Shown here piece after piece: positions 1 to 64,000 of a stretch of 64,000 bases of DNA; positions within the stretch are counted from its first letter, which is position 1; the number at the start of each line of letters is the position of its first letter. The notes beneath the pieces were generated by a model. The model made no database searches and had not been told where the DNA came from. It saw nothing but the letters and a program-made list of their open reading frames with translations. The DNA is taken from positions 124,001-188,000 of the forward strand of contig NZ_JAJAPW010000003.1 of the NCBI RefSeq assembly GCF_020523925.1. The letters are read 5' to 3'. The DNA is from Neotamlana laminarinivorans. GTDB taxonomy: Bacteria; Bacteroidota; Bacteroidia; Flavobacteriales; Flavobacteriaceae. Both the position numbers and the translations under genes were made by a program.

Positions 1-735
1 GGCGTATGTGTTGGTTAAAGAATCTGTATCTGTTAAAAAGCGAAGTTGATCGCCATAATCTGAATCTGGAAAATTTAACGGTGGCTCGCCTGCTAAACCA
101 TTTAAAACAGAATAAAAACCTGCGGCATCTTGTCGTGTTAAATTTATTGATAAGCCATGAGCTTCTTCCCCATGAAATCCTAAAGATGTATTGTTTGAGC
201 CTATTTGAATGCCTAACGGATATGATTCTACAATTAAATCGGAATAATACAGTTCCATGAAACGTCCCATCCAGCCTGTTTCTGCACCGTTTAATAAGCT
301 ATTACCGTCGTTTCCTGATAAATATAAATCGGTTGAAGTGAAATGTCCGCGATTTTGCGAAGGATAGCCAACCGATTGTAAAACACGAAGCCAACCTTTA
401 TCGTATAAGCTTTTCATGCCGGTTAAAGCAGGGTTAAGCCCAATTTGTTGGTTGTCTGGCAATGTGCTATCTAGGGTTAAGTATTTGTTGCTTCCAGAAA
501 TAGGTACTTTTATAGTGGGGCGTAAGTTGCTGTAAAGATCGTATTGGTTTAAAGGAACAACAGTGTTTAGGCCATCATTACCACCTGCTAAGTTTATTAA
601 AATAAGTTTACGGTTAGAAATATCGGGACATTCTAAATAAGGAGTAAACGTTTTTAAAGCGGCTTGAAGCTGTATAGGTGTTAAGCCCATAACAGAAGCA
701 GTTGCCGAAAGTTTTATAAAGTTACGTCTGTTCAT
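1..735 (-). CDS. DUF1501 family protein, C-terminus outside window
   Basis: The N-terminal 245 codons are visible, starting at the ATG whose last base is 735; the gene runs off the left edge. Residues 2-8 read NRRNFIK, a twin-arginine-type export motif, followed by a hydrophobic stretch ending near residue 26. The motif NLAGGNDGLNT at residues 48-58 is the hallmark start of DUF1501 (alkaline-phosphatase-like fold) proteins. It lies three bases downstream of the DUF1800 gene on the same strand, the usual pairing for these two families in Bacteroidota. The pair is thought to act in the envelope, but the substrate is unknown. Family call is firm; function is not assigned. Confidence 0.85.
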   Translation of the reverse strand, partial: MNRRNFIKLSATASVMGLTPIQLQAALKTFTPYLECPDISNRKLILINLAGGNDGLNTVVPLNQYDLYSNLRPTIKVPISGSNKYLTLDSTLPDNQQIGLNPALTGMKSLYDKGWLRVLQSVGYPSQNRGHFTSTDLYLSGNDGNSLLNGAETGWMGRFMELYYSDLIVESYPLGIQIGSNNTSLGFHGEEAHGLSINLTRQDAAGFYSVLNGLAGEPPLNFPDSDYGDQLRFLTDTDSLTNTYA

Positions 736-738
736 AGT

Positions 739-2379
739 TTACATTAATTGAAATTCGGCAGCATTAACCATAGCTGTAATTAAGGCGTCGAGGCGTATTT
801 TTACGGTTACATTGTCGTTGGAACTTAAGTAGTTGTTCCAGGTACCTGTCCAATAATAGTCAGGAAAGCCTTCTTCTACTAAAAAACTTTTAAAGTAGTT
901 TGTTCTGTCTTCGTCTATAGCTTCGGGGTATAATAAATCGGCAATTTCGGTAACGAGTAAAACTGGATCTGAGGCGTTTACAATATTATCTTCAACAAAT
1001 TTTACGGTATCGAGTAGCGCATAAGTATCACCATTGCTAATGGTATTTTCTCCAGCAATGAAGCTTTCCACGAGTCTGTATCTACCTATAATTGTGTTAG
1101 ACGAAAACCAGTTTCTGTCGTAAAGTGGTTCTTGGTAATAAGCGGGATATCCAGCAACTTCTTCTGGACTAAAAAATCCCATACCGGCATACGAAAAATA
1201 GGCATTGTGTATAAACCTGTAAAAAAACGTGTTATAAAAATTTAAGGCATCGGTATTTGGGTCAGGATAAGTAACATTAAACATGGCGCACATTTCAGAG
1301 AGGTGTTGCATAGGGTTTTTTATAATGCTACCAATAATTTCATCTGAAGAATCTGTATCATCTGCATCATAAAAGTGCTGGCTACATAATAAGGTTTTTA
1401 CAATGGGCTCAATATTATAGTCGTTACTTATAAGTTCTTGAGCCAGAGGAGTAATAATATCGGTTTCAACTTCTTCATCCCAATTACTCTTAACAAAATA
1501 TCTATATAATTTTCGGCAGTATGCTTTAGCTGTTTCTTCTTGCGAAAAAACCATATCTACAAAGTCGCTTAATTCATCTAAAATATCAGTAGGTGTTTCT
1601 CTGCCTGTAATTGTTGCGCCTCCAAAAGCAGCGCTAAAAGTTTTATTATCGGTATCGTGAAGTTCTTCATTTATATAGCCTGTTGGTAGGCCAGTTTCAG
1701 CATCAATAATACTCCTATCTTCTTGTTTTTTATAACCAGAAAGTACTTTTGCGGCTTGTTGTATGTCTATTTCTGTATAGTTAGTGTAATTTCCTGCGCC
1801 AATTTGTTCTCCTTCTAAAATTGTAAATAATTCTAAAAATTCTCTGGCGTAATTTTCGTTAGGGTTGTTTTTGTTGTTTCTAGTATTATCTAAATACTCT
1901 AGCATGGCGTTATCTAAGGTCATTTTTTTAGCTAAAGTTTTTATACTACCAAAAGCATAAAAATCAAGTAACCGTAAATAGTCATAATAATACGTTGCGG
2001 CTCCTGCGCCATCGTCTTTGGCAACGGTAAAACAGGTGTGCAGAAAAAACGATAATTTGTGTTTTAAACTTGTTTCGTTCATGGCATTATACCACCACCA
2101 TCCTGTTACTATAGCTCGCTTTCTGGGTTGATTATCAAAAGAATTTGGTAATGCAGTTGCCGATGTCCAAAAACCATCTGGTGCATCTGCAGGGAGCGGA
2201 TCGTAAGGTTCAGCAAGAGTGTTAGTAGTAGGTGTAAATAAACTATTAACAGCACTTTCTGGTGTTAACCCAATAAAACTATTTAGTTGGTTTTTTGAAA
2301 AATTAAAAGTAGCTCGCCTAAGTAGATGTTTAGCTTTTCGTTGGTCTAAATTACTTGTAAGCGGATTTAATGACGCCAT
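739..2379 (-). CDS. DUF1800 family protein
   Basis: This 546-residue protein has the DUF1800 layout: an N-terminal segment with KAKHLLRRATF (about residues 15-25), an internal HKLSFFLHTCF segment, and NPNENYAREFLELFTI (about residues 172-187), the most conserved block of the family. There is no clear cleavable signal peptide at the chosen ATG. The gene ends three bases before the DUF1501 start, so the two are almost certainly cotranscribed. DUF1800 proteins are usually encoded next to DUF1501 proteins and are presumed to be envelope-associated, but no reaction is established. The family assignment is strong and the biological role is open. Confidence 0.88.
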   Translation of the reverse strand: MASLNPLTSNLDQRKAKHLLRRATFNFSKNQLNSFIGLTPESAVNSLFTPTTNTLAEPYDPLPADAPDGFWTSATALPNSFDNQPRKRAIVTGWWWYNAMNETSLKHKLSFFLHTCFTVAKDDGAGAATYYYDYLRLLDFYAFGSIKTLAKKMTLDNAMLEYLDNTRNNKNNPNENYAREFLELFTILEGEQIGAGNYTNYTEIDIQQAAKVLSGYKKQEDRSIIDAETGLPTGYINEELHDTDNKTFSAAFGGATITGRETPTDILDELSDFVDMVFSQEETAKAYCRKLYRYFVKSNWDEEVETDIITPLAQELISNDYNIEPIVKTLLCSQHFYDADDTDSSDEIIGSIIKNPMQHLSEMCAMFNVTYPDPNTDALNFYNTFFYRFIHNAYFSYAGMGFFSPEEVAGYPAYYQEPLYDRNWFSSNTIIGRYRLVESFIAGENTISNGDTYALLDTVKFVEDNIVNASDPVLLVTEIADLLYPEAIDEDRTNYFKSFLVEEGFPDYYWTGTWNNYLSSNDNVTVKIRLDALITAMVNAAEFQLM

Positions 2380-2690
2380 AAAAAATAATTTTCGGTTATG
2401 TTATATTATAAGGCTTTAAAAAATATGGAACAAAAATGTTTATATTTTATGAAATATGTTGAGGGAGGATTAATTGCTTAAATATACGTCTATGATTTAT
2501 AAATAGATGTTACTAGAACAATAAAACTTGATTTTTTTTAAAAAAGTGTTAAATGGTCGATCAATTATATACGGATATACAATGATGTACAAAGTTTAAA
2601 AGAATTCTTTTTGCTCACTTTATGGGTTGAAATATCAAAAATTAAACATCAAATTACTAAATTTGCAATTCTTAAAATTTAAAGAGCATT
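2380..2690. other. Intergenic region between divergent DUF1800 and ffh
   Basis: This AT-rich 311-base gap separates the divergent DUF1800 and ffh genes. I see no ORF or RNA gene in it. The only recognisable signal is a TAnnTTTG box at 2658-2665 pointing at ffh. No convincing promoter for the leftward gene was found. Confidence 0.6.
2658..2665 (+). promoter_or_regulatory. Bacteroidota-type -7 box for ffh
   Basis: TAAATTTG fits the TAnnTTTG -7 consensus of the primary sigma factor in Bacteroidota. It lies 25 bases before the ffh ATG. No TTTG (-33) element was seen at the expected 19-base spacing, so the call rests on the -7 box alone. Confidence 0.5.
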
Positions 2691-4019
2691 ATGTTTAATA
2701 ATTTAAGCGATAAATTAGATAAAGCCTTACACGTATTAAAAGGGCATGGAAGTATAACAGAGGTTAATGTAGCAGAGACTTTAAAGGAAGTTAGACGTGC
2801 CTTACTTGATGCCGATGTTAACTTTAAAATAGCCAAACAATTTACTAATACTGTTAAAGAAAAAGCACTTGGGCAAGATGTTTTAACAACACTTCAACCA
2901 GGGCAATTAATGGTGAAAATTGTTAAGGATGAGTTAACCGAACTTATGGGTGGCGATGCGGCTGGTATAAACTTATCTGGCTCGCCAAGTGTAATTTTAA
3001 TGTCGGGTTTACAAGGTTCGGGTAAAACCACTTTTTCTGGTAAACTTGCTAATTATTTAAAAAATAAAAAAACCAAAAAACCACTATTAGTGGCTTGTGA
3101 TGTATATCGTCCTGCGGCGATAGATCAGTTGCATGTTGTAGGAGATCAAATAGATGTTGAGGTTTTTAGCGATAGAGGAAATAACGATCCGGTGGCTATT
3201 TCGAAAGCAGCAATTGCACATGCAAAAGCAAACGGACATAATGTTGTAATTATAGATACCGCTGGTCGTTTAGCTGTAGATGAAGCAATGATGACCGAAA
3301 TATCGAACATTCATAAAGCTATTCAACCTCAAGAAACATTGTTTGTTGTAGATTCTATGACAGGACAAGATGCTGTTAATACAGCTAAAGCCTTTAATGA
3401 TGTATTAAATTTCGACGGTGTTATTCTTACCAAATTAGATGGTGATACTCGTGGTGGTGCAGCAATTTCTATTAAATCTGTAGTAAATAAACCGATTAAA
3501 TTTATTGGTACAGGTGAGAAAATGGAAGCGATAGATGTTTTCTATCCATCGCGTATGGCCGATCGTATTTTAGGTATGGGTGATGTTGTATCACTTGTAG
3601 AAAGAGCTCAAGAACAGTTTGATGAACAAGAAGCAAGAAAACTTCAAAAGAAAATAGCTAAAAACCAATTTGGTTTCGATGATTTCTTAAAGCAAATTCA
3701 GCAAATTAAAAAAATGGGTAATATGAAAGACCTTATGGGAATGATACCCGGAGCTGGAAAAATGCTTAAAGATGTAGATATAGATGATGATGCGTTTAAA
3801 GGTATTGAAGCTATTATACATTCTATGACTCCAGGCGAACGCTCAACACCTTCAGTATTAAATGCTAGTAGAAAGAAGCGTATTGCAAAAGGATCTGGAA
3901 CATCTGTTCAAGAGGTTAATCAGTTATTGAAACAATTTAACCAAATGAGTAAGATGATGAAAATGATGCAAGGCGGTGGCGGCAAAAAGATGATGCAAAT
4001 GATGAAGAATATGCGTTAA
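2691..4019 (+). CDS. ffh: Signal recognition particle GTPase Ffh
   Basis: Ffh binds signal sequences of nascent inner-membrane proteins and, with 4.5S RNA and FtsY, delivers the ribosome to the translocon. The 442 residues show the N domain, then a G domain with GLQGSGKTT (about residue 106), DTAGR, and TKLDGDTRGGAA, and finally a methionine-rich M domain that ends in MKMMQGGGGKKMMQMMKNMR. Length is typical for the family. It starts at an ATG behind a -7 box at 2658-2665. The gene is followed by a repeat-rich spacer and folD on the same strand. Identification is secure. Confidence 0.97.
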   Translation: MFNNLSDKLDKALHVLKGHGSITEVNVAETLKEVRRALLDADVNFKIAKQFTNTVKEKALGQDVLTTLQPGQLMVKIVKDELTELMGGDAAGINLSGSPSVILMSGLQGSGKTTFSGKLANYLKNKKTKKPLLVACDVYRPAAIDQLHVVGDQIDVEVFSDRGNNDPVAISKAAIAHAKANGHNVVIIDTAGRLAVDEAMMTEISNIHKAIQPQETLFVVDSMTGQDAVNTAKAFNDVLNFDGVILTKLDGDTRGGAAISIKSVVNKPIKFIGTGEKMEAIDVFYPSRMADRILGMGDVVSLVERAQEQFDEQEARKLQKKIAKNQFGFDDFLKQIQQIKKMGNMKDLMGMIPGAGKMLKDVDIDDDAFKGIEAIIHSMTPGERSTPSVLNASRKKRIAKGSGTSVQEVNQLLKQFNQMSKMMKMMQGGGGKKMMQMMKNMR

Positions 4020-4021
4020 TT

Positions 4022-4059
4022 TGTTAGAAGTTAGAAGTTAGAAGTTTGAAGTTAGAAGT
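4022..4059 (+). repeat. Short tandem 7-mer repeat
   Basis: Four to five units related to GTTAGAA lie head to tail right after the ffh stop, one of them changed to GTTTGAA. The run directly abuts the dispersed repeat at 4060-4084. No coding or regulatory role is evident. Confidence 0.75.
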
Positions 4060-4084
4060 GTCATGCTGAGCGCAGTCGAAGCAT
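4060..4084 (+). repeat. Dispersed intergenic repeat, GTCATGCTGAGC type, copy 1
   Basis: The core GCTGAGCGCAGTCGAAGC at 4064-4082 recurs in inverse orientation inside the gatB/aspS fusion (17495-17518). A degenerate relative lies at 57786-57812. From memory, such elements are scattered between genes of many flavobacterial genomes. Its function is unknown. Confidence 0.7.
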
Positions 4085-4106
4085 AAATATAATAATAAAT
4101 AAAACT

Positions 4107-4133
4107 TGGCGTCTTTTGCGCCTTTGCGAGAAA
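4107..4133 (+). repeat. Possible second dispersed repeat (GCGCCTTTGCGAG type)
   Basis: A GC-rich island containing TTTTGCGCCTTTGCGAGAAA sits just before folD in an otherwise very AT-rich spacer. It resembles short intergenic repeats I recall from other flavobacteria, but no second copy was found in this window. Confidence 0.4.
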
Positions 4134-4137
4134 ATTT

Positions 4138-5013
4138 ATGACAATCTTAGATGGTAAAAAAGTAAGTAACGACATTAAAAATGAAATTGCAGAACATGTA
4201 TCTGCAATGATTTCTAAAGGAGAAAAAGTACCACATTTAGCTGCAGTTTTAGTAGGAAGTGATGGTGCTAGTATGACTTATGTGAATGCTAAAGTAAAAG
4301 CTTGCGAAAAAATAGGTTTTAAATCAACACTTATTGAGTTACCCGAATATACCTCGGAAGAAGAATTGTTAGAAACCATCAATAAATTAAATAAAGATGA
4401 TGGTATAGATGGCTTTATTGTTCAATTACCATTGCCTGATCAAATTGATGAGCAAAAAGTTTTAATGGCCATAGATCCTGATAAAGATGTAGATGGATTT
4501 CATCCTACAAATGTTGGTCGTATGGCTTTAGATTTACCAACCTTTTTACCTGCAACACCATATGGTATTATGGAATTGCTTGAACGTTACCAAGTAGAAA
4601 CATCGGGTAAAAATGTTGTTGTTATGGGGCGTAGCCATATTGTTGGTCGCCCGATGAGTATTTTAATGAGCCAAAAACGAAAGGCAGGAGATGCTACGGT
4701 AACAGTGGTTCATAGTCGTTCAAAAAACTTAAAAGATATTACACTTGGTGCGGATATTATTGTAGCAGCAATAGGAATATCAGAGTTTTTAACTGGCGAT
4801 ATGGTTAAAGAAGATGTTGTGGTAATAGATGTTGGTATTACTCGTGTACCAGACCAAACCAAAAAGAACGGTTACCGCCTTGCAGGTGATGTGCATTTTG
4901 AAAGCGTTAGCAAAAAAGCTAGCTATATTACTCCAGTACCTGGTGGTGTTGGACCAATGACTATTGCCATGTTGTTAAAAAACACTTTGCTAGCTAGAGA
5001 GCGTCACGGATAG
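4138..5013 (+). CDS. folD: Bifunctional methylenetetrahydrofolate dehydrogenase/cyclohydrolase FolD
   Basis: FolD interconverts 5,10-methylene-, 5,10-methenyl- and 10-formyl-tetrahydrofolate in the cytoplasm, feeding one-carbon metabolism. The 291-residue length is normal. Visible motifs are [13 protein letters not shown] around residue 50 (catalytic Tyr and Lys region), [20 protein letters not shown], the nucleotide-binding [10 protein letters not shown], and the C-terminal [15 protein letters not shown]. The ATG at 4138 directly follows an AT-rich stretch. The gene converges with the glycosidase gene to its right with only four bases between the stops, and no separate terminator is evident. 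Confidence 0.97.
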
Positions 5014-5017
5014 TATT

Positions 5018-6403
5018 TTATATAGATTCGTGATATCTATCAATAGCTTGTAAAATTCTGTTTACTCGGTTTATTTTTAATTGTTTCATGTAAATGTAGC
5101 TATTGTTCAAAATGTTTTGAATTCGTGGGTTATTGTTATATGTTTTTCTTGCATTATATAATTTTGTAGCCGTAGCTAAATCATTTTCATCAAATTTAGA
5201 TCCTGTATATTCTTGTAACATAGTTAAATACTTATAACCAAATTGTGCTGTAGGCTCCAGCATTGTGCCTTCTCCAAAGTCGTTCCAAGTAATTAATTGT
5301 ATAAAATCTGCGCTTTTTAAGCTAGAGTTGTTTAGAGTTTCAATAAAGGTTAATCCATTGTTTTCTGGTAATTCCCAATTATTAATACCATCGCTCCAGC
5401 CACCTTCGGCGTAATAACTTTTAAATCCAGGATAGGTTGATCCAATGTTTATTTCATTTGTATTAGCATAAGTATTATAAAAATAATCTTGAGCTGCTAA
5501 ATGGTCTGGAGCTACCCATAAAAATTCACCATTAAAATATCCTCCTAAATTATTACTTAAACCCCATAAAGAAATTAATGAAGGTGTATCTGAGGTATTA
5601 AAAACACTGTTAATAGCACCCCATTCGTGTGCATTTGTTAAATAATGTGGACCAAAAACGCTTATTATTTTATTTCCGTTAAATTCTAAATAATTTGAAC
5701 TGGTAAAGTATTCTTGTTTTATGTAATTAAAATCTTTTTTAGCCCTTTCAACAGGTGTACTTTCATTACCATCTATATTAATATAAGCCACTCTGTCTTC
5801 ATACATTATTGAAAAATCTAACCCAACATTTTCAAGTTTAGGTATAAAAGTTTCGGTAGCTTGTTTAATTAACCCGTAATCATGTATATCTCTACTGCCA
5901 TACCAATCAAAAATAACACCATCAATTCCAGAGAGTTTCATTAATAAAAAATGGTATTCTTGTAAATCTGGATCTGATGATGAATACGGACCAATTAGAG
6001 GGTTGTAATATGAAGCTATTTCTTGTAAACCATTTTGGTCTAAATTATCAGGGTTTCTGTTGGTCATTGTCCAATGTTGCCCCCAATAACCATCATAATC
6101 CTTCGATTGAAACCAAGGTAAATAATGTACATAAACTTTTTTAGGGTTGGATTTGTCTATTTCCATTTCACCATCAGATTTTGTAGTGGCATCTTTTAGA
6201 AAAGAAGTGTTTAATATAGTTAGCTCTTCGTGTAATACCGCTTTTAAAATAGAATCGTTATAGGTTTCATTATATTCTGGGATAATATATATGTTAGTAT
6301 CGTTTTTTTCACTAAAGCCTATCTCCTCTTTGTTACATGAAACTGCAAAAATTATAATTGAAGAAAGTATTAATTTTATTATATTGTTTTTGGTTAAAGT
6401 CAT
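5018..6403 (-). CDS. GH71/99-like glycoside hydrolase, lipoprotein
   Basis: The protein (461 residues) starts with a hydrophobic signal ending in FAVSC, a lipobox, so it is probably anchored in the envelope. The block beginning KVYVHYLPWF, followed by GYWGQHWTM, YYNPLIGPYSS and GIDGVIFDWYG, follows the order of motifs in GH99 endo-alpha-mannosidases and related GH71/99-like proteins. The C-terminal ITWNDFGEGTMLEP (about residues 368-381) aligns with the GH99 catalytic segment. There the first of the two expected glutamates reads Asp (NDFGEG), while the second Glu is kept. It is probably a polysaccharide-degrading enzyme, but the exact substrate and activity are uncertain. No SusC/SusD genes flank it. 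Confidence 0.75.
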   Translation of the reverse strand: MTLTKNNIIKLILSSIIIFAVSCNKEEIGFSEKNDTNIYIIPEYNETYNDSILKAVLHEELTILNTSFLKDATTKSDGEMEIDKSNPKKVYVHYLPWFQSKDYDGYWGQHWTMTNRNPDNLDQNGLQEIASYYNPLIGPYSSSDPDLQEYHFLLMKLSGIDGVIFDWYGSRDIHDYGLIKQATETFIPKLENVGLDFSIMYEDRVAYINIDGNESTPVERAKKDFNYIKQEYFTSSNYLEFNGNKIISVFGPHYLTNAHEWGAINSVFNTSDTPSLISLWGLSNNLGGYFNGEFLWVAPDHLAAQDYFYNTYANTNEINIGSTYPGFKSYYAEGGWSDGINNWELPENNGLTFIETLNNSSLKSADFIQLITWNDFGEGTMLEPTAQFGYKYLTMLQEYTGSKFDENDLATATKLYNARKTYNNNPRIQNILNNSYIYMKQLKINRVNRILQAIDRYHESI

Positions 6404-6470
6404 GTTTATCAGTATTTTAATTTTTTCTAACGTATGAGTTTAAAAATTAAAAAACCGACAAAACGAAATA

Positions 6471-6525
6471 AAAATCGATAAAATTATCAATTTGTAAGAT
6501 TAATACTTCAAATAAAATCGATAAA
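6471..6525. repeat. Pair of 12-bp direct repeats upstream of the GH71/99-like gene
   Basis: AAAATCGATAAA occurs at 6471-6482 and again at 6514-6525, both containing the palindrome ATCGAT. They lie about 70 and 110 bases upstream of the glycosidase start. Regulator half-sites are possible, but the region is so AT-rich that chance is not excluded. Confidence 0.35.
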
Positions 6526-6555
6526 CTGAATATTTAAAAGTTACAGTAATAAGTT

Positions 6556-7317
6556 TTAAGGTTTTCTTCTGTTTAAGTTTTTTGGGGTAAAGGTTTTAGA
6601 TGAGTCTGCAAGTAGCTTGTTTAAATTTAAAAATTCGTCATTAGTTAACTCGCGATATTTGCCAATGGGCATATCTAATTTAATATTCATTATTCTAACC
6701 CGCTTTAGAGTTTGTACTTCATAATTTAAATAACTACACATACGCCTAATTTGTCTGTTTAAGCCTTGAGTTAAAATAATTTTAAATTTATACGTGCTTA
6801 GTTTTTCAACTTTACACTTTTTTGTAGTTTGTTTAAGTTCTTCTAGGTAAATACCACCGCGCATACGTTCTAAAAATGTTTGCGAAATAGGCTTATCAAC
6901 TGTAACAACATATTCTTTTTCATGGTTGTTACTGGCCCTTAAAATTTTGTTTACTATATCGCCATCATCTGTTAATAAAATTAGGCCTTCGCTAGGCTTG
7001 TCTAATCTTCCAATAGGAAAAATGCGCTTGTGATAGTTTATAAAATCAATAATATTGTCTTTTTCAATATTTGTGTCTGTAGTGCAGACTATGCCTATAG
7101 GTTTGTTAAAAGCTAGATAAACAAAACTTTTTTTTGTGTTTTTTACTATCTCACCATCTACAGCAACAACGTCGTTAGGTGAAACTTTTGTTCCCATTTC
7201 AGGCACAACACCATTTAGGGTTACTCTACCCGCATTAATTAGTTTATCGGCTTCTCGCCTTGAGCAGTAACCAACTTCGCTTAAGAATTTATTTAATCGT
7301 GTTAAATTATCGCTCAA
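6556..7317 (-). CDS. rluF: Pseudouridine synthase of the RluF/RsuA family
   Basis: The enzyme isomerises a specific uridine in ribosomal RNA to pseudouridine. The N-terminal S4 RNA-binding domain is visible (RLNKFLSEVGYCSRREADKLI, residues 6-26), followed by the catalytic motif GRLDKPSEGLILLT around residue 100 with its nucleophilic Asp, and the family block LTQGLNRQIRRMCSYL near residue 185. The arrangement fits RluF (23S rRNA U2604) best, though RsuA/RluB relatives are close. It ends a leftward gene run and begins three bases after the alpha/beta hydrolase stop. Length (253) is slightly shorter than E. coli RluF. Confidence 0.88.
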   Translation of the reverse strand: MSDNLTRLNKFLSEVGYCSRREADKLINAGRVTLNGVVPEMGTKVSPNDVVAVDGEIVKNTKKSFVYLAFNKPIGIVCTTDTNIEKDNIIDFINYHKRIFPIGRLDKPSEGLILLTDDGDIVNKILRASNNHEKEYVVTVDKPISQTFLERMRGGIYLEELKQTTKKCKVEKLSTYKFKIILTQGLNRQIRRMCSYLNYEVQTLKRVRIMNIKLDMPIGKYRELTNDEFLNLNKLLADSSKTFTPKNLNRRKP

Positions 7318-7320
7318 AAG

Positions 7321-8160
7321 TTAATTGTTTATAAAGTTAATTATGGCATCATCAATGCTATCGTCTTTTAAGCCATGGCCAAAACCTTCGGTGGTTTTTA
7401 ATGTTGAATTTTTGTAGTGTCGCGCAATAAGTTTGGCTTCATCGTAACCAACAATTTTATCATGTTTATCATGAATAATTAAGCCTTCTGCTTCAATTTT
7501 TTTTGTGAAATTTGCAGATGAAAAATAGGTGCCTTTATTGTCAAAATTATCTTCGACTAATTGATTAAGTCCATCTTCAATTTTACTATTAAAATTAAGC
7601 ATTTTTACATAGCCTTTAAAGATTTTAGTAAACTCTGAAGGCGCTCCAAGTAGTACTAGTTTTTCTAAGTTTTTATATTGGTATTTATGTTGAAAGAAAA
7701 TAGAAGCCATTCCGCCAACCGAATGCCCAATAATTATACTAGGTTTAAAATGATTAACAGCTACATTTATAAATTCTGAATATAATATGGCATTAAATTT
7801 AGTGCCTCCAGATTTTCCATGTGCAGGGGCATCAAGAGCAACAATGTTGTAATTGTATTCTTGTAATTTGTTTTTTAAAACTTTCCAGCGGTAGCTGTTG
7901 CTTTCCCAGCCGTGTGCGAGTAAAATAGTTTTACCCTCTCCAGGCCAATTATAAGTGTGTATGTCTAAATCGTTATACTTTAATTTTTCTTGAATGGCGG
8001 TATTTAAAAAATCATGATGCTTATCTAGCAAGCGTCCTGCTCTGGGTGTTACAAAAATATCGAATGCCTTCGTGCTAGCATATTTGGGTGCAATATGGCT
8101 AAGCGTATTAAGCGAAGTTCCAATAATTTTAGGTAGTGTTTTTTTTATTATCTTCTTCAT
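7321..8160 (-). CDS. Alpha/beta hydrolase
   Basis: The 279-residue protein has an alpha/beta-hydrolase fold signature. HGWESNSYRW supplies the oxyanion-hole region, GHSVGGMAS near residue 145 carries the nucleophilic Ser, HDKHDKIVGYDEA near residue 230 the probable acid, and GFGHGLKDDS near residue 261 the His. There is no clear signal peptide, so it is likely cytoplasmic. It sits one base after the cupin gene and three bases before rluF, so it is probably cotranscribed with both. The substrate cannot be inferred from sequence. Confidence 0.85.
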   Translation of the reverse strand: MKKIIKKTLPKIIGTSLNTLSHIAPKYASTKAFDIFVTPRAGRLLDKHHDFLNTAIQEKLKYNDLDIHTYNWPGEGKTILLAHGWESNSYRWKVLKNKLQEYNYNIVALDAPAHGKSGGTKFNAILYSEFINVAVNHFKPSIIIGHSVGGMASIFFQHKYQYKNLEKLVLLGAPSEFTKIFKGYVKMLNFNSKIEDGLNQLVEDNFDNKGTYFSSANFTKKIEAEGLIIHDKHDKIVGYDEAKLIARHYKNSTLKTTEGFGHGLKDDSIDDAIINFINN

Positions 8161-8161
8161 G

Positions 8162-8527
8162 TTATTCTTCTCTATTCACTAAATCTATTGAAAAAGCGGG
8201 TAAACAGATAGCTAAATATTCGCAATCCTCGTTAAAGGGATTGGAATATTGTACTCTAGTATTTTTTTGAATTTTAATTGATTGTCCTGCCTGCAAAGTT
8301 ACAACCTCGTCTTCAATTATAAATTGTTTTTTGCCTTTTATAATAAAGGTGTATTCATCAAATTCTGGAATTTGGAATGGTTCACTCCAACCTGCAGGAG
8401 CAATCATATGAGCAATACTGATTTTAGAGCCACCAGTGGTTGCATTTCCAAAGTGTTCTTTTATGGTTTTGCCATCGGTGGTTGGTACAATAAAAGGGTT
8501 GTTTTGGATAATATATTTTTTACTCAT
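8162..8527 (-). CDS. Small cupin-domain protein
   Basis: This 121-residue single-domain protein has the cupin pattern: GSKISIAHMIAPAGW, then PEFDEYTFIIKGKKQF, then LQAGQSIKIQKNTRVQYSNP. The first cupin motif keeps a Glu but lacks the full HxH pair, so metal binding may be weak or lost. It is tightly linked to the hydrolase gene downstream (one base) and the lipoprotein gene upstream (14 bases). Such small cupins often bind a small ligand or act as isomerases, but no function is claimed here. Confidence 0.7.
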   Translation of the reverse strand: MSKKYIIQNNPFIVPTTDGKTIKEHFGNATTGGSKISIAHMIAPAGWSEPFQIPEFDEYTFIIKGKKQFIIEDEVVTLQAGQSIKIQKNTRVQYSNPFNEDCEYLAICLPAFSIDLVNREE

Positions 8528-8541
8528 AAACTACAATGTAA

Positions 8542-9093
8542 TTACCAGTTAATGAAAAAATATTTTATTTTGGCATTATCAGGAATATGGGTTTCTTCTA
8601 TTTTTAGCTTCATATCAAATCTTAAATTTGCTGGAAGTTCTTCTTTACTAATTGCAAAACTTGCATTTAACTCGTTAACTGTAACTAGAACAGAATTAAT
8701 TAAGTTACTGATTTTAGATATTTTGTAGGTTGAGCTTATATCTTTAAACGTACTTAACGTAGAAATATTTTTTTCGGTTTTGTAGCGAGCATCTATAATT
8801 TGAACAGTTTTTATAACTGAGGTAGAGTCTAAAATACGTTCAGGAGTTAATACTAAAAGCTTTTGTCCGCCTTTTTCAAAAATTTCAATTGTTCTTATAT
8901 CACCTGAAAACTCTTCGCCGCTTTCAAACTGTGAAATAGAATCGTTTGCAAAAATAGTTTTGAGCTCTTTTACTTGTGTAGAGTCGGTTAGTAAACCAAC
9001 ATTTTGTTTTTCAACTAAAAAAGGATCTTGTTCGTTTTTACAATTAACAAACATTAAAGATAGGGCAATGGTGCCGAAAATTAACTTTCGCAT
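8542..9093 (-). CDS. Hypothetical lipoprotein
   Basis: I do not recognise a family. The 183-residue product begins MRKLIFGTIALSLMFVNCKN, a signal with a Cys at residue 18 that fits a loose Bacteroidota lipobox. The mature part is mixed polar with no obvious catalytic motif. It lies between the HerA-like ATPase gene (41 bases upstream) and the cupin gene (14 bases downstream) in a leftward run, suggesting cotranscription rather than a shared function. Confidence 0.65.
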   Translation of the reverse strand: MRKLIFGTIALSLMFVNCKNEQDPFLVEKQNVGLLTDSTQVKELKTIFANDSISQFESGEEFSGDIRTIEIFEKGGQKLLVLTPERILDSTSVIKTVQIIDARYKTEKNISTLSTFKDISSTYKISKISNLINSVLVTVNELNASFAISKEELPANLRFDMKLKIEETHIPDNAKIKYFFINW

Positions 9094-9134
9094 TAAATTA
9101 TTGGTATTAGTGTTATAGTTATTTGCTGTTAAGC

Positions 9135-10679
9135 TTATTTACTCATTACTTTAGTTAAAATGCCAAAAACGCTTCTAATAAAAGTTGCGCTTGTTAACAC
9201 TTTTACTACAGGGTTTACTCTTGTGCTGGTACGTCTTTTAGTTGTAGTTTTTCTTTTTTTAGCAGCAGCTTTTTCAATGGCTTCTTGCTCTTTTTTAGCC
9301 TTTTCTTTGGCTTCTTCGGCTTCGGCTGCTTTTATTTTATCGTTAAGCATTTCGTAAGCGCTTTCACGATCTATGGTTTCATTATATTTTTTTACCAATT
9401 TAGAGTTTGATAGTAAGGTGTTTAATTCATTGTTTGTTAAAACATCCATTCTACTCATTGGGGCTCGCATCATGGTTGCGGCTAGTGGTGTTGGTCGGCC
9501 TTTTTCATCTAAAGCAGAAACAAGAGCTTCACCAATACCTAAAGAGGTTAAAACTTCTGTAGTGTTATAATATTCAGACTCGGGATAATTTTGAGCTGTT
9601 AATTTTATGGCTTTTCTATCTTTAGCAGTAAAAGCGCGTAATGCGTGCTGAATTTTTAAACCTAATTGTCCTAAAACTTCTTCGGGTACATCGGTTGGGT
9701 TTTGGGTTACAAAATATAAGCCTACACCTTTACTTCTTATAAGTTTAACAATACTCTCAATTTGATCTAAAAGTGCTTTTGATGCCTCTTTAAAAATTAA
9801 ATGGGCTTCATCTATAAACATTACTAATTCAGGCCTGTCGCTGTCACCTTGTTCTGGGAATGTAGAATAAATTTCTGCAAGCAAACTCAACATAAATGTT
9901 GAAAACAATTTTGGTTTGTCTTGTATATCTGTAAGCCTTAAAATATTAATATAACCGCGCCCTTCATTGTTTACACGAAGTAAATCTTGAACATCAAAAG
10001 AGGTTTCACCAAAAAATAAATCGGCACCTTGTTGTTCTAGTTCAACAATTTTTCTGAGGATAGCTCCTGTTGAAGCAGTAGAAATACGGCCGTAAGCCTC
10101 GGTAAATTCTTCTTTGCCTTCTTGAGTAGCGTATTGTAGTATTTTTTTAAAATCTTTTAAATCTAAAAGAGGTAATTTGTTGTTGTCGCAGTATTGAAAA
10201 ATGACTGACACAATTCCTGATTGTGTTTCGGTTAAATCTAAAATTCTAGATAATAAAACTGGGCCAAATTCGCTAATTGTTGCGCGTAAACGTACACCGT
10301 TTTGTTCCGATAAGGTTAAAATTTCAACAGGAAACGATTTGGCTTCAAATGGTAATCCAATTTTTTCGTGGCGCTCATCAATTTTAACATGCCCAGAGCT
10401 AGGTTGAGCAATGCCACTTAAATCACCTTTAATATCCATTAGTAGTACAGGTACGCCTTTTTCACTTAAATTTTCGGCTAAAACTTGTAAAGATTTTGTT
10501 TTTCCGGTTCCTGTAGCTCCAGCAATTAATCCATGTCGATTCATGGTTTTAAGCGGAATTTTTACATGTGCATTAGTTATGGTTTCGCCGTCTAACATAG
10601 CAGATCCTACAGGAATAAATTCTCCTTTAGTTGTATTACCTTCTACTATGTAATTAAAAAAAGTTTCCTTTTTGCTCAT
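9135..10679 (-). CDS. HerA-like ATPase, DUF853 (YjgR) family
   Basis: The 514-residue protein is a P-loop ATPase of the FtsK/HerA superfamily. Walker A GATGTGKT is at residues 54-61, MDIKGDLSGIAQP follows, and Walker B is in ELVMFIDEAHLIF. SKGVGLYFVTQNPTDVPEEVLGQLG matches the DUF853 block. The C-terminus is a lysine- and alanine-rich linker (about residues 440-490) followed by a hydrophobic tail, which could attach it to a membrane or partner. The physiological role of DUF853 proteins is unresolved. It is the first gene of a leftward run ending with rluF. Confidence 0.88.
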   Translation of the reverse strand: MSKKETFFNYIVEGNTTKGEFIPVGSAMLDGETITNAHVKIPLKTMNRHGLIAGATGTGKTKSLQVLAENLSEKGVPVLLMDIKGDLSGIAQPSSGHVKIDERHEKIGLPFEAKSFPVEILTLSEQNGVRLRATISEFGPVLLSRILDLTETQSGIVSVIFQYCDNNKLPLLDLKDFKKILQYATQEGKEEFTEAYGRISTASTGAILRKIVELEQQGADLFFGETSFDVQDLLRVNNEGRGYINILRLTDIQDKPKLFSTFMLSLLAEIYSTFPEQGDSDRPELVMFIDEAHLIFKEASKALLDQIESIVKLIRSKGVGLYFVTQNPTDVPEEVLGQLGLKIQHALRAFTAKDRKAIKLTAQNYPESEYYNTTEVLTSLGIGEALVSALDEKGRPTPLAATMMRAPMSRMDVLTNNELNTLLSNSKLVKKYNETIDRESAYEMLNDKIKAAEAEEAKEKAKKEQEAIEKAAAKKRKTTTKRRTSTRVNPVVKVLTSATFIRSVFGILTKVMSK

Positions 10680-10822
10680 TATTTAAAATTTGCATAAAAA
10701 TACACGAAAAATAAACAAGAAAAAAAATGCTTGTGTTTAAAGTATATATAAAGTTCAAAGTAATAGTTTTTATGAATATAATTTGAAAGTCAATCTTTAA
10801 GTGTTTCGAAAAACTAATGTGT

Positions 10823-10830
10823 ATATTTGC
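10823..10830 (+). promoter_or_regulatory. -7 box very close to queE start
   Basis: TATATTTG matches TAnnTTTG and ends only five bases before the preferred ATG at 10836. Transcription would be expected to begin at or within a few bases of the ATG, implying a leaderless or nearly leaderless mRNA. Confidence 0.5.
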
Positions 10831-10835
10831 AGCCT

Positions 10836-11465
10836 ATGAAAAACAATGTGCAAGAATTGGTAAATAAAGGAGAAATGTTGCCTTTAATGGAAGAGTTTTA
10901 CACCATACAAGGTGAAGGCTTTTACAAAGGAACTGCCGCTTATTTTATTAGAATAGGAGGTTGTGATGTAGGTTGCCATTGGTGTGATGTTAAGGAGAGT
11001 TGGAACGCAAATTTACACCCGCCAACCGAGATTAATAAAATTGTAAAAAATGCTAAAACCTATAGTGACACTATTGTAATAACTGGCGGTGAGCCGTTGA
11101 TGTGGGATATGAAACCATTAACCACTAAACTAAAAGCTGAAGGTTTAAAAACACATATAGAAACTTCTGGGGCGTATAAATTAACAGGTGTTTGGGATTG
11201 GATTTGTTTATCGCCTAAAAAAATGAAGTTACCAACAGAAGAAGTTTCGGAAAGAGCAAACGAATTAAAGGTTATTGTTTACAATAAAGATGATTTTCGC
11301 TTCGCCGAAGAGCAAGCTGCTAAGGTAAATAAAGATTGTATATTGTATTTGCAGCCAGAATGGAGTAAGCGAGATAAGGTTGTGCCATTAATTGTAGATT
11401 ATGTAATGCAAAACCCGAAGTGGAAAGTATCCTTACAAACACATAAGTATTTAAATATTCCTTAG
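10836..11465 (+). CDS. queE: 7-carboxy-7-deazaguanine synthase QueE
   Basis: QueE is a radical-SAM enzyme that turns 6-carboxytetrahydropterin into 7-carboxy-7-deazaguanine, an early step to queuosine. EEFYTIQGEGFYKG is followed by GGCDVGCHWCDVKESW, holding the Cys-x3-Cys-x2-Cys cluster motif, and then VITGGEPLMWD. An in-frame TTG exists at 10827, but the ATG at 10836 is preferred because the TTG overlaps the -7 box. The resulting 209 residues is a normal size. No other queuosine genes are adjacent in the window. Confidence 0.93.
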   Translation: MKNNVQELVNKGEMLPLMEEFYTIQGEGFYKGTAAYFIRIGGCDVGCHWCDVKESWNANLHPPTEINKIVKNAKTYSDTIVITGGEPLMWDMKPLTTKLKAEGLKTHIETSGAYKLTGVWDWICLSPKKMKLPTEEVSERANELKVIVYNKDDFRFAEEQAAKVNKDCILYLQPEWSKRDKVVPLIVDYVMQNPKWKVSLQTHKYLNIP

Positions 11466-11918
11466 TACGCGTATCGAAGTTGAAACATTAGCCTTTAATT
11501 GCTTTTTGGTTAAATTATGTTACATGTTAATACACAGCATATATATGTAGCTGTAATTTAATTTTAATCTATTAAGTATATAATTTTTAATGCCCGAAAA
11601 AAATCATCTAAGCTTTTATAGTTTTGATGCAGTTTCATAAGTTTATTTTACTGAGGAAACAAATTTGTATAATTATTTAAAAGAAAGATTATTTCTTGAA
11701 AATCAAACATTTCAGGTCTTTAAAATGGAAGTAAAATATTACAAGTTTGATGTTTATTTCCTTAAAAACTGAAGGGTTATCTAATTTAACATAAAAAAAG
11801 TTGTTAAACATTTTTTTTTAAAAATACTATTTTATATTTGTCGCGTTAATTTTTTAACATTTGTGTCGAATTAATAAAAATTGACACTTAACCTATAATA
11901 ACCCCAAATAGAAAATAA
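11466..11918. other. Gene-free region before the DUF547 gene
   Basis: This 453-base AT-rich gap holds no ORF I would defend and no RNA gene. A -7-like box (TATATTTG, 11833-11840) near its right end probably drives the DUF547 gene, with a leader of roughly 70 bases. Nothing else was recognised. Confidence 0.55.
11833..11840 (+). promoter_or_regulatory. -7 box for the DUF547 gene
   Basis: TATATTTG fits the TAnnTTTG consensus. No upstream TTTG element is present at the consensus spacing. Confidence 0.45.
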
Positions 11919-12614
11919 ATGAAACATTTATACCTACTATTAATTCTTTTTAGTTTAAATGGAATCGCTCAAACTTTTGACTTTACTAAATACAACGATT
12001 TTTTAAAAGACCATGTGTCTAGTAAAGGAGTTGTAGATTACGATAAGGTTATAAAAAATATGGATGATTTAAATGCAATAACTAAAAGCTTTTCTAAAAT
12101 CTCTCCAAATGCTAGTTGGTCTCAAAGCGAATATAAAGCTTTTTGGATTAATTTGTATAACGCTAATTTAGTGAAAATTCTTGCAGAAAATTATCCTATC
12201 AAGAGTATTACCTACATTGAAGATTATTTAAAAAAGGATAACGTAGAGTTTAACGGTACTAAAATATCTTTAGATTTTATTAAAGATGAAATTATTAGAA
12301 AAATTGAAGACCCTAGAGTTCATTTTGCTTTGTTTACCACAGCCATTTCTTCACCTATTTTAAGCAGAGAAGCTTATTCAATGGATAATGTTGAAGTAGA
12401 ATTGAATTTTGCTACAATGAACTTTTTAAATGATGAGACAAAAAATAAAATAGGTCCAAAATACTGTAAGGTTTCTAAAATATTTTTTTGGTACATAAAA
12501 GACTTTGGTGGAGATAAGCAATCTGTAATAGAGTTTATTAAAAATTACAATAAGGAAATCACTATAAATAGTACTATTGATTATATGGATTATAACTGGA
12601 ATTTATACCATTAA
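11919..12614 (+). CDS. DUF547 family secreted protein with altered core motif
   Basis: The 231-residue product starts with a cleavable-type signal peptide (hydrophobic to about residue 17, ending GIAQ). YKAFWINLYNANLVKIL and DPRVHFAL are the standard DUF547 blocks. In most members I recall, HFAL is followed by a segment with two conserved Cys (of the NCxSxSCP kind). Here it reads FTTAISSPIL (about residues 138-147) with both Cys replaced by Thr and Ser. If that Cys is catalytic, as the papain-like fold would suggest, this copy may be inactive. The ending DYMDYNWNLYH is also typical of the family. Confidence 0.78.
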   Translation: MKHLYLLLILFSLNGIAQTFDFTKYNDFLKDHVSSKGVVDYDKVIKNMDDLNAITKSFSKISPNASWSQSEYKAFWINLYNANLVKILAENYPIKSITYIEDYLKKDNVEFNGTKISLDFIKDEIIRKIEDPRVHFALFTTAISSPILSREAYSMDNVEVELNFATMNFLNDETKNKIGPKYCKVSKIFFWYIKDFGGDKQSVIEFIKNYNKEITINSTIDYMDYNWNLYH

Positions 12615-12638
12615 TGTATATTGTTGGTAGTACCTCAT

Positions 12639-12693
12639 AATAAAACACATAAAAAAAGCCTTGAATTTCAAGGCTTTTTTTATGTGTTTTATT
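12639..12693. terminator. Bidirectional terminator, near-perfect 55-base palindrome
   Basis: Two 27-base arms are separated by a single base. The GC core AAGCCTTGAA/TTCAAGGCTT is flanked by seven A on one side and seven T on the other, so it works in either direction. It sits between the convergent DUF547 and DUF2911 genes. Confidence 0.92.
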
Positions 12694-12704
12694 ATTATAA
12701 AATG

Positions 12705-13229
12705 TTAGTTAACTGGTACGGCTACACGTACTGTGTCCCAGGCTAAAAACATTTTTCCAGCATCAAAAGCAATAGAAAAAGCTTCAACCGATTCTCCTTT
12801 TTGTACAGGAGCTTTTACACGAACCACATCATTGGTGTCTTTATAATTATAAGCACCCCAAACATCAGTGTCATTACTTAAAATTACAGTCCACTCTTTG
12901 TCTCCAGGAATGGTGTATAACGAATAAGTTCCTGCTTTTACAGGCTTTCCTCCAAAATTAACATCTTTATAAAACTTAATTTCTGCAGCTTCGTTGGCTC
13001 CAGTTCTCCAAACTTTTCCCTTAGGGGCTAATTTGTCTAAGCTTCTACCTTTTAATTGCGGACGGCTGTAAATTACTTTTGCCGTTGGTGTTTCATTACG
13101 GCTTGCTCTTAAATAAGCAATGTCTAGTGGACTAGCATCTAATTTAGAGAATTTTTGAGCAAAAGTATTTGTGCTCAAAAGTAAAACGAAAGCAAATGCA
13201 ATACTTGCTATTAGAGTTGATTTTTTCAT
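12705..13229 (-). CDS. DUF2911 family secreted protein
   Basis: The 174-residue product carries a signal peptide ending in TNTFAQ (about residue 24). The blocks IYSRPQLKGR, VWRTGANEAAEI and AGTYSLYTIPG are characteristic of DUF2911, a common periplasmic or surface protein of Bacteroidota with no established function. It is probably monocistronic, since a strong bidirectional terminator follows its stop codon and more than 90 bases precede it. The family assignment is good, but no biochemical role can be given. Confidence 0.88.
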   Translation of the reverse strand: MKKSTLIASIAFAFVLLLSTNTFAQKFSKLDASPLDIAYLRASRNETPTAKVIYSRPQLKGRSLDKLAPKGKVWRTGANEAAEIKFYKDVNFGGKPVKAGTYSLYTIPGDKEWTVILSNDTDVWGAYNYKDTNDVVRVKAPVQKGESVEAFSIAFDAGKMFLAWDTVRVAVPVN

Positions 13230-13321
13230 TTTTATTTTTTTAAATTTACTTAAAGTAAAAGTAAGTGTAATTAATCTTAAAGTAATTATAAATAATTAAA
13301 GCTAGTGTTAAAGTTTAAAAA

Positions 13322-14596
13322 TTAATTTTTCAAAATTTTATAAGATACCCTACCGTTATTATTATGAAAATTTAAAATATAAAGCCCACTATTGAGGTGT
13401 GATACATCAAAATTATAAGATTTTTTATTAGCATTTATAATTTTATCTCTTGTTAGTTGCTCAATAAATTTACCGTTTGCATCATAAAGCTCTATTAGTA
13501 AATTATCATTGGAAATAAATTCAATTTCAATCTCTAAAATGTTGTAGACAGGGTTGTTTTTTAAAGATACATTAAGGTTAAATTTTTCAGAAGAATCTAA
13601 TGTAGTATTGCTTAAGGTGGTTTCGTCTAATTTGTATAGTGTTGTGCCGCTAGCATAAGCTAAGCTAGAGTTTAAAATAATAATTCGGTTTAAATTACTA
13701 CCAATACCTGTGTCTGTCCATGTTTGTCCACCATCATTAGTTTCATGTATTCTTGTGTTATGGCCACTCATCCAGCCTCGTGTTTCAGAAATAAATCCAA
13801 CGGCTTGTATATTGGTTTCTGGAGCATCGTACATTTGCCAGGTTATGCCACCATCTTCAGATTTTATTAATTTACCAGGATGTGGCGACACAGATGATAT
13901 TGAACCAAACATTATATTAGGATTGTTAGTTAATATTTGTAATTTCCATAGATATTCACCTTGAATTCCTGAATTAAATATTTCGGTCCAAGTTACGCCA
14001 CCATCTGTGGTTTTTAACAGAGTAGCTCCTTGAGCATTTCGTCCAGCAACAAAGCCTGTAGTTTCTGTTAAAAATTTTATTTCAACTAAGGCATTAGCAT
14101 GAGCAGACATATCTGTAGTAACCCAGGTGTTACCACTATCTGTGGATTTTATAATTTGGGCCGGGGTAAAGTATGCTCCGCAACCGTATATTGTAGATGT
14201 TCCAATGGTTTCTAAACCACAAATAGCAGGTGGGTTGGGTGTTATGTTGTCTATAATATTCCACGTATTTCCACCATCTTCAGTTTTTAGTAATGTACTA
14301 TTTAGTGTACCAACAAAACCAATATTTTCATTTAAAAACTCAACATTTCTAAAATAGTAATCACCTCCTAAATCACTTTCTGATAATTGTTGTGTCCAAC
14401 TAGCCCCACCATCAGTTGTTTTATAAATGGCGGCGTAGTATCCGTTTGCAGCCCACCCTAAATTATTATTGAGAAAAAAAATATCATCAAAACGTTGCCC
14501 GTTTGGGTTAGATATTGCATCTGGAAGTGCTTCCCACGAAAGTTGAGCATGGGTTATATTATAGGTTAATAGCATTAAAATTAGAATATTTTTCAT
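13322..14596 (-). CDS. Ycf48/BNR-repeat protein with type IX sorting domain
   Basis: The start is taken at the ATG ending at 14596; a TTG two codons upstream is less likely. A signal peptide ends near ITHAQ. The body contains repeated KTTDGGxSWT-type motifs (YKTTDGGASWTQ, LKTEDGGNTWN, IKSTDSGNTWV, LKTTDGGVTWTE, IKSEDGGITWQ, HETNDGGQTWTD), so it is a beta-propeller of the BNR/Ycf48 type. The final 80 or so residues (VYNILEIEIEF, then SGLYILNFHNN and a basic end) fit a T9SS type A sorting domain, predicting secretion to the cell surface. Ligand unknown. Confidence 0.82.
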   Translation of the reverse strand: MKNILILMLLTYNITHAQLSWEALPDAISNPNGQRFDDIFFLNNNLGWAANGYYAAIYKTTDGGASWTQQLSESDLGGDYYFRNVEFLNENIGFVGTLNSTLLKTEDGGNTWNIIDNITPNPPAICGLETIGTSTIYGCGAYFTPAQIIKSTDSGNTWVTTDMSAHANALVEIKFLTETTGFVAGRNAQGATLLKTTDGGVTWTEIFNSGIQGEYLWKLQILTNNPNIMFGSISSVSPHPGKLIKSEDGGITWQMYDAPETNIQAVGFISETRGWMSGHNTRIHETNDGGQTWTDTGIGSNLNRIIILNSSLAYASGTTLYKLDETTLSNTTLDSSEKFNLNVSLKNNPVYNILEIEIEFISNDNLLIELYDANGKFIEQLTRDKIINANKKSYNFDVSHLNSGLYILNFHNNNGRVSYKILKN

Positions 14597-14641
14597 GTAC
14601 AAGAATTAGGTTTTTTGCAAAGTGGTTTTGGCTGCTTAATA

Positions 14642-15433
14642 TTAATTAATTTTTACATTAGAATGCATATTTCTAAGTATACTAACTACACTTTTTACGG
14701 CCAAAAAACTGGTTTTTGGATTACTTGGACTTGGTTTGTTTTCTGTACGTGTGTATATTTTTCCAAAATCGCCTTCGCACGTAATCTCATGCATATTGCT
14801 AGTTGCATTTGGGTCGGCAACAATATTTATGGTTAAATCTTCACATTTTGATGCAAAATAAATACTTGCAGCAACATTAATGTTTTTTGGGAACATACTT
14901 ATGGCTTCATCTACCTTGCCCTTCCAAACAGTTTCGGCTGATGTAATTGATGATAAATCTATGTTTGAGCTATCAAAAAATGGAGCGCCTTCTAAGCTTT
15001 TTGGGTGTTTGGTTGTTTTAATATTTATTGCTTTAATTTCATCATTTACAGCTTTTATAGCATCTAAACCGGCAATGGCACCAACCGGTAATATTATTTC
15101 GCAATATTTTAATGTGTTTAAAGCAGCCTTGTTTTGGTAAAGACCACCAGTGCTAATTACAATTAATTTTTTGCCAATTTTATCTAATTCATCAAATTTG
15201 AGTAGTTGTGTAACTACATCTTTGTTTGCACATTCAATGATAATGTCGGTGTCTTCTATTAAATCTGAAGTAATTTCTTTTCTAAAATCAATTGGCTGGT
15301 CTTTCAAATTAAATTCTGGGTCGTTAACTTCTTTTCTTGCAACAACATATCTTAATTGAAAATTAGAATCGTTCATAATCCATTTTCCGAGATATTTTCC
15401 AATATTTCCAAAGCCTATTATGGTTACTTTCAC
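14642..15433 (-). CDS. Aspartate dehydrogenase-like protein (NadX/DUF108 family)
   Basis: The 263-residue protein starts with a GTG codon (bases 15431-15433); no in-frame ATG precedes it. GFGNIGKYLG is a Rossmann dinucleotide-binding motif. GAIAGLDAIKAV, FPKNINVAASIYFAS, ADPNATSNMHEITCEGDFG and NPKTSFLAVKSV match the aspartate dehydrogenase C-terminal domain. Such enzymes convert L-aspartate to iminoaspartate (first step of NAD synthesis) or run in reverse, and some relatives act on other amino acids. No nadA or nadC genes are next to it, so the pathway role is inferred from family only. Confidence 0.82.
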   Translation of the reverse strand: MKVTIIGFGNIGKYLGKWIMNDSNFQLRYVVARKEVNDPEFNLKDQPIDFRKEITSDLIEDTDIIIECANKDVVTQLLKFDELDKIGKKLIVISTGGLYQNKAALNTLKYCEIILPVGAIAGLDAIKAVNDEIKAINIKTTKHPKSLEGAPFFDSSNIDLSSITSAETVWKGKVDEAISMFPKNINVAASIYFASKCEDLTINIVADPNATSNMHEITCEGDFGKIYTRTENKPSPSNPKTSFLAVKSVVSILRNMHSNVKIN

Positions 15434-15594
15434 AGGGATAATTTTAATGTTCAGGTTTTAATTTTTTTAAAGATATAATAAAATTTTAAAAAAGATTTTT
15501 AAAAATGAGTAAGAGCAGACGAAGAGGTTAAATAATTAAGTTTTTTTATGTTTTAATTAAAATGAAGATTTGTGTTTCTGTTTATTTTGAAAAT

Positions 15595-15623
15595 AAAAAC
15601 CCTAACCAAAAGCCAGGGTTTTT
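15595..15623 (-). terminator. Terminator of the gatCAB/aspS operon
   Basis: Read leftward, a nine-base stem (AAAAACCCT/AGGGTTTTT) closes an 11-base loop and ends in a T tract. It lies 22 bases after the gatB/aspS stop codon. Confidence 0.8.
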
Positions 15624-15645
15624 ATAGAAAATATTTAGACTATTT

Positions 15646-18600
15646 TTATTTGTTTCTCATCACTTTAACGTTCATTTCTTCTACTTTTTTATCAGAAAGT
15701 AAGGAAGGTGCTCCAAATAGTAAATCGTCGCTAGTACCAGTTTTAGGGAAAGCCATAACCTCGCGAATAGAGGTTTTCTTTTCTAAAATCATCATCAATC
15801 TATCCACACCCCAAGCAATGCCACCATGTGGTGGCGCACCGTAATGGAATGCTTTGTACATGGTGCCAACGCTTTTAAGCATTTCATCTTTGTTGTAGCC
15901 CATGTTTTTGTAAGTAGCCTCTAAAATTTCAGGTTTATGCGCACGTACCGAGCCGCCACCAATTTCGTAACCGTTAAGTATTAAATCGTATTGCTGTGCG
16001 ATAATGCTTCCTATTTCTTCTTCCTTGCCATTCATGTGTTTTTCTATGTCGTAAACAGCTGGCATCGAGAATGGGTTGTGGGTAAACGTCCAACGACCTT
16101 CATCGGTTTTTTCAAACATTGGGAAATCAATTACCCAAGCAGGTCGTAATTCTTTAGGGTTAATTAATTTTAACATGCTTCCTAATTCTTGACGAACAGC
16201 GTCTAAAGCCTTGTTTGCTGTAGCATAATCGGCGGCAGAGAAAAATACGATATCGCCAACTTGTGCATTTGTTGTTTCAATAATTTTGCTAGCAATGTCT
16301 TCACCTAAAAATTTAATAATAGGCGATTGTAAGTCGTTTTCGTTTACAATAATATAAGCTAAACCACCTAAACCATATTGTTGGGCAAGCGTGGTAAGTT
16401 TTTCTATTTGTCCTTTAGATAAGCGTTTTTTACCTTGCTCTTTAGCCGATACTTTTATGCATTTAACAATACCGCCATCTTCAATAGGTTTACTAAATAC
16501 CTGGAAAGTCGTGTCTTTTACAATATCTGTAATGTCTTGCAGTTTTAAGCCAAAGCGTAAATCTGGACGGTCGCAACCGTAAAAATCCATAGCTTCTTTA
16601 TAGGTTAACACTTCAAACGGACGTAAAATCCATTTTTTACCATAAATTTTGCTAACAATAGTGTTAAACATTTTAGTGTTTAAATCTATTATTTGTTGCA
16701 TGCTAGCGTAGGCCATTTCAATATCCAATTGCGTGAATTCTGGTTGGCGGTCTCCACGAGAATCTTCGTCTCTAAAACAACGTGCTAACTGGAAATACTT
16801 TTCGTAGCCGCTAACCATTAGCATTTGCTTAAATTGCTGTGGTGCTTGTGGTAAAGTATAAAATGCACCGGCTTGTTTACGAGAAGGCACAATAAATTCA
16901 CGGGCGCCTTCATCGGTTCCGGCACTTAAAATTGGCGTTTCAATTTCTAAGAAATCTTCATCGTCTAAAATGTCGCGCATTAATTTTATAACCTTGTGGC
17001 GATTAACAATTGTGCGACGTACATCGTTATTTCTGTGATCTAAATATTTGTATTGAAAACGTACGTTTTCGTTAGTTTTTGTAGCGCGTTTTATTTCGAA
17101 AGGCAAGGTTCTAGATAGGTTTAAAATATCTAAATCGCTGGCTTCTAATTCAATTTTACCGGTACGTAAACTTGGGTTGTAATCGTCTTCCTTACGTTGT
17201 ACAATTTTACCAGAAACTGTAATTACAGATTCGGGTTTTAATTTAACAAGTTCGTCTAAATTTGCAAACGACTCCCGACTTAAGCGCACTTGGAAAATTT
17301 CGGTGCTCGAATCGCGTAAATCGATAAACATTAACTCACCATGATCGCGCACACTAGAAACCCAGCCAGAAAAAGTAACTTCTGCGTTAATGTTGTCTTC
17401 GTTAATATCGGTGATTAAATGTGTACGATATTCATCTTTTATAACAAGCGGAATTTCTGGAAGAATTTCTTCTTGTTGTTTACTAGTTTTATTAGCTTCG
17501 ACTGCGCTCAGCTTGACATTACTTGTGCTTCCGTCTTCGGTCTCCGTGCTTCCGTCACCGGCTAACTGCTTTAAAATACCTTCGCGAATTACTTTACCCG
17601 AAGCGCCTTTACCAATAATGCCAATAACTTTACCAACTAAAATACCTGCTTTTCCTTGGTTTCCGGCTTTAATATCGGTTGCAATAGCTTCGTTTTCGCT
17701 TATAACTTTGGCAATAGCATCTTGTATTTTTTCTTCGGAAATGGTATTCGCTTCAAAATAAGATTTGTAATCGAATTTCGGATCATCTAACAACGATTGT
17801 ATCGCGTTTTGAGCTAAAACTGGAGTTACTTTTTCAGCTTTAAACAAACTGAAAATAGTAATGAAATCTTGAATATTTTCAATTTTAATATAATCTTCGG
17901 CCTTTACATTATTGGTTAATGTTTTTGCAACAAACGATGGATCTTGTAATGCGTTATTTATAGCTACAAAAGTTTCAGAACGTAAACTATCGGCTGTAAA
18001 AAACTTAGCATCTTGCGGTAAAACGCCGCCGCCAATTAAAATAGATTCAACAGCAAAAGGTAAAGCGCTTAAATCGACATCAATGCTCTCGATAACCGAT
18101 TTTATGTTTACAAAAGGTAAATCGGGCTCCGAAATAAATCGGTAATCGGCCTCGAATTCCTTTTTACGCATGGTTTTAGTTTGCTTTAAATCGGCATCAA
18201 AAAGCACGGTGGTTTGGTCTGGCCTAAACGCATTGTTTTCAATAAAATAATTAAGTTGTTTTTCAACTTCTTCTTTTAAAGCATCAACCATAAACTTAAA
18301 CGAGTTTAAGTTTTTTATTTCGGTACGAGGGTTTAAATCGTTGCTGTTTTTTTTACGAAGTGAAACAGAAACATCCGATTTAAATTCACCTTTTTCTAAG
18401 TTAGCTTCAGAAATTTTTAGATTTTGAACAATACGTTGAATGTATTGCGCGTAAGTTGAAGCATCTTCGATATGGCGAATACATGGGTCGGTAACAATTT
18501 CAATTAGCGGTACGCCGGCTTTATTAAAATCGACTAGCGATACCTTTTTTTCGTGCATTAATTTTGCGGCATCTTCCTCGATATGTACTTGCGTTAAACT

Positions 18601-18990
18601 TACGGTAAATTGGCTACCGTCGTTACGAAAACACGATACTTTTCCGTCTGGAATTACCGGGTTGTGATACTGCGTAATTTGTATGTTTTTTGGGTTGTCT
18701 GGGTATTCGTAATGTTTTCTGTCCCAAGAAATAACTTCGTTTTTAAACGATGATTCTACAGCTTTTCCAAAATAAATGGCCTTAGTAACAGCGTCTTTGT
18801 TTATTGCTGGTAAAACACCCATTTGTCCTGTACAAACCGAACAAATATTTTGGTTTGGTGTTTCAATTTCTTGGTTCGGACAAGAACAAAATAACTTTGT
18901 TTTTGTATTTAAACGTACGTGAGTTTCTAAACCTATAACAAGTTCTAGCTCGTGTTTATCTAACAGTTGGTTTAATTGTTCTAGCTCCAT
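15646..18990 (-). CDS. gatB/aspS: GatB-aspartyl-tRNA synthetase fusion protein
   Basis: One 1114-residue ORF joins two normally separate proteins. Residues 1 to about 475 are GatB, the tRNA-binding amidotransferase subunit: IGLETHV near residue 20 and a CSC...CSVC zinc motif. Residues from about 522 (YRTHLITDINEDN) form a bacterial-type AspRS: an OB-fold anticodon domain, class II motif 2 with FRDED near residue 738, a GAD insert near 820-900, and motif 3 GGIAWGVDRL near 1058. The linker (about 475-520) is low in hydrophobics, contains a DGSTETE/DGSTSNV duplication and overlaps a dispersed DNA repeat. The ATG overlaps the gatA stop by one base. I recall such fusions being annotated in related genomes. 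It presumably channels Asp-tRNA(Asn) to amidation. Confidence 0.95.
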   Translation of the reverse strand: MELEQLNQLLDKHELELVIGLETHVRLNTKTKLFCSCPNQEIETPNQNICSVCTGQMGVLPAINKDAVTKAIYFGKAVESSFKNEVISWDRKHYEYPDNPKNIQITQYHNPVIPDGKVSCFRNDGSQFTVSLTQVHIEEDAAKLMHEKKVSLVDFNKAGVPLIEIVTDPCIRHIEDASTYAQYIQRIVQNLKISEANLEKGEFKSDVSVSLRKKNSNDLNPRTEIKNLNSFKFMVDALKEEVEKQLNYFIENNAFRPDQTTVLFDADLKQTKTMRKKEFEADYRFISEPDLPFVNIKSVIESIDVDLSALPFAVESILIGGGVLPQDAKFFTADSLRSETFVAINNALQDPSFVAKTLTNNVKAEDYIKIENIQDFITIFSLFKAEKVTPVLAQNAIQSLLDDPKFDYKSYFEANTISEEKIQDAIAKVISENEAIATDIKAGNQGKAGILVGKVIGIIGKGASGKVIREGILKQLAGDGSTETEDGSTSNVKLSAVEANKTSKQQEEILPEIPLVIKDEYRTHLITDINEDNINAEVTFSGWVSSVRDHGELMFIDLRDSSTEIFQVRLSRESFANLDELVKLKPESVITVSGKIVQRKEDDYNPSLRTGKIELEASDLDILNLSRTLPFEIKRATKTNENVRFQYKYLDHRNNDVRRTIVNRHKVIKLMRDILDDEDFLEIETPILSAGTDEGAREFIVPSRKQAGAFYTLPQAPQQFKQMLMVSGYEKYFQLARCFRDEDSRGDRQPEFTQLDIEMAYASMQQIIDLNTKMFNTIVSKIYGKKWILRPFEVLTYKEAMDFYGCDRPDLRFGLKLQDITDIVKDTTFQVFSKPIEDGGIVKCIKVSAKEQGKKRLSKGQIEKLTTLAQQYGLGGLAYIIVNENDLQSPIIKFLGEDIASKIIETTNAQVGDIVFFSAADYATANKALDAVRQELGSMLKLINPKELRPAWVIDFPMFEKTDEGRWTFTHNPFSMPAVYDIEKHMNGKEEEIGSIIAQQYDLILNGYEIGGGSVRAHKPEILEATYKNMGYNKDEMLKSVGTMYKAFHYGAPPHGGIAWGVDRLMMILEKKTSIREVMAFPKTGTSDDLLFGAPSLLSDKKVEEMNVKVMRNK
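17495..17518 (-). repeat. Dispersed repeat, copy 2, inside the gatB/aspS linker
   Basis: Read on the minus strand, the sequence contains GCTGAGCGCAGTCGAAGC, identical to the core of the intergenic copy at 4064-4082. It is translated in frame as part of the linker (about residues 491-499, KLSAVEA). Confidence 0.85.
17525..17556 (-). repeat. Direct repeat in the GatB-AspRS linker
   Basis: GTGCTTCCGTC occurs at 17525-17535 and 17546-17556, a 21-base period that encodes a repeated DGST heptad. It is clearly richer in GC than the flanking coding sequence and lies beside the dispersed repeat. Confidence 0.75.
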
Positions 18991-20390
18991 TATATCGTGT
19001 CTTTTAAGAAGTTAGCAAACTTCAAAACAAGTTCGTCGTTTTGTTTGGCGGCTGTAATTTGTAAGCCGGTTTCTGTGCCTTGTGGCACGGTTAAAGTTGG
19101 TAATTGCCCAAGGCTAAAACCAACGGTGTAAGCATCGCTTAAATACATGGCGTGCGGATCTTTTAAACTATCGCCAATTTTAGGCGGTGTATTTGGTGTA
19201 ACTGGTGAAAGTATAATGTCTACTTTCTTAAAATCGTCTTCAAAGTTGTTTGCAATGGCATCGCGAAGTGCTAAGCCTTTTAAATAAATAGCATCCGAAA
19301 ACCCTTGAGAAAGTACTTGGTTGCCACCAACAATTCTGCGTTTTGTTTCTTCAGAAAAATTTTCCGATCGTGTTACAGCGTAAGTTTCTTTTAAATTTTC
19401 TGCTTCAATACGGTTGCCATAGTTGGTGCCATCTAAACGCGATAGGTTAGAGGCTGTTTCGGCCATGGCTAAGGTGTAGTATGTAGATACTAAAGTATTC
19501 GATTCGAAGAAATCTAAAGTTTTTACCTCGATGCCTTTGGCTTTTATTTTTTCTATAGCTGAAAGAAAATCGGCTTTAATTTCAGGTGAAATCGCATCAC
19601 TTTCAATAAAGTTTTTAAAATATCCTACTGATTTTATGTCTTCGGAAGTTTTTATAGTGTCTGCATCAATTTCCGCGGAAGCGTAAGTGGTTTGATCTTT
19701 AACATCCTTTCCGCTCATAACGTTAAGCACAATGCGGATATCTTCAACCGATTTTGCAATTGGCCCAACACAATCTGTAGACGATGCGTAGGCCATAATG
19801 CCGTAGCGAGAAATGCGCCCATAAGTTGGTTTTAGTCCATAAATATTGTTGTAACCAGCGGGTTGACGAATTGAACCACCGGTATCGCCACCTATAGAAA
19901 ATACGGTATAATCTTTAGCAACATTTACAGCAGAACCACCACTAGAACCACCGCCAACAAGTTCAGGGTTTACAGCATTTTTTACAGCACCAAAAATGGT
20001 GTTTTCGCTAGACGAACCATGGCCAAAACTATCGCAGTTTTCTTTAACTAAAGGAATAGCTCCGGCATCTAACAATTTTTGAATGGCTGTTGCAGTGTAA
20101 GCCGATTTGTAATTTTTTAGCAAATTAGAACTTGCCGTTGTGGTTGTACCTTGCACCATGTAAACATCTTTAATGCCAAACGGGATGCCTTCTAAAAGGC
20201 CAATGTTTTCGCCGTTGGCAATTTTTTTGTCTACTTTTGCAGCCAATTTTAAGGCTTTATCGCTTAGCAAACTGTTTACAGTATTGAGAGTGTTTTGGCT
20301 TAAAAGCTCCAATTTTTCTTGAACCAAATCGGTGCAAGTTATTTCTTTGTTTACCAGTTGTTGGTGTATTTTTAGTATTTGTGAGCTCAT
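18990..20390 (-). CDS. gatA: Asp/Glu-tRNA amidotransferase subunit A
   Basis: GatA hydrolyses glutamine and passes ammonia to GatB, where misacylated Asp-tRNA(Asn) or Glu-tRNA(Gln) is amidated. The amidase signature is intact: GIPFGIKDVY supplies the catalytic Lys near residue 73, VGGGSSGGSAVNVA holds the cis-Ser and GGDTGGSIRQPAGY the nucleophilic Ser. At 466 residues the length is normal. It starts two bases after the gatC stop and its own stop overlaps the gatB/aspS start by one base, so the three genes are one transcription unit with likely translational coupling. Confidence 0.96.
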   Translation of the reverse strand: MSSQILKIHQQLVNKEITCTDLVQEKLELLSQNTLNTVNSLLSDKALKLAAKVDKKIANGENIGLLEGIPFGIKDVYMVQGTTTTASSNLLKNYKSAYTATAIQKLLDAGAIPLVKENCDSFGHGSSSENTIFGAVKNAVNPELVGGGSSGGSAVNVAKDYTVFSIGGDTGGSIRQPAGYNNIYGLKPTYGRISRYGIMAYASSTDCVGPIAKSVEDIRIVLNVMSGKDVKDQTTYASAEIDADTIKTSEDIKSVGYFKNFIESDAISPEIKADFLSAIEKIKAKGIEVKTLDFFESNTLVSTYYTLAMAETASNLSRLDGTNYGNRIEAENLKETYAVTRSENFSEETKRRIVGGNQVLSQGFSDAIYLKGLALRDAIANNFEDDFKKVDIILSPVTPNTPPKIGDSLKDPHAMYLSDAYTVGFSLGQLPTLTVPQGTETGLQITAAKQNDELVLKFANFLKDTI

Positions 20391-20392
20391 TT

Positions 20393-20659
20393 TTATTCTT
20401 CTATAACTTTAGAAACTACTAAATAACCGTTTTTTTCTTTTGGGAAATTTTCAATGATGATTTGCTTTTCTAAGGCAGAACTTTCTATAACAACATCGTC
20501 GCGTAAATCTTGAAGCGAAACACTGTTTTTGTTTAAGTTGATGGATGCTTCGCTGTTTATTTCAGCATTTTTAATGTCATCAAACAATTTGTTAACAGCC
20601 TCACTCGGTTTTGCACCTTTAATGCTCGATAAAATATCAACCGTCATTAATTTACTCAT
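20393..20659 (-). CDS. gatC: Asp/Glu-tRNA amidotransferase subunit C
   Basis: GatC wraps around GatA and GatB and stabilises the complex. This 88-residue protein is weakly conserved, as is usual. The segment LQDLRDDVV and the C-terminal ENFPKEKNGYLVVSKVIEE match the GatC ending (consensus like NAPExxxGxFxVPKVIE). Its position as first gene before gatA supports the call. The ATG lies about 20 bases after the U-run of the leader terminator. An internal ATG at residue 5 is an alternative start. Confidence 0.85.
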   Translation of the reverse strand: MSKLMTVDILSSIKGAKPSEAVNKLFDDIKNAEINSEASINLNKNSVSLQDLRDDVVIESSALEKQIIIENFPKEKNGYLVVSKVIEE

Positions 20660-20675
20660 GGTAATTCTTTTAGTA

Positions 20676-20706
20676 TTAAAAAAAGCCCTCCGTAACCGGA
20701 AGGCTT
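20676..20706 (-). terminator. Attenuator terminator before gatC
   Basis: On the minus strand AAGCCTTCCG and CGGAGGGCTT form a 10-base stem with one U-G pair and a GTTA loop, followed by a U-rich tract. It lies inside the operon leader between the Asn-rich peptide and gatC. Its 5' arm (20698-20703) can alternatively pair with 20726-20731. Confidence 0.9.
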
Positions 20707-20733
20707 ATATATATTTAAACAATAACCTTCCAA
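20696..20733 (-). promoter_or_regulatory. Candidate antiterminator helix of the gat operon leader
   Basis: TTGGAAGG (20733-20726) is complementary to CCTTCCGG (20703-20696), eight pairs including two U-G. Forming it consumes the 5' arm of the terminator hairpin, so the two structures exclude each other. GGAAGG begins five bases after the leader stop codon, so a ribosome at the stop would cover it. Confidence 0.75.
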
Positions 20734-20736
20734 ACC

Positions 20737-20784
20737 CTAAAAAATAGGATTGTTGAAATTATTATTGTTGTTATTGTTTTTCAT
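20737..20784 (-). CDS. Asn-rich leader peptide of the gat operon
   Basis: A 15-codon ORF reads MKNNNNNNNFNNPIF and stop: nine of fifteen residues are Asn, using both AAC and AAT. It lies right behind a -7 box (20801-20808) and right before mutually exclusive antiterminator and terminator hairpins. This is the layout of amino-acid-operon attenuators, where ribosome stalling at scarce charged tRNA decides read-through. A small hairpin (20733-20751, AATCCTA/TAGGGTT) overlaps the last codons and may synchronise transcription with translation. Asn is the amino acid whose tRNA charging the downstream enzymes can supply. The peptide itself probably has no function once made. No start other than the ATG at 20784 is plausible. 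Confidence 0.85.
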   Translation of the reverse strand: MKNNNNNNNFNNPIF

Positions 20785-20800
20785 TAATTTTTAATTGCCT

Positions 20801-20808
20801 CAAAGATA
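20801..20808 (-). promoter_or_regulatory. -7 box of the gatCAB/aspS operon
   Basis: On the minus strand the bases read TATCTTTG, fitting TAnnTTTG. The predicted start of transcription is near 20794, about ten bases before the leader-peptide ATG. No TTTG element is seen at the ideal -33 position. Confidence 0.55.
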
Positions 20809-21176
20809 TGGAGAAATAAGCGATTAAGCATGGTATTTATAAATGAAATAACAGATATTGCGAAATTAACAGAAATAGGTTTTATTCTTAATGTCTTTTT
20901 ATTAATTATGTAATATTGATAAATAGCTCTTTGTTATTTGGTGTTAATTTGAAACTTTTAACTTACGTTGTAAGAATAATATTTATTAGTTAATTTTAAT
21001 ATAAGCAGTTTAAGCTAGTTTTGGTAATTTTACGGTTTTTATTAATAAAGAAAATAATCTAAAACTCTATTTAAGCTTGTTTTTAGTTGTTTTAAGAGGT
21101 TTTTGTTATAATTAACAATTGTTGATAAATTTCTTGTAGTGTCGATAAAAAGCTTTTTAAAAGGGCTTTTATTTTG
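20809..21176. other. Gene-free region between divergent gat operon and gyrB
   Basis: This 368-base region is very AT-rich and holds no convincing ORF or RNA gene; a leftward 74-codon frame at its right side looks like chance. Promoters for the two divergent units lie at its edges. Confidence 0.5.
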
Positions 21177-21184
21177 TATATTTG
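21177..21184 (+). promoter_or_regulatory. -7 box upstream of gyrB
   Basis: TATATTTG matches the TAnnTTTG consensus, with a predicted transcription start near 21191, only a few bases before the hairpin at 21196-21221. Confidence 0.5.
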
Positions 21185-21195
21185 GTTGCCTTACG

Positions 21196-21221
21196 AAGAT
21201 GCTAAAATTGCATCTTTTTTT
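21196..21221 (+). terminator. Terminator-like hairpin in the gyrB leader
   Basis: AAGATGC and GCATCTT pair around a seven-base loop, followed by a run of T (21215-21221). It points toward gyrB and lies between its apparent -7 box and its start codon, so it could attenuate transcription or cap the 5' end. A terminator for unseen upstream transcription is the alternative. Confidence 0.6.
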
Positions 21222-21258
21222 GTCTAAGAATAAATTTAACCCAAACGAATTAAGATAA

Positions 21259-23220
<1,962 letters not shown>

Positions 23221-23260
23221 ATATCATTTTCTTAAGTTTATTTGAGTGTTTTTAAATTAA

Positions 23261-23294
23261 AAAGAGACTATCTTATTTCAAGATAGTCTCTTTT
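23261..23294 (+). terminator. Terminator of gyrB
   Basis: Perfect 14-base arms (AAAGAGACTATCTT/AAGATAGTCTCTTT) enclose a five-base loop and are followed by T. The A-rich 5' side may also serve the convergent gene. Confidence 0.9.
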
Positions 23295-23343
23295 GTTGTA
23301 AACCAATATTAAAAATGAAAATTTGGGGAAAACATTTAATATT

Positions 23344-23808
23344 TTAAAATAAACCAACACTTATTCGTGGTGTAGAAACTCTTGAGCTAATGCCAATGGT
23401 GCTTCTACGTGGTTGGTTGTAATAATAACTATCGTATCTGTAGTAATAATATGTTGCGTGATGGTAATAATGTTCGCTATGATGACAATGGTTATCGCAA
23501 TGCTCATAATGTTCTGCGTAAGCTGCTTTTTTACCTTTCATGTATGCTCGATAGGCTTTTTTATCTCGCTTCTTTAGGTCTTTTTCGTAAGCTTCTTGTT
23601 TTTCCCAAAATGTTTCTTCTTCATCATTGCTTGAGGCTTTAAATTCTTGTTCGAATTTGGCATCTTGGGCTGCGCGCTGTGTGTAATAATCTTGTTTAGA
23701 AATTGTAGTTTCGCTTGCAACTTCTGTTGTAGCTTCTGTTTCTTGTGCAGTTAAACTTGTTGTTATAACAAGGGTTAAAATGCTTACTAATGATTTTATA
23801 ACTTTCAT
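23344..23808 (-). CDS. Secreted protein with His/Tyr-rich C-terminus, unknown
   Basis: I do not recognise a family. The 154-residue product has a signal peptide ending near SLTAQ, a charged, probably helical middle (about residues 38-95, rich in Glu, Lys and Ala), and a striking tail (about residues 96-135) packed with His, Tyr and two Cys (HYEHCDNHCHHSEHYYHH). The tail could bind metal ions, but that is inference from composition only. The protein ends in a short Ser/Arg segment. It is convergent with gyrB and probably its own transcription unit. Confidence 0.65.
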   Translation of the reverse strand: MKVIKSLVSILTLVITTSLTAQETEATTEVASETTISKQDYYTQRAAQDAKFEQEFKASSNDEEETFWEKQEAYEKDLKKRDKKAYRAYMKGKKAAYAEHYEHCDNHCHHSEHYYHHATYYYYRYDSYYYNQPRRSTIGISSRVSTPRISVGLF

Positions 23809-23903
23809 AATTTGTAATTTTAAAGTTTAAAAATTGCCGTTTTAGTGGCCTTCATTAGTAAGACACCTTAAAGTTTTTTTACCCTACGCTTTTTTTTAAA
23901 ATT

Positions 23904-24494
23904 TTATAAATCGAAAGCTAATGTAAATTGCCAACCTCTATTTTTAGGGTTGTTTTCTTCGTAAATACTTCCCATACCTAAATGGTAGCGAACGCCTAAG
24001 CTTACACCACTGTTGGTTTTAAAACCACCGCCAAAATTAAAGCCCCAGTCGAAGCTTTCTGGCTCAAATTCTTGTGATGTATCAAAAACATTAAAACTGC
24101 TATCAAATTCTTCTTTGTGCGAAACAGCATAACCTGCTTGTGGACCGACCTCTAAGAAAAAGTTGTTGTCTGGATAAATTTTAAGCATTAAAGGTACATT
24201 TATATAGTCTAGTTTTTGAGTAAAAGTACCACTACTGTCTTTGATCTCGTAACCTTGTTGCGAATATTGAATTTCTATTTGTAAAGCAGCACCTTGAGTA
24301 ATAAAAGATTCTGCGTAAATACCAGCGTTAAAGCCGTGACGTTGTCCAGTTTCGGAATCGCCATCAAAACTTACGGCAGCAAGATTGTAACCACCTTTTA
24401 AGCCAAAATTACTTTCAGGTATATCGTTGTCTTGAGCGTTAGTATTAAATATAAAGGCAAAGGTTAGTAAAATACTTAATATAATTGTTTTCAT
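23904..24494 (-). CDS. Outer-membrane beta-barrel protein (PorT-like)
   Basis: This 196-residue protein has a signal peptide ending in NTNAQ and then alternating hydrophobic/polar strands beginning FGLKGGYNLAAVSF, with LGVRYHLGMGSI and a terminal WQFTLAFDL whose last residues suit insertion by the BAM complex. It fits the small PorT-like/outer membrane beta-barrel domain family widespread in Bacteroidota. The role is not known. It lies leftward of a metalloprotease and a repeat lipoprotein gene on the same strand. Confidence 0.78.
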   Translation of the reverse strand: MKTIILSILLTFAFIFNTNAQDNDIPESNFGLKGGYNLAAVSFDGDSETGQRHGFNAGIYAESFITQGAALQIEIQYSQQGYEIKDSSGTFTQKLDYINVPLMLKIYPDNNFFLEVGPQAGYAVSHKEEFDSSFNVFDTSQEFEPESFDWGFNFGGGFKTNSGVSLGVRYHLGMGSIYEENNPKNRGWQFTLAFDL

Positions 24495-24527
24495 TTTTTA
24501 TATAAATTTAGGGTTGATATTATAAAA

Positions 24528-25313
24528 TTATTTACCGCCATTAGCTTGTAAATCGGCAATACACTGCGAATCTAACTCTGGTACAGTGTTCATATTTGTC
24601 ATGTTTGAAACTCTTACTGATGATTCTGTAGACCAATACATTAAGCAGCTCTCAACATCACAATGGTTTGGGTGGTCTTCGTCTTCATGATCGCTTTGTA
24701 AGGGCGAACCCAAATCGGTTAATCCGAAAATATGTCCGAATTCATGGTTAATTACAGTAGCTTCTAAAAACCAAGTGTCTGGTTGAAAAGCACCACCACT
24801 TAAATCTTGCACAGTTTCTTCAAAAATAACAAAAGATGTGTTCCAATAAGCAGCACCAAGAACCACAGTATTGTCTTCTTCTGAGTCGGCATCAGAGCTT
24901 CCATCAGAAAAATAGGCCCATACGGCTATTTCGTTTTCAGTATTGTAATATTTTCGGTTTTCACGCTCTATTTGGGCTATATCTTCAACGCTATAAACAT
25001 CTTGACCTTGTGAGTCTATAGATCGTTTTTCTATTGTTATACCATCGGGTTTATTGATTCTGCTTTCTAAAAATGAAACAAAGTTGTTAATACCATCATC
25101 GGTTGGCTCGAAACCGTCAACATAAACAATTTCTACAATTAAGCTTTTAAATGCGTTATCTGATAGTAAGTCGTTTGCTGAACTTCCTGTTGCTTGCCTA
25201 TTTGTAGCTACGTTTACGCTTGTTGTTTCGTTGTTGTTATTTGTAGAATCATCACTTTCACAAGAAAATAACACTGTTAACACTAACAAGGCAAGAACTA
25301 TTTTATGTTTCAT
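24528..25313 (-). CDS. Zinc metalloprotease lipoprotein (metzincin type)
   Basis: The 261-residue product starts with a lipoprotein signal (LTVLFSCES, Cys near residue 18). VINHEFGHIFGLTD around residues 187-200 contains the HExxHxxGxxD zinc-binding motif of metzincins, and SCLMYW about 30 residues later is a plausible Met-turn. The intervening His- and Asp-rich stretch may add metal or calcium binding. It is probably surface or periplasm exposed. Substrate unknown. The gene is 33 bases upstream of the beta-barrel gene and 64 bases downstream of the repeat lipoprotein gene. Confidence 0.82.
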   Translation of the reverse strand: MKHKIVLALLVLTVLFSCESDDSTNNNNETTSVNVATNRQATGSSANDLLSDNAFKSLIVEIVYVDGFEPTDDGINNFVSFLESRINKPDGITIEKRSIDSQGQDVYSVEDIAQIERENRKYYNTENEIAVWAYFSDGSSDADSEEDNTVVLGAAYWNTSFVIFEETVQDLSGGAFQPDTWFLEATVINHEFGHIFGLTDLGSPLQSDHEDEDHPNHCDVESCLMYWSTESSVRVSNMTNMNTVPELDSQCIADLQANGGK

Positions 25314-25331
25314 TTTTATTTTATTTAAAAT

Positions 25332-25356
25332 GCAGCTACTTAATAAAAGTAGCTGC
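25332..25356 (-). terminator. Hairpin between lipoprotein and metalloprotease genes
   Basis: GCAGCTACT and AGTAGCTGC form a perfect nine-base stem with a seven-base loop. The following tract on the minus strand is only moderately U-rich, so it may be a weak terminator or an mRNA-processing or stability element within an operon. Confidence 0.5.
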
Positions 25357-25377
25357 TGAATTATATTTAGTTAAGTC

Positions 25378-26436
25378 TTAAATTTCTTCTAAAACTAACG
25401 TTACAGCTGCATTAGTTGTGCTTTGTAATGCAATTGAACTTTCTGAAAAACTTGTTACTTCCCAAGTATGGTTTAACAACTCGAAAGAAGCGTTTGCCGA
25501 AAATGTTAAGTTTAAATATACTTCTGTGCTTGATGTTACTTCATAAGTTCCTTCAATATCAGCGATTAATGTGTTAACTGTGTTTTCTGCAGTACAAGAT
25601 AAATCGTTACTAAAATCTATTGTGTATTCAATATAATCGTTTGCTTTATCGATACCTGTTTCTATAAACGATTCAACTTTAAACGTAGTATCTACTAAAA
25701 TATTTTCTAAGGTTTCAGCGTTTTCTTCAGCTTCATCTTCAATGTCTTCATTTTCTAAACAATCTGAAATACTAGATTGTAAATCGGCATCGCTAGAAAT
25801 TTCAATAACGGTATCGCTATCGCCATTTAAAGTTGCAGTAATTGGGTAGTTTACAGCAAAGAATTCATCTTCATTAATGTTACTCATGTAAGTATAAAGT
25901 TCTTGTTCAGATTCTAGAACTACACTTCCAGTTTGTTCAATGTTTACATTGTAAGTTAAAAGCGTAACAGGAAAATCGATGTTTATACAAGAAATGGCAT
26001 CTTCTGCGTTTTCTTCGGCTGTTTCACAAGCATCAATTATAGCATCATATTCCGTTTGGTTTGTTACAACAACCTCGGTATAGTTACTTAATTTTACTGA
26101 TAATGGAAATTGAAGCTCGATGCTGTCGTCGTCTGCAATAAATTCACCTAAAATATTTAGTACTAAACTGTAATCGGACTCGCTAACTAAAGTTACTTGA
26201 GTGTCATTTATTGTTGCGGTGAATGGGAATAATATTGAAGAACATGATACGCCATCAATAAAATCATCAAAACTACCATCGTACATCGATGAACGTTCTA
26301 GGTTACTAGCAGTTGGAGAGGTTGATGAGTTTGTGTTTGGGTTATCTCCGTTTTCAACATCAATTTCATCTTGACATGATGTAAGGGTAAAAATTGAGGT
26401 TAAAATAATTAAAGTTAAAAATTTTAAATTTTTCAT
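25378..26436 (-). CDS. Lipoprotein with duplicated Cys-bounded repeat, unknown
   Basis: The start is placed at the ATG ending at 26436, giving a standard lipoprotein signal (MKNLKFLTLIILTSIF, lipobox TLTSC). An ATG 13 codons upstream is less likely. The mature protein has two tandem units of roughly 70-80 residues. Each opens with Cys and a FP-x-T block (CSSILFPFTATI, CINIDFPVTLLT), contains a second beta-rich half with a P-[LI]-[ST] strand, and closes with a Cys after an acidic helix (IIDACETAEE, ISDCLENED). I do not recognise the family. It is divergent from the ECF sigma gene at 26639. Confidence 0.7.
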   Translation of the reverse strand: MKNLKFLTLIILTSIFTLTSCQDEIDVENGDNPNTNSSTSPTASNLERSSMYDGSFDDFIDGVSCSSILFPFTATINDTQVTLVSESDYSLVLNILGEFIADDDSIELQFPLSVKLSNYTEVVVTNQTEYDAIIDACETAEENAEDAISCINIDFPVTLLTYNVNIEQTGSVVLESEQELYTYMSNINEDEFFAVNYPITATLNGDSDTVIEISSDADLQSSISDCLENEDIEDEAEENAETLENILVDTTFKVESFIETGIDKANDYIEYTIDFSNDLSCTAENTVNTLIADIEGTYEVTSSTEVYLNLTFSANASFELLNHTWEVTSFSESSIALQSTTNAAVTLVLEEI

Positions 26437-26604
26437 GATTGTCTTTTTTTGGGTTTTTAAAATTATCTTTTTCATAGCAATTTTGCTGTTTCTGTATTTA
26501 AGACAATTACAATTAAAATTACCCTACCATTTTTTTTGAAAAAAAAGTAAAAATTTTGTTTTGTTATTGGTTTTTAGGTGTTTATGTAATAAAGTTTTTT
26601 GTCA

Positions 26605-26612
26605 TATTTTTG
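26605..26612 (+). promoter_or_regulatory. -7 box for the ECF sigma gene
   Basis: TATTTTTG fits TAnnTTTG and lies 26 bases before the ATG at 26639. The -33 element is not recognisable. Confidence 0.4.
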
Positions 26613-26638
26613 CGAGGTCGTTAATTTATTAAAAATTT

Positions 26639-27160
26639 ATGAGCAACCCTAAGTCTAATTTATGCGAGGAGACGCAATTTAATACCTTTTATATAGAACA
26701 TATACAATCGGTAAATAATTTTGCTTTTTATAAATGTGGCGATAAGGCAGCTGCGTTAGATTATGTACAAGATGCATTTTCTAAAATATGGGAAAACTGT
26801 TCTAAAATTGAATTTACTAAAGCCAAAACATACCTGTTTACAACCGTTAATAATTTGTTTTTAAACACGATTAGGCATCAAAAAGTGGTGTTTAATTACG
26901 CGAAAGCGGCGCCATACCAGGATATCACAAATCAAAATCCGGAGTATTTATTAGAGGAAGAAGAGTTTAAAACAAAACTAGAGCGGGTTATATCTAATTT
27001 AACACCCGAGCAGCGCGAAGTTTTTTTACTTAATAGAATTGAAGAAAAAAAATACCGAGAAATAGCAGAATTATTAAATATATCGCAAAAAACAGTTGAA
27101 AAACGAATGTCTGCGGCATTAAAAATTTTGAGGCAGAATTTGGATGGTGCTTCTTTTTAA
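26639..27160 (+). CDS. ECF RNA polymerase sigma factor (FecI-like)
   Basis: The 173-residue protein has a region 2 (ALDYVQDAFSKIWENC, then FTTVNNLFLN) and a region 4 helix-turn-helix (LTPEQREVFLLNRIEEKKYREIAELLNISQKTVEKRMSAAL). It directs RNA polymerase to a small regulon, typically the adjacent receptor genes. It is followed 68 bases later by a FecR-type anti-sigma gene and then a TonB-dependent receptor, the classic cell-surface signalling set-up. The inducing ligand is unknown. Confidence 0.93.
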   Translation: MSNPKSNLCEETQFNTFYIEHIQSVNNFAFYKCGDKAAALDYVQDAFSKIWENCSKIEFTKAKTYLFTTVNNLFLNTIRHQKVVFNYAKAAPYQDITNQNPEYLLEEEEFKTKLERVISNLTPEQREVFLLNRIEEKKYREIAELLNISQKTVEKRMSAALKILRQNLDGASF

Positions 27161-27228
27161 AATTAATTACAAAATACTGTAGGGTAAACAATTATTAGAG
27201 TGTCTAAAAAGATGAAAGCCTTAAAAAG

Positions 27229-28143
27229 ATGAATAAAGAACAAGACATATTAAAATGGTTTGAAGGCGAAATTTCTACAGCCGATATAAAAAAACGATAT
27301 CCAAATGAAGATTTTTCGGTTTTAGAAAAAGCAGGGTTTTATGCTAAACAAATTGAAGCACCAAAAGTTGATGCCCAAGCAGCTTTAGCCGATTTTAAAA
27401 CGAGAAGTTTTAAAAAGGATGCCCCAAAAGTAATACCATTACAGATAAAACAATTTTTAAGAGTTGCTGCTATTTTAGTTGTGCTTTTAACATCGTCTTA
27501 TTTCTTGTTTTTTAACAATACCAAAAGTATTAACACCGAAATTGCCGAAACAAAAACATTTAATTTACCCGATGAAAGCGAGGTGGTTTTAAATGCAAAA
27601 TCAACACTCGATTACAATAAAAAAACTTGGAAAACCGAACGTAATTTAAATTTAAGTGGTGAAGCCTATTTTAAAGTAACCAAAGGACAAAAATTTACCG
27701 TAAAAACAGAGGCAGGAAATGTACAGGTTTTAGGTACGCAATTTAATGTAAAACAACGTGCTAATTATTTTGAGGTTACTTGTTACGAAGGTTCTGTAAG
27801 TGTAACTTCAAGTCAAAATAAAGTAGTTTTAAAACCTGGAGAAACGTTTAGAATTGTTGATAACAAAGTAGTTACTGTGGCTAATGCAAATGAAAATGCG
27901 CCGTCGTGGTTGCGGCAAGAATCTAGTTTTAAAAATGTACCGCTTTGGCAAGTAGTTAACGAGCTAGAGAATCAATATAATATTAATGTTTCTACAAATA
28001 GCATAAACGCAAACGCGTTGTTTTCTGGAAGTTTTACACACAACAACTTAAATATTGCATTGCAATCGGTAACTATTCCGTTAAAGCTTAGTTATAAAAT
28101 AAACGATAATAACGTGGAGTTTTATAATTATGAAGCTAAATAA
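27229..28143 (+). CDS. FecR-family anti-sigma regulator
   Basis: The 304-residue protein has a short cytoplasmic N-terminal part that would hold the sigma factor, one membrane segment (FLRVAAILVVLLTSSYFLFF, about residues 76-95), a periplasmic FecR domain (FNLPDESEVVLNAKSTLDYNKK, GEAYFKVTKGQKFTVKT, VLGTQFNVK) and a DUF4974 C-terminal domain (FKNVPLWQVVNELENQYNI). It relays a signal from the receptor encoded just downstream, whose start codon overlaps its end by 14 bases. The arrangement matches FecI/FecR systems of Bacteroidota. Confidence 0.93.
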   Translation: MNKEQDILKWFEGEISTADIKKRYPNEDFSVLEKAGFYAKQIEAPKVDAQAALADFKTRSFKKDAPKVIPLQIKQFLRVAAILVVLLTSSYFLFFNNTKSINTEIAETKTFNLPDESEVVLNAKSTLDYNKKTWKTERNLNLSGEAYFKVTKGQKFTVKTEAGNVQVLGTQFNVKQRANYFEVTCYEGSVSVTSSQNKVVLKPGETFRIVDNKVVTVANANENAPSWLRQESSFKNVPLWQVVNELENQYNINVSTNSINANALFSGSFTHNNLNIALQSVTIPLKLSYKINDNNVEFYNYEAK

Positions 28144-30679
28144 AGAGTGTTTTAATATTGTTCTTATTATTAGTTTGCTTTCTTTTAATGCTTTTGCACA
28201 AGAAAGACTGCCACTTATAAGGGTGTTAAATCAACTTGAAGAAAATTTTGATGTTAAGTTTTCGTATTCTGAAAACGATATTGATGCTGTTTTTGTTGAA
28301 AAACCAAATTCTGAAGCTTCATTGCAAAGTATTATTGATGGTTTAAATGATGAGACACTGCTCAATTTTCAAATTCTTGATGAACGCTACATTACAATTT
28401 CTTCAATAAATAAAACCATAAATATTTGTGGTATTGTACTTTCTGAAACAGATAGTTTTCCATTAATGGGAGCAACAGTTCAGGTTGTAAATACTCAACA
28501 AGGAGTGATAACAAATTCTAATGGAGATTTTAAGTTAAAAGATGTTCCTGTGAATTCAACAGTCAAAATTTCATATTTAGGTTTTGAAACTGTTCAAATA
28601 AAAGCTATCGATTTACGTAAAACAAATCAATCAGTTTGCTCCAATATTGTATTAGCTGAAAAAACAGAAGCGCTTAACAAAATATTAATCTCGAAATTTT
28701 TAACCACTGGTTTACAAAAACGAGTAGATGGTAGCACGGTGTTAAATACCGAAAAATTTGGTACACTTCCTGGTTTAACAGAACCAGATGTTTTGCAGTC
28801 TATACAGGCGCTTCCAGGAGTTGAAAGTGTTAACGAAAGTATTGCGAATATAAATGTTCGTGGCGGTACCAACGACCAAAATCTTATGATTTGGGATGGT
28901 ATTAAAATGTACCATTCAGGACACTTTTTTGGATTAATTTCGGCTTATAATCCTTATTTAATCGAGAAAGTTGAGGTTACTAAAAACGGAACGTCTAGCG
29001 AGTTTAGCGATGGTGTGTCGAGCACCATAAATATGTTTACCAAAAATATTATAGATGAAACTGTTTCTGGAGGTTTTGGTGCAAATTTATTGCATGCCGA
29101 TGGGTATTTGCAAATTCCGTTAAACAAAAAATTAGCCGTTCATGTATCTGGTCGTCGTTCATTTACCGATGCTTTTAGTTCGCCAACTTATAATCAATAT
29201 TTCGAAAAAAGTTTTCAAGATAGCGAGTTAACTACTAATAGTGAAAACATAAGTGATGCTCAGCAATCTTCAGATTTTTTATTTTACGATTATTCGGGGA
29301 AAATATTACTCGATGTTAATGAAAAACATAAGCTTAGAGCAAATGTTATTGGTATTTATAATAATCTGGATTACACCGAAAGTTTCGAAAATTCAGACGG
29401 AGAAACCGAATCGAAAACAAGTAATTTAAAACAAGAAAATTTAGGTTTTGGTGGTAGCTGGAATGCTGATTGGACGAATCGTTTTTCAACCGAAATTTCA
29501 GGGTTTTATTCAAAATATAATGTAGAAGCTTTAAATTATCGTGTTGAAACCGACCAAAGTTTAAATCAAGCCAACGAAGTTTTAGAAACTGGAATAAAAT
29601 TGAAAAGCGGGCTTAAAATAAATGAGAACTTAAATGTTTTGGCGGGTTATGCGTTTAACGAAATAGGTGTATTGTATAAAACGACTGTTAGTGCGCCATC
29701 TTACGATAGAATTACCAAAGATGTATTGTTAAATCATGCGGCTTTTACCGAAATAGAGTATAATAAAAAAAACACGTATCTGCGATTAGGGGTTCGTGGT
29801 AATTATTTTCAGAAATTTAATAGCTTTCTAGTAGAGCCAAGATTAAACCTAAGGCAAAAAATATCAAACCAGTTTGCATTAAAGCTTCAAGGCGAGTTTA
29901 AAAATCAAACAACAAAACAAAAAATAGATTTTCAAGATGATTTTTTAGGAGTTGAAAACAGGCGATGGACACTTGCCAACGAACAACTTATAAAAATATC
30001 TAAAAGTAAACAGGTTTCATTGGGTTTCGAGTTTAATAAAAGTAATTGGCTGTTCGATGTTGAAAGCTTTTATAAAATAGTAGATGGTATTACGGCATCT
30101 AACCAAGGGTTTTACAATAATTTTCAATACGCAAACGCAAACGGAAATTATAAAGCCAGAGGTTTGGAGTTTTTGGTTAATAAAACAGCAACAAAATATA
30201 GCACCTGGCTGAGTTATACATTTAGTAAGAATGATTATGAATTTAAAACGATAACGCCATCGGTATTTCCTAATAATTTAGATATTCGACATTCTGTGTC
30301 TTTGGCCTTCAATTATAATATTTTAAAAAACTTAGAAGCATCTGTTGGAGGCATCTGGCGTTCTGGTCAACCTTACACACAACCTGTGCAAGGAAATGAA
30401 ACTGTTCAGGATGGAAACACTACAGTTGTAAATTATGATGCGCCAAATCAGGAAAATGTAGACGATTATTTTAGGTTAGATGCATCCCTTAATTCAAATT
30501 TTAATATCTCAAAAACATTAAAAGGGAATTTTCGCATAGGAATTTTAAATGTTTTTGATAAAAAAAATATTGTAAATCGATATTTTGAGTTAAACCCTGA
30601 AAACAGCGATGAAACCTTATGTGTTGATAATCAGTCATTAGGCTTAACGCCTAATTTAAGCCTTAGAATAACCTTTTAA
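28130..30679 (+). CDS. TonB-dependent receptor with N-terminal signalling domain
   Basis: This 849-residue outer-membrane receptor has a signal peptide (to about residue 22, FNAFAQ), an STN-type signalling domain (about 23-95), a carboxypeptidase-like regulatory domain (ICGIVLSETDSFPLMGATVQV, about 97-180), a plug (LPGVESVNESIANINVRGG and the strands after it) and a large barrel ending in LSLRITF. The STN domain together with the upstream ECF sigma and FecR genes predicts ligand-induced expression. No SusD partner follows, so it is more likely a ferric-siderophore or peptide type receptor than a SusC; the ligand is not deducible. Overlap with fecR implies coupled translation. Confidence 0.92.
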   Translation: MKLNKECFNIVLIISLLSFNAFAQERLPLIRVLNQLEENFDVKFSYSENDIDAVFVEKPNSEASLQSIIDGLNDETLLNFQILDERYITISSINKTINICGIVLSETDSFPLMGATVQVVNTQQGVITNSNGDFKLKDVPVNSTVKISYLGFETVQIKAIDLRKTNQSVCSNIVLAEKTEALNKILISKFLTTGLQKRVDGSTVLNTEKFGTLPGLTEPDVLQSIQALPGVESVNESIANINVRGGTNDQNLMIWDGIKMYHSGHFFGLISAYNPYLIEKVEVTKNGTSSEFSDGVSSTINMFTKNIIDETVSGGFGANLLHADGYLQIPLNKKLAVHVSGRRSFTDAFSSPTYNQYFEKSFQDSELTTNSENISDAQQSSDFLFYDYSGKILLDVNEKHKLRANVIGIYNNLDYTESFENSDGETESKTSNLKQENLGFGGSWNADWTNRFSTEISGFYSKYNVEALNYRVETDQSLNQANEVLETGIKLKSGLKINENLNVLAGYAFNEIGVLYKTTVSAPSYDRITKDVLLNHAAFTEIEYNKKNTYLRLGVRGNYFQKFNSFLVEPRLNLRQKISNQFALKLQGEFKNQTTKQKIDFQDDFLGVENRRWTLANEQLIKISKSKQVSLGFEFNKSNWLFDVESFYKIVDGITASNQGFYNNFQYANANGNYKARGLEFLVNKTATKYSTWLSYTFSKNDYEFKTITPSVFPNNLDIRHSVSLAFNYNILKNLEASVGGIWRSGQPYTQPVQGNETVQDGNTTVVNYDAPNQENVDDYFRLDASLNSNFNISKTLKGNFRIGILNVFDKKNIVNRYFELNPENSDETLCVDNQSLGLTPNLSLRITF

Positions 30680-30734
30680 AAGATCAAATTCCACATTAAA
30701 TTATCGTTAAAAAGCATTTTTTTCCGATAAAAGG

Positions 30735-30765
30735 TTGTTTTTTATCTTTTTTTGATATATGTTTG
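30735..30765 (+). promoter_or_regulatory. Promoter for the DUF6588 gene
   Basis: TTG at 30735-30737 and TATGTTTG at 30758-30765 are 20 bases apart, close to the TTTG-N19-TAnnTTTG arrangement of Bacteroidota promoters. The leader would be about 13 bases. Confidence 0.6.
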
Positions 30766-30784
30766 TACCACAAATCTATTATAA

Positions 30785-31816
30785 ATGAAAAAAATATCAC
30801 TTTTAATTCTATTATGCTTAACAGTTTCATTATCAGTAGCTCAGGATATAGATGGGCTTTTGGTTGCAGGAACAGATAATGCTCAGCGTTTCGCAGACGA
30901 TTATTTAAAGCCAGCAACTAATGGTTTAATGCATAGTATGAATGCGAATTGGTTTAATACTGCCGATGCAAAACCATTGGGAGGATTTGAGATTTCTTTA
31001 GTAACAAACGCTGTTATAGTTAAAGATGATCAACAGTCTTTTTTAATGAATATAGAAGATTACAATAGTGCAGACCAAGATTTTACAATTGATTTTGAAG
31101 ATGGTGTAAATTCTAAATATGTAGCTTCTGCTCTTGGTGAGAATGAATCGGATGTGAATATTATTATTACCTATGAAGACCCAATTTTTGGTGAGCAAGA
31201 AGAAACAATAACATTACCTTCTGGTATTGGTGATGCAACAGCAAACTTATTGCCTACAGCTTTTATTCAAGGCGCAGTGGGGTTAAGTCATGGAATTGAG
31301 CTAAAAGGTAGGTTTGTGCCAAAATATGAAAACGATGATGTTTCTATAAATATGTATGGTGCTGGTTTACAAATGGAATTTACCAAATGGTTACCAGCAG
31401 ATAAATTATTACCAGTAGCTATTTCAGGTTTGGTTGCTTACACACACTTAAATGGTTCTTACGATATTACAGACTCATCTGGTGTAAATGGAGATAACCA
31501 AAAAATTGAAAACGAAACCAATACATGGTTGTTTCAGTTAATTGGTTCAACAAAGTTACCTGTTATTAATTTTTATGGTGGTTTAGGTTATATAAAAGGA
31601 AAATCTAACTCCGATCTATTAGGAACATATACTATAAATAGTGGCCCATTTTTTTCCGAAACCATTGAAGATCCATTTTCTGTATCAAGCGACATAGCTT
31701 CGGTTAGAGGAACAGTTGGTTTTAAATTAAAATTAGGATTTTTTAGATTAAACGGTGAATATCACCTATCAGAATATAACGCCTTTGCCTTAGGTATTAA
31801 CTTTGGCTTTAGGTAA
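30785..31816 (+). CDS. DUF6588 family outer-membrane protein
   Basis: This 343-residue protein has a signal peptide ending in LSVAQ. DYLKPATNGLMHSMNANWFNTADAKPLGGFEISL is the family's typical N-terminal block. The remainder alternates in barrel-like strands and ends FALGINFGFR with a terminal aromatic-x-Arg. I place it in DUF6588, a family of unknown function found in Bacteroidota. It has its own promoter (30735-30765) and a strong terminator (31881-31911), so it is probably monocistronic. Confidence 0.78.
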   Translation: MKKISLLILLCLTVSLSVAQDIDGLLVAGTDNAQRFADDYLKPATNGLMHSMNANWFNTADAKPLGGFEISLVTNAVIVKDDQQSFLMNIEDYNSADQDFTIDFEDGVNSKYVASALGENESDVNIIITYEDPIFGEQEETITLPSGIGDATANLLPTAFIQGAVGLSHGIELKGRFVPKYENDDVSINMYGAGLQMEFTKWLPADKLLPVAISGLVAYTHLNGSYDITDSSGVNGDNQKIENETNTWLFQLIGSTKLPVINFYGGLGYIKGKSNSDLLGTYTINSGPFFSETIEDPFSVSSDIASVRGTVGFKLKLGFFRLNGEYHLSEYNAFALGINFGFR

Positions 31817-31880
31817 GATCTAGTTTTTTCATTATGAAATGATTATTTATTTTTTAGTTAGTTTTATTTAGTTTTCCAGA

Positions 31881-31911
31881 AAGTGCAAGATTTAATCTTG
31901 CACTTTTTTTA
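31881..31911 (+). terminator. Terminator after the DUF6588 gene
   Basis: AAGTGCAAGAT and ATCTTGCACTT form an 11-base stem with a TTA loop followed by seven T. Confidence 0.92.
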
Positions 31912-31993
31912 TAAACAGGGTTTAAATTCGTAAATTGCCTCACTTGATTTTAAGTAATAAACTAATTAATAATAAATTTAAACAAACTAAAAA

Positions 31994-32920
31994 ATGAAAG
32001 TAACAGTTGTTGGTGCTGGAGCAGTAGGTGCTAGTTGTGCAGAATATATTGCCATTAAAGATTTTGCCTCAGAAGTTGTATTGTTAGATATTAAAGAAGG
32101 TTTTGCAGAAGGTAAAGCTATGGATTTAATGCAAACAGCTTCGTTAAATGGTTTCGATACTAAAATTACAGGAGTAACAAACGATTATAGCAAAACTGCA
32201 GATAGTGATATTTGTGTAATTACATCGGGTATTCCTCGTAAACCAGGAATGACGCGTGAAGAGTTAATTGGTATTAACGCAGGTATTGTAAAATCGGTTG
32301 CAACAAGTTTATTAGAGCATTCACCAAACATGATTCTTATTGTGGTTAGTAACCCAATGGATACTATGACGTATTTAGCTCATAAATCTTTAGATATGCC
32401 AAAGCATAAAATTATTGGTATGGGTGGAGCTTTAGATTCTGCACGTTTTAAATACAGATTAGCTGAAGCTATGGAAGCTCCTATTAGCGATATAGATGGT
32501 ATGGTAATTGGTGGGCATAGCGATAAAGGTATGGTTCCATTAACAAGTCATGCAACAAGAAACAGTATTAAAGTTTCAGAATTTTTAAGCGAAGAACGTT
32601 TAGAGCAAGTTGCGGCAGATACTAAAGTTGGTGGTGCAACTTTAACTAAATTGTTAGGAACTTCTGCTTGGTATGCTCCTGGAGCTGCAGTAAGTGGTTT
32701 AGTTCAAGCTATTGCTTGCGACCAAAAGAAAATGTTCCCTTGTTCTACTTACTTAGAAGGAGAATACGGATTAAGCGATATTTGTATTGGTGTGCCTGTA
32801 ATTTTAGGTAAAAATGGAATTGAAAAAATTGTTGACATTCCATTAAGTGATGCCGAAAAAGCACATATGCAAGAAAGTGCTGAAGGTGTTAAGAAAACCA
32901 ATGGTTTATTAGATGTGTAA
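31994..32920 (+). CDS. mdh: Malate dehydrogenase
   Basis: The enzyme interconverts malate and oxaloacetate with NAD in the citric acid cycle. GAGAVGASCAEYIA at the N-terminus is the Rossmann motif, ITSGIPRKPGMTREELI the substrate loop with its Arg residues, and VIGGHSDKGMVPLTS contains the catalytic His. The length of 308 residues and the motif style place it with the lactate-dehydrogenase-like malate dehydrogenases usual in Bacteroidota. It is flanked by terminators on both sides and so is likely monocistronic. Confidence 0.95.
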   Translation: MKVTVVGAGAVGASCAEYIAIKDFASEVVLLDIKEGFAEGKAMDLMQTASLNGFDTKITGVTNDYSKTADSDICVITSGIPRKPGMTREELIGINAGIVKSVATSLLEHSPNMILIVVSNPMDTMTYLAHKSLDMPKHKIIGMGGALDSARFKYRLAEAMEAPISDIDGMVIGGHSDKGMVPLTSHATRNSIKVSEFLSEERLEQVAADTKVGGATLTKLLGTSAWYAPGAAVSGLVQAIACDQKKMFPCSTYLEGEYGLSDICIGVPVILGKNGIEKIVDIPLSDAEKAHMQESAEGVKKTNGLLDV

Positions 32921-32949
32921 CATTTAAATTAACACATTTTTATATATTT

Positions 32950-32984
32950 AATAAAGACTGTAGAAATACAGTCTTTATTTTTTT
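32950..32984 (+). terminator. Terminator of mdh
   Basis: AATAAAGACTGTA and TACAGTCTTTATT form a perfect 13-base stem with a GAAA tetraloop, then a T run. Its last T is the first base of the next gene's -7 box. Confidence 0.92.
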
Positions 32985-32991
32985 ATATTTG
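32984..32991 (+). promoter_or_regulatory. -7 box overlapping the mdh terminator
   Basis: TATATTTG fits TAnnTTTG and ends four bases before the ATG at 32996, predicting a leaderless transcript. Its first base belongs to the T run of the preceding terminator. Confidence 0.5.
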
Positions 32992-32995
32992 CCAG

Positions 32996-33607
32996 ATGTT
33001 TAAAAAACACTACATAAGTATATTAGTTGTTGTGCTCTCTATTTTGGGTATGGTTTCGCAAAAGCAAACCATTGTGCCAAATCAAGAGATAGTTTTACAA
33101 TTTACAAATGTTAGTGTTGAAACTGCAGAGGTTGCAAATATTGTTTTATCTGTAAAAGATAAGCTTCAAGAGTTGGGAGCAACTCAAGTTAAAGTAACTA
33201 AAGATGCTCAAGGTACGTTAAGAATTGCATATTACACGGCTTCAAATGTATCTAGCATAAAAGAAAAATTATCTTCAGAAGGAGATTTAATTATAGATTT
33301 CAAAAAAACTTCAAATACAAATTCGTTACCAGAAAATAACGAAGATATTGCTTGTAACTTTGATGTTTATGAAATACAAAAATCAAACGGAGATAATTGG
33401 GATTTAAATGGTGTAAACGTTTCAAATACAGATTTTAAAAGCGACCATTTTTTTAACCCAAATGTTATATTCTCAAACGCTTCAATATTAAATGAAGCGA
33501 ATTCAATTTCCAAAGAAAAATTACAAGCTAGTAAATATATTACATTAGCGGTAATACACTACCCATATAAAATTCCAGAAGTTCGGGCAGGACCATTTTG
33601 GGTTTAG
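32996..33607 (+). CDS. Hypothetical membrane-anchored protein upstream of secDF
   Basis: The 203-residue protein has one N-terminal hydrophobic segment (about residues 6-20). I do not recognise it as a named family. Residues about 48-102 (VLSVKDKLQELGATQVKV, then GTLRIAYY and SSIKEKL) follow the same helix-strand-strand-helix pattern as the SecD P1 block of the next gene, where VLRKRIDEFGVTSPNIQR, GRILVELPG and ERATTLL occur. That similarity is by eye only. It lies 97 bases before secDF on the same strand and has its own promoter-like box. Confidence 0.6.
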   Translation: MFKKHYISILVVVLSILGMVSQKQTIVPNQEIVLQFTNVSVETAEVANIVLSVKDKLQELGATQVKVTKDAQGTLRIAYYTASNVSSIKEKLSSEGDLIIDFKKTSNTNSLPENNEDIACNFDVYEIQKSNGDNWDLNGVNVSNTDFKSDHFFNPNVIFSNASILNEANSISKEKLQASKYITLAVIHYPYKIPEVRAGPFWV

Positions 33608-33704
33608 TTCTTCAAAACAAATAAGCTTTCATCAATTAAAAAGCTAGAAAACTTAATCACAATTAAATTTAAAGTTCCACGAAAGTGGTATAACAAACAA
33701 AAAC

Positions 33705-36701
33705 ATGCAAAATAAAGGACTAGTAAAGTTATTTGCTATTTTATTTGGTTTGGTAAGTATTTACCAGTTGTCTTTCACATTTAAGGCAAATCAAATTGAA
33801 AAAGAAGCCGAAGAAATAGCAATCAATAAAATTTCGGAAACTGAAGACAACTATCGCGAAAAGCGTAGCCAAGAAGAAGCAAATTATTTACAAGAAATTG
33901 CTACAGATACTGTTTTTAACCTTGGTATCGCAAAGTTTACTTATAACGAAGTAAAATCTAAAGCCATGAATTTAGGTTTAGACCTAAAAGGTGGTATTAA
34001 CGTTATTCTTCAAGTTAGTGTAAAAGATATTTTAAAAGGACTATCTAATAATACAAAAGATCCTGTTTTTAATAAAGCCTTAGAAGATGCTACTGAGCTT
34101 CAAAAAAATAGTCAGAACACCTATTTAGAAGATTTCTTTATTGCTTTTGATGCTATAAAAGGCGATACAAAGTTAGCATCTCCAGATATTTTTTACACCA
34201 AACAATTAGATGGAGAAATAGATGGTAGCATGAGTGATGATGAGGTAAAAAGCATCATCGAAACTAAAATAGATGAGTCAATCGTTTCAGCTTTTGAAGT
34301 ATTACGTAAGCGTATTGATGAGTTTGGAGTAACCTCTCCAAACATTCAACGTTTAGGGAACTCTGGAAGAATTTTAGTTGAATTACCAGGTGTAAAAGAT
34401 GTAGAAAGAGCAACAACTTTATTACAAAGTACAGCTCAATTAGAATTTTGGGATGCTTATAAAGGAGAACAATTCTATCAATTTATAGATCAAGCCAACG
34501 GTGTTTTACAAGATATTGTTGAAGGTGAAACCGAAGTTGCTGAAGTTGAACCACAGGACGAAGAAGATGCTACAGATGCTCAAATTGATGATTTATTAGG
34601 TGATGCAGAAACAGATTCTACTGCTGTAGCAACTCAAAACAATCCTTTAGGAGATTTAATTAAAGGTTTAGGATACCCTGGAGGTCCAATTATTGCTCAA
34701 TTTTCTATTAAAGATAAAGATAAAGTTCTTGATTACTTGAACATGCCCGAAGTACGCTCGTTACTTCCTGCAGAAAAGCGTTACACTAAATTTGCTTTTG
34801 GTAAGCCAGAAGCTGGTAGCGAAATAGTAGGGTTATATGCTTTAGCTGGTAACCGTGAAAATGTACCACAATTAAGTGGCGCAGTAGTTGTAGATGCTCG
34901 TAACGAGTTTGGTGCAACAGGTAAACCAGAAGTTTCTATGCAAATGAATGCAAAGGGGGCTAAAATCTGGGAAGAAATGACAGGTAATGCTTATGCTAAT
35001 CAAAGTCAAATTGCCATTGTATTAGATAATGTTGTGTATTCTGCACCAGGTGTAACTACAGGACCAATTGCAGGAGGAAACTCATCAATATCAGGAAGCT
35101 TTACATTAAACGAAGCGATAGATTTAGCAAACGTTTTGCGTGCTGGTAAATTACCAGCTTCTGCAGATATTATTCAAAGTGAAGTTGTCGGGCCATCTTT
35201 AGGGCAAGAAGCTATAGATAGTGGTACAACGTCATTCCTAATTGCTTTAGCATTAGTATTAATTTGGATGATTTTTTACTATGGAAAAGCTGGTGGTTTT
35301 GCAGATATAGCAATGTTATTAAACATTCTGTTAATTTTCGGAATCTTATCTGGAATAGGTGCTGTATTAACTTTACCTGGTATTGCTGGTATTGTTTTAA
35401 CCATTGGTATGTCGGTTGATGCGAACGTACTTATTTTTGAACGTATTCGAGAAGAATTAACCAAAGGAAAAGGACAAAAAGAAGCTATTCAAGACGGATT
35501 TAGTAATGCATTATCTTCAATTTTAGATGCTAACATTACTACTGGTTTAACAGCTTTAATTTTATTTGTATTTGGTACAGGTCCAATTAAAGGTTTTGCA
35601 ACTACATTATTAATTGGTATTGGTACATCATTATTCACAGCAATCTTTATTACACGTTTATTAATAGATTGGTATGCAAACAAAGGCGGTAAATTAGAGT
35701 TTGCTACGGGTATTACTAAAAACTTATTTAGAAATATAAATATTGAATTTTTAAAGAAACGTAAAATTGCATTTATAGCTTCAGGAGCTTTTATTATTGT
35801 AAGTTTAGGTGCTTTATTTACAAATGGTTTAGATCAAGGTGTAGATTTTGTTGGAGGAAGAACTTACCAAGTACGTTTTTCTCAAGATGTAAGCGCTTCA
35901 GAAATTACAAATTTATTATCGCAACCAGATGTTTTTGGTAGTGCAGATGCTAAAACTTTTGGTGATGCTAATCAATTAAAAATTACAACAAAATATAAAG
36001 TAAACGAAACTGGAGCAGAGGTAGACGAAGCTTTAAGAAAAACACTTTATACTAATTTACAACCATACTTAAATGGTGTTTCTTACGAAGATTTTATTAA
36101 TGAATCGACCGAAAAATCGGTAGGATTAATGAAGTATTACAAAGTAAGCCCAACTATTGCCGATGATATTAAACAAGCATCATTCTGGGCAATTTTAGGT
36201 TCTTTAATTGTAGTATTCCTATATATTTTATTCCGTTTTAAAAAGTGGCAATATTCATTAGGAGCAGTAGTTGCTGTATTCCACGATGTTTTAATTGTAC
36301 TTGGTGTATTCTCGTTAACATACAAGTTTATGCCATTTAGTATGGAAATAGATCAGTCGTTTATAGCAGCAATTTTAACGGTAATAGGTTATTCGTTAAA
36401 CGATACCGTGGTTGTGTTTGATAGAATTCGTGAATTCTTTAACGAGCATACAAACTGGAAGTTCGAAAAAGTTGTAAACTCATCGTTAAGCAGTACATTA
36501 AGCAGAACTTTAAATACATCGCTTACTACTTTAGTGGTGTTATTAGCAATCTTTATTTTTGGAGGAGATTCTATTAGAGGATTTATGTTTGCATTAATTG
36601 TTGGTGTTATTGTTGGTACATATTCATCATTATTTATTGCAACGCCAATAATGTACGATACGGTTCAAAAACTAGAAGATAAAAAGAAGAAAAAAGAATA
36701 A
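33705..36701 (+). CDS. secDF: Fused protein translocase subunit SecDF
   Basis: SecDF uses the proton gradient to complete Sec-dependent export across the inner membrane. The 998 residues comprise SecD (an N-terminal membrane segment, DLKGGINVILQV near residue 95, the P1 domain, and a membrane block with SVDANVLIFERIREELTKG) and SecF (from about residue 680, GLDQGVDFVGGRTYQVRF, then GYSLNDTVVVFDRIREF). Single-chain SecDF is usual in Bacteroidota. An acidic, low-complexity insert (about residues 278-310, rich in Glu, Asp and Ala) interrupts the SecD periplasmic domain. Confidence 0.96.
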   Translation: MQNKGLVKLFAILFGLVSIYQLSFTFKANQIEKEAEEIAINKISETEDNYREKRSQEEANYLQEIATDTVFNLGIAKFTYNEVKSKAMNLGLDLKGGINVILQVSVKDILKGLSNNTKDPVFNKALEDATELQKNSQNTYLEDFFIAFDAIKGDTKLASPDIFYTKQLDGEIDGSMSDDEVKSIIETKIDESIVSAFEVLRKRIDEFGVTSPNIQRLGNSGRILVELPGVKDVERATTLLQSTAQLEFWDAYKGEQFYQFIDQANGVLQDIVEGETEVAEVEPQDEEDATDAQIDDLLGDAETDSTAVATQNNPLGDLIKGLGYPGGPIIAQFSIKDKDKVLDYLNMPEVRSLLPAEKRYTKFAFGKPEAGSEIVGLYALAGNRENVPQLSGAVVVDARNEFGATGKPEVSMQMNAKGAKIWEEMTGNAYANQSQIAIVLDNVVYSAPGVTTGPIAGGNSSISGSFTLNEAIDLANVLRAGKLPASADIIQSEVVGPSLGQEAIDSGTTSFLIALALVLIWMIFYYGKAGGFADIAMLLNILLIFGILSGIGAVLTLPGIAGIVLTIGMSVDANVLIFERIREELTKGKGQKEAIQDGFSNALSSILDANITTGLTALILFVFGTGPIKGFATTLLIGIGTSLFTAIFITRLLIDWYANKGGKLEFATGITKNLFRNINIEFLKKRKIAFIASGAFIIVSLGALFTNGLDQGVDFVGGRTYQVRFSQDVSASEITNLLSQPDVFGSADAKTFGDANQLKITTKYKVNETGAEVDEALRKTLYTNLQPYLNGVSYEDFINESTEKSVGLMKYYKVSPTIADDIKQASFWAILGSLIVVFLYILFRFKKWQYSLGAVVAVFHDVLIVLGVFSLTYKFMPFSMEIDQSFIAAILTVIGYSLNDTVVVFDRIREFFNEHTNWKFEKVVNSSLSSTLSRTLNTSLTTLVVLLAIFIFGGDSIRGFMFALIVGVIVGTYSSLFIATPIMYDTVQKLEDKKKKKE

Positions 36702-36721
36702 TTTATTTTTCTTTATAAGAG

Positions 36722-36753
36722 AAAGCCCGTCATGAAAATGATGGGCTTTTTTT
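36722..36753 (+). terminator. Terminator of secDF
   Basis: AAAGCCCGTCAT and ATGATGGGCTTT pair over 12 bases (one G-U) with a GAAA loop, followed by T. Confidence 0.9.
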
Positions 36754-36771
36754 ATGGAGTTATATTTGTTT

Positions 36772-36812
36772 GTTCGAGTGATTCTGAGGTACGAGGAATT
36801 GTATCGAGAACC
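36772..36812 (+). repeat. Imperfect inverted dispersed repeat (GTTCGAG/TCGAGAAC type)
   Basis: The element begins GTTCGAGTGATTCTGAGG and ends TGTATCGAGAACC, so its ends are imperfect inverted repeats. It resembles intergenic elements I recall from other flavobacteria. No second copy of this type was found in the window. Confidence 0.5.
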
Positions 36813-36931
36813 AATCAATCTTCAAGCTCTTATTTCCTCATTTAAAATAAATAATGATTAAATTCAAAAAAAAAATTAAGTACCAAGCAACCTTTTTAAA
36901 AAAAATAGCGTCTGTATAAATAGAAAGCGAA

Positions 36932-37510
36932 ATGAAACCTTTTTTGAAAGTTATACAATTACATAAAAACGAAAATCAGCTTATTAAGGGAGCGATTAAA
37001 AATAATCGTGAGGCACAGCATGTTTTGTTTGAATTGTATGCGCCAAAAATGTTAAGCGTTTGTCGTTATTATGTAAAAGATTTACAGCATGCCGAAAGTG
37101 TTATGCTCGACGGATTTTTTAAAGTGTTCACCAATTTATCAAACTTTAAAAACCAAGGTAGTTTTGAAGGATGGATTCGTAAAATAATGATTAGGCAAGC
37201 CATTTCTTTTTTAAGACAGCAAAAAAAGGTAGAATTTTCGGTTGATGATATGGGAATTCATGATAATTCCGAAAATAATATAAATACAAATATAGAAGTC
37301 AGTCAAATTCAAGAATTAATTGACGAATTGCCAGAAGGTTACAAAATAGTATTTATAATGTATGCCATTGAAGGGTATAAGCATCAAGAAATAGCAGAGT
37401 TATTAAATATTTCGTTGGGCACTTCAAAATCGCAATTATTTAAAGCACGAAAAATGCTTCAAGACAAAATTTTAAAAATTAATAATACTACAAGTTATGG
37501 CGCCATATAA
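36932..37510 (+). CDS. Sigma-70 family RNA polymerase sigma factor
   Basis: The 192-residue protein has a region 2 (AQHVLFELYAPKMLSVCRYYVKD, then VMLDGFFKVFTNLSNF) and a region 4 (LPEGYKIVFIMYAIEGYKHQEIAELLNISLGTSKSQLFKARKML). It is an ECF-like sigma factor different from the one at 26639. Its end overlaps the next gene by 14 bases, and that gene encodes a single-pass membrane protein, so the second protein is a likely anti-sigma partner. The pair does not include a FecR domain or a receptor. Confidence 0.9.
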   Translation: MKPFLKVIQLHKNENQLIKGAIKNNREAQHVLFELYAPKMLSVCRYYVKDLQHAESVMLDGFFKVFTNLSNFKNQGSFEGWIRKIMIRQAISFLRQQKKVEFSVDDMGIHDNSENNINTNIEVSQIQELIDELPEGYKIVFIMYAIEGYKHQEIAELLNISLGTSKSQLFKARKMLQDKILKINNTTSYGAI

Positions 37511-38243
37511 ATATGAAGAGGAGTTTAAAAACAAGCTAGAAAAGCGCAGTTTACAGCCATCGGTTAATGCTTGGGAAAAGCTTTCAAATCGTTTAGAGAA
37601 AGAAGAAAAACAAACCAATAAAAAACTGTATTGGTGGTTGGGTGTTGCCGCTAGTTTGGTAGGTGTAGCATTAATAACAACTCAGTTTTTTAATACAGGA
37701 ACAGGAGTTAAAATTGATGATGAAACAATAGAAATTGTAACACAGCAAGAAGAATTACAGCTCGAAAAAATAGATGATGAAGTTATTGTGGATAATGACA
37801 ATAAAGAGGAACCAGTAAATAAAAAATACGTAAAAAAAGCACAGAAAGTTAAAAAGCTAAAGCCAGCTATTTTAACTAAAGTGACAAATACAGCTGTCGC
37901 GAAAGTGGATTCTATTGATGAAATAAAAACAATAACACCAATACAACCGAAGGCATTATTAAGTTTTGAAGAACAAAAAATACAAACAGTTGTAGCTCAA
38001 ATAAAAATATTAAATGAGTCCCAACAAGTTACAGAAGCCGATATTGATGCGCTTTTAAAACAAGCACAACGAGATATACAATTAAGTAAATTAATAAATA
38101 GCGAAACTGGTGTTGTAGATGCTAATAGTTTGCTTCAAGACGTTGAAGCAGAATTAGATCAAACGTTTAGAATGCGTGTTTTTGAGGCTATAAAAGATAG
38201 TTACGTTACGGTAAAAACTGCAGTTGCCCAACGTAACGAATAA
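37497..38243 (+). CDS. Single-pass membrane protein, putative anti-sigma partner
   Basis: This 248-residue protein has a charged N-terminal cytoplasmic part (residues 1-43, with YEEEFKNKLEKRSLQPSVNAWEKLSNRL), one transmembrane segment (about 44-64, WWLGVAASLVGVALITTQFF), and a Lys/Glu-rich periplasmic part with coiled-coil character. The start codon lies inside the end of the sigma gene (14-base overlap), so translation is probably coupled. Position and topology suggest an anti-sigma factor, but no known anti-sigma motif was recognised. The function is inferred from context only. Confidence 0.6.
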   Translation: MAPYKYEEEFKNKLEKRSLQPSVNAWEKLSNRLEKEEKQTNKKLYWWLGVAASLVGVALITTQFFNTGTGVKIDDETIEIVTQQEELQLEKIDDEVIVDNDNKEEPVNKKYVKKAQKVKKLKPAILTKVTNTAVAKVDSIDEIKTITPIQPKALLSFEEQKIQTVVAQIKILNESQQVTEADIDALLKQAQRDIQLSKLINSETGVVDANSLLQDVEAELDQTFRMRVFEAIKDSYVTVKTAVAQRNE

Positions 38244-38349
38244 ATTTAAGCGAAAGCGAAAATTATAATTATTACAAGTTAAATTCAATCAAATTAAATC
38301 AATAATTAGATACTGAAATGACTTCAGTATTTTCAAAAAACGAACAGTT

Positions 38350-39435
38350 ATGCAAACTATTACAAAATGTTTAGCGTTTTTGGCGCTATGGTTAAGTGCG
38401 CAATTAATTAATGCGCAAGACAGTACTCAGGTGTCGTCAAATCAAATTAAAATTGAAGCTTTAAAACTAGAGAAAAATAAAGTTCAAGAACAAGAACGTG
38501 CATTGTTAAAAGCTAAAGTTGAAGCTATAAATATTAAACTAGAAAAAGGAGAAATTACCAATACAGAGGCTGAAACCTTAAAAAAAGAAGCTGCAAAAAA
38601 ACATGCTTTAAATATAGAAAGCAGAATGGCTATTGTAGATAGTAAAATAGATTTACTGGCAAGAAATGACAACGATTATGGTGTAAAAATACATGACGAT
38701 GAAATTAATATTCTTAGAATTGGCACAGATGAAAACACTAGCGACGATTTAGTTTATGTAGGAAAGCCAAGTAATGATAAACCTAGAATTTATGATAAAC
38801 GAACATCTAACGATTTGGTCATTGCTTTTGGACAAAATAATGCGCTTATTGATGGTGAAAGCCTTAACGATTCACCATACAAAATAGGAGGTTCACGTTT
38901 TTTCGAAATTGGTTGGGCGTGGAAAACACGTGTGTTTAAAAACACTAATTTTTTAAGGTTAAAATATGGACTTTCTGTACAAATGAATGGTTTAAAACCT
39001 GAAGGAAATCAATATTTTGTAAATCAAAACGGTAACATTGTACTAGAGGAATTTGCCTATGAACTTGACAAATCTAAACTAACAGTTTATAATTTTGTTG
39101 CTCCAATACATTTTGAATTTGGGCCTTCAAAAAAAATAGAAAAAGACGATTATTTTAGATATTCTACTACCAATAAATTAAAATTCGGAATTGGTGGTTA
39201 TGGCGGATTTAATATTGGTGCTCGACAAAAATTGAAGTACGACCTTGACGGTGACAACAAAAAAGAGAAACAAAAAGGTAATTTTAATACCACCAAATTA
39301 GTTTACGGTTTAAGCGCTTATATTGGTTTTGATGATTTAGCGTTTTATGCAAAATACGATTTGTCTCCAATTTTTAACGATCAAGTTATTAGTCAAAACA
39401 ACATTTCGTTAGGTGTTAGGTTTGATATTAATTAA
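38350..39435 (+). CDS. Secreted protein: coiled-coil plus outer-membrane barrel, unknown
   Basis: The 361-residue product has a signal peptide ending in INAQ (about residue 22), a Glu/Lys-rich probable coiled coil (about residues 34-95) and then barrel-like strands, ending in VSLGVRFDI-type sequence (LGVRFDIN). I do not recognise a named family. It follows the sigma factor and the membrane protein on the same strand by 106 bases and may be a member of their regulon. A stem-loop ends the unit. Confidence 0.6.
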   Translation: MQTITKCLAFLALWLSAQLINAQDSTQVSSNQIKIEALKLEKNKVQEQERALLKAKVEAINIKLEKGEITNTEAETLKKEAAKKHALNIESRMAIVDSKIDLLARNDNDYGVKIHDDEINILRIGTDENTSDDLVYVGKPSNDKPRIYDKRTSNDLVIAFGQNNALIDGESLNDSPYKIGGSRFFEIGWAWKTRVFKNTNFLRLKYGLSVQMNGLKPEGNQYFVNQNGNIVLEEFAYELDKSKLTVYNFVAPIHFEFGPSKKIEKDDYFRYSTTNKLKFGIGGYGGFNIGARQKLKYDLDGDNKKEKQKGNFNTTKLVYGLSAYIGFDDLAFYAKYDLSPIFNDQVISQNNISLGVRFDIN

Positions 39436-39438
39436 AAT

Positions 39439-39495
39439 AAAAAAAGCTGTCTTGTAAGTGTTTAATCAGCACTTGCTAAGGCAGCTTTTTTTTTA
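39439..39495. terminator. Bidirectional terminator between convergent genes
   Basis: A long imperfect stem pairs AAAGCTGTCTT-GTAAGTG with CACTTGCTAAGGCAGCTTT, including one bulge and G-U pairs. A-rich and T-rich flanks let it act in both directions. Confidence 0.85.
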
Positions 39496-39508
39496 AAGTC
39501 AATTGAAT

Positions 39509-41977
39509 TTAAAACTCGCGTTTACCAAATTCACTATCTATAAATTTAGATTTGTTTTTGCCATTTTTAAAGGTGTAAGACAGGTTTAGTAAAACCATAT
39601 CGACTTCGTAAATGTAATTTGTGGTGGTGTAAAATTCGCCTGCTCTGTAGGTGGTTATACGTTGTTCGTTTGTGTCGAGCAAGCCCATATCTATATTTTG
39701 CCATTGTAAAGTGGCGGTTAATCTATCGTTTAAAAACGATTTTTGAAATGTTAAGTTAGGTGAGTAATAACGCGAATCTTCACCTTGAGCTGTTATTCTT
39801 TCAGATAAATAATTAAAAGTAAATTGCAACGAAGCATTCTCCCAGAATTTGTAAGTTGTGTTTAAGTTTACAGAATACATGGTGGCATCGCTATCTACTG
39901 GCATCGCATCAAATTCACCATCAATGTTGTAATTATAAACGTTTGCGCCTATAAAAGCGTTAAAGTTTTTTGTGGGTTTTAATTGTGCACCAATTTCAAG
40001 GCCTACGGCTTTTGCATTACCAACATTGGAATAAATTCTATTTAAAATGGTATCGTTATAAACCGTATTTACACGATTTACCAAGTTTTTTACCGAGCGA
40101 TAATAACCTGTCGCGAAAATAGAGTTACCACCTTTTATTTTTTTAGTAATACCAAGTTCTACTAAATCTATAAATTCTGGTTTAAGTTCTGGGTCACCTT
40201 GTTCTAAAGTTTCAGAGTGCTCGCGTTCTGGGAACGGATTCATTTTAAAGGTTGTTGTACGTTCTACACGCTTGCTGTAAGCTGCTTTTATATTGGTTTT
40301 ATAGTTAATTTCGTATTGCAATGATGCCGAAGGATATAGTTTTGTGAAATCGTAATTATAGGTTTCATCAATGGTTCCTGCTTTGTCTTTTAGCTCTAAA
40401 GTTCTGTCCATAACTTCAATTCGGGCGCCAGCGCTATAACTCCATTTGTTTTGTTGTCCAGTAAATTGAGTATAAACCGAATGTATAGAACGTTGTAAAT
40501 TTACTTCGCTCGAAAACTCTGGAACCAATGCAAAATCATCATTAAAATCGGTTCTTCTTTCGTAAACAAAATCGCCAGTATGGTCTAAATTTCGGTATTG
40601 ATAACCTGTTTCTAAAGCGCCTAATTTAAAAGGTTTAAAACTGTAATCAATTTGAAAACGAATACCGTTAAGCGGGTTGTCGTTGGTGTTGTATTCATCT
40701 TGATATAGAATTGAGTTATCTGGAAATCCTAAATTCTGATTTACAGTTGGTCCGCCTAAAAGGGTGTATTCATATAAAAATGAAGTAGATAATTGGGCGG
40801 TGTTTTTAAATGTATGCTTGTAATCGAAACTTCCTAAAGCAAAATCGCTGTTACGTTCTCGAAGGTTGTGATTAAAGTATTGGAAGGTGTAAAGTCGGTT
40901 AGTTTCATCATCTAAATCAACAGCATGATTATCAAAATACACAATATCTGCCAAACGTGCTTTGTTGCGTTTACCAGCGAAAAAGCCTAATGAAAATACG
41001 TTTGTGCTGTCTGGAGTAAAATCGACAGTAAAACGTCCGCTATAATTTTCTTCATCAAAACTACGTTCGCCAGTCGATGGGAATTGCGTTTTAATGTTAT
41101 CAATAATGGTAAAAACATCACCTTCGCGTCTTCCGCCAAGGTCGTTACGCTGGTAACTAGCACCTAAGGAAATATTCCATTTTTCATTTTGAATATTATA
41201 AGTAGCGTCTAGCCCGTAACGTTGGTGGTATTTGTCGTTGTCGTAGGTTTCAATAGAAGGAAAACCACTTTTAAGGTTTATTTGTCCATAAGCGCCATTT
41301 GTAGCGCCTTTTTTAGTAATTATATTTAAAATACCTGCTTTACCCTCAGGATCGTATTTTGCCGATGGAGCTGTAATCACTTCAACACGTTCTATGGCAT
41401 TTGCAGGTAATTGAGCAATTAGCGAACTGGCATTCCCTTGAACGGGTTTACCGTTTAGTAAAACCACAAACCCAGAGCTTCCGCGTACGCTAATATCACC
41501 TTGTCCATCTATGCTAACCGATGGTAAGTTTTTAATAACATCTATACCACTTCCGCCTTGAGCGTTTTTAAACTTTTGAGCATCAAAAACTTGTCGGTCT
41601 ATTTTATTAACAACTGCAGCACGTTCGGCTTCTACTACAATTTCGTTTAGGTTGTTTCCTAAGCTTAGTTTTATAGTGCCTAAGTTTTTTGTTGCATTTG
41701 AAATTTCAATATTTTTTATGGCTTTTACTTGGTAACCAATAAATGAAGCTTCCAGGTAATAGCTGCCTTTTTTTATGTTTTCAATTTTAAAAACACCATT
41801 TAAATCGGTAATAACACCAGTTATTAATTCTTGATTGTTTTGGTTGTATAGAGCAACAGTGGCGTATTCTAACGGCGCATTGTTTTCGTCTACTATTTTG
41901 CCTGTAATTTGGGAAAAAGAAACGGAACAGGTTAATAGGGTTAGTAGTAAGAGTAAGGTGTTTTGTTTGGCTTTCAT
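39509..41977 (-). CDS. TonB-dependent outer-membrane receptor
   Basis: The 822-residue protein has a signal peptide ending in SVSFSQ, a carboxypeptidase-like regulatory domain (ITGKIVDENNAPLEYATVAL, residues about 23-105), a plug (VVNKIDRQVFDAQKF, then GQGDISVRGSSGFVVLLNGKPVQGN) and an outer-membrane barrel of the Bacteroidota OMP_b-brl_3 type. The substrate is unknown. An AraC-type regulator gene starts upstream on the same strand, 76 bases away, suggesting a linked regulatory pair. No SusD-like partner is present. Confidence 0.9.
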   Translation of the reverse strand: MKAKQNTLLLLLTLLTCSVSFSQITGKIVDENNAPLEYATVALYNQNNQELITGVITDLNGVFKIENIKKGSYYLEASFIGYQVKAIKNIEISNATKNLGTIKLSLGNNLNEIVVEAERAAVVNKIDRQVFDAQKFKNAQGGSGIDVIKNLPSVSIDGQGDISVRGSSGFVVLLNGKPVQGNASSLIAQLPANAIERVEVITAPSAKYDPEGKAGILNIITKKGATNGAYGQINLKSGFPSIETYDNDKYHQRYGLDATYNIQNEKWNISLGASYQRNDLGGRREGDVFTIIDNIKTQFPSTGERSFDEENYSGRFTVDFTPDSTNVFSLGFFAGKRNKARLADIVYFDNHAVDLDDETNRLYTFQYFNHNLRERNSDFALGSFDYKHTFKNTAQLSTSFLYEYTLLGGPTVNQNLGFPDNSILYQDEYNTNDNPLNGIRFQIDYSFKPFKLGALETGYQYRNLDHTGDFVYERRTDFNDDFALVPEFSSEVNLQRSIHSVYTQFTGQQNKWSYSAGARIEVMDRTLELKDKAGTIDETYNYDFTKLYPSASLQYEINYKTNIKAAYSKRVERTTTFKMNPFPEREHSETLEQGDPELKPEFIDLVELGITKKIKGGNSIFATGYYRSVKNLVNRVNTVYNDTILNRIYSNVGNAKAVGLEIGAQLKPTKNFNAFIGANVYNYNIDGEFDAMPVDSDATMYSVNLNTTYKFWENASLQFTFNYLSERITAQGEDSRYYSPNLTFQKSFLNDRLTATLQWQNIDMGLLDTNEQRITTYRAGEFYTTTNYIYEVDMVLLNLSYTFKNGKNKSKFIDSEFGKREF

Positions 41978-42053
41978 ATGTTTTAATTTGAGAGCGCAAT
42001 TTACAGGACTTCTTTCTCTTTTTTTGGTGTATTTGAAAAATAAATGGTAAAAA

Positions 42054-42872
42054 TTAAAATGTCCTTTTTTTAAACTGTAATGGAGTTAAATTGGTATGTC
42101 TTTTAAAAAATTTTGTAAAGTTAGAGGTGTCGTTAAAACCCAAATCGAAAGCAATGTCACTTACATTTTTAGAAGTGTATATTAACTGACGTTTAATTTC
42201 TTTTGTTATAAATTCTGCAATAATATCAGAAGCCGATTTTTCGAACGCTTTTTTGCAAACTGCATTTAAATTTTGGGGAGATGTATTAAGTTTTTTGGCA
42301 TAATAGTTTACACTATTTTTTAAGGTTGCTGTTAGTAGCTGCAAAAATTGTTGTTCAAGCCCTTGATTATTTGTGGAAGTTTTATGGTTTGTATAATAAA
42401 TTAATTTGGCAAGAATGGCTTTTAACGTACTTTCAATAACTTCGGTATTAGCATTGTTTTGTTTCATTTCTAAACATAATGCTTTAAAGAGCATTGGTAA
42501 AACATTGTCGTTGCTCGAGATATCAATTTTTTCTGAATCTTTTAATTTATTAAGATCAACTTGAATGGATGTGTCTAAGATATGTTCTAAAAAAGATTGT
42601 TTTATAATAATAACATAACCTTCTGGCTTGGTGGTAATATTCCAATGGTGAACTTGGTCTTTATGAATTAAAAATGTTACTGGGGGTTTAATTTCTAAAG
42701 CCTTTAAATCGAGATAGTGTTGCCCGCTTCCTTGGGTAAAAAATACCAATTCTAAATATTTATTGTGTTTATGAGGTTTTGTGTAGCGTTTAGAAACATC
42801 GAAAGGTTCAACTTTTAAAAATTCGTGCGACGAAATTTTATTTTTTATTACAATGTTTTCTGGTGCCGGCAT
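42054..42872 (-). CDS. AraC-family regulator with cupin N-terminus
   Basis: This 272-residue regulator has a cupin-like N-terminal half (HKHNKYLELVFFTQGSGQHYLDLK, then IHKDQVHHWNI) and a C-terminal AraC DNA-binding domain with two helix-turn-helix units (KKLNTSPQNLNAVCKKAF and VSDIAFDLGFNDTSNFTKFFKRHTNLTPLQFKK). It lies upstream of the TonB receptor gene on the same strand and divergent from the MFS transporter, either of which it may control. Ligand unknown. Confidence 0.9.
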   Translation of the reverse strand: MPAPENIVIKNKISSHEFLKVEPFDVSKRYTKPHKHNKYLELVFFTQGSGQHYLDLKALEIKPPVTFLIHKDQVHHWNITTKPEGYVIIIKQSFLEHILDTSIQVDLNKLKDSEKIDISSNDNVLPMLFKALCLEMKQNNANTEVIESTLKAILAKLIYYTNHKTSTNNQGLEQQFLQLLTATLKNSVNYYAKKLNTSPQNLNAVCKKAFEKSASDIIAEFITKEIKRQLIYTSKNVSDIAFDLGFNDTSNFTKFFKRHTNLTPLQFKKRTF

Positions 42873-43034
42873 AATTAAAAGATGATGAAATTAAAATCAA
42901 AATGGTAAAGATAGCGATGCGGTTTTAAATTTATTCTTAATGTTTTATTAATGTAAAATATGCATTTCCATTTTAGTCAAGCATTTTAGAAAATTTGAAA
43001 AGTGCTTCTGTATTTAATACGGCAATTTTGCAGT

Positions 43035-44183
43035 ATGAAAAAGATAACAAACTTCGGCATATTTACAATACTATTAGTAAGTAGTTTAACCATAATGGTA
43101 GGCACAGTAATTGCGCCAGCATTATCGGGCATTGTAGAACATAGAAATTTAGGGTTTTCACCCAGTTGGTTAATTACATTGCCATCGTTAGGCGTGGTTT
43201 TATTTGCTCCTTTAATTGGGAGATTATTACCCAAGTTAGGCAGCTTAAAATTATTAAGTTTAGGTTTGGTGCCTTACGCTATTTTAGGTGTAGTTGGTGC
43301 GTTTATTAGCAACGATTATATTTTAATTTTAGATAGAATTTTACTAGGTGGCGCAACAGTGGCAGTTCAAGTTTCGATAACGGGTTATATAGCCGATTGT
43401 TTTACCGGAGAAACTAGGATGAAAATGATTGCATGGCAAGGTATGGCCATAGAATTAGGCGGCGTAGTTTTTTTAGCTATTGGCGGAATTTTAGGAGAAA
43501 TAAACTGGCAATTTCCGTTCTATATATACTTAATTGCGCTATTGTGTTTGGTATTTGTATTGAGGACTTTGCCACAACCAAATGTAACTAACAGTACAGA
43601 AAAAGTTTTTACCGATTCGCTTGAAACTAATAAATACAGAGTTAAACTAATTTTTATAGCATCGCTTTTAGCCATGATGTTGTTTTTTGTTGGTTTTGTA
43701 ACCTTACCATTATATTTACCAGAAACATTTGATTTTACAGAGTCTGTAACAGGTTATTTTATGGCTTCAATTTCGTTAATTGCAATTATAACAGCAAGCC
43801 AAATGCCACGAATGGTAAAACTTTTAGGCGATGGTAAAACAGTAGTTTTAGGGTTTCTATTTTTTATGCTAGGTTACTTGGTATTAGCAACAACCGCTAG
43901 TATTCCATTTTTAGCTTTAACTGTTATTTTTATTGGTGTAGGCTTTGGTTTTACCATTCCGTTGTTAAACCACATGATGGTTGAGGCAAGCACAGCGAAA
44001 ACACAAGGCAAAAATTTAGGTTTATTTTCAATGGGCGTTTTTGGTGGGCAATTTTTATCGACGTTTATAGAATATGTATCGCACGACTATAAAGCTATTT
44101 ATGCTGTTGCTGTTGCTGTTGGGTTAGCTTTAATAATAGCAAGTGCCATGTTTATTATGTTTAGAAATGTTGCTAAAAAATAA
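43035..44183 (+). CDS. MFS transporter
   Basis: The start is set at ATG 43035; an upstream in-frame GTG at 43002 would add 11 residues without a membrane role. The 382-residue protein has about 12 hydrophobic segments and the MFS pattern LAPLIGRLLPKLGSLKLL (loop 2-3) with RILLGGATVAVQVSITGYIADCF (fourth helix). It resembles drug or sugar efflux permeases, but the substrate is unknown. It is divergent from an AraC regulator, and a second AraC gene follows on the same strand, so regulation by either is plausible. Confidence 0.88.
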   Translation: MKKITNFGIFTILLVSSLTIMVGTVIAPALSGIVEHRNLGFSPSWLITLPSLGVVLFAPLIGRLLPKLGSLKLLSLGLVPYAILGVVGAFISNDYILILDRILLGGATVAVQVSITGYIADCFTGETRMKMIAWQGMAIELGGVVFLAIGGILGEINWQFPFYIYLIALLCLVFVLRTLPQPNVTNSTEKVFTDSLETNKYRVKLIFIASLLAMMLFFVGFVTLPLYLPETFDFTESVTGYFMASISLIAIITASQMPRMVKLLGDGKTVVLGFLFFMLGYLVLATTASIPFLALTVIFIGVGFGFTIPLLNHMMVEASTAKTQGKNLGLFSMGVFGGQFLSTFIEYVSHDYKAIYAVAVAVGLALIIASAMFIMFRNVAKK

Positions 44184-44231
44184 ACTTGATTAAATTCTTT
44201 TTACTTTTGAGCTTTTAAAGCCTTAAAGTAA

Positions 44232-44990
44232 ATGCCATTACCTAGTTGGGAAAATAAAATTCTGTTAACAGAAAATTTTGAAAGTAATAACGATTTACTC
44301 TCAGGAAACTCTATGGGTATTTATTTTGAGTTTGAAGACCGCAAATTGATTATTCATTTTAAACCATTAAATGAAGTTTTTAAAGCTGAAGTATTTCAAG
44401 CTAATAAAGGTTTTTTGTTAAATTTTGAGCGTGATTTAATTGATGAAGACGATATTGAATACGCTTTAGATGTGATGTCGCTTTTTAATAAATATCCAGA
44501 TTTTATTATAGGTGAAGCTGATAAAATTGAGCAAATAAATAAAGTTGTTTTTCTTTTGAAGCAGGAGTTTTATAGCGAAACAGCATCATACATTATGCTA
44601 AAAACGCTTTTAAAGGTGTTGCTTTTACATTTAATACGTTACCAAAACAATAATTTTTTAGAACAAGATTTAAATCAGAATCGAGTATTTACTTTTCTTG
44701 AACTTATGGAAACGCATTTTTTGCAAGAAACCAATGCCGAATTTTATGCCAACCAAATAGGAGTAAGTGTAAAGCGTTTAAATCAAATTTTAAAAGAAAA
44801 ATTAAATCTTACCGCCGTACAAATAATTAAACAACGACAGGTTACCGAAGCCAAACGCATGTTAGTAAAAAGCAATATCACAACTAAAGAGTTGGCCTTT
44901 AAACTAGGTTTTGATTCTTTAAGTAGCTTCTCTCGTTTTTTTAAACAAAATGTGGGTGTAAGTCCATCAAGTTTTAAAGCTTCAGAATAA
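44232..44990 (+). CDS. AraC-family transcriptional regulator
   Basis: The 252-residue protein has a poorly conserved N-terminal ligand region and a C-terminal AraC domain with NQIGVSVKRLNQILKEKLNLTAVQIIKQRQVTEAKRML and FKLGFDSLSSFSRFFKQNVGVSPSSFK. It starts 48 bases after the MFS gene on the same strand and may regulate that transporter. It is not a duplicate of the AraC protein at 42054; the N-terminal parts differ. Confidence 0.9.
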   Translation: MPLPSWENKILLTENFESNNDLLSGNSMGIYFEFEDRKLIIHFKPLNEVFKAEVFQANKGFLLNFERDLIDEDDIEYALDVMSLFNKYPDFIIGEADKIEQINKVVFLLKQEFYSETASYIMLKTLLKVLLLHLIRYQNNNFLEQDLNQNRVFTFLELMETHFLQETNAEFYANQIGVSVKRLNQILKEKLNLTAVQIIKQRQVTEAKRMLVKSNITTKELAFKLGFDSLSSFSRFFKQNVGVSPSSFKASE

Positions 44991-45005
44991 AAAAATATGA
45001 GTTAA

Positions 45006-46181
45006 TTATTCATCTTCAATTCTATTTTCATCAAAAGCAGAAGGTAATAGTTTAGGAATAAATTTTACAACTAATGGGAGTAAAATAGCGCCGCCTGGTA
45101 GTAAAAAAATAGCTAAACTTGGTATGCTTTTAAAAATATCTAAAAGTTGTTCTTGTACCTTTTTTTGTTCCTCTTTGGTTAAATCTCGAATTGTAGATTG
45201 GGTAAGCAAAACCATAAGTTCTTTACTGTCTAATAATTCTTGGTATAAGCGTTTTCTGTTTCTAGAAATAAGTTTAGTTACCATTTTGCTAGAATTATCG
45301 TAAAAACTTTTAACCAAATTTTTCGAGCTTAATAAGGCAATATTGTTTTTATTTTGAGTGTAAAAGGAGTTTATGGTTATAATAGATTCTTTTAAAATAT
45401 CTTTTTCAAGATTTAAATCTTTTCTAAGTGAAATTAAAAATTTTTGTTCTTGTATATCAATAACTTTATCTGTCCAGGTTGCCATACAAGCTAAATCAAT
45501 CATATATTGTTTTTCTAAAGAAGTATTTATATGAGATATAGCGTGTTTGTAATCGTTAGTTTCTTCGTTAAAATAGCGTAATGACGATTCGAAAAGGCGA
45601 ATTAAACTCTCGTCGTATTGATTTTTTTCTGCTTTAGAGTTTAAAACATTTAACGAAATAGACGCTATTGAAGCTTCGATTTTGGTTAGGTAATCTGTTG
45701 AAATTGTTTTGTTTTCTAAATAGCGTTTATAGGCCAAAACATCAATAAAAAGTAAGGCATTAACAATAAAATATTTAAAGTTTTTGGTTAAAATATTTGT
45801 GTCTATTTGAATACGCTTATGGAATATTTTTTCAAGTTGTTCCGTAGTTTTTTTTTCACTTAATAATATTCTAAAAAAAGAGGTTTTAGTTTCGTTTATG
45901 CTGTTGTAAAAATCTATAACACTTTCTACAAAATCATTTTCAATATTGGCTTTTTTATGAGTATAGAGTAAGGCTAAACATAAATTTATTTTACAAATTT
46001 CTTCTTCGGTTAAATCACCCTTTTCTATAATATGCTCAATAACATATAAATTACTGCCATAAATAAATCCAGATGATCTAAGGTTTTTATATAGCGCGTC
46101 ATCACTTAACTTAAAAAGTGAACTAGTGTTACCACAAATTTTAAGCAGTTTTTTTATCCAACCAGAAGCCGATGGGTTCAT
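45006..46181 (-). CDS. LETM1-related protein
   Basis: The 391-residue protein is mostly helical. Its C-terminal segment (LLTQSTIRDLTKEEQKKVQEQLLDIFKSIPSLAIFLLPGGAILLPLVVKFIPKLLPS) carries the LETM1-type hydrophobic hairpin. Proteins of this type in Flavobacteriia are named LETM1-related biofilm-associated proteins, though experimental support is thin. The C-terminal hydrophobic stretch could insert into or lie on a membrane. The gene converges with the AraC gene at 44232-44990. Confidence 0.82.
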   Translation of the reverse strand: MNPSASGWIKKLLKICGNTSSLFKLSDDALYKNLRSSGFIYGSNLYVIEHIIEKGDLTEEEICKINLCLALLYTHKKANIENDFVESVIDFYNSINETKTSFFRILLSEKKTTEQLEKIFHKRIQIDTNILTKNFKYFIVNALLFIDVLAYKRYLENKTISTDYLTKIEASIASISLNVLNSKAEKNQYDESLIRLFESSLRYFNEETNDYKHAISHINTSLEKQYMIDLACMATWTDKVIDIQEQKFLISLRKDLNLEKDILKESIITINSFYTQNKNNIALLSSKNLVKSFYDNSSKMVTKLISRNRKRLYQELLDSKELMVLLTQSTIRDLTKEEQKKVQEQLLDIFKSIPSLAIFLLPGGAILLPLVVKFIPKLLPSAFDENRIEDE

Positions 46182-46368
46182 GTAATTATGTTGAAATGTT
46201 ATGAAAGTATAAATGTAATATTTTGAATTATAGCTTCCGCAAGTTTTATTTTAAAAAAGCATCAAAAGTTTATGAAGCTAAAAGTAAGTTAAAAAAAACT
46301 AAATGTTTGAAATAAAAATTACTAGAAAGTACTTTTGACCAAAACCAATATTAATCAATCAATATTTA

Positions 46369-48612
46369 ATGAAATTATTAAACCGAGTAGTACAACTAAT
46401 TTGTTATGCGTTTTTATTAATGTTCAGTGAAGCTTTTTCGCAGCAAACAAAAGGTATTGTTAAAAACGATATAAACCAACCACTAGAATCTGTTTATGTT
46501 TACAATTTAAGTAGTAAAGCACATGCTCATACCTCAGAAAGTGGCGTTTTTATTCTAGAAAAAACAAAAACAGGCGATTCTTTAAAAATAGGTTTGTTAG
46601 GCTACCAAACCAAAATAATAAAATTAACACCAGACTATAATCTTGATAAGATAGAAATAATATTACAAGAAAAAATATTTAAGTTAGATGAAATGATTGT
46701 AGAAGAGCAGGTTAATGCCTTAAGCACAATTTCTAGGTTAGATTTAAGTACAAACCCTGTAAACTCGTCGCAAGATGTGTTACGTAAAGTCCCCGGTTTA
46801 TTTATAGGCCAACATGCAGGAGGCGGAAAAGCCGAACAAATTTTTTTAAGAGGATTTGATATAGATCATGGTACAGATATTTCAATTTCGGTTGATGGAA
46901 TGCCGGTAAATATGGTGTCTCATGCCCACGGACAAGGGTATGCAGATTTACATTTTTTAATACCAGAAACCGTTAATAAAATAGATTTTGGTAAAGGACC
47001 ATATTATGCAAAAGAAGGCGATTTTACTACTGCTGGTTATGTTGATTTTTCTACCAAAGATTATTTAAAAAGTAGTGAGGTAACATTTGGTATCGGGCAA
47101 TTTAATACCTTCAGAACTTTAGGTATGATAGATTTATTAGGAAACGAAAAAAATAAAAATGCTTTTGTTGCGGTTGAATATTTAGAAAGCGATGGGCCTT
47201 TCGATTCACCACAAAATTTTAATAGAGTAAATTTATTTGGTAAATATGTAATTTTCACGCCAGATAATGATAAGCTTACGCTAACAGCTTCACACTTCAC
47301 AAGCCGATGGGATGCTTCTGGGCAAATACCACAGCGTGAAGTAGATAATGGTAATATATCTCGTTTTGGAGCTATAGATGATACCGAAGGAGGTACAACA
47401 CAACGCACCAATTTAAATGTAGAATACAACAAACAAGTATCAAACAATAGAACAATAAAAACTAATGCCTTTTATTCGCACTATGCATTCGAGCTATATT
47501 CAAATTTTACATTTTTTTTAGAAGATCCAGATAACGGCGATCAAATAAAACAAAAGGAAGATCGCGATATTTTTGGGTTAAACTCCGAACTTATTTATAA
47601 TACCTTTTTAGGTAGTACAGAATTAAAATTAACTTCAGGAGTTTCATTAAGGTATGATGCTACTACAGATACAGAATTGTCGCATACTTTAAATCGAGTT
47701 ACAACCTTAGAAAATATTCAGTTAGGCGATATCAATCAAACTAATGCAGCGGCTTATGTTAATGCCGATTTTGAAATAGGCAAATTTACAATTGCTCCAG
47801 CTTTACGTTTAGATTATTTTAAGTTTTTATATACCGATAAGTTATCGGAAACCTATTCTGCCGAAGCCGAAACCAAAGCTATTGTTAGTCCAAAACTTAA
47901 TTTCTTTTATAATGCAAACAATAATTTGCAGTTGTATTTAAAAACAGGATTAGGCTTTCACTCTAACGATGCTAGAGTAGTTGTTAGTAATACTGGTGAA
48001 GATATTTTACCGCGTGCATATGGTACAGATTTAGGAACAATCTGGAAACCTTTTTCTAAGCTCGTTGTAAACAGTGCGCTTTGGTATTTGTTTTTAGAAC
48101 AAGAGTTTGTTTATGTAGGCGATGCAGGAATTGTAGAACCAAGTGGAAAAACAGAACGTTATGGTTTAGATTTAGGTATGCGTTATCAATTAACCAATTG
48201 GTTGTTTCTAGATACAGATGCTACGTTAACTCACGCAAGAAGTACAGAAGATCCTGACGGTGAAAATTATATTCCTTTAGCTCCTAGTTTTACAATGGCA
48301 GGAGGCTTAGCAGTTAATAATTTAAAAGGATTTTCAGGAGGATTACGTTACAGGTTTATTGATGATAGACCGGCAAATGAAGATAATAGTATAGTAGCCG
48401 ATGGTTATTTTGTAACCGATTTTAATGCGAATTATGCTATTAATAATTTTACGTTTGGAATAGCTGTAGAAAATATATTTGATGTAGAGTGGAACGAAAC
48501 ACAATTTGCTACAGAATCGCGTTTACAAAACGAAGTAAACTCGGTTGAAGAAATTCATTTTACTCCTGGTACACCTTTTAACTTAAAGGCAACTGCGTCT
48601 TACAGATTTTAA
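46369..48612 (+). CDS. TonB-dependent receptor
   Basis: This 747-residue receptor has a signal peptide (to about residue 25, AFSQ), a carboxypeptidase-like domain (TKGIVKNDINQPLESVYVYN), a plug (SQDVLRKVPGLFIGQHAGGGKAEQIFLRGFDIDHG, then DGMPVNMVSHAHGQGYADLHFLIPE) and a barrel ending NLKATASYRF. The His-containing plug segment is conserved in a receptor subgroup also found in Proteobacteria. Its ligand is unknown to me. No SusD gene or sigma factor is adjacent, and a terminator follows its stop. Confidence 0.9.
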   Translation: MKLLNRVVQLICYAFLLMFSEAFSQQTKGIVKNDINQPLESVYVYNLSSKAHAHTSESGVFILEKTKTGDSLKIGLLGYQTKIIKLTPDYNLDKIEIILQEKIFKLDEMIVEEQVNALSTISRLDLSTNPVNSSQDVLRKVPGLFIGQHAGGGKAEQIFLRGFDIDHGTDISISVDGMPVNMVSHAHGQGYADLHFLIPETVNKIDFGKGPYYAKEGDFTTAGYVDFSTKDYLKSSEVTFGIGQFNTFRTLGMIDLLGNEKNKNAFVAVEYLESDGPFDSPQNFNRVNLFGKYVIFTPDNDKLTLTASHFTSRWDASGQIPQREVDNGNISRFGAIDDTEGGTTQRTNLNVEYNKQVSNNRTIKTNAFYSHYAFELYSNFTFFLEDPDNGDQIKQKEDRDIFGLNSELIYNTFLGSTELKLTSGVSLRYDATTDTELSHTLNRVTTLENIQLGDINQTNAAAYVNADFEIGKFTIAPALRLDYFKFLYTDKLSETYSAEAETKAIVSPKLNFFYNANNNLQLYLKTGLGFHSNDARVVVSNTGEDILPRAYGTDLGTIWKPFSKLVVNSALWYLFLEQEFVYVGDAGIVEPSGKTERYGLDLGMRYQLTNWLFLDTDATLTHARSTEDPDGENYIPLAPSFTMAGGLAVNNLKGFSGGLRYRFIDDRPANEDNSIVADGYFVTDFNANYAINNFTFGIAVENIFDVEWNETQFATESRLQNEVNSVEEIHFTPGTPFNLKATASYRF

Positions 48613-48651
48613 AAAATACACCTATATTATTTTTTTAGGTTTTTATAATAT

Positions 48652-48682
48652 AAAAGCGTTGGTTTTACACCAACGCTTTTTT
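48652..48682 (+). terminator. Terminator after the TonB receptor
   Basis: AAAAGCGTTGGT and ACCAACGCTTTT form a 12-base perfect stem with a five-base loop. T and A tails on either side make it usable for both converging genes. Confidence 0.9.
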
Positions 48683-48693
48683 GTTTTACCTTT

Positions 48694-49206
48694 CTATTTA
48701 GTGTAAGCACCGCTAGAATATGTTAATTCGTAGCTATGTGTATAAATTTCGAAAACAATACCAAAAGGGTCTTCTACATAACACATTTTAAACGGTTTGT
48801 CTTCAGGATAATATTCTCTAATAGGCATACGTTGCTTACCGCCGTATTCTTTAATTTTTTCAATTAAAGCTTCAATATCGGGATCTTGTACACAAAAATG
48901 AAATAATCCAGTATTAAACGGATTAAACTCAGGTGCTTCTTTTACGCCATGTGGAAATGAGAATAATTCAACACCAATGCCATCTGATGTTGCTAAATGT
49001 GCTATTTCAAAAGTTTCCCAATCGTTACCAAAAACATCAATACACATTTGCCCAATGGCTGTTTCGGTTTCTTTTTTTACTGTTGATGGCTCCATAATTA
49101 CATACCAACCCATAACTTCTGTGTAAAATTTTGTGGCTGCTTTAATATCTGGAACTGTAATTCCGATGTGTGAAAAAGACTTTGGATAATTTTTATTTGT
49201 TGTCAT
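48694..49206 (-). CDS. VOC-family (glyoxalase-fold) protein
   Basis: The 170-residue protein opens SFSHIGITVPDIKAATKFYTEVMGW and contains GLFHFCVQDPDIEALIEKI and CYVEDPFGIVFEIYTHSYEL, the paired beta-alpha-beta-beta-beta units of the vicinal oxygen chelate superfamily with likely metal-binding His and Glu. It may be a glyoxalase or an electrophile-detoxifying dioxygenase-like enzyme. It is divergent from an HxlR regulator, a frequent arrangement in which the regulator controls the enzyme. Confidence 0.85.
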   Translation of the reverse strand: MTTNKNYPKSFSHIGITVPDIKAATKFYTEVMGWYVIMEPSTVKKETETAIGQMCIDVFGNDWETFEIAHLATSDGIGVELFSFPHGVKEAPEFNPFNTGLFHFCVQDPDIEALIEKIKEYGGKQRMPIREYYPEDKPFKMCYVEDPFGIVFEIYTHSYELTYSSGAYTK

Positions 49207-49235
49207 AATTTTTGTTTTGTAATGCGAAATTAGAT

Positions 49236-49243
49236 TATATTTG
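49236..49243 (+). promoter_or_regulatory. -7 box for the HxlR gene
   Basis: TATATTTG matches TAnnTTTG, giving a leader of about 70 bases that contains the inverted repeat at 49255-49274. Confidence 0.5.
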
Positions 49244-49254
49244 CTTAATGGACA

Positions 49255-49274
49255 ATAACTTACTAAAAAGTTAT
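49255..49274. promoter_or_regulatory. Candidate HxlR operator
   Basis: ATAACTT and AAGTTAT are perfect seven-base inverted repeats separated by six bases, located just downstream of the -7 box at 49236-49243 and between the divergent VOC and HxlR genes. The position suits autoregulation and control of both. Confidence 0.5.
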
Positions 49275-49321
49275 ATAGTTACCTAAACGAGTAAAATGCT
49301 GTAAATAAGATATTTATTATT

Positions 49322-49633
49322 TTGAAAAAAGAAGTTAAATGTCCGTTAAATTATACTATGAATTTAATTGGAACTAAATGGAAGCCTTTAATCATGTTCC
49401 ATTTATTAGATGGTAATTTGCGCTCTGGCGTATTGCAAAAACATATTCCTGGAATTTCTAATAAAATGTTTACACAAACGGTTAGAGAGTTAGAAAAAGA
49501 TGGGCTTATTCTTCGAAAAGTTTATCCCGTCGTACCACCTAAAGTAGAATATGGCTTAACAGAAAGAGGTAAATCTTTAGAAACTATTTTACGAGGTTTA
49601 GATGATTGGGGAGTTAAAGATTCGAATAGTTAA
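49322..49633 (+). CDS. HxlR-family transcriptional regulator
   Basis: The 103-residue winged-helix protein has the HxlR block CPLNYTMNLIGTKWKPLIMFHLLDG and MFTQTVRELEKDGLILRKVYPVVPPKVEYGLTERG. The conserved Cys near the N-terminus is present (residue 6) and may sense electrophiles or oxidants. A TTG codon at 49322 is the best start, because no in-frame ATG exists between the upstream stop at 49292 and the first family residues. It is divergent from the VOC gene, its likely target. Confidence 0.88.
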   Translation: MKKEVKCPLNYTMNLIGTKWKPLIMFHLLDGNLRSGVLQKHIPGISNKMFTQTVRELEKDGLILRKVYPVVPPKVEYGLTERGKSLETILRGLDDWGVKDSNS

Positions 49634-49677
49634 CAAGCTTGAAAATTAATTCAGATAGGTTTTACAGAATTTTTTAA

Positions 49678-50649
49678 CTAAAGTTGCTGCTCATGATATG
49701 CATTCCAAGATTTTATTCTTCCAATAAACATTTTTAAGTAGTTTTTTGATAAAAATATGTTAGACCAATCGTAACGTTTGGCTTGAATACCAAGGTAAAA
49801 TATGAAAATTGCTGCTCCTGCTTTTGGGATTAAATTGAGTTCTTTATCTGATAGTTTTTTTACATTTTGATAGCCGTTTAAAAAACTTTTAGCTTTTAAT
49901 TCGTATTGTTCTTTATCGGTTTCAATAAAAAATAATTGTTTGCAAAAGTATGCAATATCCAAAATAAACCACCCATTCCCACAAAAGTCAAAATCAAAAA
50001 ATGTAATATTATTGTCTGTTGTAATACACATATTATCGTACCAAATATCCATGTGAATTATTCCTTTATCAATTTCATTAAACTCAGAATTCTTAAAATT
50101 ATCACTAAAAGATTTAATAAAACACATTTCTGGTAAGTCTTCAGAGAAGTATTGTTTTAATTCTTGGTAAGATTTTTCAATTAGCGATAGTTTATTATAT
50201 GAAACCCTATTAATGGATTTGTTTAAGGTTATATTATGAATTTTTGCCATCAAAAAACCAATATTATAGCAAGTTTTATTATTTATAAATCGCACTTTTT
50301 CACCTTCAGCAAAAGAAAAAACAACCATATATCTAATGCCTTCGGGAGCACTTATTTTCTGGATTAATTCACCATTAATGTCGTTTATAGGATAAGAAAC
50401 ACTTAAATTATTTTCATATAATAGCTTTAAAAGATTTACTTCTTCTTCAATTTCAGATTTTGATCTCCAATTATGGCTATAAACCCGTAAAACATATTTT
50501 TTTTTGTTGTTATTTAAAAAATAGGTATGATTCATACCTGTTCTAAATAATGTACAACTGTAGTTTTTACTTAAGGCATATTTTTTTTTGACAAATTCAC
50601 CTAATTCTTTGCTAGAAAGTATACTTGCAGTAACCGGAAAGATGTTCAT
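49678..50649 (-). CDS. APH-fold phosphotransferase
   Basis: The 323-residue protein belongs to the aminoglycoside phosphotransferase/choline kinase fold. YVLRVYS is the nucleotide-binding strand with Arg where Lys is common, and EEEVNLLKLL supplies the helix Glu. GIIHMDIWYDNM has the catalytic HxDxxxxN pattern and FFDFDFCGNGW the metal-binding Asp. Its length and the mixed motifs suit a small-molecule or homoserine-kinase-like enzyme. Nothing in the sequence points to antibiotic resistance. No neighbour helps define the substrate. Confidence 0.8.
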   Translation of the reverse strand: MNIFPVTASILSSKELGEFVKKKYALSKNYSCTLFRTGMNHTYFLNNNKKKYVLRVYSHNWRSKSEIEEEVNLLKLLYENNLSVSYPINDINGELIQKISAPEGIRYMVVFSFAEGEKVRFINNKTCYNIGFLMAKIHNITLNKSINRVSYNKLSLIEKSYQELKQYFSEDLPEMCFIKSFSDNFKNSEFNEIDKGIIHMDIWYDNMCITTDNNITFFDFDFCGNGWFILDIAYFCKQLFFIETDKEQYELKAKSFLNGYQNVKKLSDKELNLIPKAGAAIFIFYLGIQAKRYDWSNIFLSKNYLKMFIGRIKSWNAYHEQQL

Positions 50650-50743
50650 TTTTTTAAGTTGAAGCTAAAGTTGATAATAGTGCTATTGTTTACGTTAAAT
50701 ATTAACTTGACAAACAAAAAAGCAGCACTTTCTTTAACAAAGA

Positions 50744-50977
50744 TTAAGAAATTTTGGTAAATAATTTATAAATTTTATTTATAATTCTCGCGTCTTCAAT
50801 TTTCCAACCATCCATAAACTCAGAAGTCCATCCTATTTCGGGCGCATGGTATTTATCTTTTTCGGGTGTTATATTTTCTGATTTTTGTTGAGTAGAGACA
50901 GAACTCTCTGTTTTTGTTTTTTGATTACAAGAGAAACATAAAATGTTTATAGCAATGCTTAAAACACTTTTTTTTAT
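50744..50977 (-). CDS. Possible small lipoprotein ORF lacking a standard start codon
   Basis: Reading leftward from 50977, a 77-codon frame encodes xKKSVLSIAINILCFSCNQK and ends YHAPEIGWTSEFMDGWKIEDARII..., with a stop at 50744-50746. The N-terminal part looks like a short lipoprotein signal. The codon where Met is expected (50975-50977) is ATA, and no ATG, GTG or TTG lies in frame upstream before the sequence stops looking coding. Either the start was mutated, an unusual codon is used, or this is chance. It is in a decayed patch next to a frameshifted gene. Confidence 0.4.
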   Translation of the reverse strand: MKKSVLSIAINILCFSCNQKTKTESSVSTQQKSENITPEKDKYHAPEIGWTSEFMDGWKIEDARIINKIYKLFTKIS

Positions 50978-51301
50978 TAGTTGTTTTTTTAATTTTTTGG
51001 CTACAACTATTTGTGCTAAATTTAGTTACAAAGCCAAATAACAAAAAGTTTTATGAGTATCCTAACTTAAGTGAGCCTTGATTAGAATTAAATTTTTATA
51101 ATGAAAGCGAAATTATTGCCTCTTGTTAGTCAAGAATTAAAGAAACTATGAGTTTTCAATCTGAAACTATTTTTTTAATACATAGCTTGTGATGGACCTG
51201 TTTTAAAATAAGAGAAAACAGATTAAGAATATTTCAATTGTTTTCTGCAATTTATTGCTAGGTTTAACCTAATTAAAAAAAATTATGCGGTTTTTTATAA
51301 T
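50978..51301. other. Gene-free, apparently degraded region
   Basis: About 320 AT-rich bases with no ORF longer than a few dozen codons, no hairpin terminator and no repeat I could recognise. It lies between two damaged-looking small genes, consistent with ongoing gene decay, but the sequence itself shows nothing definite. Confidence 0.45.
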
Positions 51302-51729
51302 TTAAGGTTTAATAACTTGTTTTTCGCGTTTAAAAATTATTAAATTTTCAGAATTAAATGAAGTTGGTCTTGTGCCTTCAAAACCAATAGCAAACTCCAT
51401 TGTGTTGTTATCAATAAAATTTGCGATACAAAGTAGTTTTTTTTGTTCTTTGCTTTCGTTAACGTTACTATTAAATCTACTTCAATAGGTTTTTTAGTCG
51501 AATTTATTTCATATGTCATACTTCCTTTTTTGCCATTCTGAATAAATTCTTTACCGCCAATTATTCGTCCGTGTATTTCAAAGTTGGCGTAACCTTCATC
51601 ATCAAAGTTTAAGTATCCAATATCATTTTTATCTTTTCCAATCCATTTTCCAATAAATTTTGTTTCATCGTTTTTAGTTGTCATTGATAGAAAAGGGATA
51701 ACCAAAAGTATAATTAAAAATTTTTTCAT
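51302..51729 (-). pseudogene. Frameshifted small secreted protein with a -1 slippery site
   Basis: From the ATG ending at 51729 the frame encodes a signal peptide (MKKFLIILLVIPFLSMTT) and a lipocalin-like strand series including WIGKDKNDIGYLNF. Near 51437-51447 the codons read AAC AAA AAA AAC, containing the slip heptamer A_AAA_AAC in the correct phase. Before the slip the frame is open but runs on to an unlikely hydrophobic end at 51340. After a -1 shift the product continues LLCIANFIDNNTMEFAIGF, then EGTRPTSFNSENLIIFKR, ending at 51302. That is much more protein-like. Either one A was lost from a nine-A run (pseudogene) or the full product is made by slippage. Confidence 0.6.
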
Positions 51730-51861
51730 AATATTTAGGAGGTTATAGTTTACAATGTGTTAAAATTATACACCATTTTTAGAAATATAATTAAATAAAA
51801 ACCTGAAAATAAAGCCATTTTTAATATTGGTTTAATTTCAGGTTTTTTAATATAATAGATG

Positions 51862-54800
51862 TTAATTTTTTAAACTGAAGGTTTTAATATCATCTACAGG
51901 CTTAACTGTATTTATTTTACTTATAGTATCGTAATAAGGTTTAAATTTGCTGTCAAAAAAGGTATTGGTTTTCTTTAAAGCATCGTTTAGTTCTGTTTTA
52001 CTATGCAATATTAAAGTTTTTTCGGTATTTGTTAAACCTGTTTTCCTAGAGGCTACATATCTGCTTGCAGATCGTATTCTACTTGTAACATTAGGGTCTT
52101 GACTTCTTGTAATACCTTGGCGTTTGTCTTCTTTTCCTAAATACAAATTAATTAAATTATCAATTTCTTTTATTATTTCTTTTGAAGATGTTATTTCGTC
52201 TTTATAAACAGCTTTATCTAAATTAGTTAAACTCTTTTTATAAGTTTCTGCTAGAGTTTTACTTTCAACAAGTTGTTTTACAGCATCTGCAGCTATTTGC
52301 TGATAGTTTTCTAATGTTTTTAAAGCATTATAAATTTCTAAAGTGTTTTCTGATGAAACCTCTAACCTTGGATCAGGTGCTACAACTATTGTGGTTTCGC
52401 TAGATGTGTTATTGTATTCTATAACGGCTTTATACGTTCCTGGTTTTACTAAAATACCTCTAGGTTCTGTTTTGCTTTTTCTAATTTTTCTTGAAGGTCT
52501 ATCGGCGCCTTTTTCATCCATGCTCCAAGACCATTTGTAAAACCCTTTTTTATCTGGAGCTTTTTCTTTTAAAGTTCTAATTAATTTATCACCATCATAA
52601 ATCTTTAGAGTTAAAGAGTCACTTAGTTTTTTAGGTTTAGTGTCCTCATCGTTATTGTCTTCTGTATCTAGTTTTTCTTTTTTAATAGGATTTATAAAAT
52701 AAGTAAAGATAGCACCAGACTTCCTGTTTTCGCCTTGATAAAGTGCGTCTGCACCAAAACGGCTTCCCGTTGGTTGTTGGTATGCCGCTTGATAAGCAGT
52801 AGGTGGGTTAAAAAGTGTTACATTGCTATTAAGTATGCTTTTATTTGCAGCAATTGCACGTAATGGTTTAATATCATCTAAAACCCAAGCAGCACGACCA
52901 AAAGTACCAATTACTAAGTCGTTTTCTCTAGGGTGAATAACCAAATCTTTAACCGATGTGGTAGGAAAACCCGCTGTCCATTTTTGCCAATTACTACCAG
53001 CATCAATAGATATATAAAGTCCATCATCCGTTCCTAAAAAAAGTAGATTTTTTTCTTTTAAATCTTCAATTATAGAAAGTGTGTAACTTTTAACATCAGT
53101 CTCATCTACAATGCGTTCCCAAGATTTTCCGTAATTTTTAGTTCGGTAAGCGTAAGGCGTGTAATTAAATCTTCTGTAATCGTTTGCAATTAAAAGCGCT
53201 TCGCCTTTATTTTTATTACTAGCTTTTATTTGTGCAACCCAGCTACCTTTTGGCAAATCTTTTAAGTTGCCCGAAACATCTGTGTAGGTTGTACCACCAT
53301 CTATAGTTACATGCACTTTACCATCATCTGTTCCTACCCAAAACATATTTTGTTCTACAGGAGAAGGCTCTATAACTAAAATTGTACAATGGTTTTCTGC
53401 TCCAGTTGCATCAAGTGTTAACCCACCACTTTCAGATTGTTTAAGTTTTTCAGGGTCGTTTGTAGTTAAATCTGGTGAAATAACGTTCCAGGTTAAACCT
53501 TTATCGGTAGATTTATGAACAAATTGGCTGCCAAAATAAATGGTGCTGTTATCAAACGGATCGATGTTTATAGCGCTATTCCAGTTAAACCTGAGTTTTA
53601 CATCTTTATCTGAATGTGTTGGTTTTACAACGTAGTTGTTGCCTGTTTTCCAATCGTAACGTGATACATTACCTTGCTGACTCATAGTCCAGCCGTAACG
53701 TGAATCATCTTTATCTGGTACTACATCAAAACCATCGCCAAAACTAATTTCTTGCCAGTAACTGTTGCGAATACCTTGTGCTCGCCAAATGTAGGCGGGC
53801 CCTCGCCACGATCCATTATCTTGCATGCCCCCGTAGACATTGTAAGGGAATTCATTATCTACATTTATATGATAAAATTGAGCTACGGGTAAGTTACCTA
53901 TAAAACGCCAAGTTTTACCACCGTCTTTGGTTATGTTTAATCCGCCATCGTTTCCATCAATCATAAAACTACCGTCGTCTGGGTGAATCCACCACGCATG
54001 ATGATCGGGGTGAATGCCGTTATCGGCACCATAAGCAGGCATAAGTTGCGTAAAGTTTTTTCCGCCATCTTCACTTACATTTACATAGGTAAAAATTGAA
54101 AAGACTCTATTTTCATTATCTGGGTCTACATAAATTTCAGAATAGTAAAACGGACGATTTCCAATATCACTTTTATCATTAATTTTTTTCCATTTAAAGC
54201 CACCATCTTCACTTTTATAAAGCGCATTTTTTTTGGCTTCAACCAAGGCATAAATAATATCTGGTTTGTTTGGTGCAATAGCAACGCCAATTCTACCTAA
54301 TTCTCCTTTAGGAAAGCCGTCGTCTTCTGTTATTTTTTTCCAAGTTTCTCCACCATTGTGTGTAATGTACAACCCAGAACCTTCGCCCCCCGATTTAAAA
54401 AACCAAGGGTCTCTTTTATGCTCCCAAAGTGTTGCAATTAATTTATTAGGGTTGTTGGGATCCATAATTAAATCGGCAACACCTGTTTTGTTATTAACAA
54501 ATAATATTTTTTTCCAGGTTTTACCACCATCTGTTGTTTTAAAAACGCCACGTTCTGGGTGTTCACCCCATGGACTGCCAATGGCACCAGCGTAAACAAT
54601 ATCGGGATTTGTTGGGTCTACAACTACTCGATGAATATGTCTGGTGTTTTCAAGACCCATTAATTGCCAGGTTTTACCAGCATCAAGCGATTTATATATG
54701 CCATAGCCACCATTTAAGCTATTTCTTGGATTACCTTCACCAGTACCTACCCAAATAACACTTGGGTTAGATTGTTGAATTTCTATTGCACCAATAGATG

Positions 54801-55053
54801 CTGTAACTTCGTTATCGAAAATTGGTTCCCATTTTATGCCACCAGAAGTAGATTTCCATAAACCACCAGATGCGGTACCAACATACATGATATCTGGGTT
54901 ATTGTTTACAACATCTATTGCGGTTACTCGTCCAGACATGCCGCCAGGACCAATGTTTCTAGGTTTTAGGTTTTTTACCAAATCCATGTTGAATTCTTGT
55001 GAAAACCCAATTTGTGATAAAATGATTAAGGATAATAGGAGTATTTTTTTCAT
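51862..55053 (-). CDS. VPS10/sortilin-type BNR beta-propeller protein
   Basis: This large 1063-residue protein has a signal peptide (to about residue 19, IGFSQ) and many asp-box motifs such as WKSTSGGIKWEPIF, FKTTDGGKTWKKI, YITHNGGETWKKI, YKSEDGGFKWKKI, NITKDGGKTWRFI and HKSTDKGLTWNVI, so it forms a large VPS10/glycosidase-like beta-propeller. The last 250 or so residues are a separate, mostly helical region after an acidic linker. Members of this group are common in Bacteroidota; some are annotated as glycosidases, but the catalytic residues of true sialidases were not identified here. No T9SS sorting domain is seen. Confidence 0.85.
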   Translation of the reverse strand: MKKILLLSLIILSQIGFSQEFNMDLVKNLKPRNIGPGGMSGRVTAIDVVNNNPDIMYVGTASGGLWKSTSGGIKWEPIFDNEVTASIGAIEIQQSNPSVIWVGTGEGNPRNSLNGGYGIYKSLDAGKTWQLMGLENTRHIHRVVVDPTNPDIVYAGAIGSPWGEHPERGVFKTTDGGKTWKKILFVNNKTGVADLIMDPNNPNKLIATLWEHKRDPWFFKSGGEGSGLYITHNGGETWKKITEDDGFPKGELGRIGVAIAPNKPDIIYALVEAKKNALYKSEDGGFKWKKINDKSDIGNRPFYYSEIYVDPDNENRVFSIFTYVNVSEDGGKNFTQLMPAYGADNGIHPDHHAWWIHPDDGSFMIDGNDGGLNITKDGGKTWRFIGNLPVAQFYHINVDNEFPYNVYGGMQDNGSWRGPAYIWRAQGIRNSYWQEISFGDGFDVVPDKDDSRYGWTMSQQGNVSRYDWKTGNNYVVKPTHSDKDVKLRFNWNSAINIDPFDNSTIYFGSQFVHKSTDKGLTWNVISPDLTTNDPEKLKQSESGGLTLDATGAENHCTILVIEPSPVEQNMFWVGTDDGKVHVTIDGGTTYTDVSGNLKDLPKGSWVAQIKASNKNKGEALLIANDYRRFNYTPYAYRTKNYGKSWERIVDETDVKSYTLSIIEDLKEKNLLFLGTDDGLYISIDAGSNWQKWTAGFPTTSVKDLVIHPRENDLVIGTFGRAAWVLDDIKPLRAIAANKSILNSNVTLFNPPTAYQAAYQQPTGSRFGADALYQGENRKSGAIFTYFINPIKKEKLDTEDNNDEDTKPKKLSDSLTLKIYDGDKLIRTLKEKAPDKKGFYKWSWSMDEKGADRPSRKIRKSKTEPRGILVKPGTYKAVIEYNNTSSETTIVVAPDPRLEVSSENTLEIYNALKTLENYQQIAADAVKQLVESKTLAETYKKSLTNLDKAVYKDEITSSKEIIKEIDNLINLYLGKEDKRQGITRSQDPNVTSRIRSASRYVASRKTGLTNTEKTLILHSKTELNDALKKTNTFFDSKFKPYYDTISKINTVKPVDDIKTFSLKN

Positions 55054-55132
55054 GTTTGGTTAGTTAATTAGCAACTAATTTAAGAACAAATATTTAATTA
55101 ATATTACTGTAAAGCCGCATAACAATTTTTTA

Positions 55133-55163
55133 AACAAAAAAAAGCCACATTTCTGTGGCTTTT
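55133..55163 (-). terminator. Terminator of the YceI gene
   Basis: Read leftward, AAAAGCCACA and TGTGGCTTTT form a ten-base stem with a GAAA loop, followed by a run of eight T. It separates YceI from the propeller gene downstream on the same strand. Confidence 0.88.
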
Positions 55164-55184
55164 ATAATTTTATTAAGGTAAGCT

Positions 55185-55811
55185 TTAGCTTTTTCTTAAG
55201 TAAGTTTCAACTTGAATAGCTACATCTTCCCAAGTTTTGCTAACACCATCGGCACCTTTATGTAAGTCGAAGCATACTTTGTTTAAAGCAGCAAGAGCAT
55301 CAAGAGCATTCCAATCAGCTAAATTCATGGTACCTTTTAATGTTAGACGTCTTTCATCTGCAATGCTAACTTCTAATGGTAATTCGTGTGTTACACCATT
55401 CATTGTTAAATTTGCAATACAATTACCATTTGTGTATGAAATGGTACCGGTTAATAACTCGGTATCTAGCATAGAACCAAAAAACGATTCTTTAATTTTA
55501 GCATCACGCGTATTTGTAGCATCGTTAGTGAATAGACTACTTACTGGGATTGTAAATTTTAAACCATTTAAAGCTTCTTGTGGCGTTGCTCCAGATTTTT
55601 CTTCAAAATTTACAGTGGTAAACTCACCACCAACACCAACTTTATCTGTAGTTTTATAAGCTGTCCATTTTACAGAAGTTGCTTCTGGTTTTGCTACAAA
55701 AACTTCTGCTGTGGTTGCTTCAGCTTCAGGTGTTTTGGTCTCTTTTTTTTCGTTTTTACAAGCCACTAAACTTAAAGTTACAAAAAGTAAAAGTGCAGTT
55801 ATTTTTTTCAT
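55185..55811 (-). CDS. YceI family lipoprotein
   Basis: The 208-residue product begins with a lipoprotein signal (LSLVACKNE, Cys at residue 18) and an Ala/Thr/Glu linker. The mature domain contains SVKWTAYKTTDKVGVGGEFTTVNF, DAKIKESFFGSMLD and FTIPVSSLFTND. These match YceI, a lipocalin-like beta-barrel that binds isoprenoid or other lipid chains in the periplasm. A strong terminator follows its stop, so it is probably monocistronic. Confidence 0.88.
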   Translation of the reverse strand: MKKITALLLFVTLSLVACKNEKKETKTPEAEATTAEVFVAKPEATSVKWTAYKTTDKVGVGGEFTTVNFEEKSGATPQEALNGLKFTIPVSSLFTNDATNTRDAKIKESFFGSMLDTELLTGTISYTNGNCIANLTMNGVTHELPLEVSIADERRLTLKGTMNLADWNALDALAALNKVCFDLHKGADGVSKTWEDVAIQVETYLRKS

Positions 55812-55899
55812 TTTTTGGTATGTTTAAATTAAACCGAAAGTTAAGTTATAAAAAAACTACTACCAACATAAAGGTGTTATTTAATTCTTAAAACAATAT

Positions 55900-56487
55900 T
55901 TATTGAATTATACCAGCGCAACTCACTCTAGCTCCGGCATCACCAGATGGTTGAGATGTTAAGTCATCTTTTCCAGCATGTACTATTAGGCCTTTACCTA
56001 TAATATTTTTAGTGCTGTCGTTGCAGTCAAGACACCATTCTGAAGTAGAAAACTCAATTTCTGCATGGCCCGATTCGTCTGCCGTAAAATTACCAATATC
56101 TCCTTTGTGGTAACCAGTTTCTGCGCCCCAAGCACCATGAGGTTGGCTGGTTGGGTTCCAATGTCCACCTGCAGATTTTCCATCTGCAGAAGAACAATCT
56201 GCCGTTTCATGAATATGTATAGCATGAACTCCAGGCTCTAAACCATTAATAGAGGCAACCATGTTAACAACATCATTATTTTCGGTAAAAACTACTTTTC
56301 CGCCTACATTGCTTTCACTTTTCGCGTTTAAAGCAATTGTAACAGATTTAGCATTGTTGGTTTTTTCTTCAACGGTTTTACTAACTTCATGGTTTGGCAA
56401 CTTTTCTTCTTGTTGTTTCGTGTTATTTTTACATGCTGTAAATGTTGCAATTGTACTTACAATAAGTAATAAATTTAAATTTTTCAT
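55900..56487 (-). CDS. sodC: Cu/Zn superoxide dismutase, lipoprotein
   Basis: SodC converts superoxide to hydrogen peroxide and oxygen in the envelope. The start is set at the ATG ending at 56487; an upstream in-frame start at 56544 would precede the signal with an unlikely extension. The signal ends TFTAC (lipobox Cys near residue 19). Metal ligands are visible: GVHAIHIHE and GGHWNPTSQPHG for copper/zinc, HKGDIGNFTADESGHAE, and GLIVHAGKDDL, with the end GARVSCAGI supplying the disulphide Cys. Other side of the pair is the divergent VWA gene. Confidence 0.92.
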   Translation of the reverse strand: MKNLNLLLIVSTIATFTACKNNTKQQEEKLPNHEVSKTVEEKTNNAKSVTIALNAKSESNVGGKVVFTENNDVVNMVASINGLEPGVHAIHIHETADCSSADGKSAGGHWNPTSQPHGAWGAETGYHKGDIGNFTADESGHAEIEFSTSEWCLDCNDSTKNIIGKGLIVHAGKDDLTSQPSGDAGARVSCAGIIQ

Positions 56488-56622
56488 AGTAAAGTGTTGT
56501 TTTGTTGTTCCACTTAATTTAAATGAATATTGATGTAATAGCAAATTTAAATTACGCTATAACAAAATTTTAATATTTTAAAGCAAGCGTTATATCTAGC
56601 AAATTCGTAATTTTATACAGCT

Positions 56623-57750
56623 ATGAAAAAACAAAATATGAAAAGAAAAGGATTTGTATTTAAAAAGTATGAAGCTCCTAATCAATCGCCCTTTGAAAAA
56701 CTTTTCGAGATTTTTAAAGAGTTGATTACCCATACCTCTGGAGATTTTGATGAGGCTATTAATTGGTTAAGAGAACTTGATAAAGAATACAAGCTAACTA
56801 CCGCAGAGTACACCATTGATGATTTTATTGAAGACCTCAAAAAGAAAGGCTATTTAAGAGAAGAAATAAAACCTGATGGAAAAAATGGTTTAGCCATTAC
56901 TGCAAAAACCGAACGTGCCATAAGGCAACAGGCTTTAGACCAAATTTTTGGAAAAATAAAACGAAGTGGACAGGGTAATCACAAAAGCAAAAGCCCAGGA
57001 ATTGGCGATGAGCACACAGGAGACTTTAGGAACTATCAATTTGGAGATGGTTTAGATCGGGTTTCCATGACCGAAAGTTTAAAAAACGCCCAAATTAATA
57101 ACGGTATTGGCGATTTTAATTTAACCGAAGATGATTTGGTTGTAGAGGATACTTTACATAAATCGCAAATGAGCACGGTTTTAATGATTGATATTAGCCA
57201 TAGCATGATTTTGTATGGTGAAGATAGAATTACTCCTGCCAAAAAAGTAGCCATGGCATTGGCAGAATTAATAACTACGCGCTACCCCAAGGACACTTTA
57301 GATATATTGGTTTTTGGTAACGATGCTTGGCAAATAGAAATTAAAGATTTACCATATTTAAACGTTGGTCCATACCACACAAACACTGTGGCAGGTTTGC
57401 AATTAGCTCTAGATTTGCTTAGGAGAAAGCGTAATACTAATAAGCAAATTTTTATGATTACCGATGGCAAGCCAAGTTGTTTAAAATTAAAAAATGGCGA
57501 GTATTTTAAAGATAGCGTTGGCTTAAACCCAAACATTATCAATAAATGTTATATGATGGCGCAACAAGCCAGAAAATTACACATACCAATAACTACGTTT
57601 ATGATTGCAAAAGATAGCTATTTAATGCAATTTGTTCGAGAATTTACATATGCCAACCAAGGAAAAGCTTTTTATACAGGGTTAAAAGGTTTAGGTGAAA
57701 TGATTTTTGAAGATTACGAAACAAACAGAAAAAAAAGAATTAGAGGATAA
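56623..57750 (+). CDS. VWA-domain protein of a MoxR/VWA pair
   Basis: The 375-residue protein has an N-terminal helical part (about residues 1-130) and a von Willebrand A domain whose MIDAS metal site is seen as DISHS (residues 190-194), with TDGKPSCL further on. It resembles the VWA partners of MoxR ATPases and of magnesium chelatase. The AAA+ gene follows on the same strand after 82 bases. Such pairs usually act as chaperones that load metal ions or remodel proteins, but the client is unknown here. The order VWA first, ATPase second is noteworthy. Confidence 0.82.
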   Translation: MKKQNMKRKGFVFKKYEAPNQSPFEKLFEIFKELITHTSGDFDEAINWLRELDKEYKLTTAEYTIDDFIEDLKKKGYLREEIKPDGKNGLAITAKTERAIRQQALDQIFGKIKRSGQGNHKSKSPGIGDEHTGDFRNYQFGDGLDRVSMTESLKNAQINNGIGDFNLTEDDLVVEDTLHKSQMSTVLMIDISHSMILYGEDRITPAKKVAMALAELITTRYPKDTLDILVFGNDAWQIEIKDLPYLNVGPYHTNTVAGLQLALDLLRRKRNTNKQIFMITDGKPSCLKLKNGEYFKDSVGLNPNIINKCYMMAQQARKLHIPITTFMIAKDSYLMQFVREFTYANQGKAFYTGLKGLGEMIFEDYETNRKKRIRG

Positions 57751-57785
57751 TTAGTTCTCTATATTGTTAAAAAAGAAAATTTACA

Positions 57786-57812
57786 GTCACATCGGGCGCA
57801 GTTGAGATGTTT
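57786..57812 (+). repeat. Dispersed repeat, degenerate copy 3
   Basis: GTCACATCGGGCGCAGTTGAGATG at the start of this stretch resembles the GTCATGCTGAGCGCAGTCGAAGCAT copy at 4060-4084. The ends CACATC and GAGATG are also roughly inverted. It lies in the gap between the VWA and ATPase genes. Confidence 0.6.
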
Positions 57813-57832
57813 CTAAAAACTAAAAATATATA

Positions 57833-59299
57833 ATGAAATTTACAGAAATAACCACATTAGGCGAATTAAAAGCATCAGGATATAAATCAAAATCTATTAA
57901 AGATGAACTTCGCGACAATTTAATTGAAAAAATAAAAAATAAAGAAACCACTTTTACAGGTGTTCATGGTTACGAAAATACAGTAATTCCAGAATTAGAA
58001 CGTGCTATTTTATCAAGGCATAACATTAATTTATTGGGCTTACGTGGGCAAGCAAAAACACGCCTTGCACGATTAATGCTTAATTTGTTAGATGAATATA
58101 TTCCGGTTGTTGAAGGCTCTGAAATTAACGATGATCCATTACAGCCTATATCAAGATTCGCAAATGAATTAATTAAGGAAAAAGGCGATAATACACCAAT
58201 TACTTGGTTGCACAGAAGCGAGCGTTTTGCCGAAAAATTAGCCACACCCGATGTAACGGTCGCAGATATTATTGGTGATGTAGATCCAATAAAGGCTGCA
58301 AATTTAAAATTAAGCTATGCAGACGATAGAGTTATTCATTATGGTATGATTCCTCGTGCCAACCGATGCATTTTCGTGATTAATGAGTTGCCCGATTTAC
58401 AAGCTAGAATTCAAGTAGCTTTGTTTAATATTTTACAAGAAGGTGATGTGCAAATTCGAGGTTTTAAACTTAGGTTGCCACTAGATATGCAGTTTGTTTT
58501 TACAGCAAACCCCGAAGATTATACCAACCGTGGAAGCATTGTTACGCCTTTAAAAGATAGAATAGGTTCTCAAATACTTACGCATTACCCAGTAAATATT
58601 GAAACGGCAAGAAAAATTACAGAACAAGAAGCAAAAGTTGTAGAGTCTCAAAATTCTACCGTTGTCGTTCCAGATTTGGCAAGAGATTTATTGGAGCAAA
58701 TTGTTTTTGAAGCTAGAGAAAGTGAATATATTGATGCGAAAAGCGGGGTAAGTGCACGTTTAAGTATTACTGCTCTTGAAAATTTACTAAGTACAGCAGA
58801 ACGCAGAGCATTGGTAAATGGTGAAGATAAAACTATGCTAAGAGTATCAGATTTTATAGGAATTATTCCAGCCATTACTGGTAAAGTAGAATTAGTTTAC
58901 GAGGGCGAACAAGAAGGCGCTGCTGTAGTAGCTTATAATTTAATAGGTGAAGCTATAAAAAGTTTGTTTGTAGAATATTTTCCTAAAATTGAAAAACTTA
59001 AAAAAGCAACCGAAGAAAGCCCTTACGATGATATCGTATCTTGGTTTTTTAATTTACAAGATGGTTTCGAGCTTTTAGATGATTTACGTGATAAAGAATA
59101 CCAAAATCTTTTAAAAGATATTGCACCATTAAACGATTTATTAGCTAAACATCAGCCCAATATCCAAGAACAAGATCAGTTTTTTGTAAAAGAATTTGTG
59201 CTTTGGGCTTTAGTAGAATTTAAGTTGTTAAGTAAGCACAGACTTACACAAGGTGTGCAGTTCACCGATCCATACGGAAGTTTTATCAAGGATATTTAA
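57833..59299 (+). CDS. MoxR/ChlI-type AAA+ ATPase
   Basis: The 488-residue ATPase has Walker A GLRGQAKT (about residues 68-75), Walker B CIFVINELPDL near residue 180, and PLKDRIGSQILTHYP as the sensor and arginine-finger region. The N-terminal domain and the C-terminal lid (NLQDGFELLDDLRDKEY) fit MoxR or ChlI relatives. With the upstream VWA gene it forms a two-component remodelling machine. Co-substrates and target are not inferable. The sequence is followed closely by a structured spacer and the GH8 gene. Confidence 0.85.
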   Translation: MKFTEITTLGELKASGYKSKSIKDELRDNLIEKIKNKETTFTGVHGYENTVIPELERAILSRHNINLLGLRGQAKTRLARLMLNLLDEYIPVVEGSEINDDPLQPISRFANELIKEKGDNTPITWLHRSERFAEKLATPDVTVADIIGDVDPIKAANLKLSYADDRVIHYGMIPRANRCIFVINELPDLQARIQVALFNILQEGDVQIRGFKLRLPLDMQFVFTANPEDYTNRGSIVTPLKDRIGSQILTHYPVNIETARKITEQEAKVVESQNSTVVVPDLARDLLEQIVFEARESEYIDAKSGVSARLSITALENLLSTAERRALVNGEDKTMLRVSDFIGIIPAITGKVELVYEGEQEGAAVVAYNLIGEAIKSLFVEYFPKIEKLKKATEESPYDDIVSWFFNLQDGFELLDDLRDKEYQNLLKDIAPLNDLLAKHQPNIQEQDQFFVKEFVLWALVEFKLLSKHRLTQGVQFTDPYGSFIKDI

Positions 59300-59316
59300 G
59301 AAATAAAAATCTATAA

Positions 59317-59354
59317 GGGGTGTTTTATGCGTAAAACATGTTATAAAATGCCCC
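59317..59354 (+). promoter_or_regulatory. Structured leader abutting the GH8 start codon
   Basis: GGGGTGTTTTAT (59317-59328) pairs with ATAAAATGCCCC (59343-59354) over 12 bases with two wobble pairs. A competing perfect hairpin GTTTTA-TGCG-TAAAAC lies at 59322-59337. The large stem ends three bases before the GH8 ATG and has no U-run, so it could block ribosome access rather than terminate transcription. Confidence 0.55.
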
Positions 59355-59357
59355 ATC

Positions 59358-60746
59358 ATGAAAAAACACTACTTTCTTTATTTTTTTGTACTTACCAGCT
59401 TATTTGCAAATACTCAAGTTGAAGATATACAATTTTCTAATTCAACTTATACATACGGTACAAAACCCAATAATATTTTAGAAAACGATATTTACAATGC
59501 CTACACGTCTTGGAGAAATAATTTTGTAGCTGCATGTAATAATAACAGATACCGAATAAAGTTCGATACAGAAACACAAACGGTTTCAGAGGGTGTAGCT
59601 TATGGTATGTTACTATCTGCTTTTGCAAATGATAAAGAACTATTTGATGGTTTATGGTTGTATTATTCCGATTTTACGAACGCTAACGGTGTAATGAATT
59701 GGAAAATAGAAGAATGTACTTCAGTAATTGGTGAAAATGGCGCAACAGATGCCGAGTTAGATGCTGCTTACGCTTTAATTGTTGCTCATAATAAATGGGG
59801 GAGTTCAGGAGAAATTAATTACGAGAATGACGCCTTAGAATTAATAGAAATAATTAAAAATCACGAAGTAGAGGAAAACACATATGTATTAAAACCAGGA
59901 GATGCTTGGGGAGGTTCAAGTAATACAAACCCGTCTTATTTTGCGCCAAGTTATTTTCGAGCTTTTGGTATTTTTTCAAACGATACAGTTTTTTGGAACG
60001 AAGTAGCTAATAAAAGTTATAGTATTTTAAACGCAAATTTAACAGTAAATAATGCTTACTATAATTTAGTGTCAGATTGGTGTCAAGCGGATGGTAGTTA
60101 TTCAAACGAGGTAGACTGGGCAACAAATGCAGGACAAACTTACAATTACGATGCAGCTAGAACGCCTTGGCGAATTGCTTTAGACTATCTGTGGTTTGGC
60201 ACAGAAGAAGCATTAAGTTATACTAGTTTATGTAACAGTTTTGTAAATGAGAAAGGTGGTTTTTTAAATATTTATCCAGGATATACACAAAGTGGGGTAG
60301 CATTAAATACATCTTATAAAGACCCAACCTTTACAGGGGCATATGCAGCAGCAGCAATGTCTTCATCTAATCAAAGTTTTATAAATAGTGGTTATACCGA
60401 ATTAAAAAATCAAATTACTACAGCTTATTTTGGTGCAACGTTACGAGTTATTTACATGTTTGCATTATCTGGTAATATGTATAGTGTTGTTAATAATAAT
60501 GCATTAAGTGTTAGCAATATTAAAGAACTGGATATAAAAGTATATCCTAACCCGACTTCAAATTTTGTAAACATTAAATTTAAAAACGTTAATAATAGAG
60601 TCATTAAGTTATATTCTATTAGAGGGGAGCAGGTCTTGTATAAAGAAAGTAATGCACAAAACGAAACTATAGATATAGCAAAGTTGCCTAATGGTGTTTA
60701 TTTTTTAAGTATAGATAATACTATGCTTAAAGTTGTAAAAAAGTAG
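59358..60746 (+). CDS. GH8-family glycoside hydrolase with type IX sorting domain
   Basis: GH8 enzymes cleave beta-1,4 links in xylan, cellulose, chitosan or related glycans. The 462-residue protein has a signal peptide (to about residue 20), the catalytic-acid block VSEGVAYGMLLSAF (Glu near residue 78), GATDAELDAAYALIVAH (near 130) and NYDAARTPWRIALDYLWF (near 264) with the probable general base. A C-terminal sorting domain follows (DIKVYPNPTSNFVNIKF and LPNGVYFLSIDN), predicting surface export by the type IX system. Substrate cannot be chosen from the sequence. A stem-loop immediately precedes the start codon. Confidence 0.88.
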   Translation: MKKHYFLYFFVLTSLFANTQVEDIQFSNSTYTYGTKPNNILENDIYNAYTSWRNNFVAACNNNRYRIKFDTETQTVSEGVAYGMLLSAFANDKELFDGLWLYYSDFTNANGVMNWKIEECTSVIGENGATDAELDAAYALIVAHNKWGSSGEINYENDALELIEIIKNHEVEENTYVLKPGDAWGGSSNTNPSYFAPSYFRAFGIFSNDTVFWNEVANKSYSILNANLTVNNAYYNLVSDWCQADGSYSNEVDWATNAGQTYNYDAARTPWRIALDYLWFGTEEALSYTSLCNSFVNEKGGFLNIYPGYTQSGVALNTSYKDPTFTGAYAAAAMSSSNQSFINSGYTELKNQITTAYFGATLRVIYMFALSGNMYSVVNNNALSVSNIKELDIKVYPNPTSNFVNIKFKNVNNRVIKLYSIRGEQVLYKESNAQNETIDIAKLPNGVYFLSIDNTMLKVVKK

Positions 60747-60953
60747 TGTAAATTGTTAAAATTGTATTAACAATAGTTAGATTACAAAATGTTTAACAAA
60801 TAAAGAAATTAATTTGTAAAATCGTATTCTTTTACTCTCAATTTGCCACATTGTAAATTGAAATTAGAATAGCTGCTCTTTTCTTGCTTTTTAGTCATTT
60901 TTGACTTAAATTATGGGAAAATCTTACCAAAATTTGTAAAAAAGCAAAAAAAT

Positions 60954-63050
60954 ATGAGCAAAACCGAAGATGGTAATCAGGCCATCATTAAACTTCTGTC
61001 CTTCGATATCGATAATACATTAATCGATTTTCATACTCATAAAAGTAACTTTGGAAAAGCATGGAAAAAGCACAAACCCGAGAACGTAGTTTTAACCTAT
61101 AATACCGGACGTTTAATTGACGATGTTTTAGGTTTAATAGAAAGTCGCACACTTCCAGAACCCGATTATATTATTGGTGGTGTTGGTACAATAATTTACG
61201 ATTTCAATAAAAAATGTATCGTAAAAGAATTTAACGACGTTCTTGATGACGGATGGGATTTAGATGCTGTTGAAAATATTGTTAAAAGTATTAATCATCC
61301 AATAAGTGAGCAACCTTCAAAATTTCAGCATGCTTATAAGCGAAGCTACTTTTTTCATGATGCCACAGACGATTTAATTGAAAGCATAGAGAAAGAATTT
61401 GCAAAAGCAAACATGTTTGTAAATGTAGTGTATTCTGCAAATCAATTTCTAGATATACTTCCAAAATGGGCTAATAAAGGTAATGCTTTACAATGGTTGC
61501 TTAATAAGTTAGATATTAAGTCTGAAAACGCATTGGTAGCTGGAGACAGCGGAAACGATTCTGCAATGTTCGATATGGACGATGTTAAAGGTATTGTAGT
61601 AGCAAACGCACACGAAGAGCTATACAAATACACCAAACACATGCAAATATATCACGCCGAAAATATTCATGGCGATGGTATTATAGAAGGTTTAATTTAT
61701 TATAATATTTTGCCAAAAGAGGCAAAAATTACTGGTAGTATAGACCACACAGAGGATTATATTATAAAACAAGAATTAAGTAATATAGCAGAAGAAGATG
61801 AAGACGAAAAATTAGCTTTAATACGTGAGGGCTACGATAAAGCAGTAATTGCCTTAAAAAAGAATATTACACCCTTAGGTTTTTCGGCTTGTTCTATAAA
61901 AGATAACGTATCTAAAGGTACAGACGAAAATTATTATAGTGTATGGGCGCGAGATGGCGCTATAACGGTTATCGGCTCTTTACCTCTTATTCACGACGAA
62001 GAAATTCATGCATGCCAACGAAAAACGCTAGAAACTCTATTCGAACATATATCAAGAAACGGTCAAATTCCATCAAACGTTCGTATTAAAGATAATGTTC
62101 CAGATTATTCTGGAGTAGGAGGAATATGTTCCATAGATAGTGGTATTTGGGTAGTTATAGCCTTTTACGAGTATGTAAATGTTACAAAAGACATTAAATT
62201 TTTAAGAAAATATATAAATGATATAAAAGAAACCATGCGATGGTTAGGTGCACACGATAGTAATAACGATGCACTATTAGAAATTCCTGAAGCTGGAGAC
62301 TGGACAGATTTATTTGGTGGAAGCTATAATATTTTATATGATGAAATTTTGTGGTACCGCTCCAATGTATGTTTTGGACGTATGTTAGAAATGCTAGGAG
62401 AATACGAAGAAGCTGGAGAATACATTCGTTGGTCTCAAGTTATTAAAAAAGAAATCTTACAAAACTTCTGGCCATCAACACAGCAGAAACTATTTCAATC
62501 GGTTTCTTTTGCCGAACGTCAATTCACACTAGGAGATACATCATATTTAATAGCACAAACAACACCATTCGATTTTAGCTGGCGTTGCGATGTTTTTGGA
62601 AATGTATTAGCCTTTTTACACGGAACTATAGATTCTGAAAAAGCACACGAAACCTTTAAATTTATGCTAGGTGTTGGGGTTAACGATCCGTTTCCAGTAT
62701 CAAATGTGTATCCAGTAGTAACACCCGGCGATCCAGACTGGAGGCCATACTATACTGTAAACCTTTTAAATTTACCAAACCACTACCATAACGGAGGTAT
62801 TTGGCCTTTTGTAGGTGGTTTTTGGGTAAAGTTTATAAACAAATTAGGTTTAAAAGATGTGGCAATTTCCGAGCTTCATAAACTAGCTTTAATAAATAAA
62901 GAAGGTTTAACAGAAGAGTGGGAGTTTACTGAATGGGCGCATGGTATTACAGGAAAAGCTATGGGTAAAGCCTATCAAGCGTGGTCGGCAGCACAGTATA
63001 TTTCTGCTTGTCACGATCTAAAAATTATAAACAGAAAAACTAAAATTTAA
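60954..63050 (+). CDS. Fusion: HAD sucrose-phosphatase-like and GH100-like domains
   Basis: The 698-residue protein joins two catalytic modules. Residues 1 to about 255 are a HAD hydrolase with SFDIDNTLID (Asp18, Asp20), TYNTGR, a catalytic Lys in NKGNAL and GDSGNDSAMF, the pattern of sucrose-6-phosphate phosphatase. From about residue 290 comes an (alpha/alpha)6-type domain with VWARDGAI, SIDSGIWVVIAFYEY, EAGDWTDLFGG and HNGGIWPFVGGFW, most like neutral/alkaline invertases (GH100) and glycogen-debranching-type enzymes. No signal peptide is present, so it is cytoplasmic. A sucrose-phosphate-synthase-like gene starts four bases after its stop. Confidence 0.75.
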   Translation: MSKTEDGNQAIIKLLSFDIDNTLIDFHTHKSNFGKAWKKHKPENVVLTYNTGRLIDDVLGLIESRTLPEPDYIIGGVGTIIYDFNKKCIVKEFNDVLDDGWDLDAVENIVKSINHPISEQPSKFQHAYKRSYFFHDATDDLIESIEKEFAKANMFVNVVYSANQFLDILPKWANKGNALQWLLNKLDIKSENALVAGDSGNDSAMFDMDDVKGIVVANAHEELYKYTKHMQIYHAENIHGDGIIEGLIYYNILPKEAKITGSIDHTEDYIIKQELSNIAEEDEDEKLALIREGYDKAVIALKKNITPLGFSACSIKDNVSKGTDENYYSVWARDGAITVIGSLPLIHDEEIHACQRKTLETLFEHISRNGQIPSNVRIKDNVPDYSGVGGICSIDSGIWVVIAFYEYVNVTKDIKFLRKYINDIKETMRWLGAHDSNNDALLEIPEAGDWTDLFGGSYNILYDEILWYRSNVCFGRMLEMLGEYEEAGEYIRWSQVIKKEILQNFWPSTQQKLFQSVSFAERQFTLGDTSYLIAQTTPFDFSWRCDVFGNVLAFLHGTIDSEKAHETFKFMLGVGVNDPFPVSNVYPVVTPGDPDWRPYYTVNLLNLPNHYHNGGIWPFVGGFWVKFINKLGLKDVAISELHKLALINKEGLTEEWEFTEWAHGITGKAMGKAYQAWSAAQYISACHDLKIINRKTKI

Positions 63051-63054
63051 AACT

Positions 63055-64000
63055 ATGAAATCAATATTAATGATATCCTTACACGGATATGTAGGAGCAA
63101 ATGCCGAATTAGGTAAACCAGATACAGGAGGACAAGTAGTTTACGTTTTAGAACTCGCTGAACGATTTAGTCGTTTAGGCAAAAAAGTAGATTTAGTTAC
63201 GCGTCAATTTGAAGATCAACCAGAATATGATCATGTAGACGAAAATTATAGTGTATGGCGTATACCTTTTGGCGGTAAAAAGTTTATTCGTAAGGAAGAT
63301 ATGCACGATCACCTAAAAAAGTTTGTAACCAATTGCCTTGCAGCTATAAAAAAAGAACGTAAACGTTACGATGTTGTGTACTCGCACTACTGGGATGCTG
63401 GTTGGGCAGGACAGAAAATAGCAGAAGAACTTGGTATATCGCACGTTCATACTCCGCACTCTCTAGGTTGGTGGAAACAGCATACTATGGGTAGCGATAT
63501 GGACGAAAAAGAAATGGAAGAAAAATACCGTTTTAAAGAACGTATTCGTAAGGAGTATTTTGTGTATCAAATGTGCAATTATGTTATTGCAACTACATTA
63601 CCTCAGGTAGATTTGTTAACACAACAATATGATGTTTTGCCACGTAATTGCGGAATGATTCCTCCAGGAATAGACGAAAATCGTTTCTTTCCAGTACCAA
63701 CCAAAGAAAACGATAAAATTAGAGCCAAATACGATATACACCCTACCGATATTTTAGCGTTAGGCAGAATGGCTCATAACAAAGGTTACGATTTACTAAT
63801 TAAATCTTTACCAACAGTTTTCGAGCTTTGTCCGGAAGCACGCTTGGTAGCAGCCATTGGTGGCGATAGCTCAAAACAAGACGATAAAGGTGTTGAGGGA
63901 TTAAAAAAAATTGCAGGAGAATTAGGCGTTTTAGATAAAATTACTTGGAAAAGTTATGTAGCAGACGAAGATTTAGCAAACGTTTACCGAGCAGCAAATA
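63055..64000 (+). CDS. Sucrose-phosphate-synthase-like GT4 glycosyltransferase, partial
   Basis: The gene runs off the right edge with 315 codons visible. ISLHGYVGANAELGKPDTGGQVVYVLELAERFSRLG is the donor-site start of sucrose synthase and sucrose-phosphate synthase type enzymes, and HTPHSLGWWKQ, CNYVIATTLPQVD and PPGIDENRFFP are further family blocks. Such enzymes make sucrose-6-phosphate from UDP-glucose and fructose-6-phosphate, though relatives make other glycosides. It is four bases downstream of the phosphatase/GH100-like fusion, so the two are surely one operon. Sugar identity is inferred, not shown. Confidence 0.82.
   Translation, partial: MKSILMISLHGYVGANAELGKPDTGGQVVYVLELAERFSRLGKKVDLVTRQFEDQPEYDHVDENYSVWRIPFGGKKFIRKEDMHDHLKKFVTNCLAAIKKERKRYDVVYSHYWDAGWAGQKIAEELGISHVHTPHSLGWWKQHTMGSDMDEKEMEEKYRFKERIRKEYFVYQMCNYVIATTLPQVDLLTQQYDVLPRNCGMIPPGIDENRFFPVPTKENDKIRAKYDIHPTDILALGRMAHNKGYDLLIKSLPTVFELCPEARLVAAIGGDSSKQDDKGVEGLKKIAGELGVLDKITWKSYVADEDLANVYRAAN

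Follow-up and report, generated by a model that had tools for sequence, protein, structure and literature searches.

Leader-peptide attenuators are classically known for trp, his, thr and phe, and also for trpS and leuS in Streptomyces and pheST in gamma-proteobacteria (available part of PMC1262725). The locus described here shares with the systems in that text a short ORF rich in regulatory codons, alternating helices and a terminator before the first gene, and it likewise has synthetase genes among its targets (PMC1262725, in part). It differs from the classical attenuators in that its leader uses Asn and its target is an operon for tRNA-dependent amidation. Amidation genes governed by a T-box respond to the charging state of tRNA(Asn). 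A T-box, however, binds the tRNA directly, whereas at the gatC leader, with no T-box found in the 1-kb region searched, the translating ribosome would be the sensor.

Within the same bacterial family, strong indications have been reported for Flavobacterium psychrophilum that leader peptides attenuate operons of amino-acid biosynthesis (available part of PMC9723704), a likeness to the present case in both family and type of target. The main text of that paper holds no word beginning with "asparagin", and overlap may exist through its Table S7. In terms of gene content, the available part of PMC4206432 records AsnRS, GlnRS and GatCAB without AsnA/B in 18 of 547 genera, some of them in Bacteroidetes. 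The genome studied here resembles Deinococcus, Thermus and Bdellovibrio in that account, with AsnRS, GlnRS and GatCAB present and AsnA/B absent. Unlike the systems described there, it has an AspRS fused to GatB plus a second, separate AspRS; the genera with a second AspRS among the 18 number five, all Deinococcus-Thermus (PMC4206432, in part). Our literature search found no Asn attenuator or attenuated gatCAB operon in Bacteroidota, and an attenuation survey (Lopatovskaya 2010) cited in the available part of PMC4833913 might hold related predictions. The mechanism is of a known kind, and its amino acid, its operon and its tie to the loss of asparagine synthetase appear new within the literature searched. 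Ribosome-mediated attenuation would thereby gain asparagine, not found described in that literature, as a regulatory amino acid, and Asn attenuation would be tied to a fused enzyme that apparently stands in for asparagine synthetase.

The window, meaning the whole analysed stretch of 64,000 nucleotides, carries the following features of this locus:

20801..20808, minus strand: flavobacterial -7 promoter box TATCTTTG, upstream of the leader ORF, read from the sequence
20737..20784, minus strand: leader peptide ORF MKNNNNNNNFNNPIF*, 15 codons with 9 Asn, minus strand read directly
20745..20769, minus strand: region 1, the Asn-codon stretch and 5' side of the predicted 1:2 hairpin, from folds and conserved pairs
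20718..20739, minus strand: region 2, 3' side of the predicted 1:2 hairpin, from folds and conserved pairs
20696..20733, minus strand: predicted antiterminator 2:3, UUGGAAGGUU (20733-20724) with AGCCUUCCGG (20705-20696), from folding and conserved pairing
20676..20706, minus strand: predicted intrinsic terminator 3:4, stem 20706-20683 and T-run to 20676, from folding and compensatory changes
20393..20659, minus strand: gatC, TIGR00135 21 bits, below the 47-bit cut-off, named from operon position and relatives
18990..20390, minus strand: gatA, TIGR00132 437 bits, under the 481-bit cut-off
15646..18990, minus strand: gatB-aspS fusion, 1114 aa, GatB and AspRS profiles over cut-off

An earlier note on this DNA had described the -7 box, the 15-codon ORF with nine Asn codons, the GGAAGG/CCTTCC pairing and the terminator, and every coordinate holds on the minus strand. 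The ORF reads ATG AAA AAC AAT AAC AAC AAT AAT AAT TTC AAC AAT CCT ATT TTT TAG (20784-20737). Upstream of it, TATCTTTG was named a promoter box on the basis of the flavobacterial -7 consensus, which we take to be TAnnTTTG. The stop codon is followed after five bases by GGAAGG (20731-20726), which lies within region 2 as the 5' arm of the antiterminator, and CCTTCC follows at 20703-20698. A third helix had been overlooked: the Asn codons at 20769-20745 are predicted to pair with 20739-20718, and this region 1 helix supplies the missing element of the trp attenuator's 1:2, 2:3, 3:4 arrangement. The locus thus combines a run of regulatory codons in a short leader ORF, a predicted 1:2 hairpin overlapping those codons, mutually exclusive predicted 2:3 and 3:4 helices sharing one arm, and a stop codon so near region 2 that a terminating ribosome could mask it.

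RNA folding of the window's leader gave -17.4 kcal/mol for the terminator and -12.6 kcal/mol for the antiterminator (z -3.6), with z = -5.4 for the whole 125-nt leader against dinucleotide shuffles. Median energies over all leaders found (see below) were -12.4 (1:2), -11.5 (2:3) and -16.4 kcal/mol (3:4). At equilibrium the terminator exceeds the antiterminator in stability, so switching would have to be kinetic. Kinetic switching also operates in the trp attenuator. The two strands of 14500-21500 together hold ten terminator-like sites, where shuffles predict 5.9, and the stem before gatC is the longest of the ten (10 pairs).

To assess conservation, we scanned with the window's GatC, which returned 117 relatives; the best 80 of the 117 were used, so the sample leans to near kin. 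A first regex picked up 53 leaders among the 81 gatC loci including the window, and a second added two. The covariance model built from these 55 leaders (R1) recovers the same 55, namely the window and 54 of the 80 others, and found no leader at the remaining 26 of these best 80 of 117 relatives. The conservation that the earlier note had proposed to look for is therefore present, with the Asn run and all helices kept at 55 of 81 gatC loci. A TATATTTG or TATCTTTG box lies 5' of the leader start in all 55, at a distance of 10-23 nt in 54 and 41 nt in one. The leader peptides span 14-17 aa with 6-10 Asn each, such that Asn makes up 476 of 819 residues. In 51 of 55 leaders, 3-5 nt separate the stop codon from region 2; in the other four the regex gives a value of -1 or 0. 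Nine loci (L017, L032, L043, L046, L047, L055, L056, L068 and L076) carry extra DNA between terminator and gatC, about 20-180 nt above the usual length.

Covariation, which the earlier note had also proposed to examine, was found in the terminator, was confined to two cells of the 1:2 structure, and was not seen in the antiterminator. Across 54 distinct rows, 98.6% of antiterminator cells are paired, versus 32-73% with one arm slid. The two antiterminator arms hardly vary in these rows, so there is neither a compensatory change nor any excess relative to column shuffles; conservation, and not covariation, supports this predicted helix. Taken jointly, 1:2 and 3:4 have 97.9% of their cells paired; both-side changes occur in 23 cells, compared with 10.1 in shuffles, none of 500 of which attains 23. 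Counted by pairs or by pair types, such changes do not exceed shuffles (156 and 186 of 500, respectively, attain the observed value). One terminator-closing pair holds 17 of the 23 changes, another terminator pair holds 4, and 2 fall in 1:2.

The motif NFNNPN is well conserved among the leader peptides, as would be expected if the leader encoded a functional small protein and the hairpin were only a partial terminator. We regard this as very unlikely, since the F and P codons sit in the 1:2 structure (helix columns 27-30 and 36-40), which can explain peptide conservation beyond Asn, and the peptide is variable at its last residue and at position -2. A general sensor of slow or uncoupled translation, with the Asn run arising from AT-rich sequence and RNA pairing needs, would fit the AT-rich region and an Asn stretch that is partly a helix arm. 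However, codons outside the helices switch between AAC and AAT and still encode Asn. Codon -5, which is outside the helices, is AAT in 31 rows and AAC in 22, keeping Asn in 53 of 55 leaders; codon -6 is AAT in 36 and AAC in 9, keeping Asn in 45 of 55. Further, the combination of a short Asn-rich ORF with a terminator behind it is present at a single site in the 64-kb window and in none of 60 dinucleotide shuffles, and every strong R1 match sits at gatC. These observations make a general sensor unlikely.

That last point comes from a search of 299 family genomes with R1, in which 29 genomes gave one match each of at least 99 bits, the next best match scoring 45.7 bits; the filters were stricter here and may have let diverged leaders escape. 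Each of the 29 strong matches lies directly upstream of gatC, and 28 of these genomes have GatB. In the exception (G124), gatC is close to the end of the available DNA. A leader spread through the genome was ruled out by the single strong match per genome. Weak R1 matches scored about 37-46 bits, and two of them precede asnA. Another (39 bits; G000:C37:88500-89400, L210) falls between two tRNA-Glu genes 392 bases apart and was taken as noise.

A device of the T-box or riboswitch type, where a protein, small molecule or uncharged tRNA would bind the RNA directly and the ORF would be incidental, was considered using Rfam. The 1-kb region gave seven matches up to E = 1, all below gathering scores and none a T-box or riboswitch; the T-box covariance model itself had no match up to E = 1 in this region. 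With the ORF kept in all 55 leaders, direct binding is most improbable. Phe_leader and Thr_leader remained below the gathering threshold (31 of 55 and 22.1 of 55 bits). An isrJ match over the leader (36.7 of 37 bits; E 6.8e-5) was judged a chance match to an A/T-rich hairpin with terminator.

The leader is thus very probably a trp-type ribosome-mediated transcription attenuator sensing charged tRNA(Asn). With ample Asn-tRNA(Asn), the ribosome would pass the Asn codons, reach the TAG stop and cover GGAAGG, leaving region 3 to pair with region 4 and ending transcription before gatC. When Asn-tRNA(Asn) is scarce, the ribosome would stall on the Asn codons and occupy region 1. The emerging region 3 would then pair with region 2, no terminator would form, and gatC-gatA-gatB/aspS would be transcribed. 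If the leader is not translated, the 1:2 hairpin should form and the terminator follow. The observation is confirmed and its interpretation is supported at the level of comparative genomics; from these sequences we infer stalling, termination and regulation, including a response to Asn starvation. The model would also support coupled transcription and translation in Bacteroidota.

The earlier note had placed a gatCAB/aspS operon behind the attenuator. This operon content stands, except that gatB and aspS form one fused ORF of 1114 codons, with GatB (NF004012) scoring 394 bits at residues 13-477 and AspRS (NF001750) 715 bits at 520-1112. As GatC and GatA score below their cut-offs, they were named also by position. 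A spacing of two bases between gatC and gatA and an overlap of one between gatA and gatB-aspS make one transcript likely. Among the 46 GatB genomes in the 299 of the family, 45 have a GatB frame long enough for the fusion (1115-1130 aa); the remaining frame (809 aa, G170) is presumably truncated at a contig end. Direct reading showed the beginning of the AspRS part in 18 of 18 of these genomes. Another family of the class (f13, L161-L168) has fusion-length frames of 1109-1121 aa in 8 of 8 genomes searched; its 8 stretches read contained no Asn-rich ORF, and R1 gave no match there up to E = 0.1. On the same strand and 212 bases after gatB-aspS, the window holds an aspartate dehydrogenase-like gene (14642-15433; below NCBIfam cut-offs), which may bear on aspartate supply.

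Asparagine sources were compared across the 299 family genomes. Canonical AsnB was defined as NF006949 at E <= 1e-140 (223 of 225 over its cut-off) and was present in 225 of the 299 genomes; AsnA was present in 22 and GatB in 46. AsnA or canonical AsnB occurred in none of the 46 GatB genomes versus 237 of the 253 genomes without GatB. These 253 included 225 with canonical AsnB and 16 with none of GatB, AsnA and canonical AsnB. The mutual exclusion of GatB and AsnB gave a Fisher p of 5.5e-35, a nominal value because the genomes are related. It holds for the canonical type only, as the wider model TIGR01536 finds AsnB-like proteins in some GatB genomes (e.g. G044 and G134). Eighteen of the 46 GatB genomes have no leader. 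The proposal that the leader marks genomes without AsnB, with leaderless ones possessing it, was ruled out, as all 18 leaderless GatB genomes also have neither AsnA nor canonical AsnB; the leader is accordingly not essential.

In the window's genome, profile searches found no AsnB over cut-off and no AsnA. It encodes GlnRS, a separate second AspRS (810 bits) and AsnRS, so that the asparaginyl-tRNA synthetase gene asnS, which the earlier note had suggested looking for, is present. The view that asparagine is the operon's main duty is strengthened by the presence of GlnRS and by the AsnA and AsnB results. With neither AsnA nor AsnB, the operon is probably this genome's only asparagine source, and the leader would read the operon's own product: GatCAB amidotransferase fused to AspRS would make Asn on tRNA(Asn), the very molecule sensed. 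By gene content, the operon makes or charges the amino acid sensed. This makes testable the idea that GatCAB serves asparagine synthesis in bacteria also owning AsnRS and GlnRS.

RF00005 and ARAGORN identified a tRNA(Asn) in the window's genome. It carries U1-A72, the pair named as required for GatCAB in the available part of PMC4206432. One tRNA(Asn) was seen, with ARAGORN scans covering 38 of 39 tRNA matches. The fused AspRS has RDHGEL, whose His matches the RDHGG of 4wj3, an enzyme named for Asp and Asn. We take 4wj3 to be the Pseudomonas aeruginosa enzyme, where this His presumably marks a non-discriminating AspRS. At the same position 1eqr and 1efw have Leu; these we assume to be E. coli and Thermus AspRS of the discriminating type. 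Of 20 other fused genes examined, 19 also have RDHGEL, comprising all 18 from the family and one of the two from f13; the twentieth (L229) gave no regex hit for it. The genome's second AspRS has RDKGF, with Lys. A Gly at the second specificity position is presumably a further mark of non-discriminating AspRS; by alignment, the window's fused enzyme has Asp there, not Gly. The NCBIfam models for aspartate--tRNA(Asn) ligase gave 207 and 188 bits for the fused AspRS and 229 and 223 bits for the separate one, below cut-offs of 353 and 368. We assume that these models are archaeal-type and that bacterial-type enzymes fall outside their coverage. We infer that the fused AspRS is non-discriminating and would charge tRNA(Asn).

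To place the leader in the evolution of the locus, a quick gatC + gatA tree was built from 80 rows, 54 with and 26 without the leader (L028 was left out, its gatA being cut). The row closest to the window is that of Tamlana sedimentorum, at 99% identity. The leader trait changes 12 times on the tree, at least 4 of these forced by well-supported branches, versus 22.1 changes in shuffles. Because the leaders are alike in sequence, a single origin with repeated loss or replacement is likeliest. An upstream block like AAAACTTTYGTAATTTT is shared by 24 of the 26 leaderless loci and is absent from all 54 leader loci; it is a putative alternative promoter or operator. The block lies about 40-60 nt before gatC (e.g. 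L022, L070 and L086) and is followed by an inverted AAAGTTT in 3 of 6 loci checked. A gyrB neighbour within at most 3 kb was found at 6 of 26 leaderless loci versus 38 of 54 leader loci. As leaderless loci also lie beside gyrB, regulation seems to have been swapped in place. At Polaribacter loci such as L011, L033, L036, L063 and L079, gatC stands opposite genes read from their sequence as putative trpE, trpG and trpD, which take the place of gyrB.

Asn attenuation seems to precede more than one kind of Asn gene, though not most asnB genes. Upstream regions were read for 20 of the 22 asnA genomes, and about 7 had an Asn-rich leader with terminator, six recognized by ORF filter (L122, L124, L125, L126, L129 and L131) and L128 by eye. 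The six score 34-44 bits with R1. By eye, L122, L125, L129 and L131 apparently carry two asnA attenuators in tandem, against one each at L124, L126 and L128. For canonical asnB, 1 of 20 upstream regions passed the ORF filter: in L146 (340-451), the gene is preceded by the Asn-rich leader MFSYLINNKNNNNYYAMP* and a terminator, where R1 gave 26.5 bits, no better than a wrong-strand match. We lean towards a model in which, in part of the Flavobacteriaceae, fused GatB-AspRS transamidation replaced AsnA/AsnB as asparagine synthase of the cell, and Asn-codon attenuators form a family that goes with the pathway, standing before gatCAB-aspS here, before asnA in other flavobacteria and occasionally before asnB. 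Asparagine supply in these flavobacteria would then be set by a ribosome reading its own Asn-tRNA. Several of the asnA leader peptides end in PSG*, PPG*, ASG* or AFG*.
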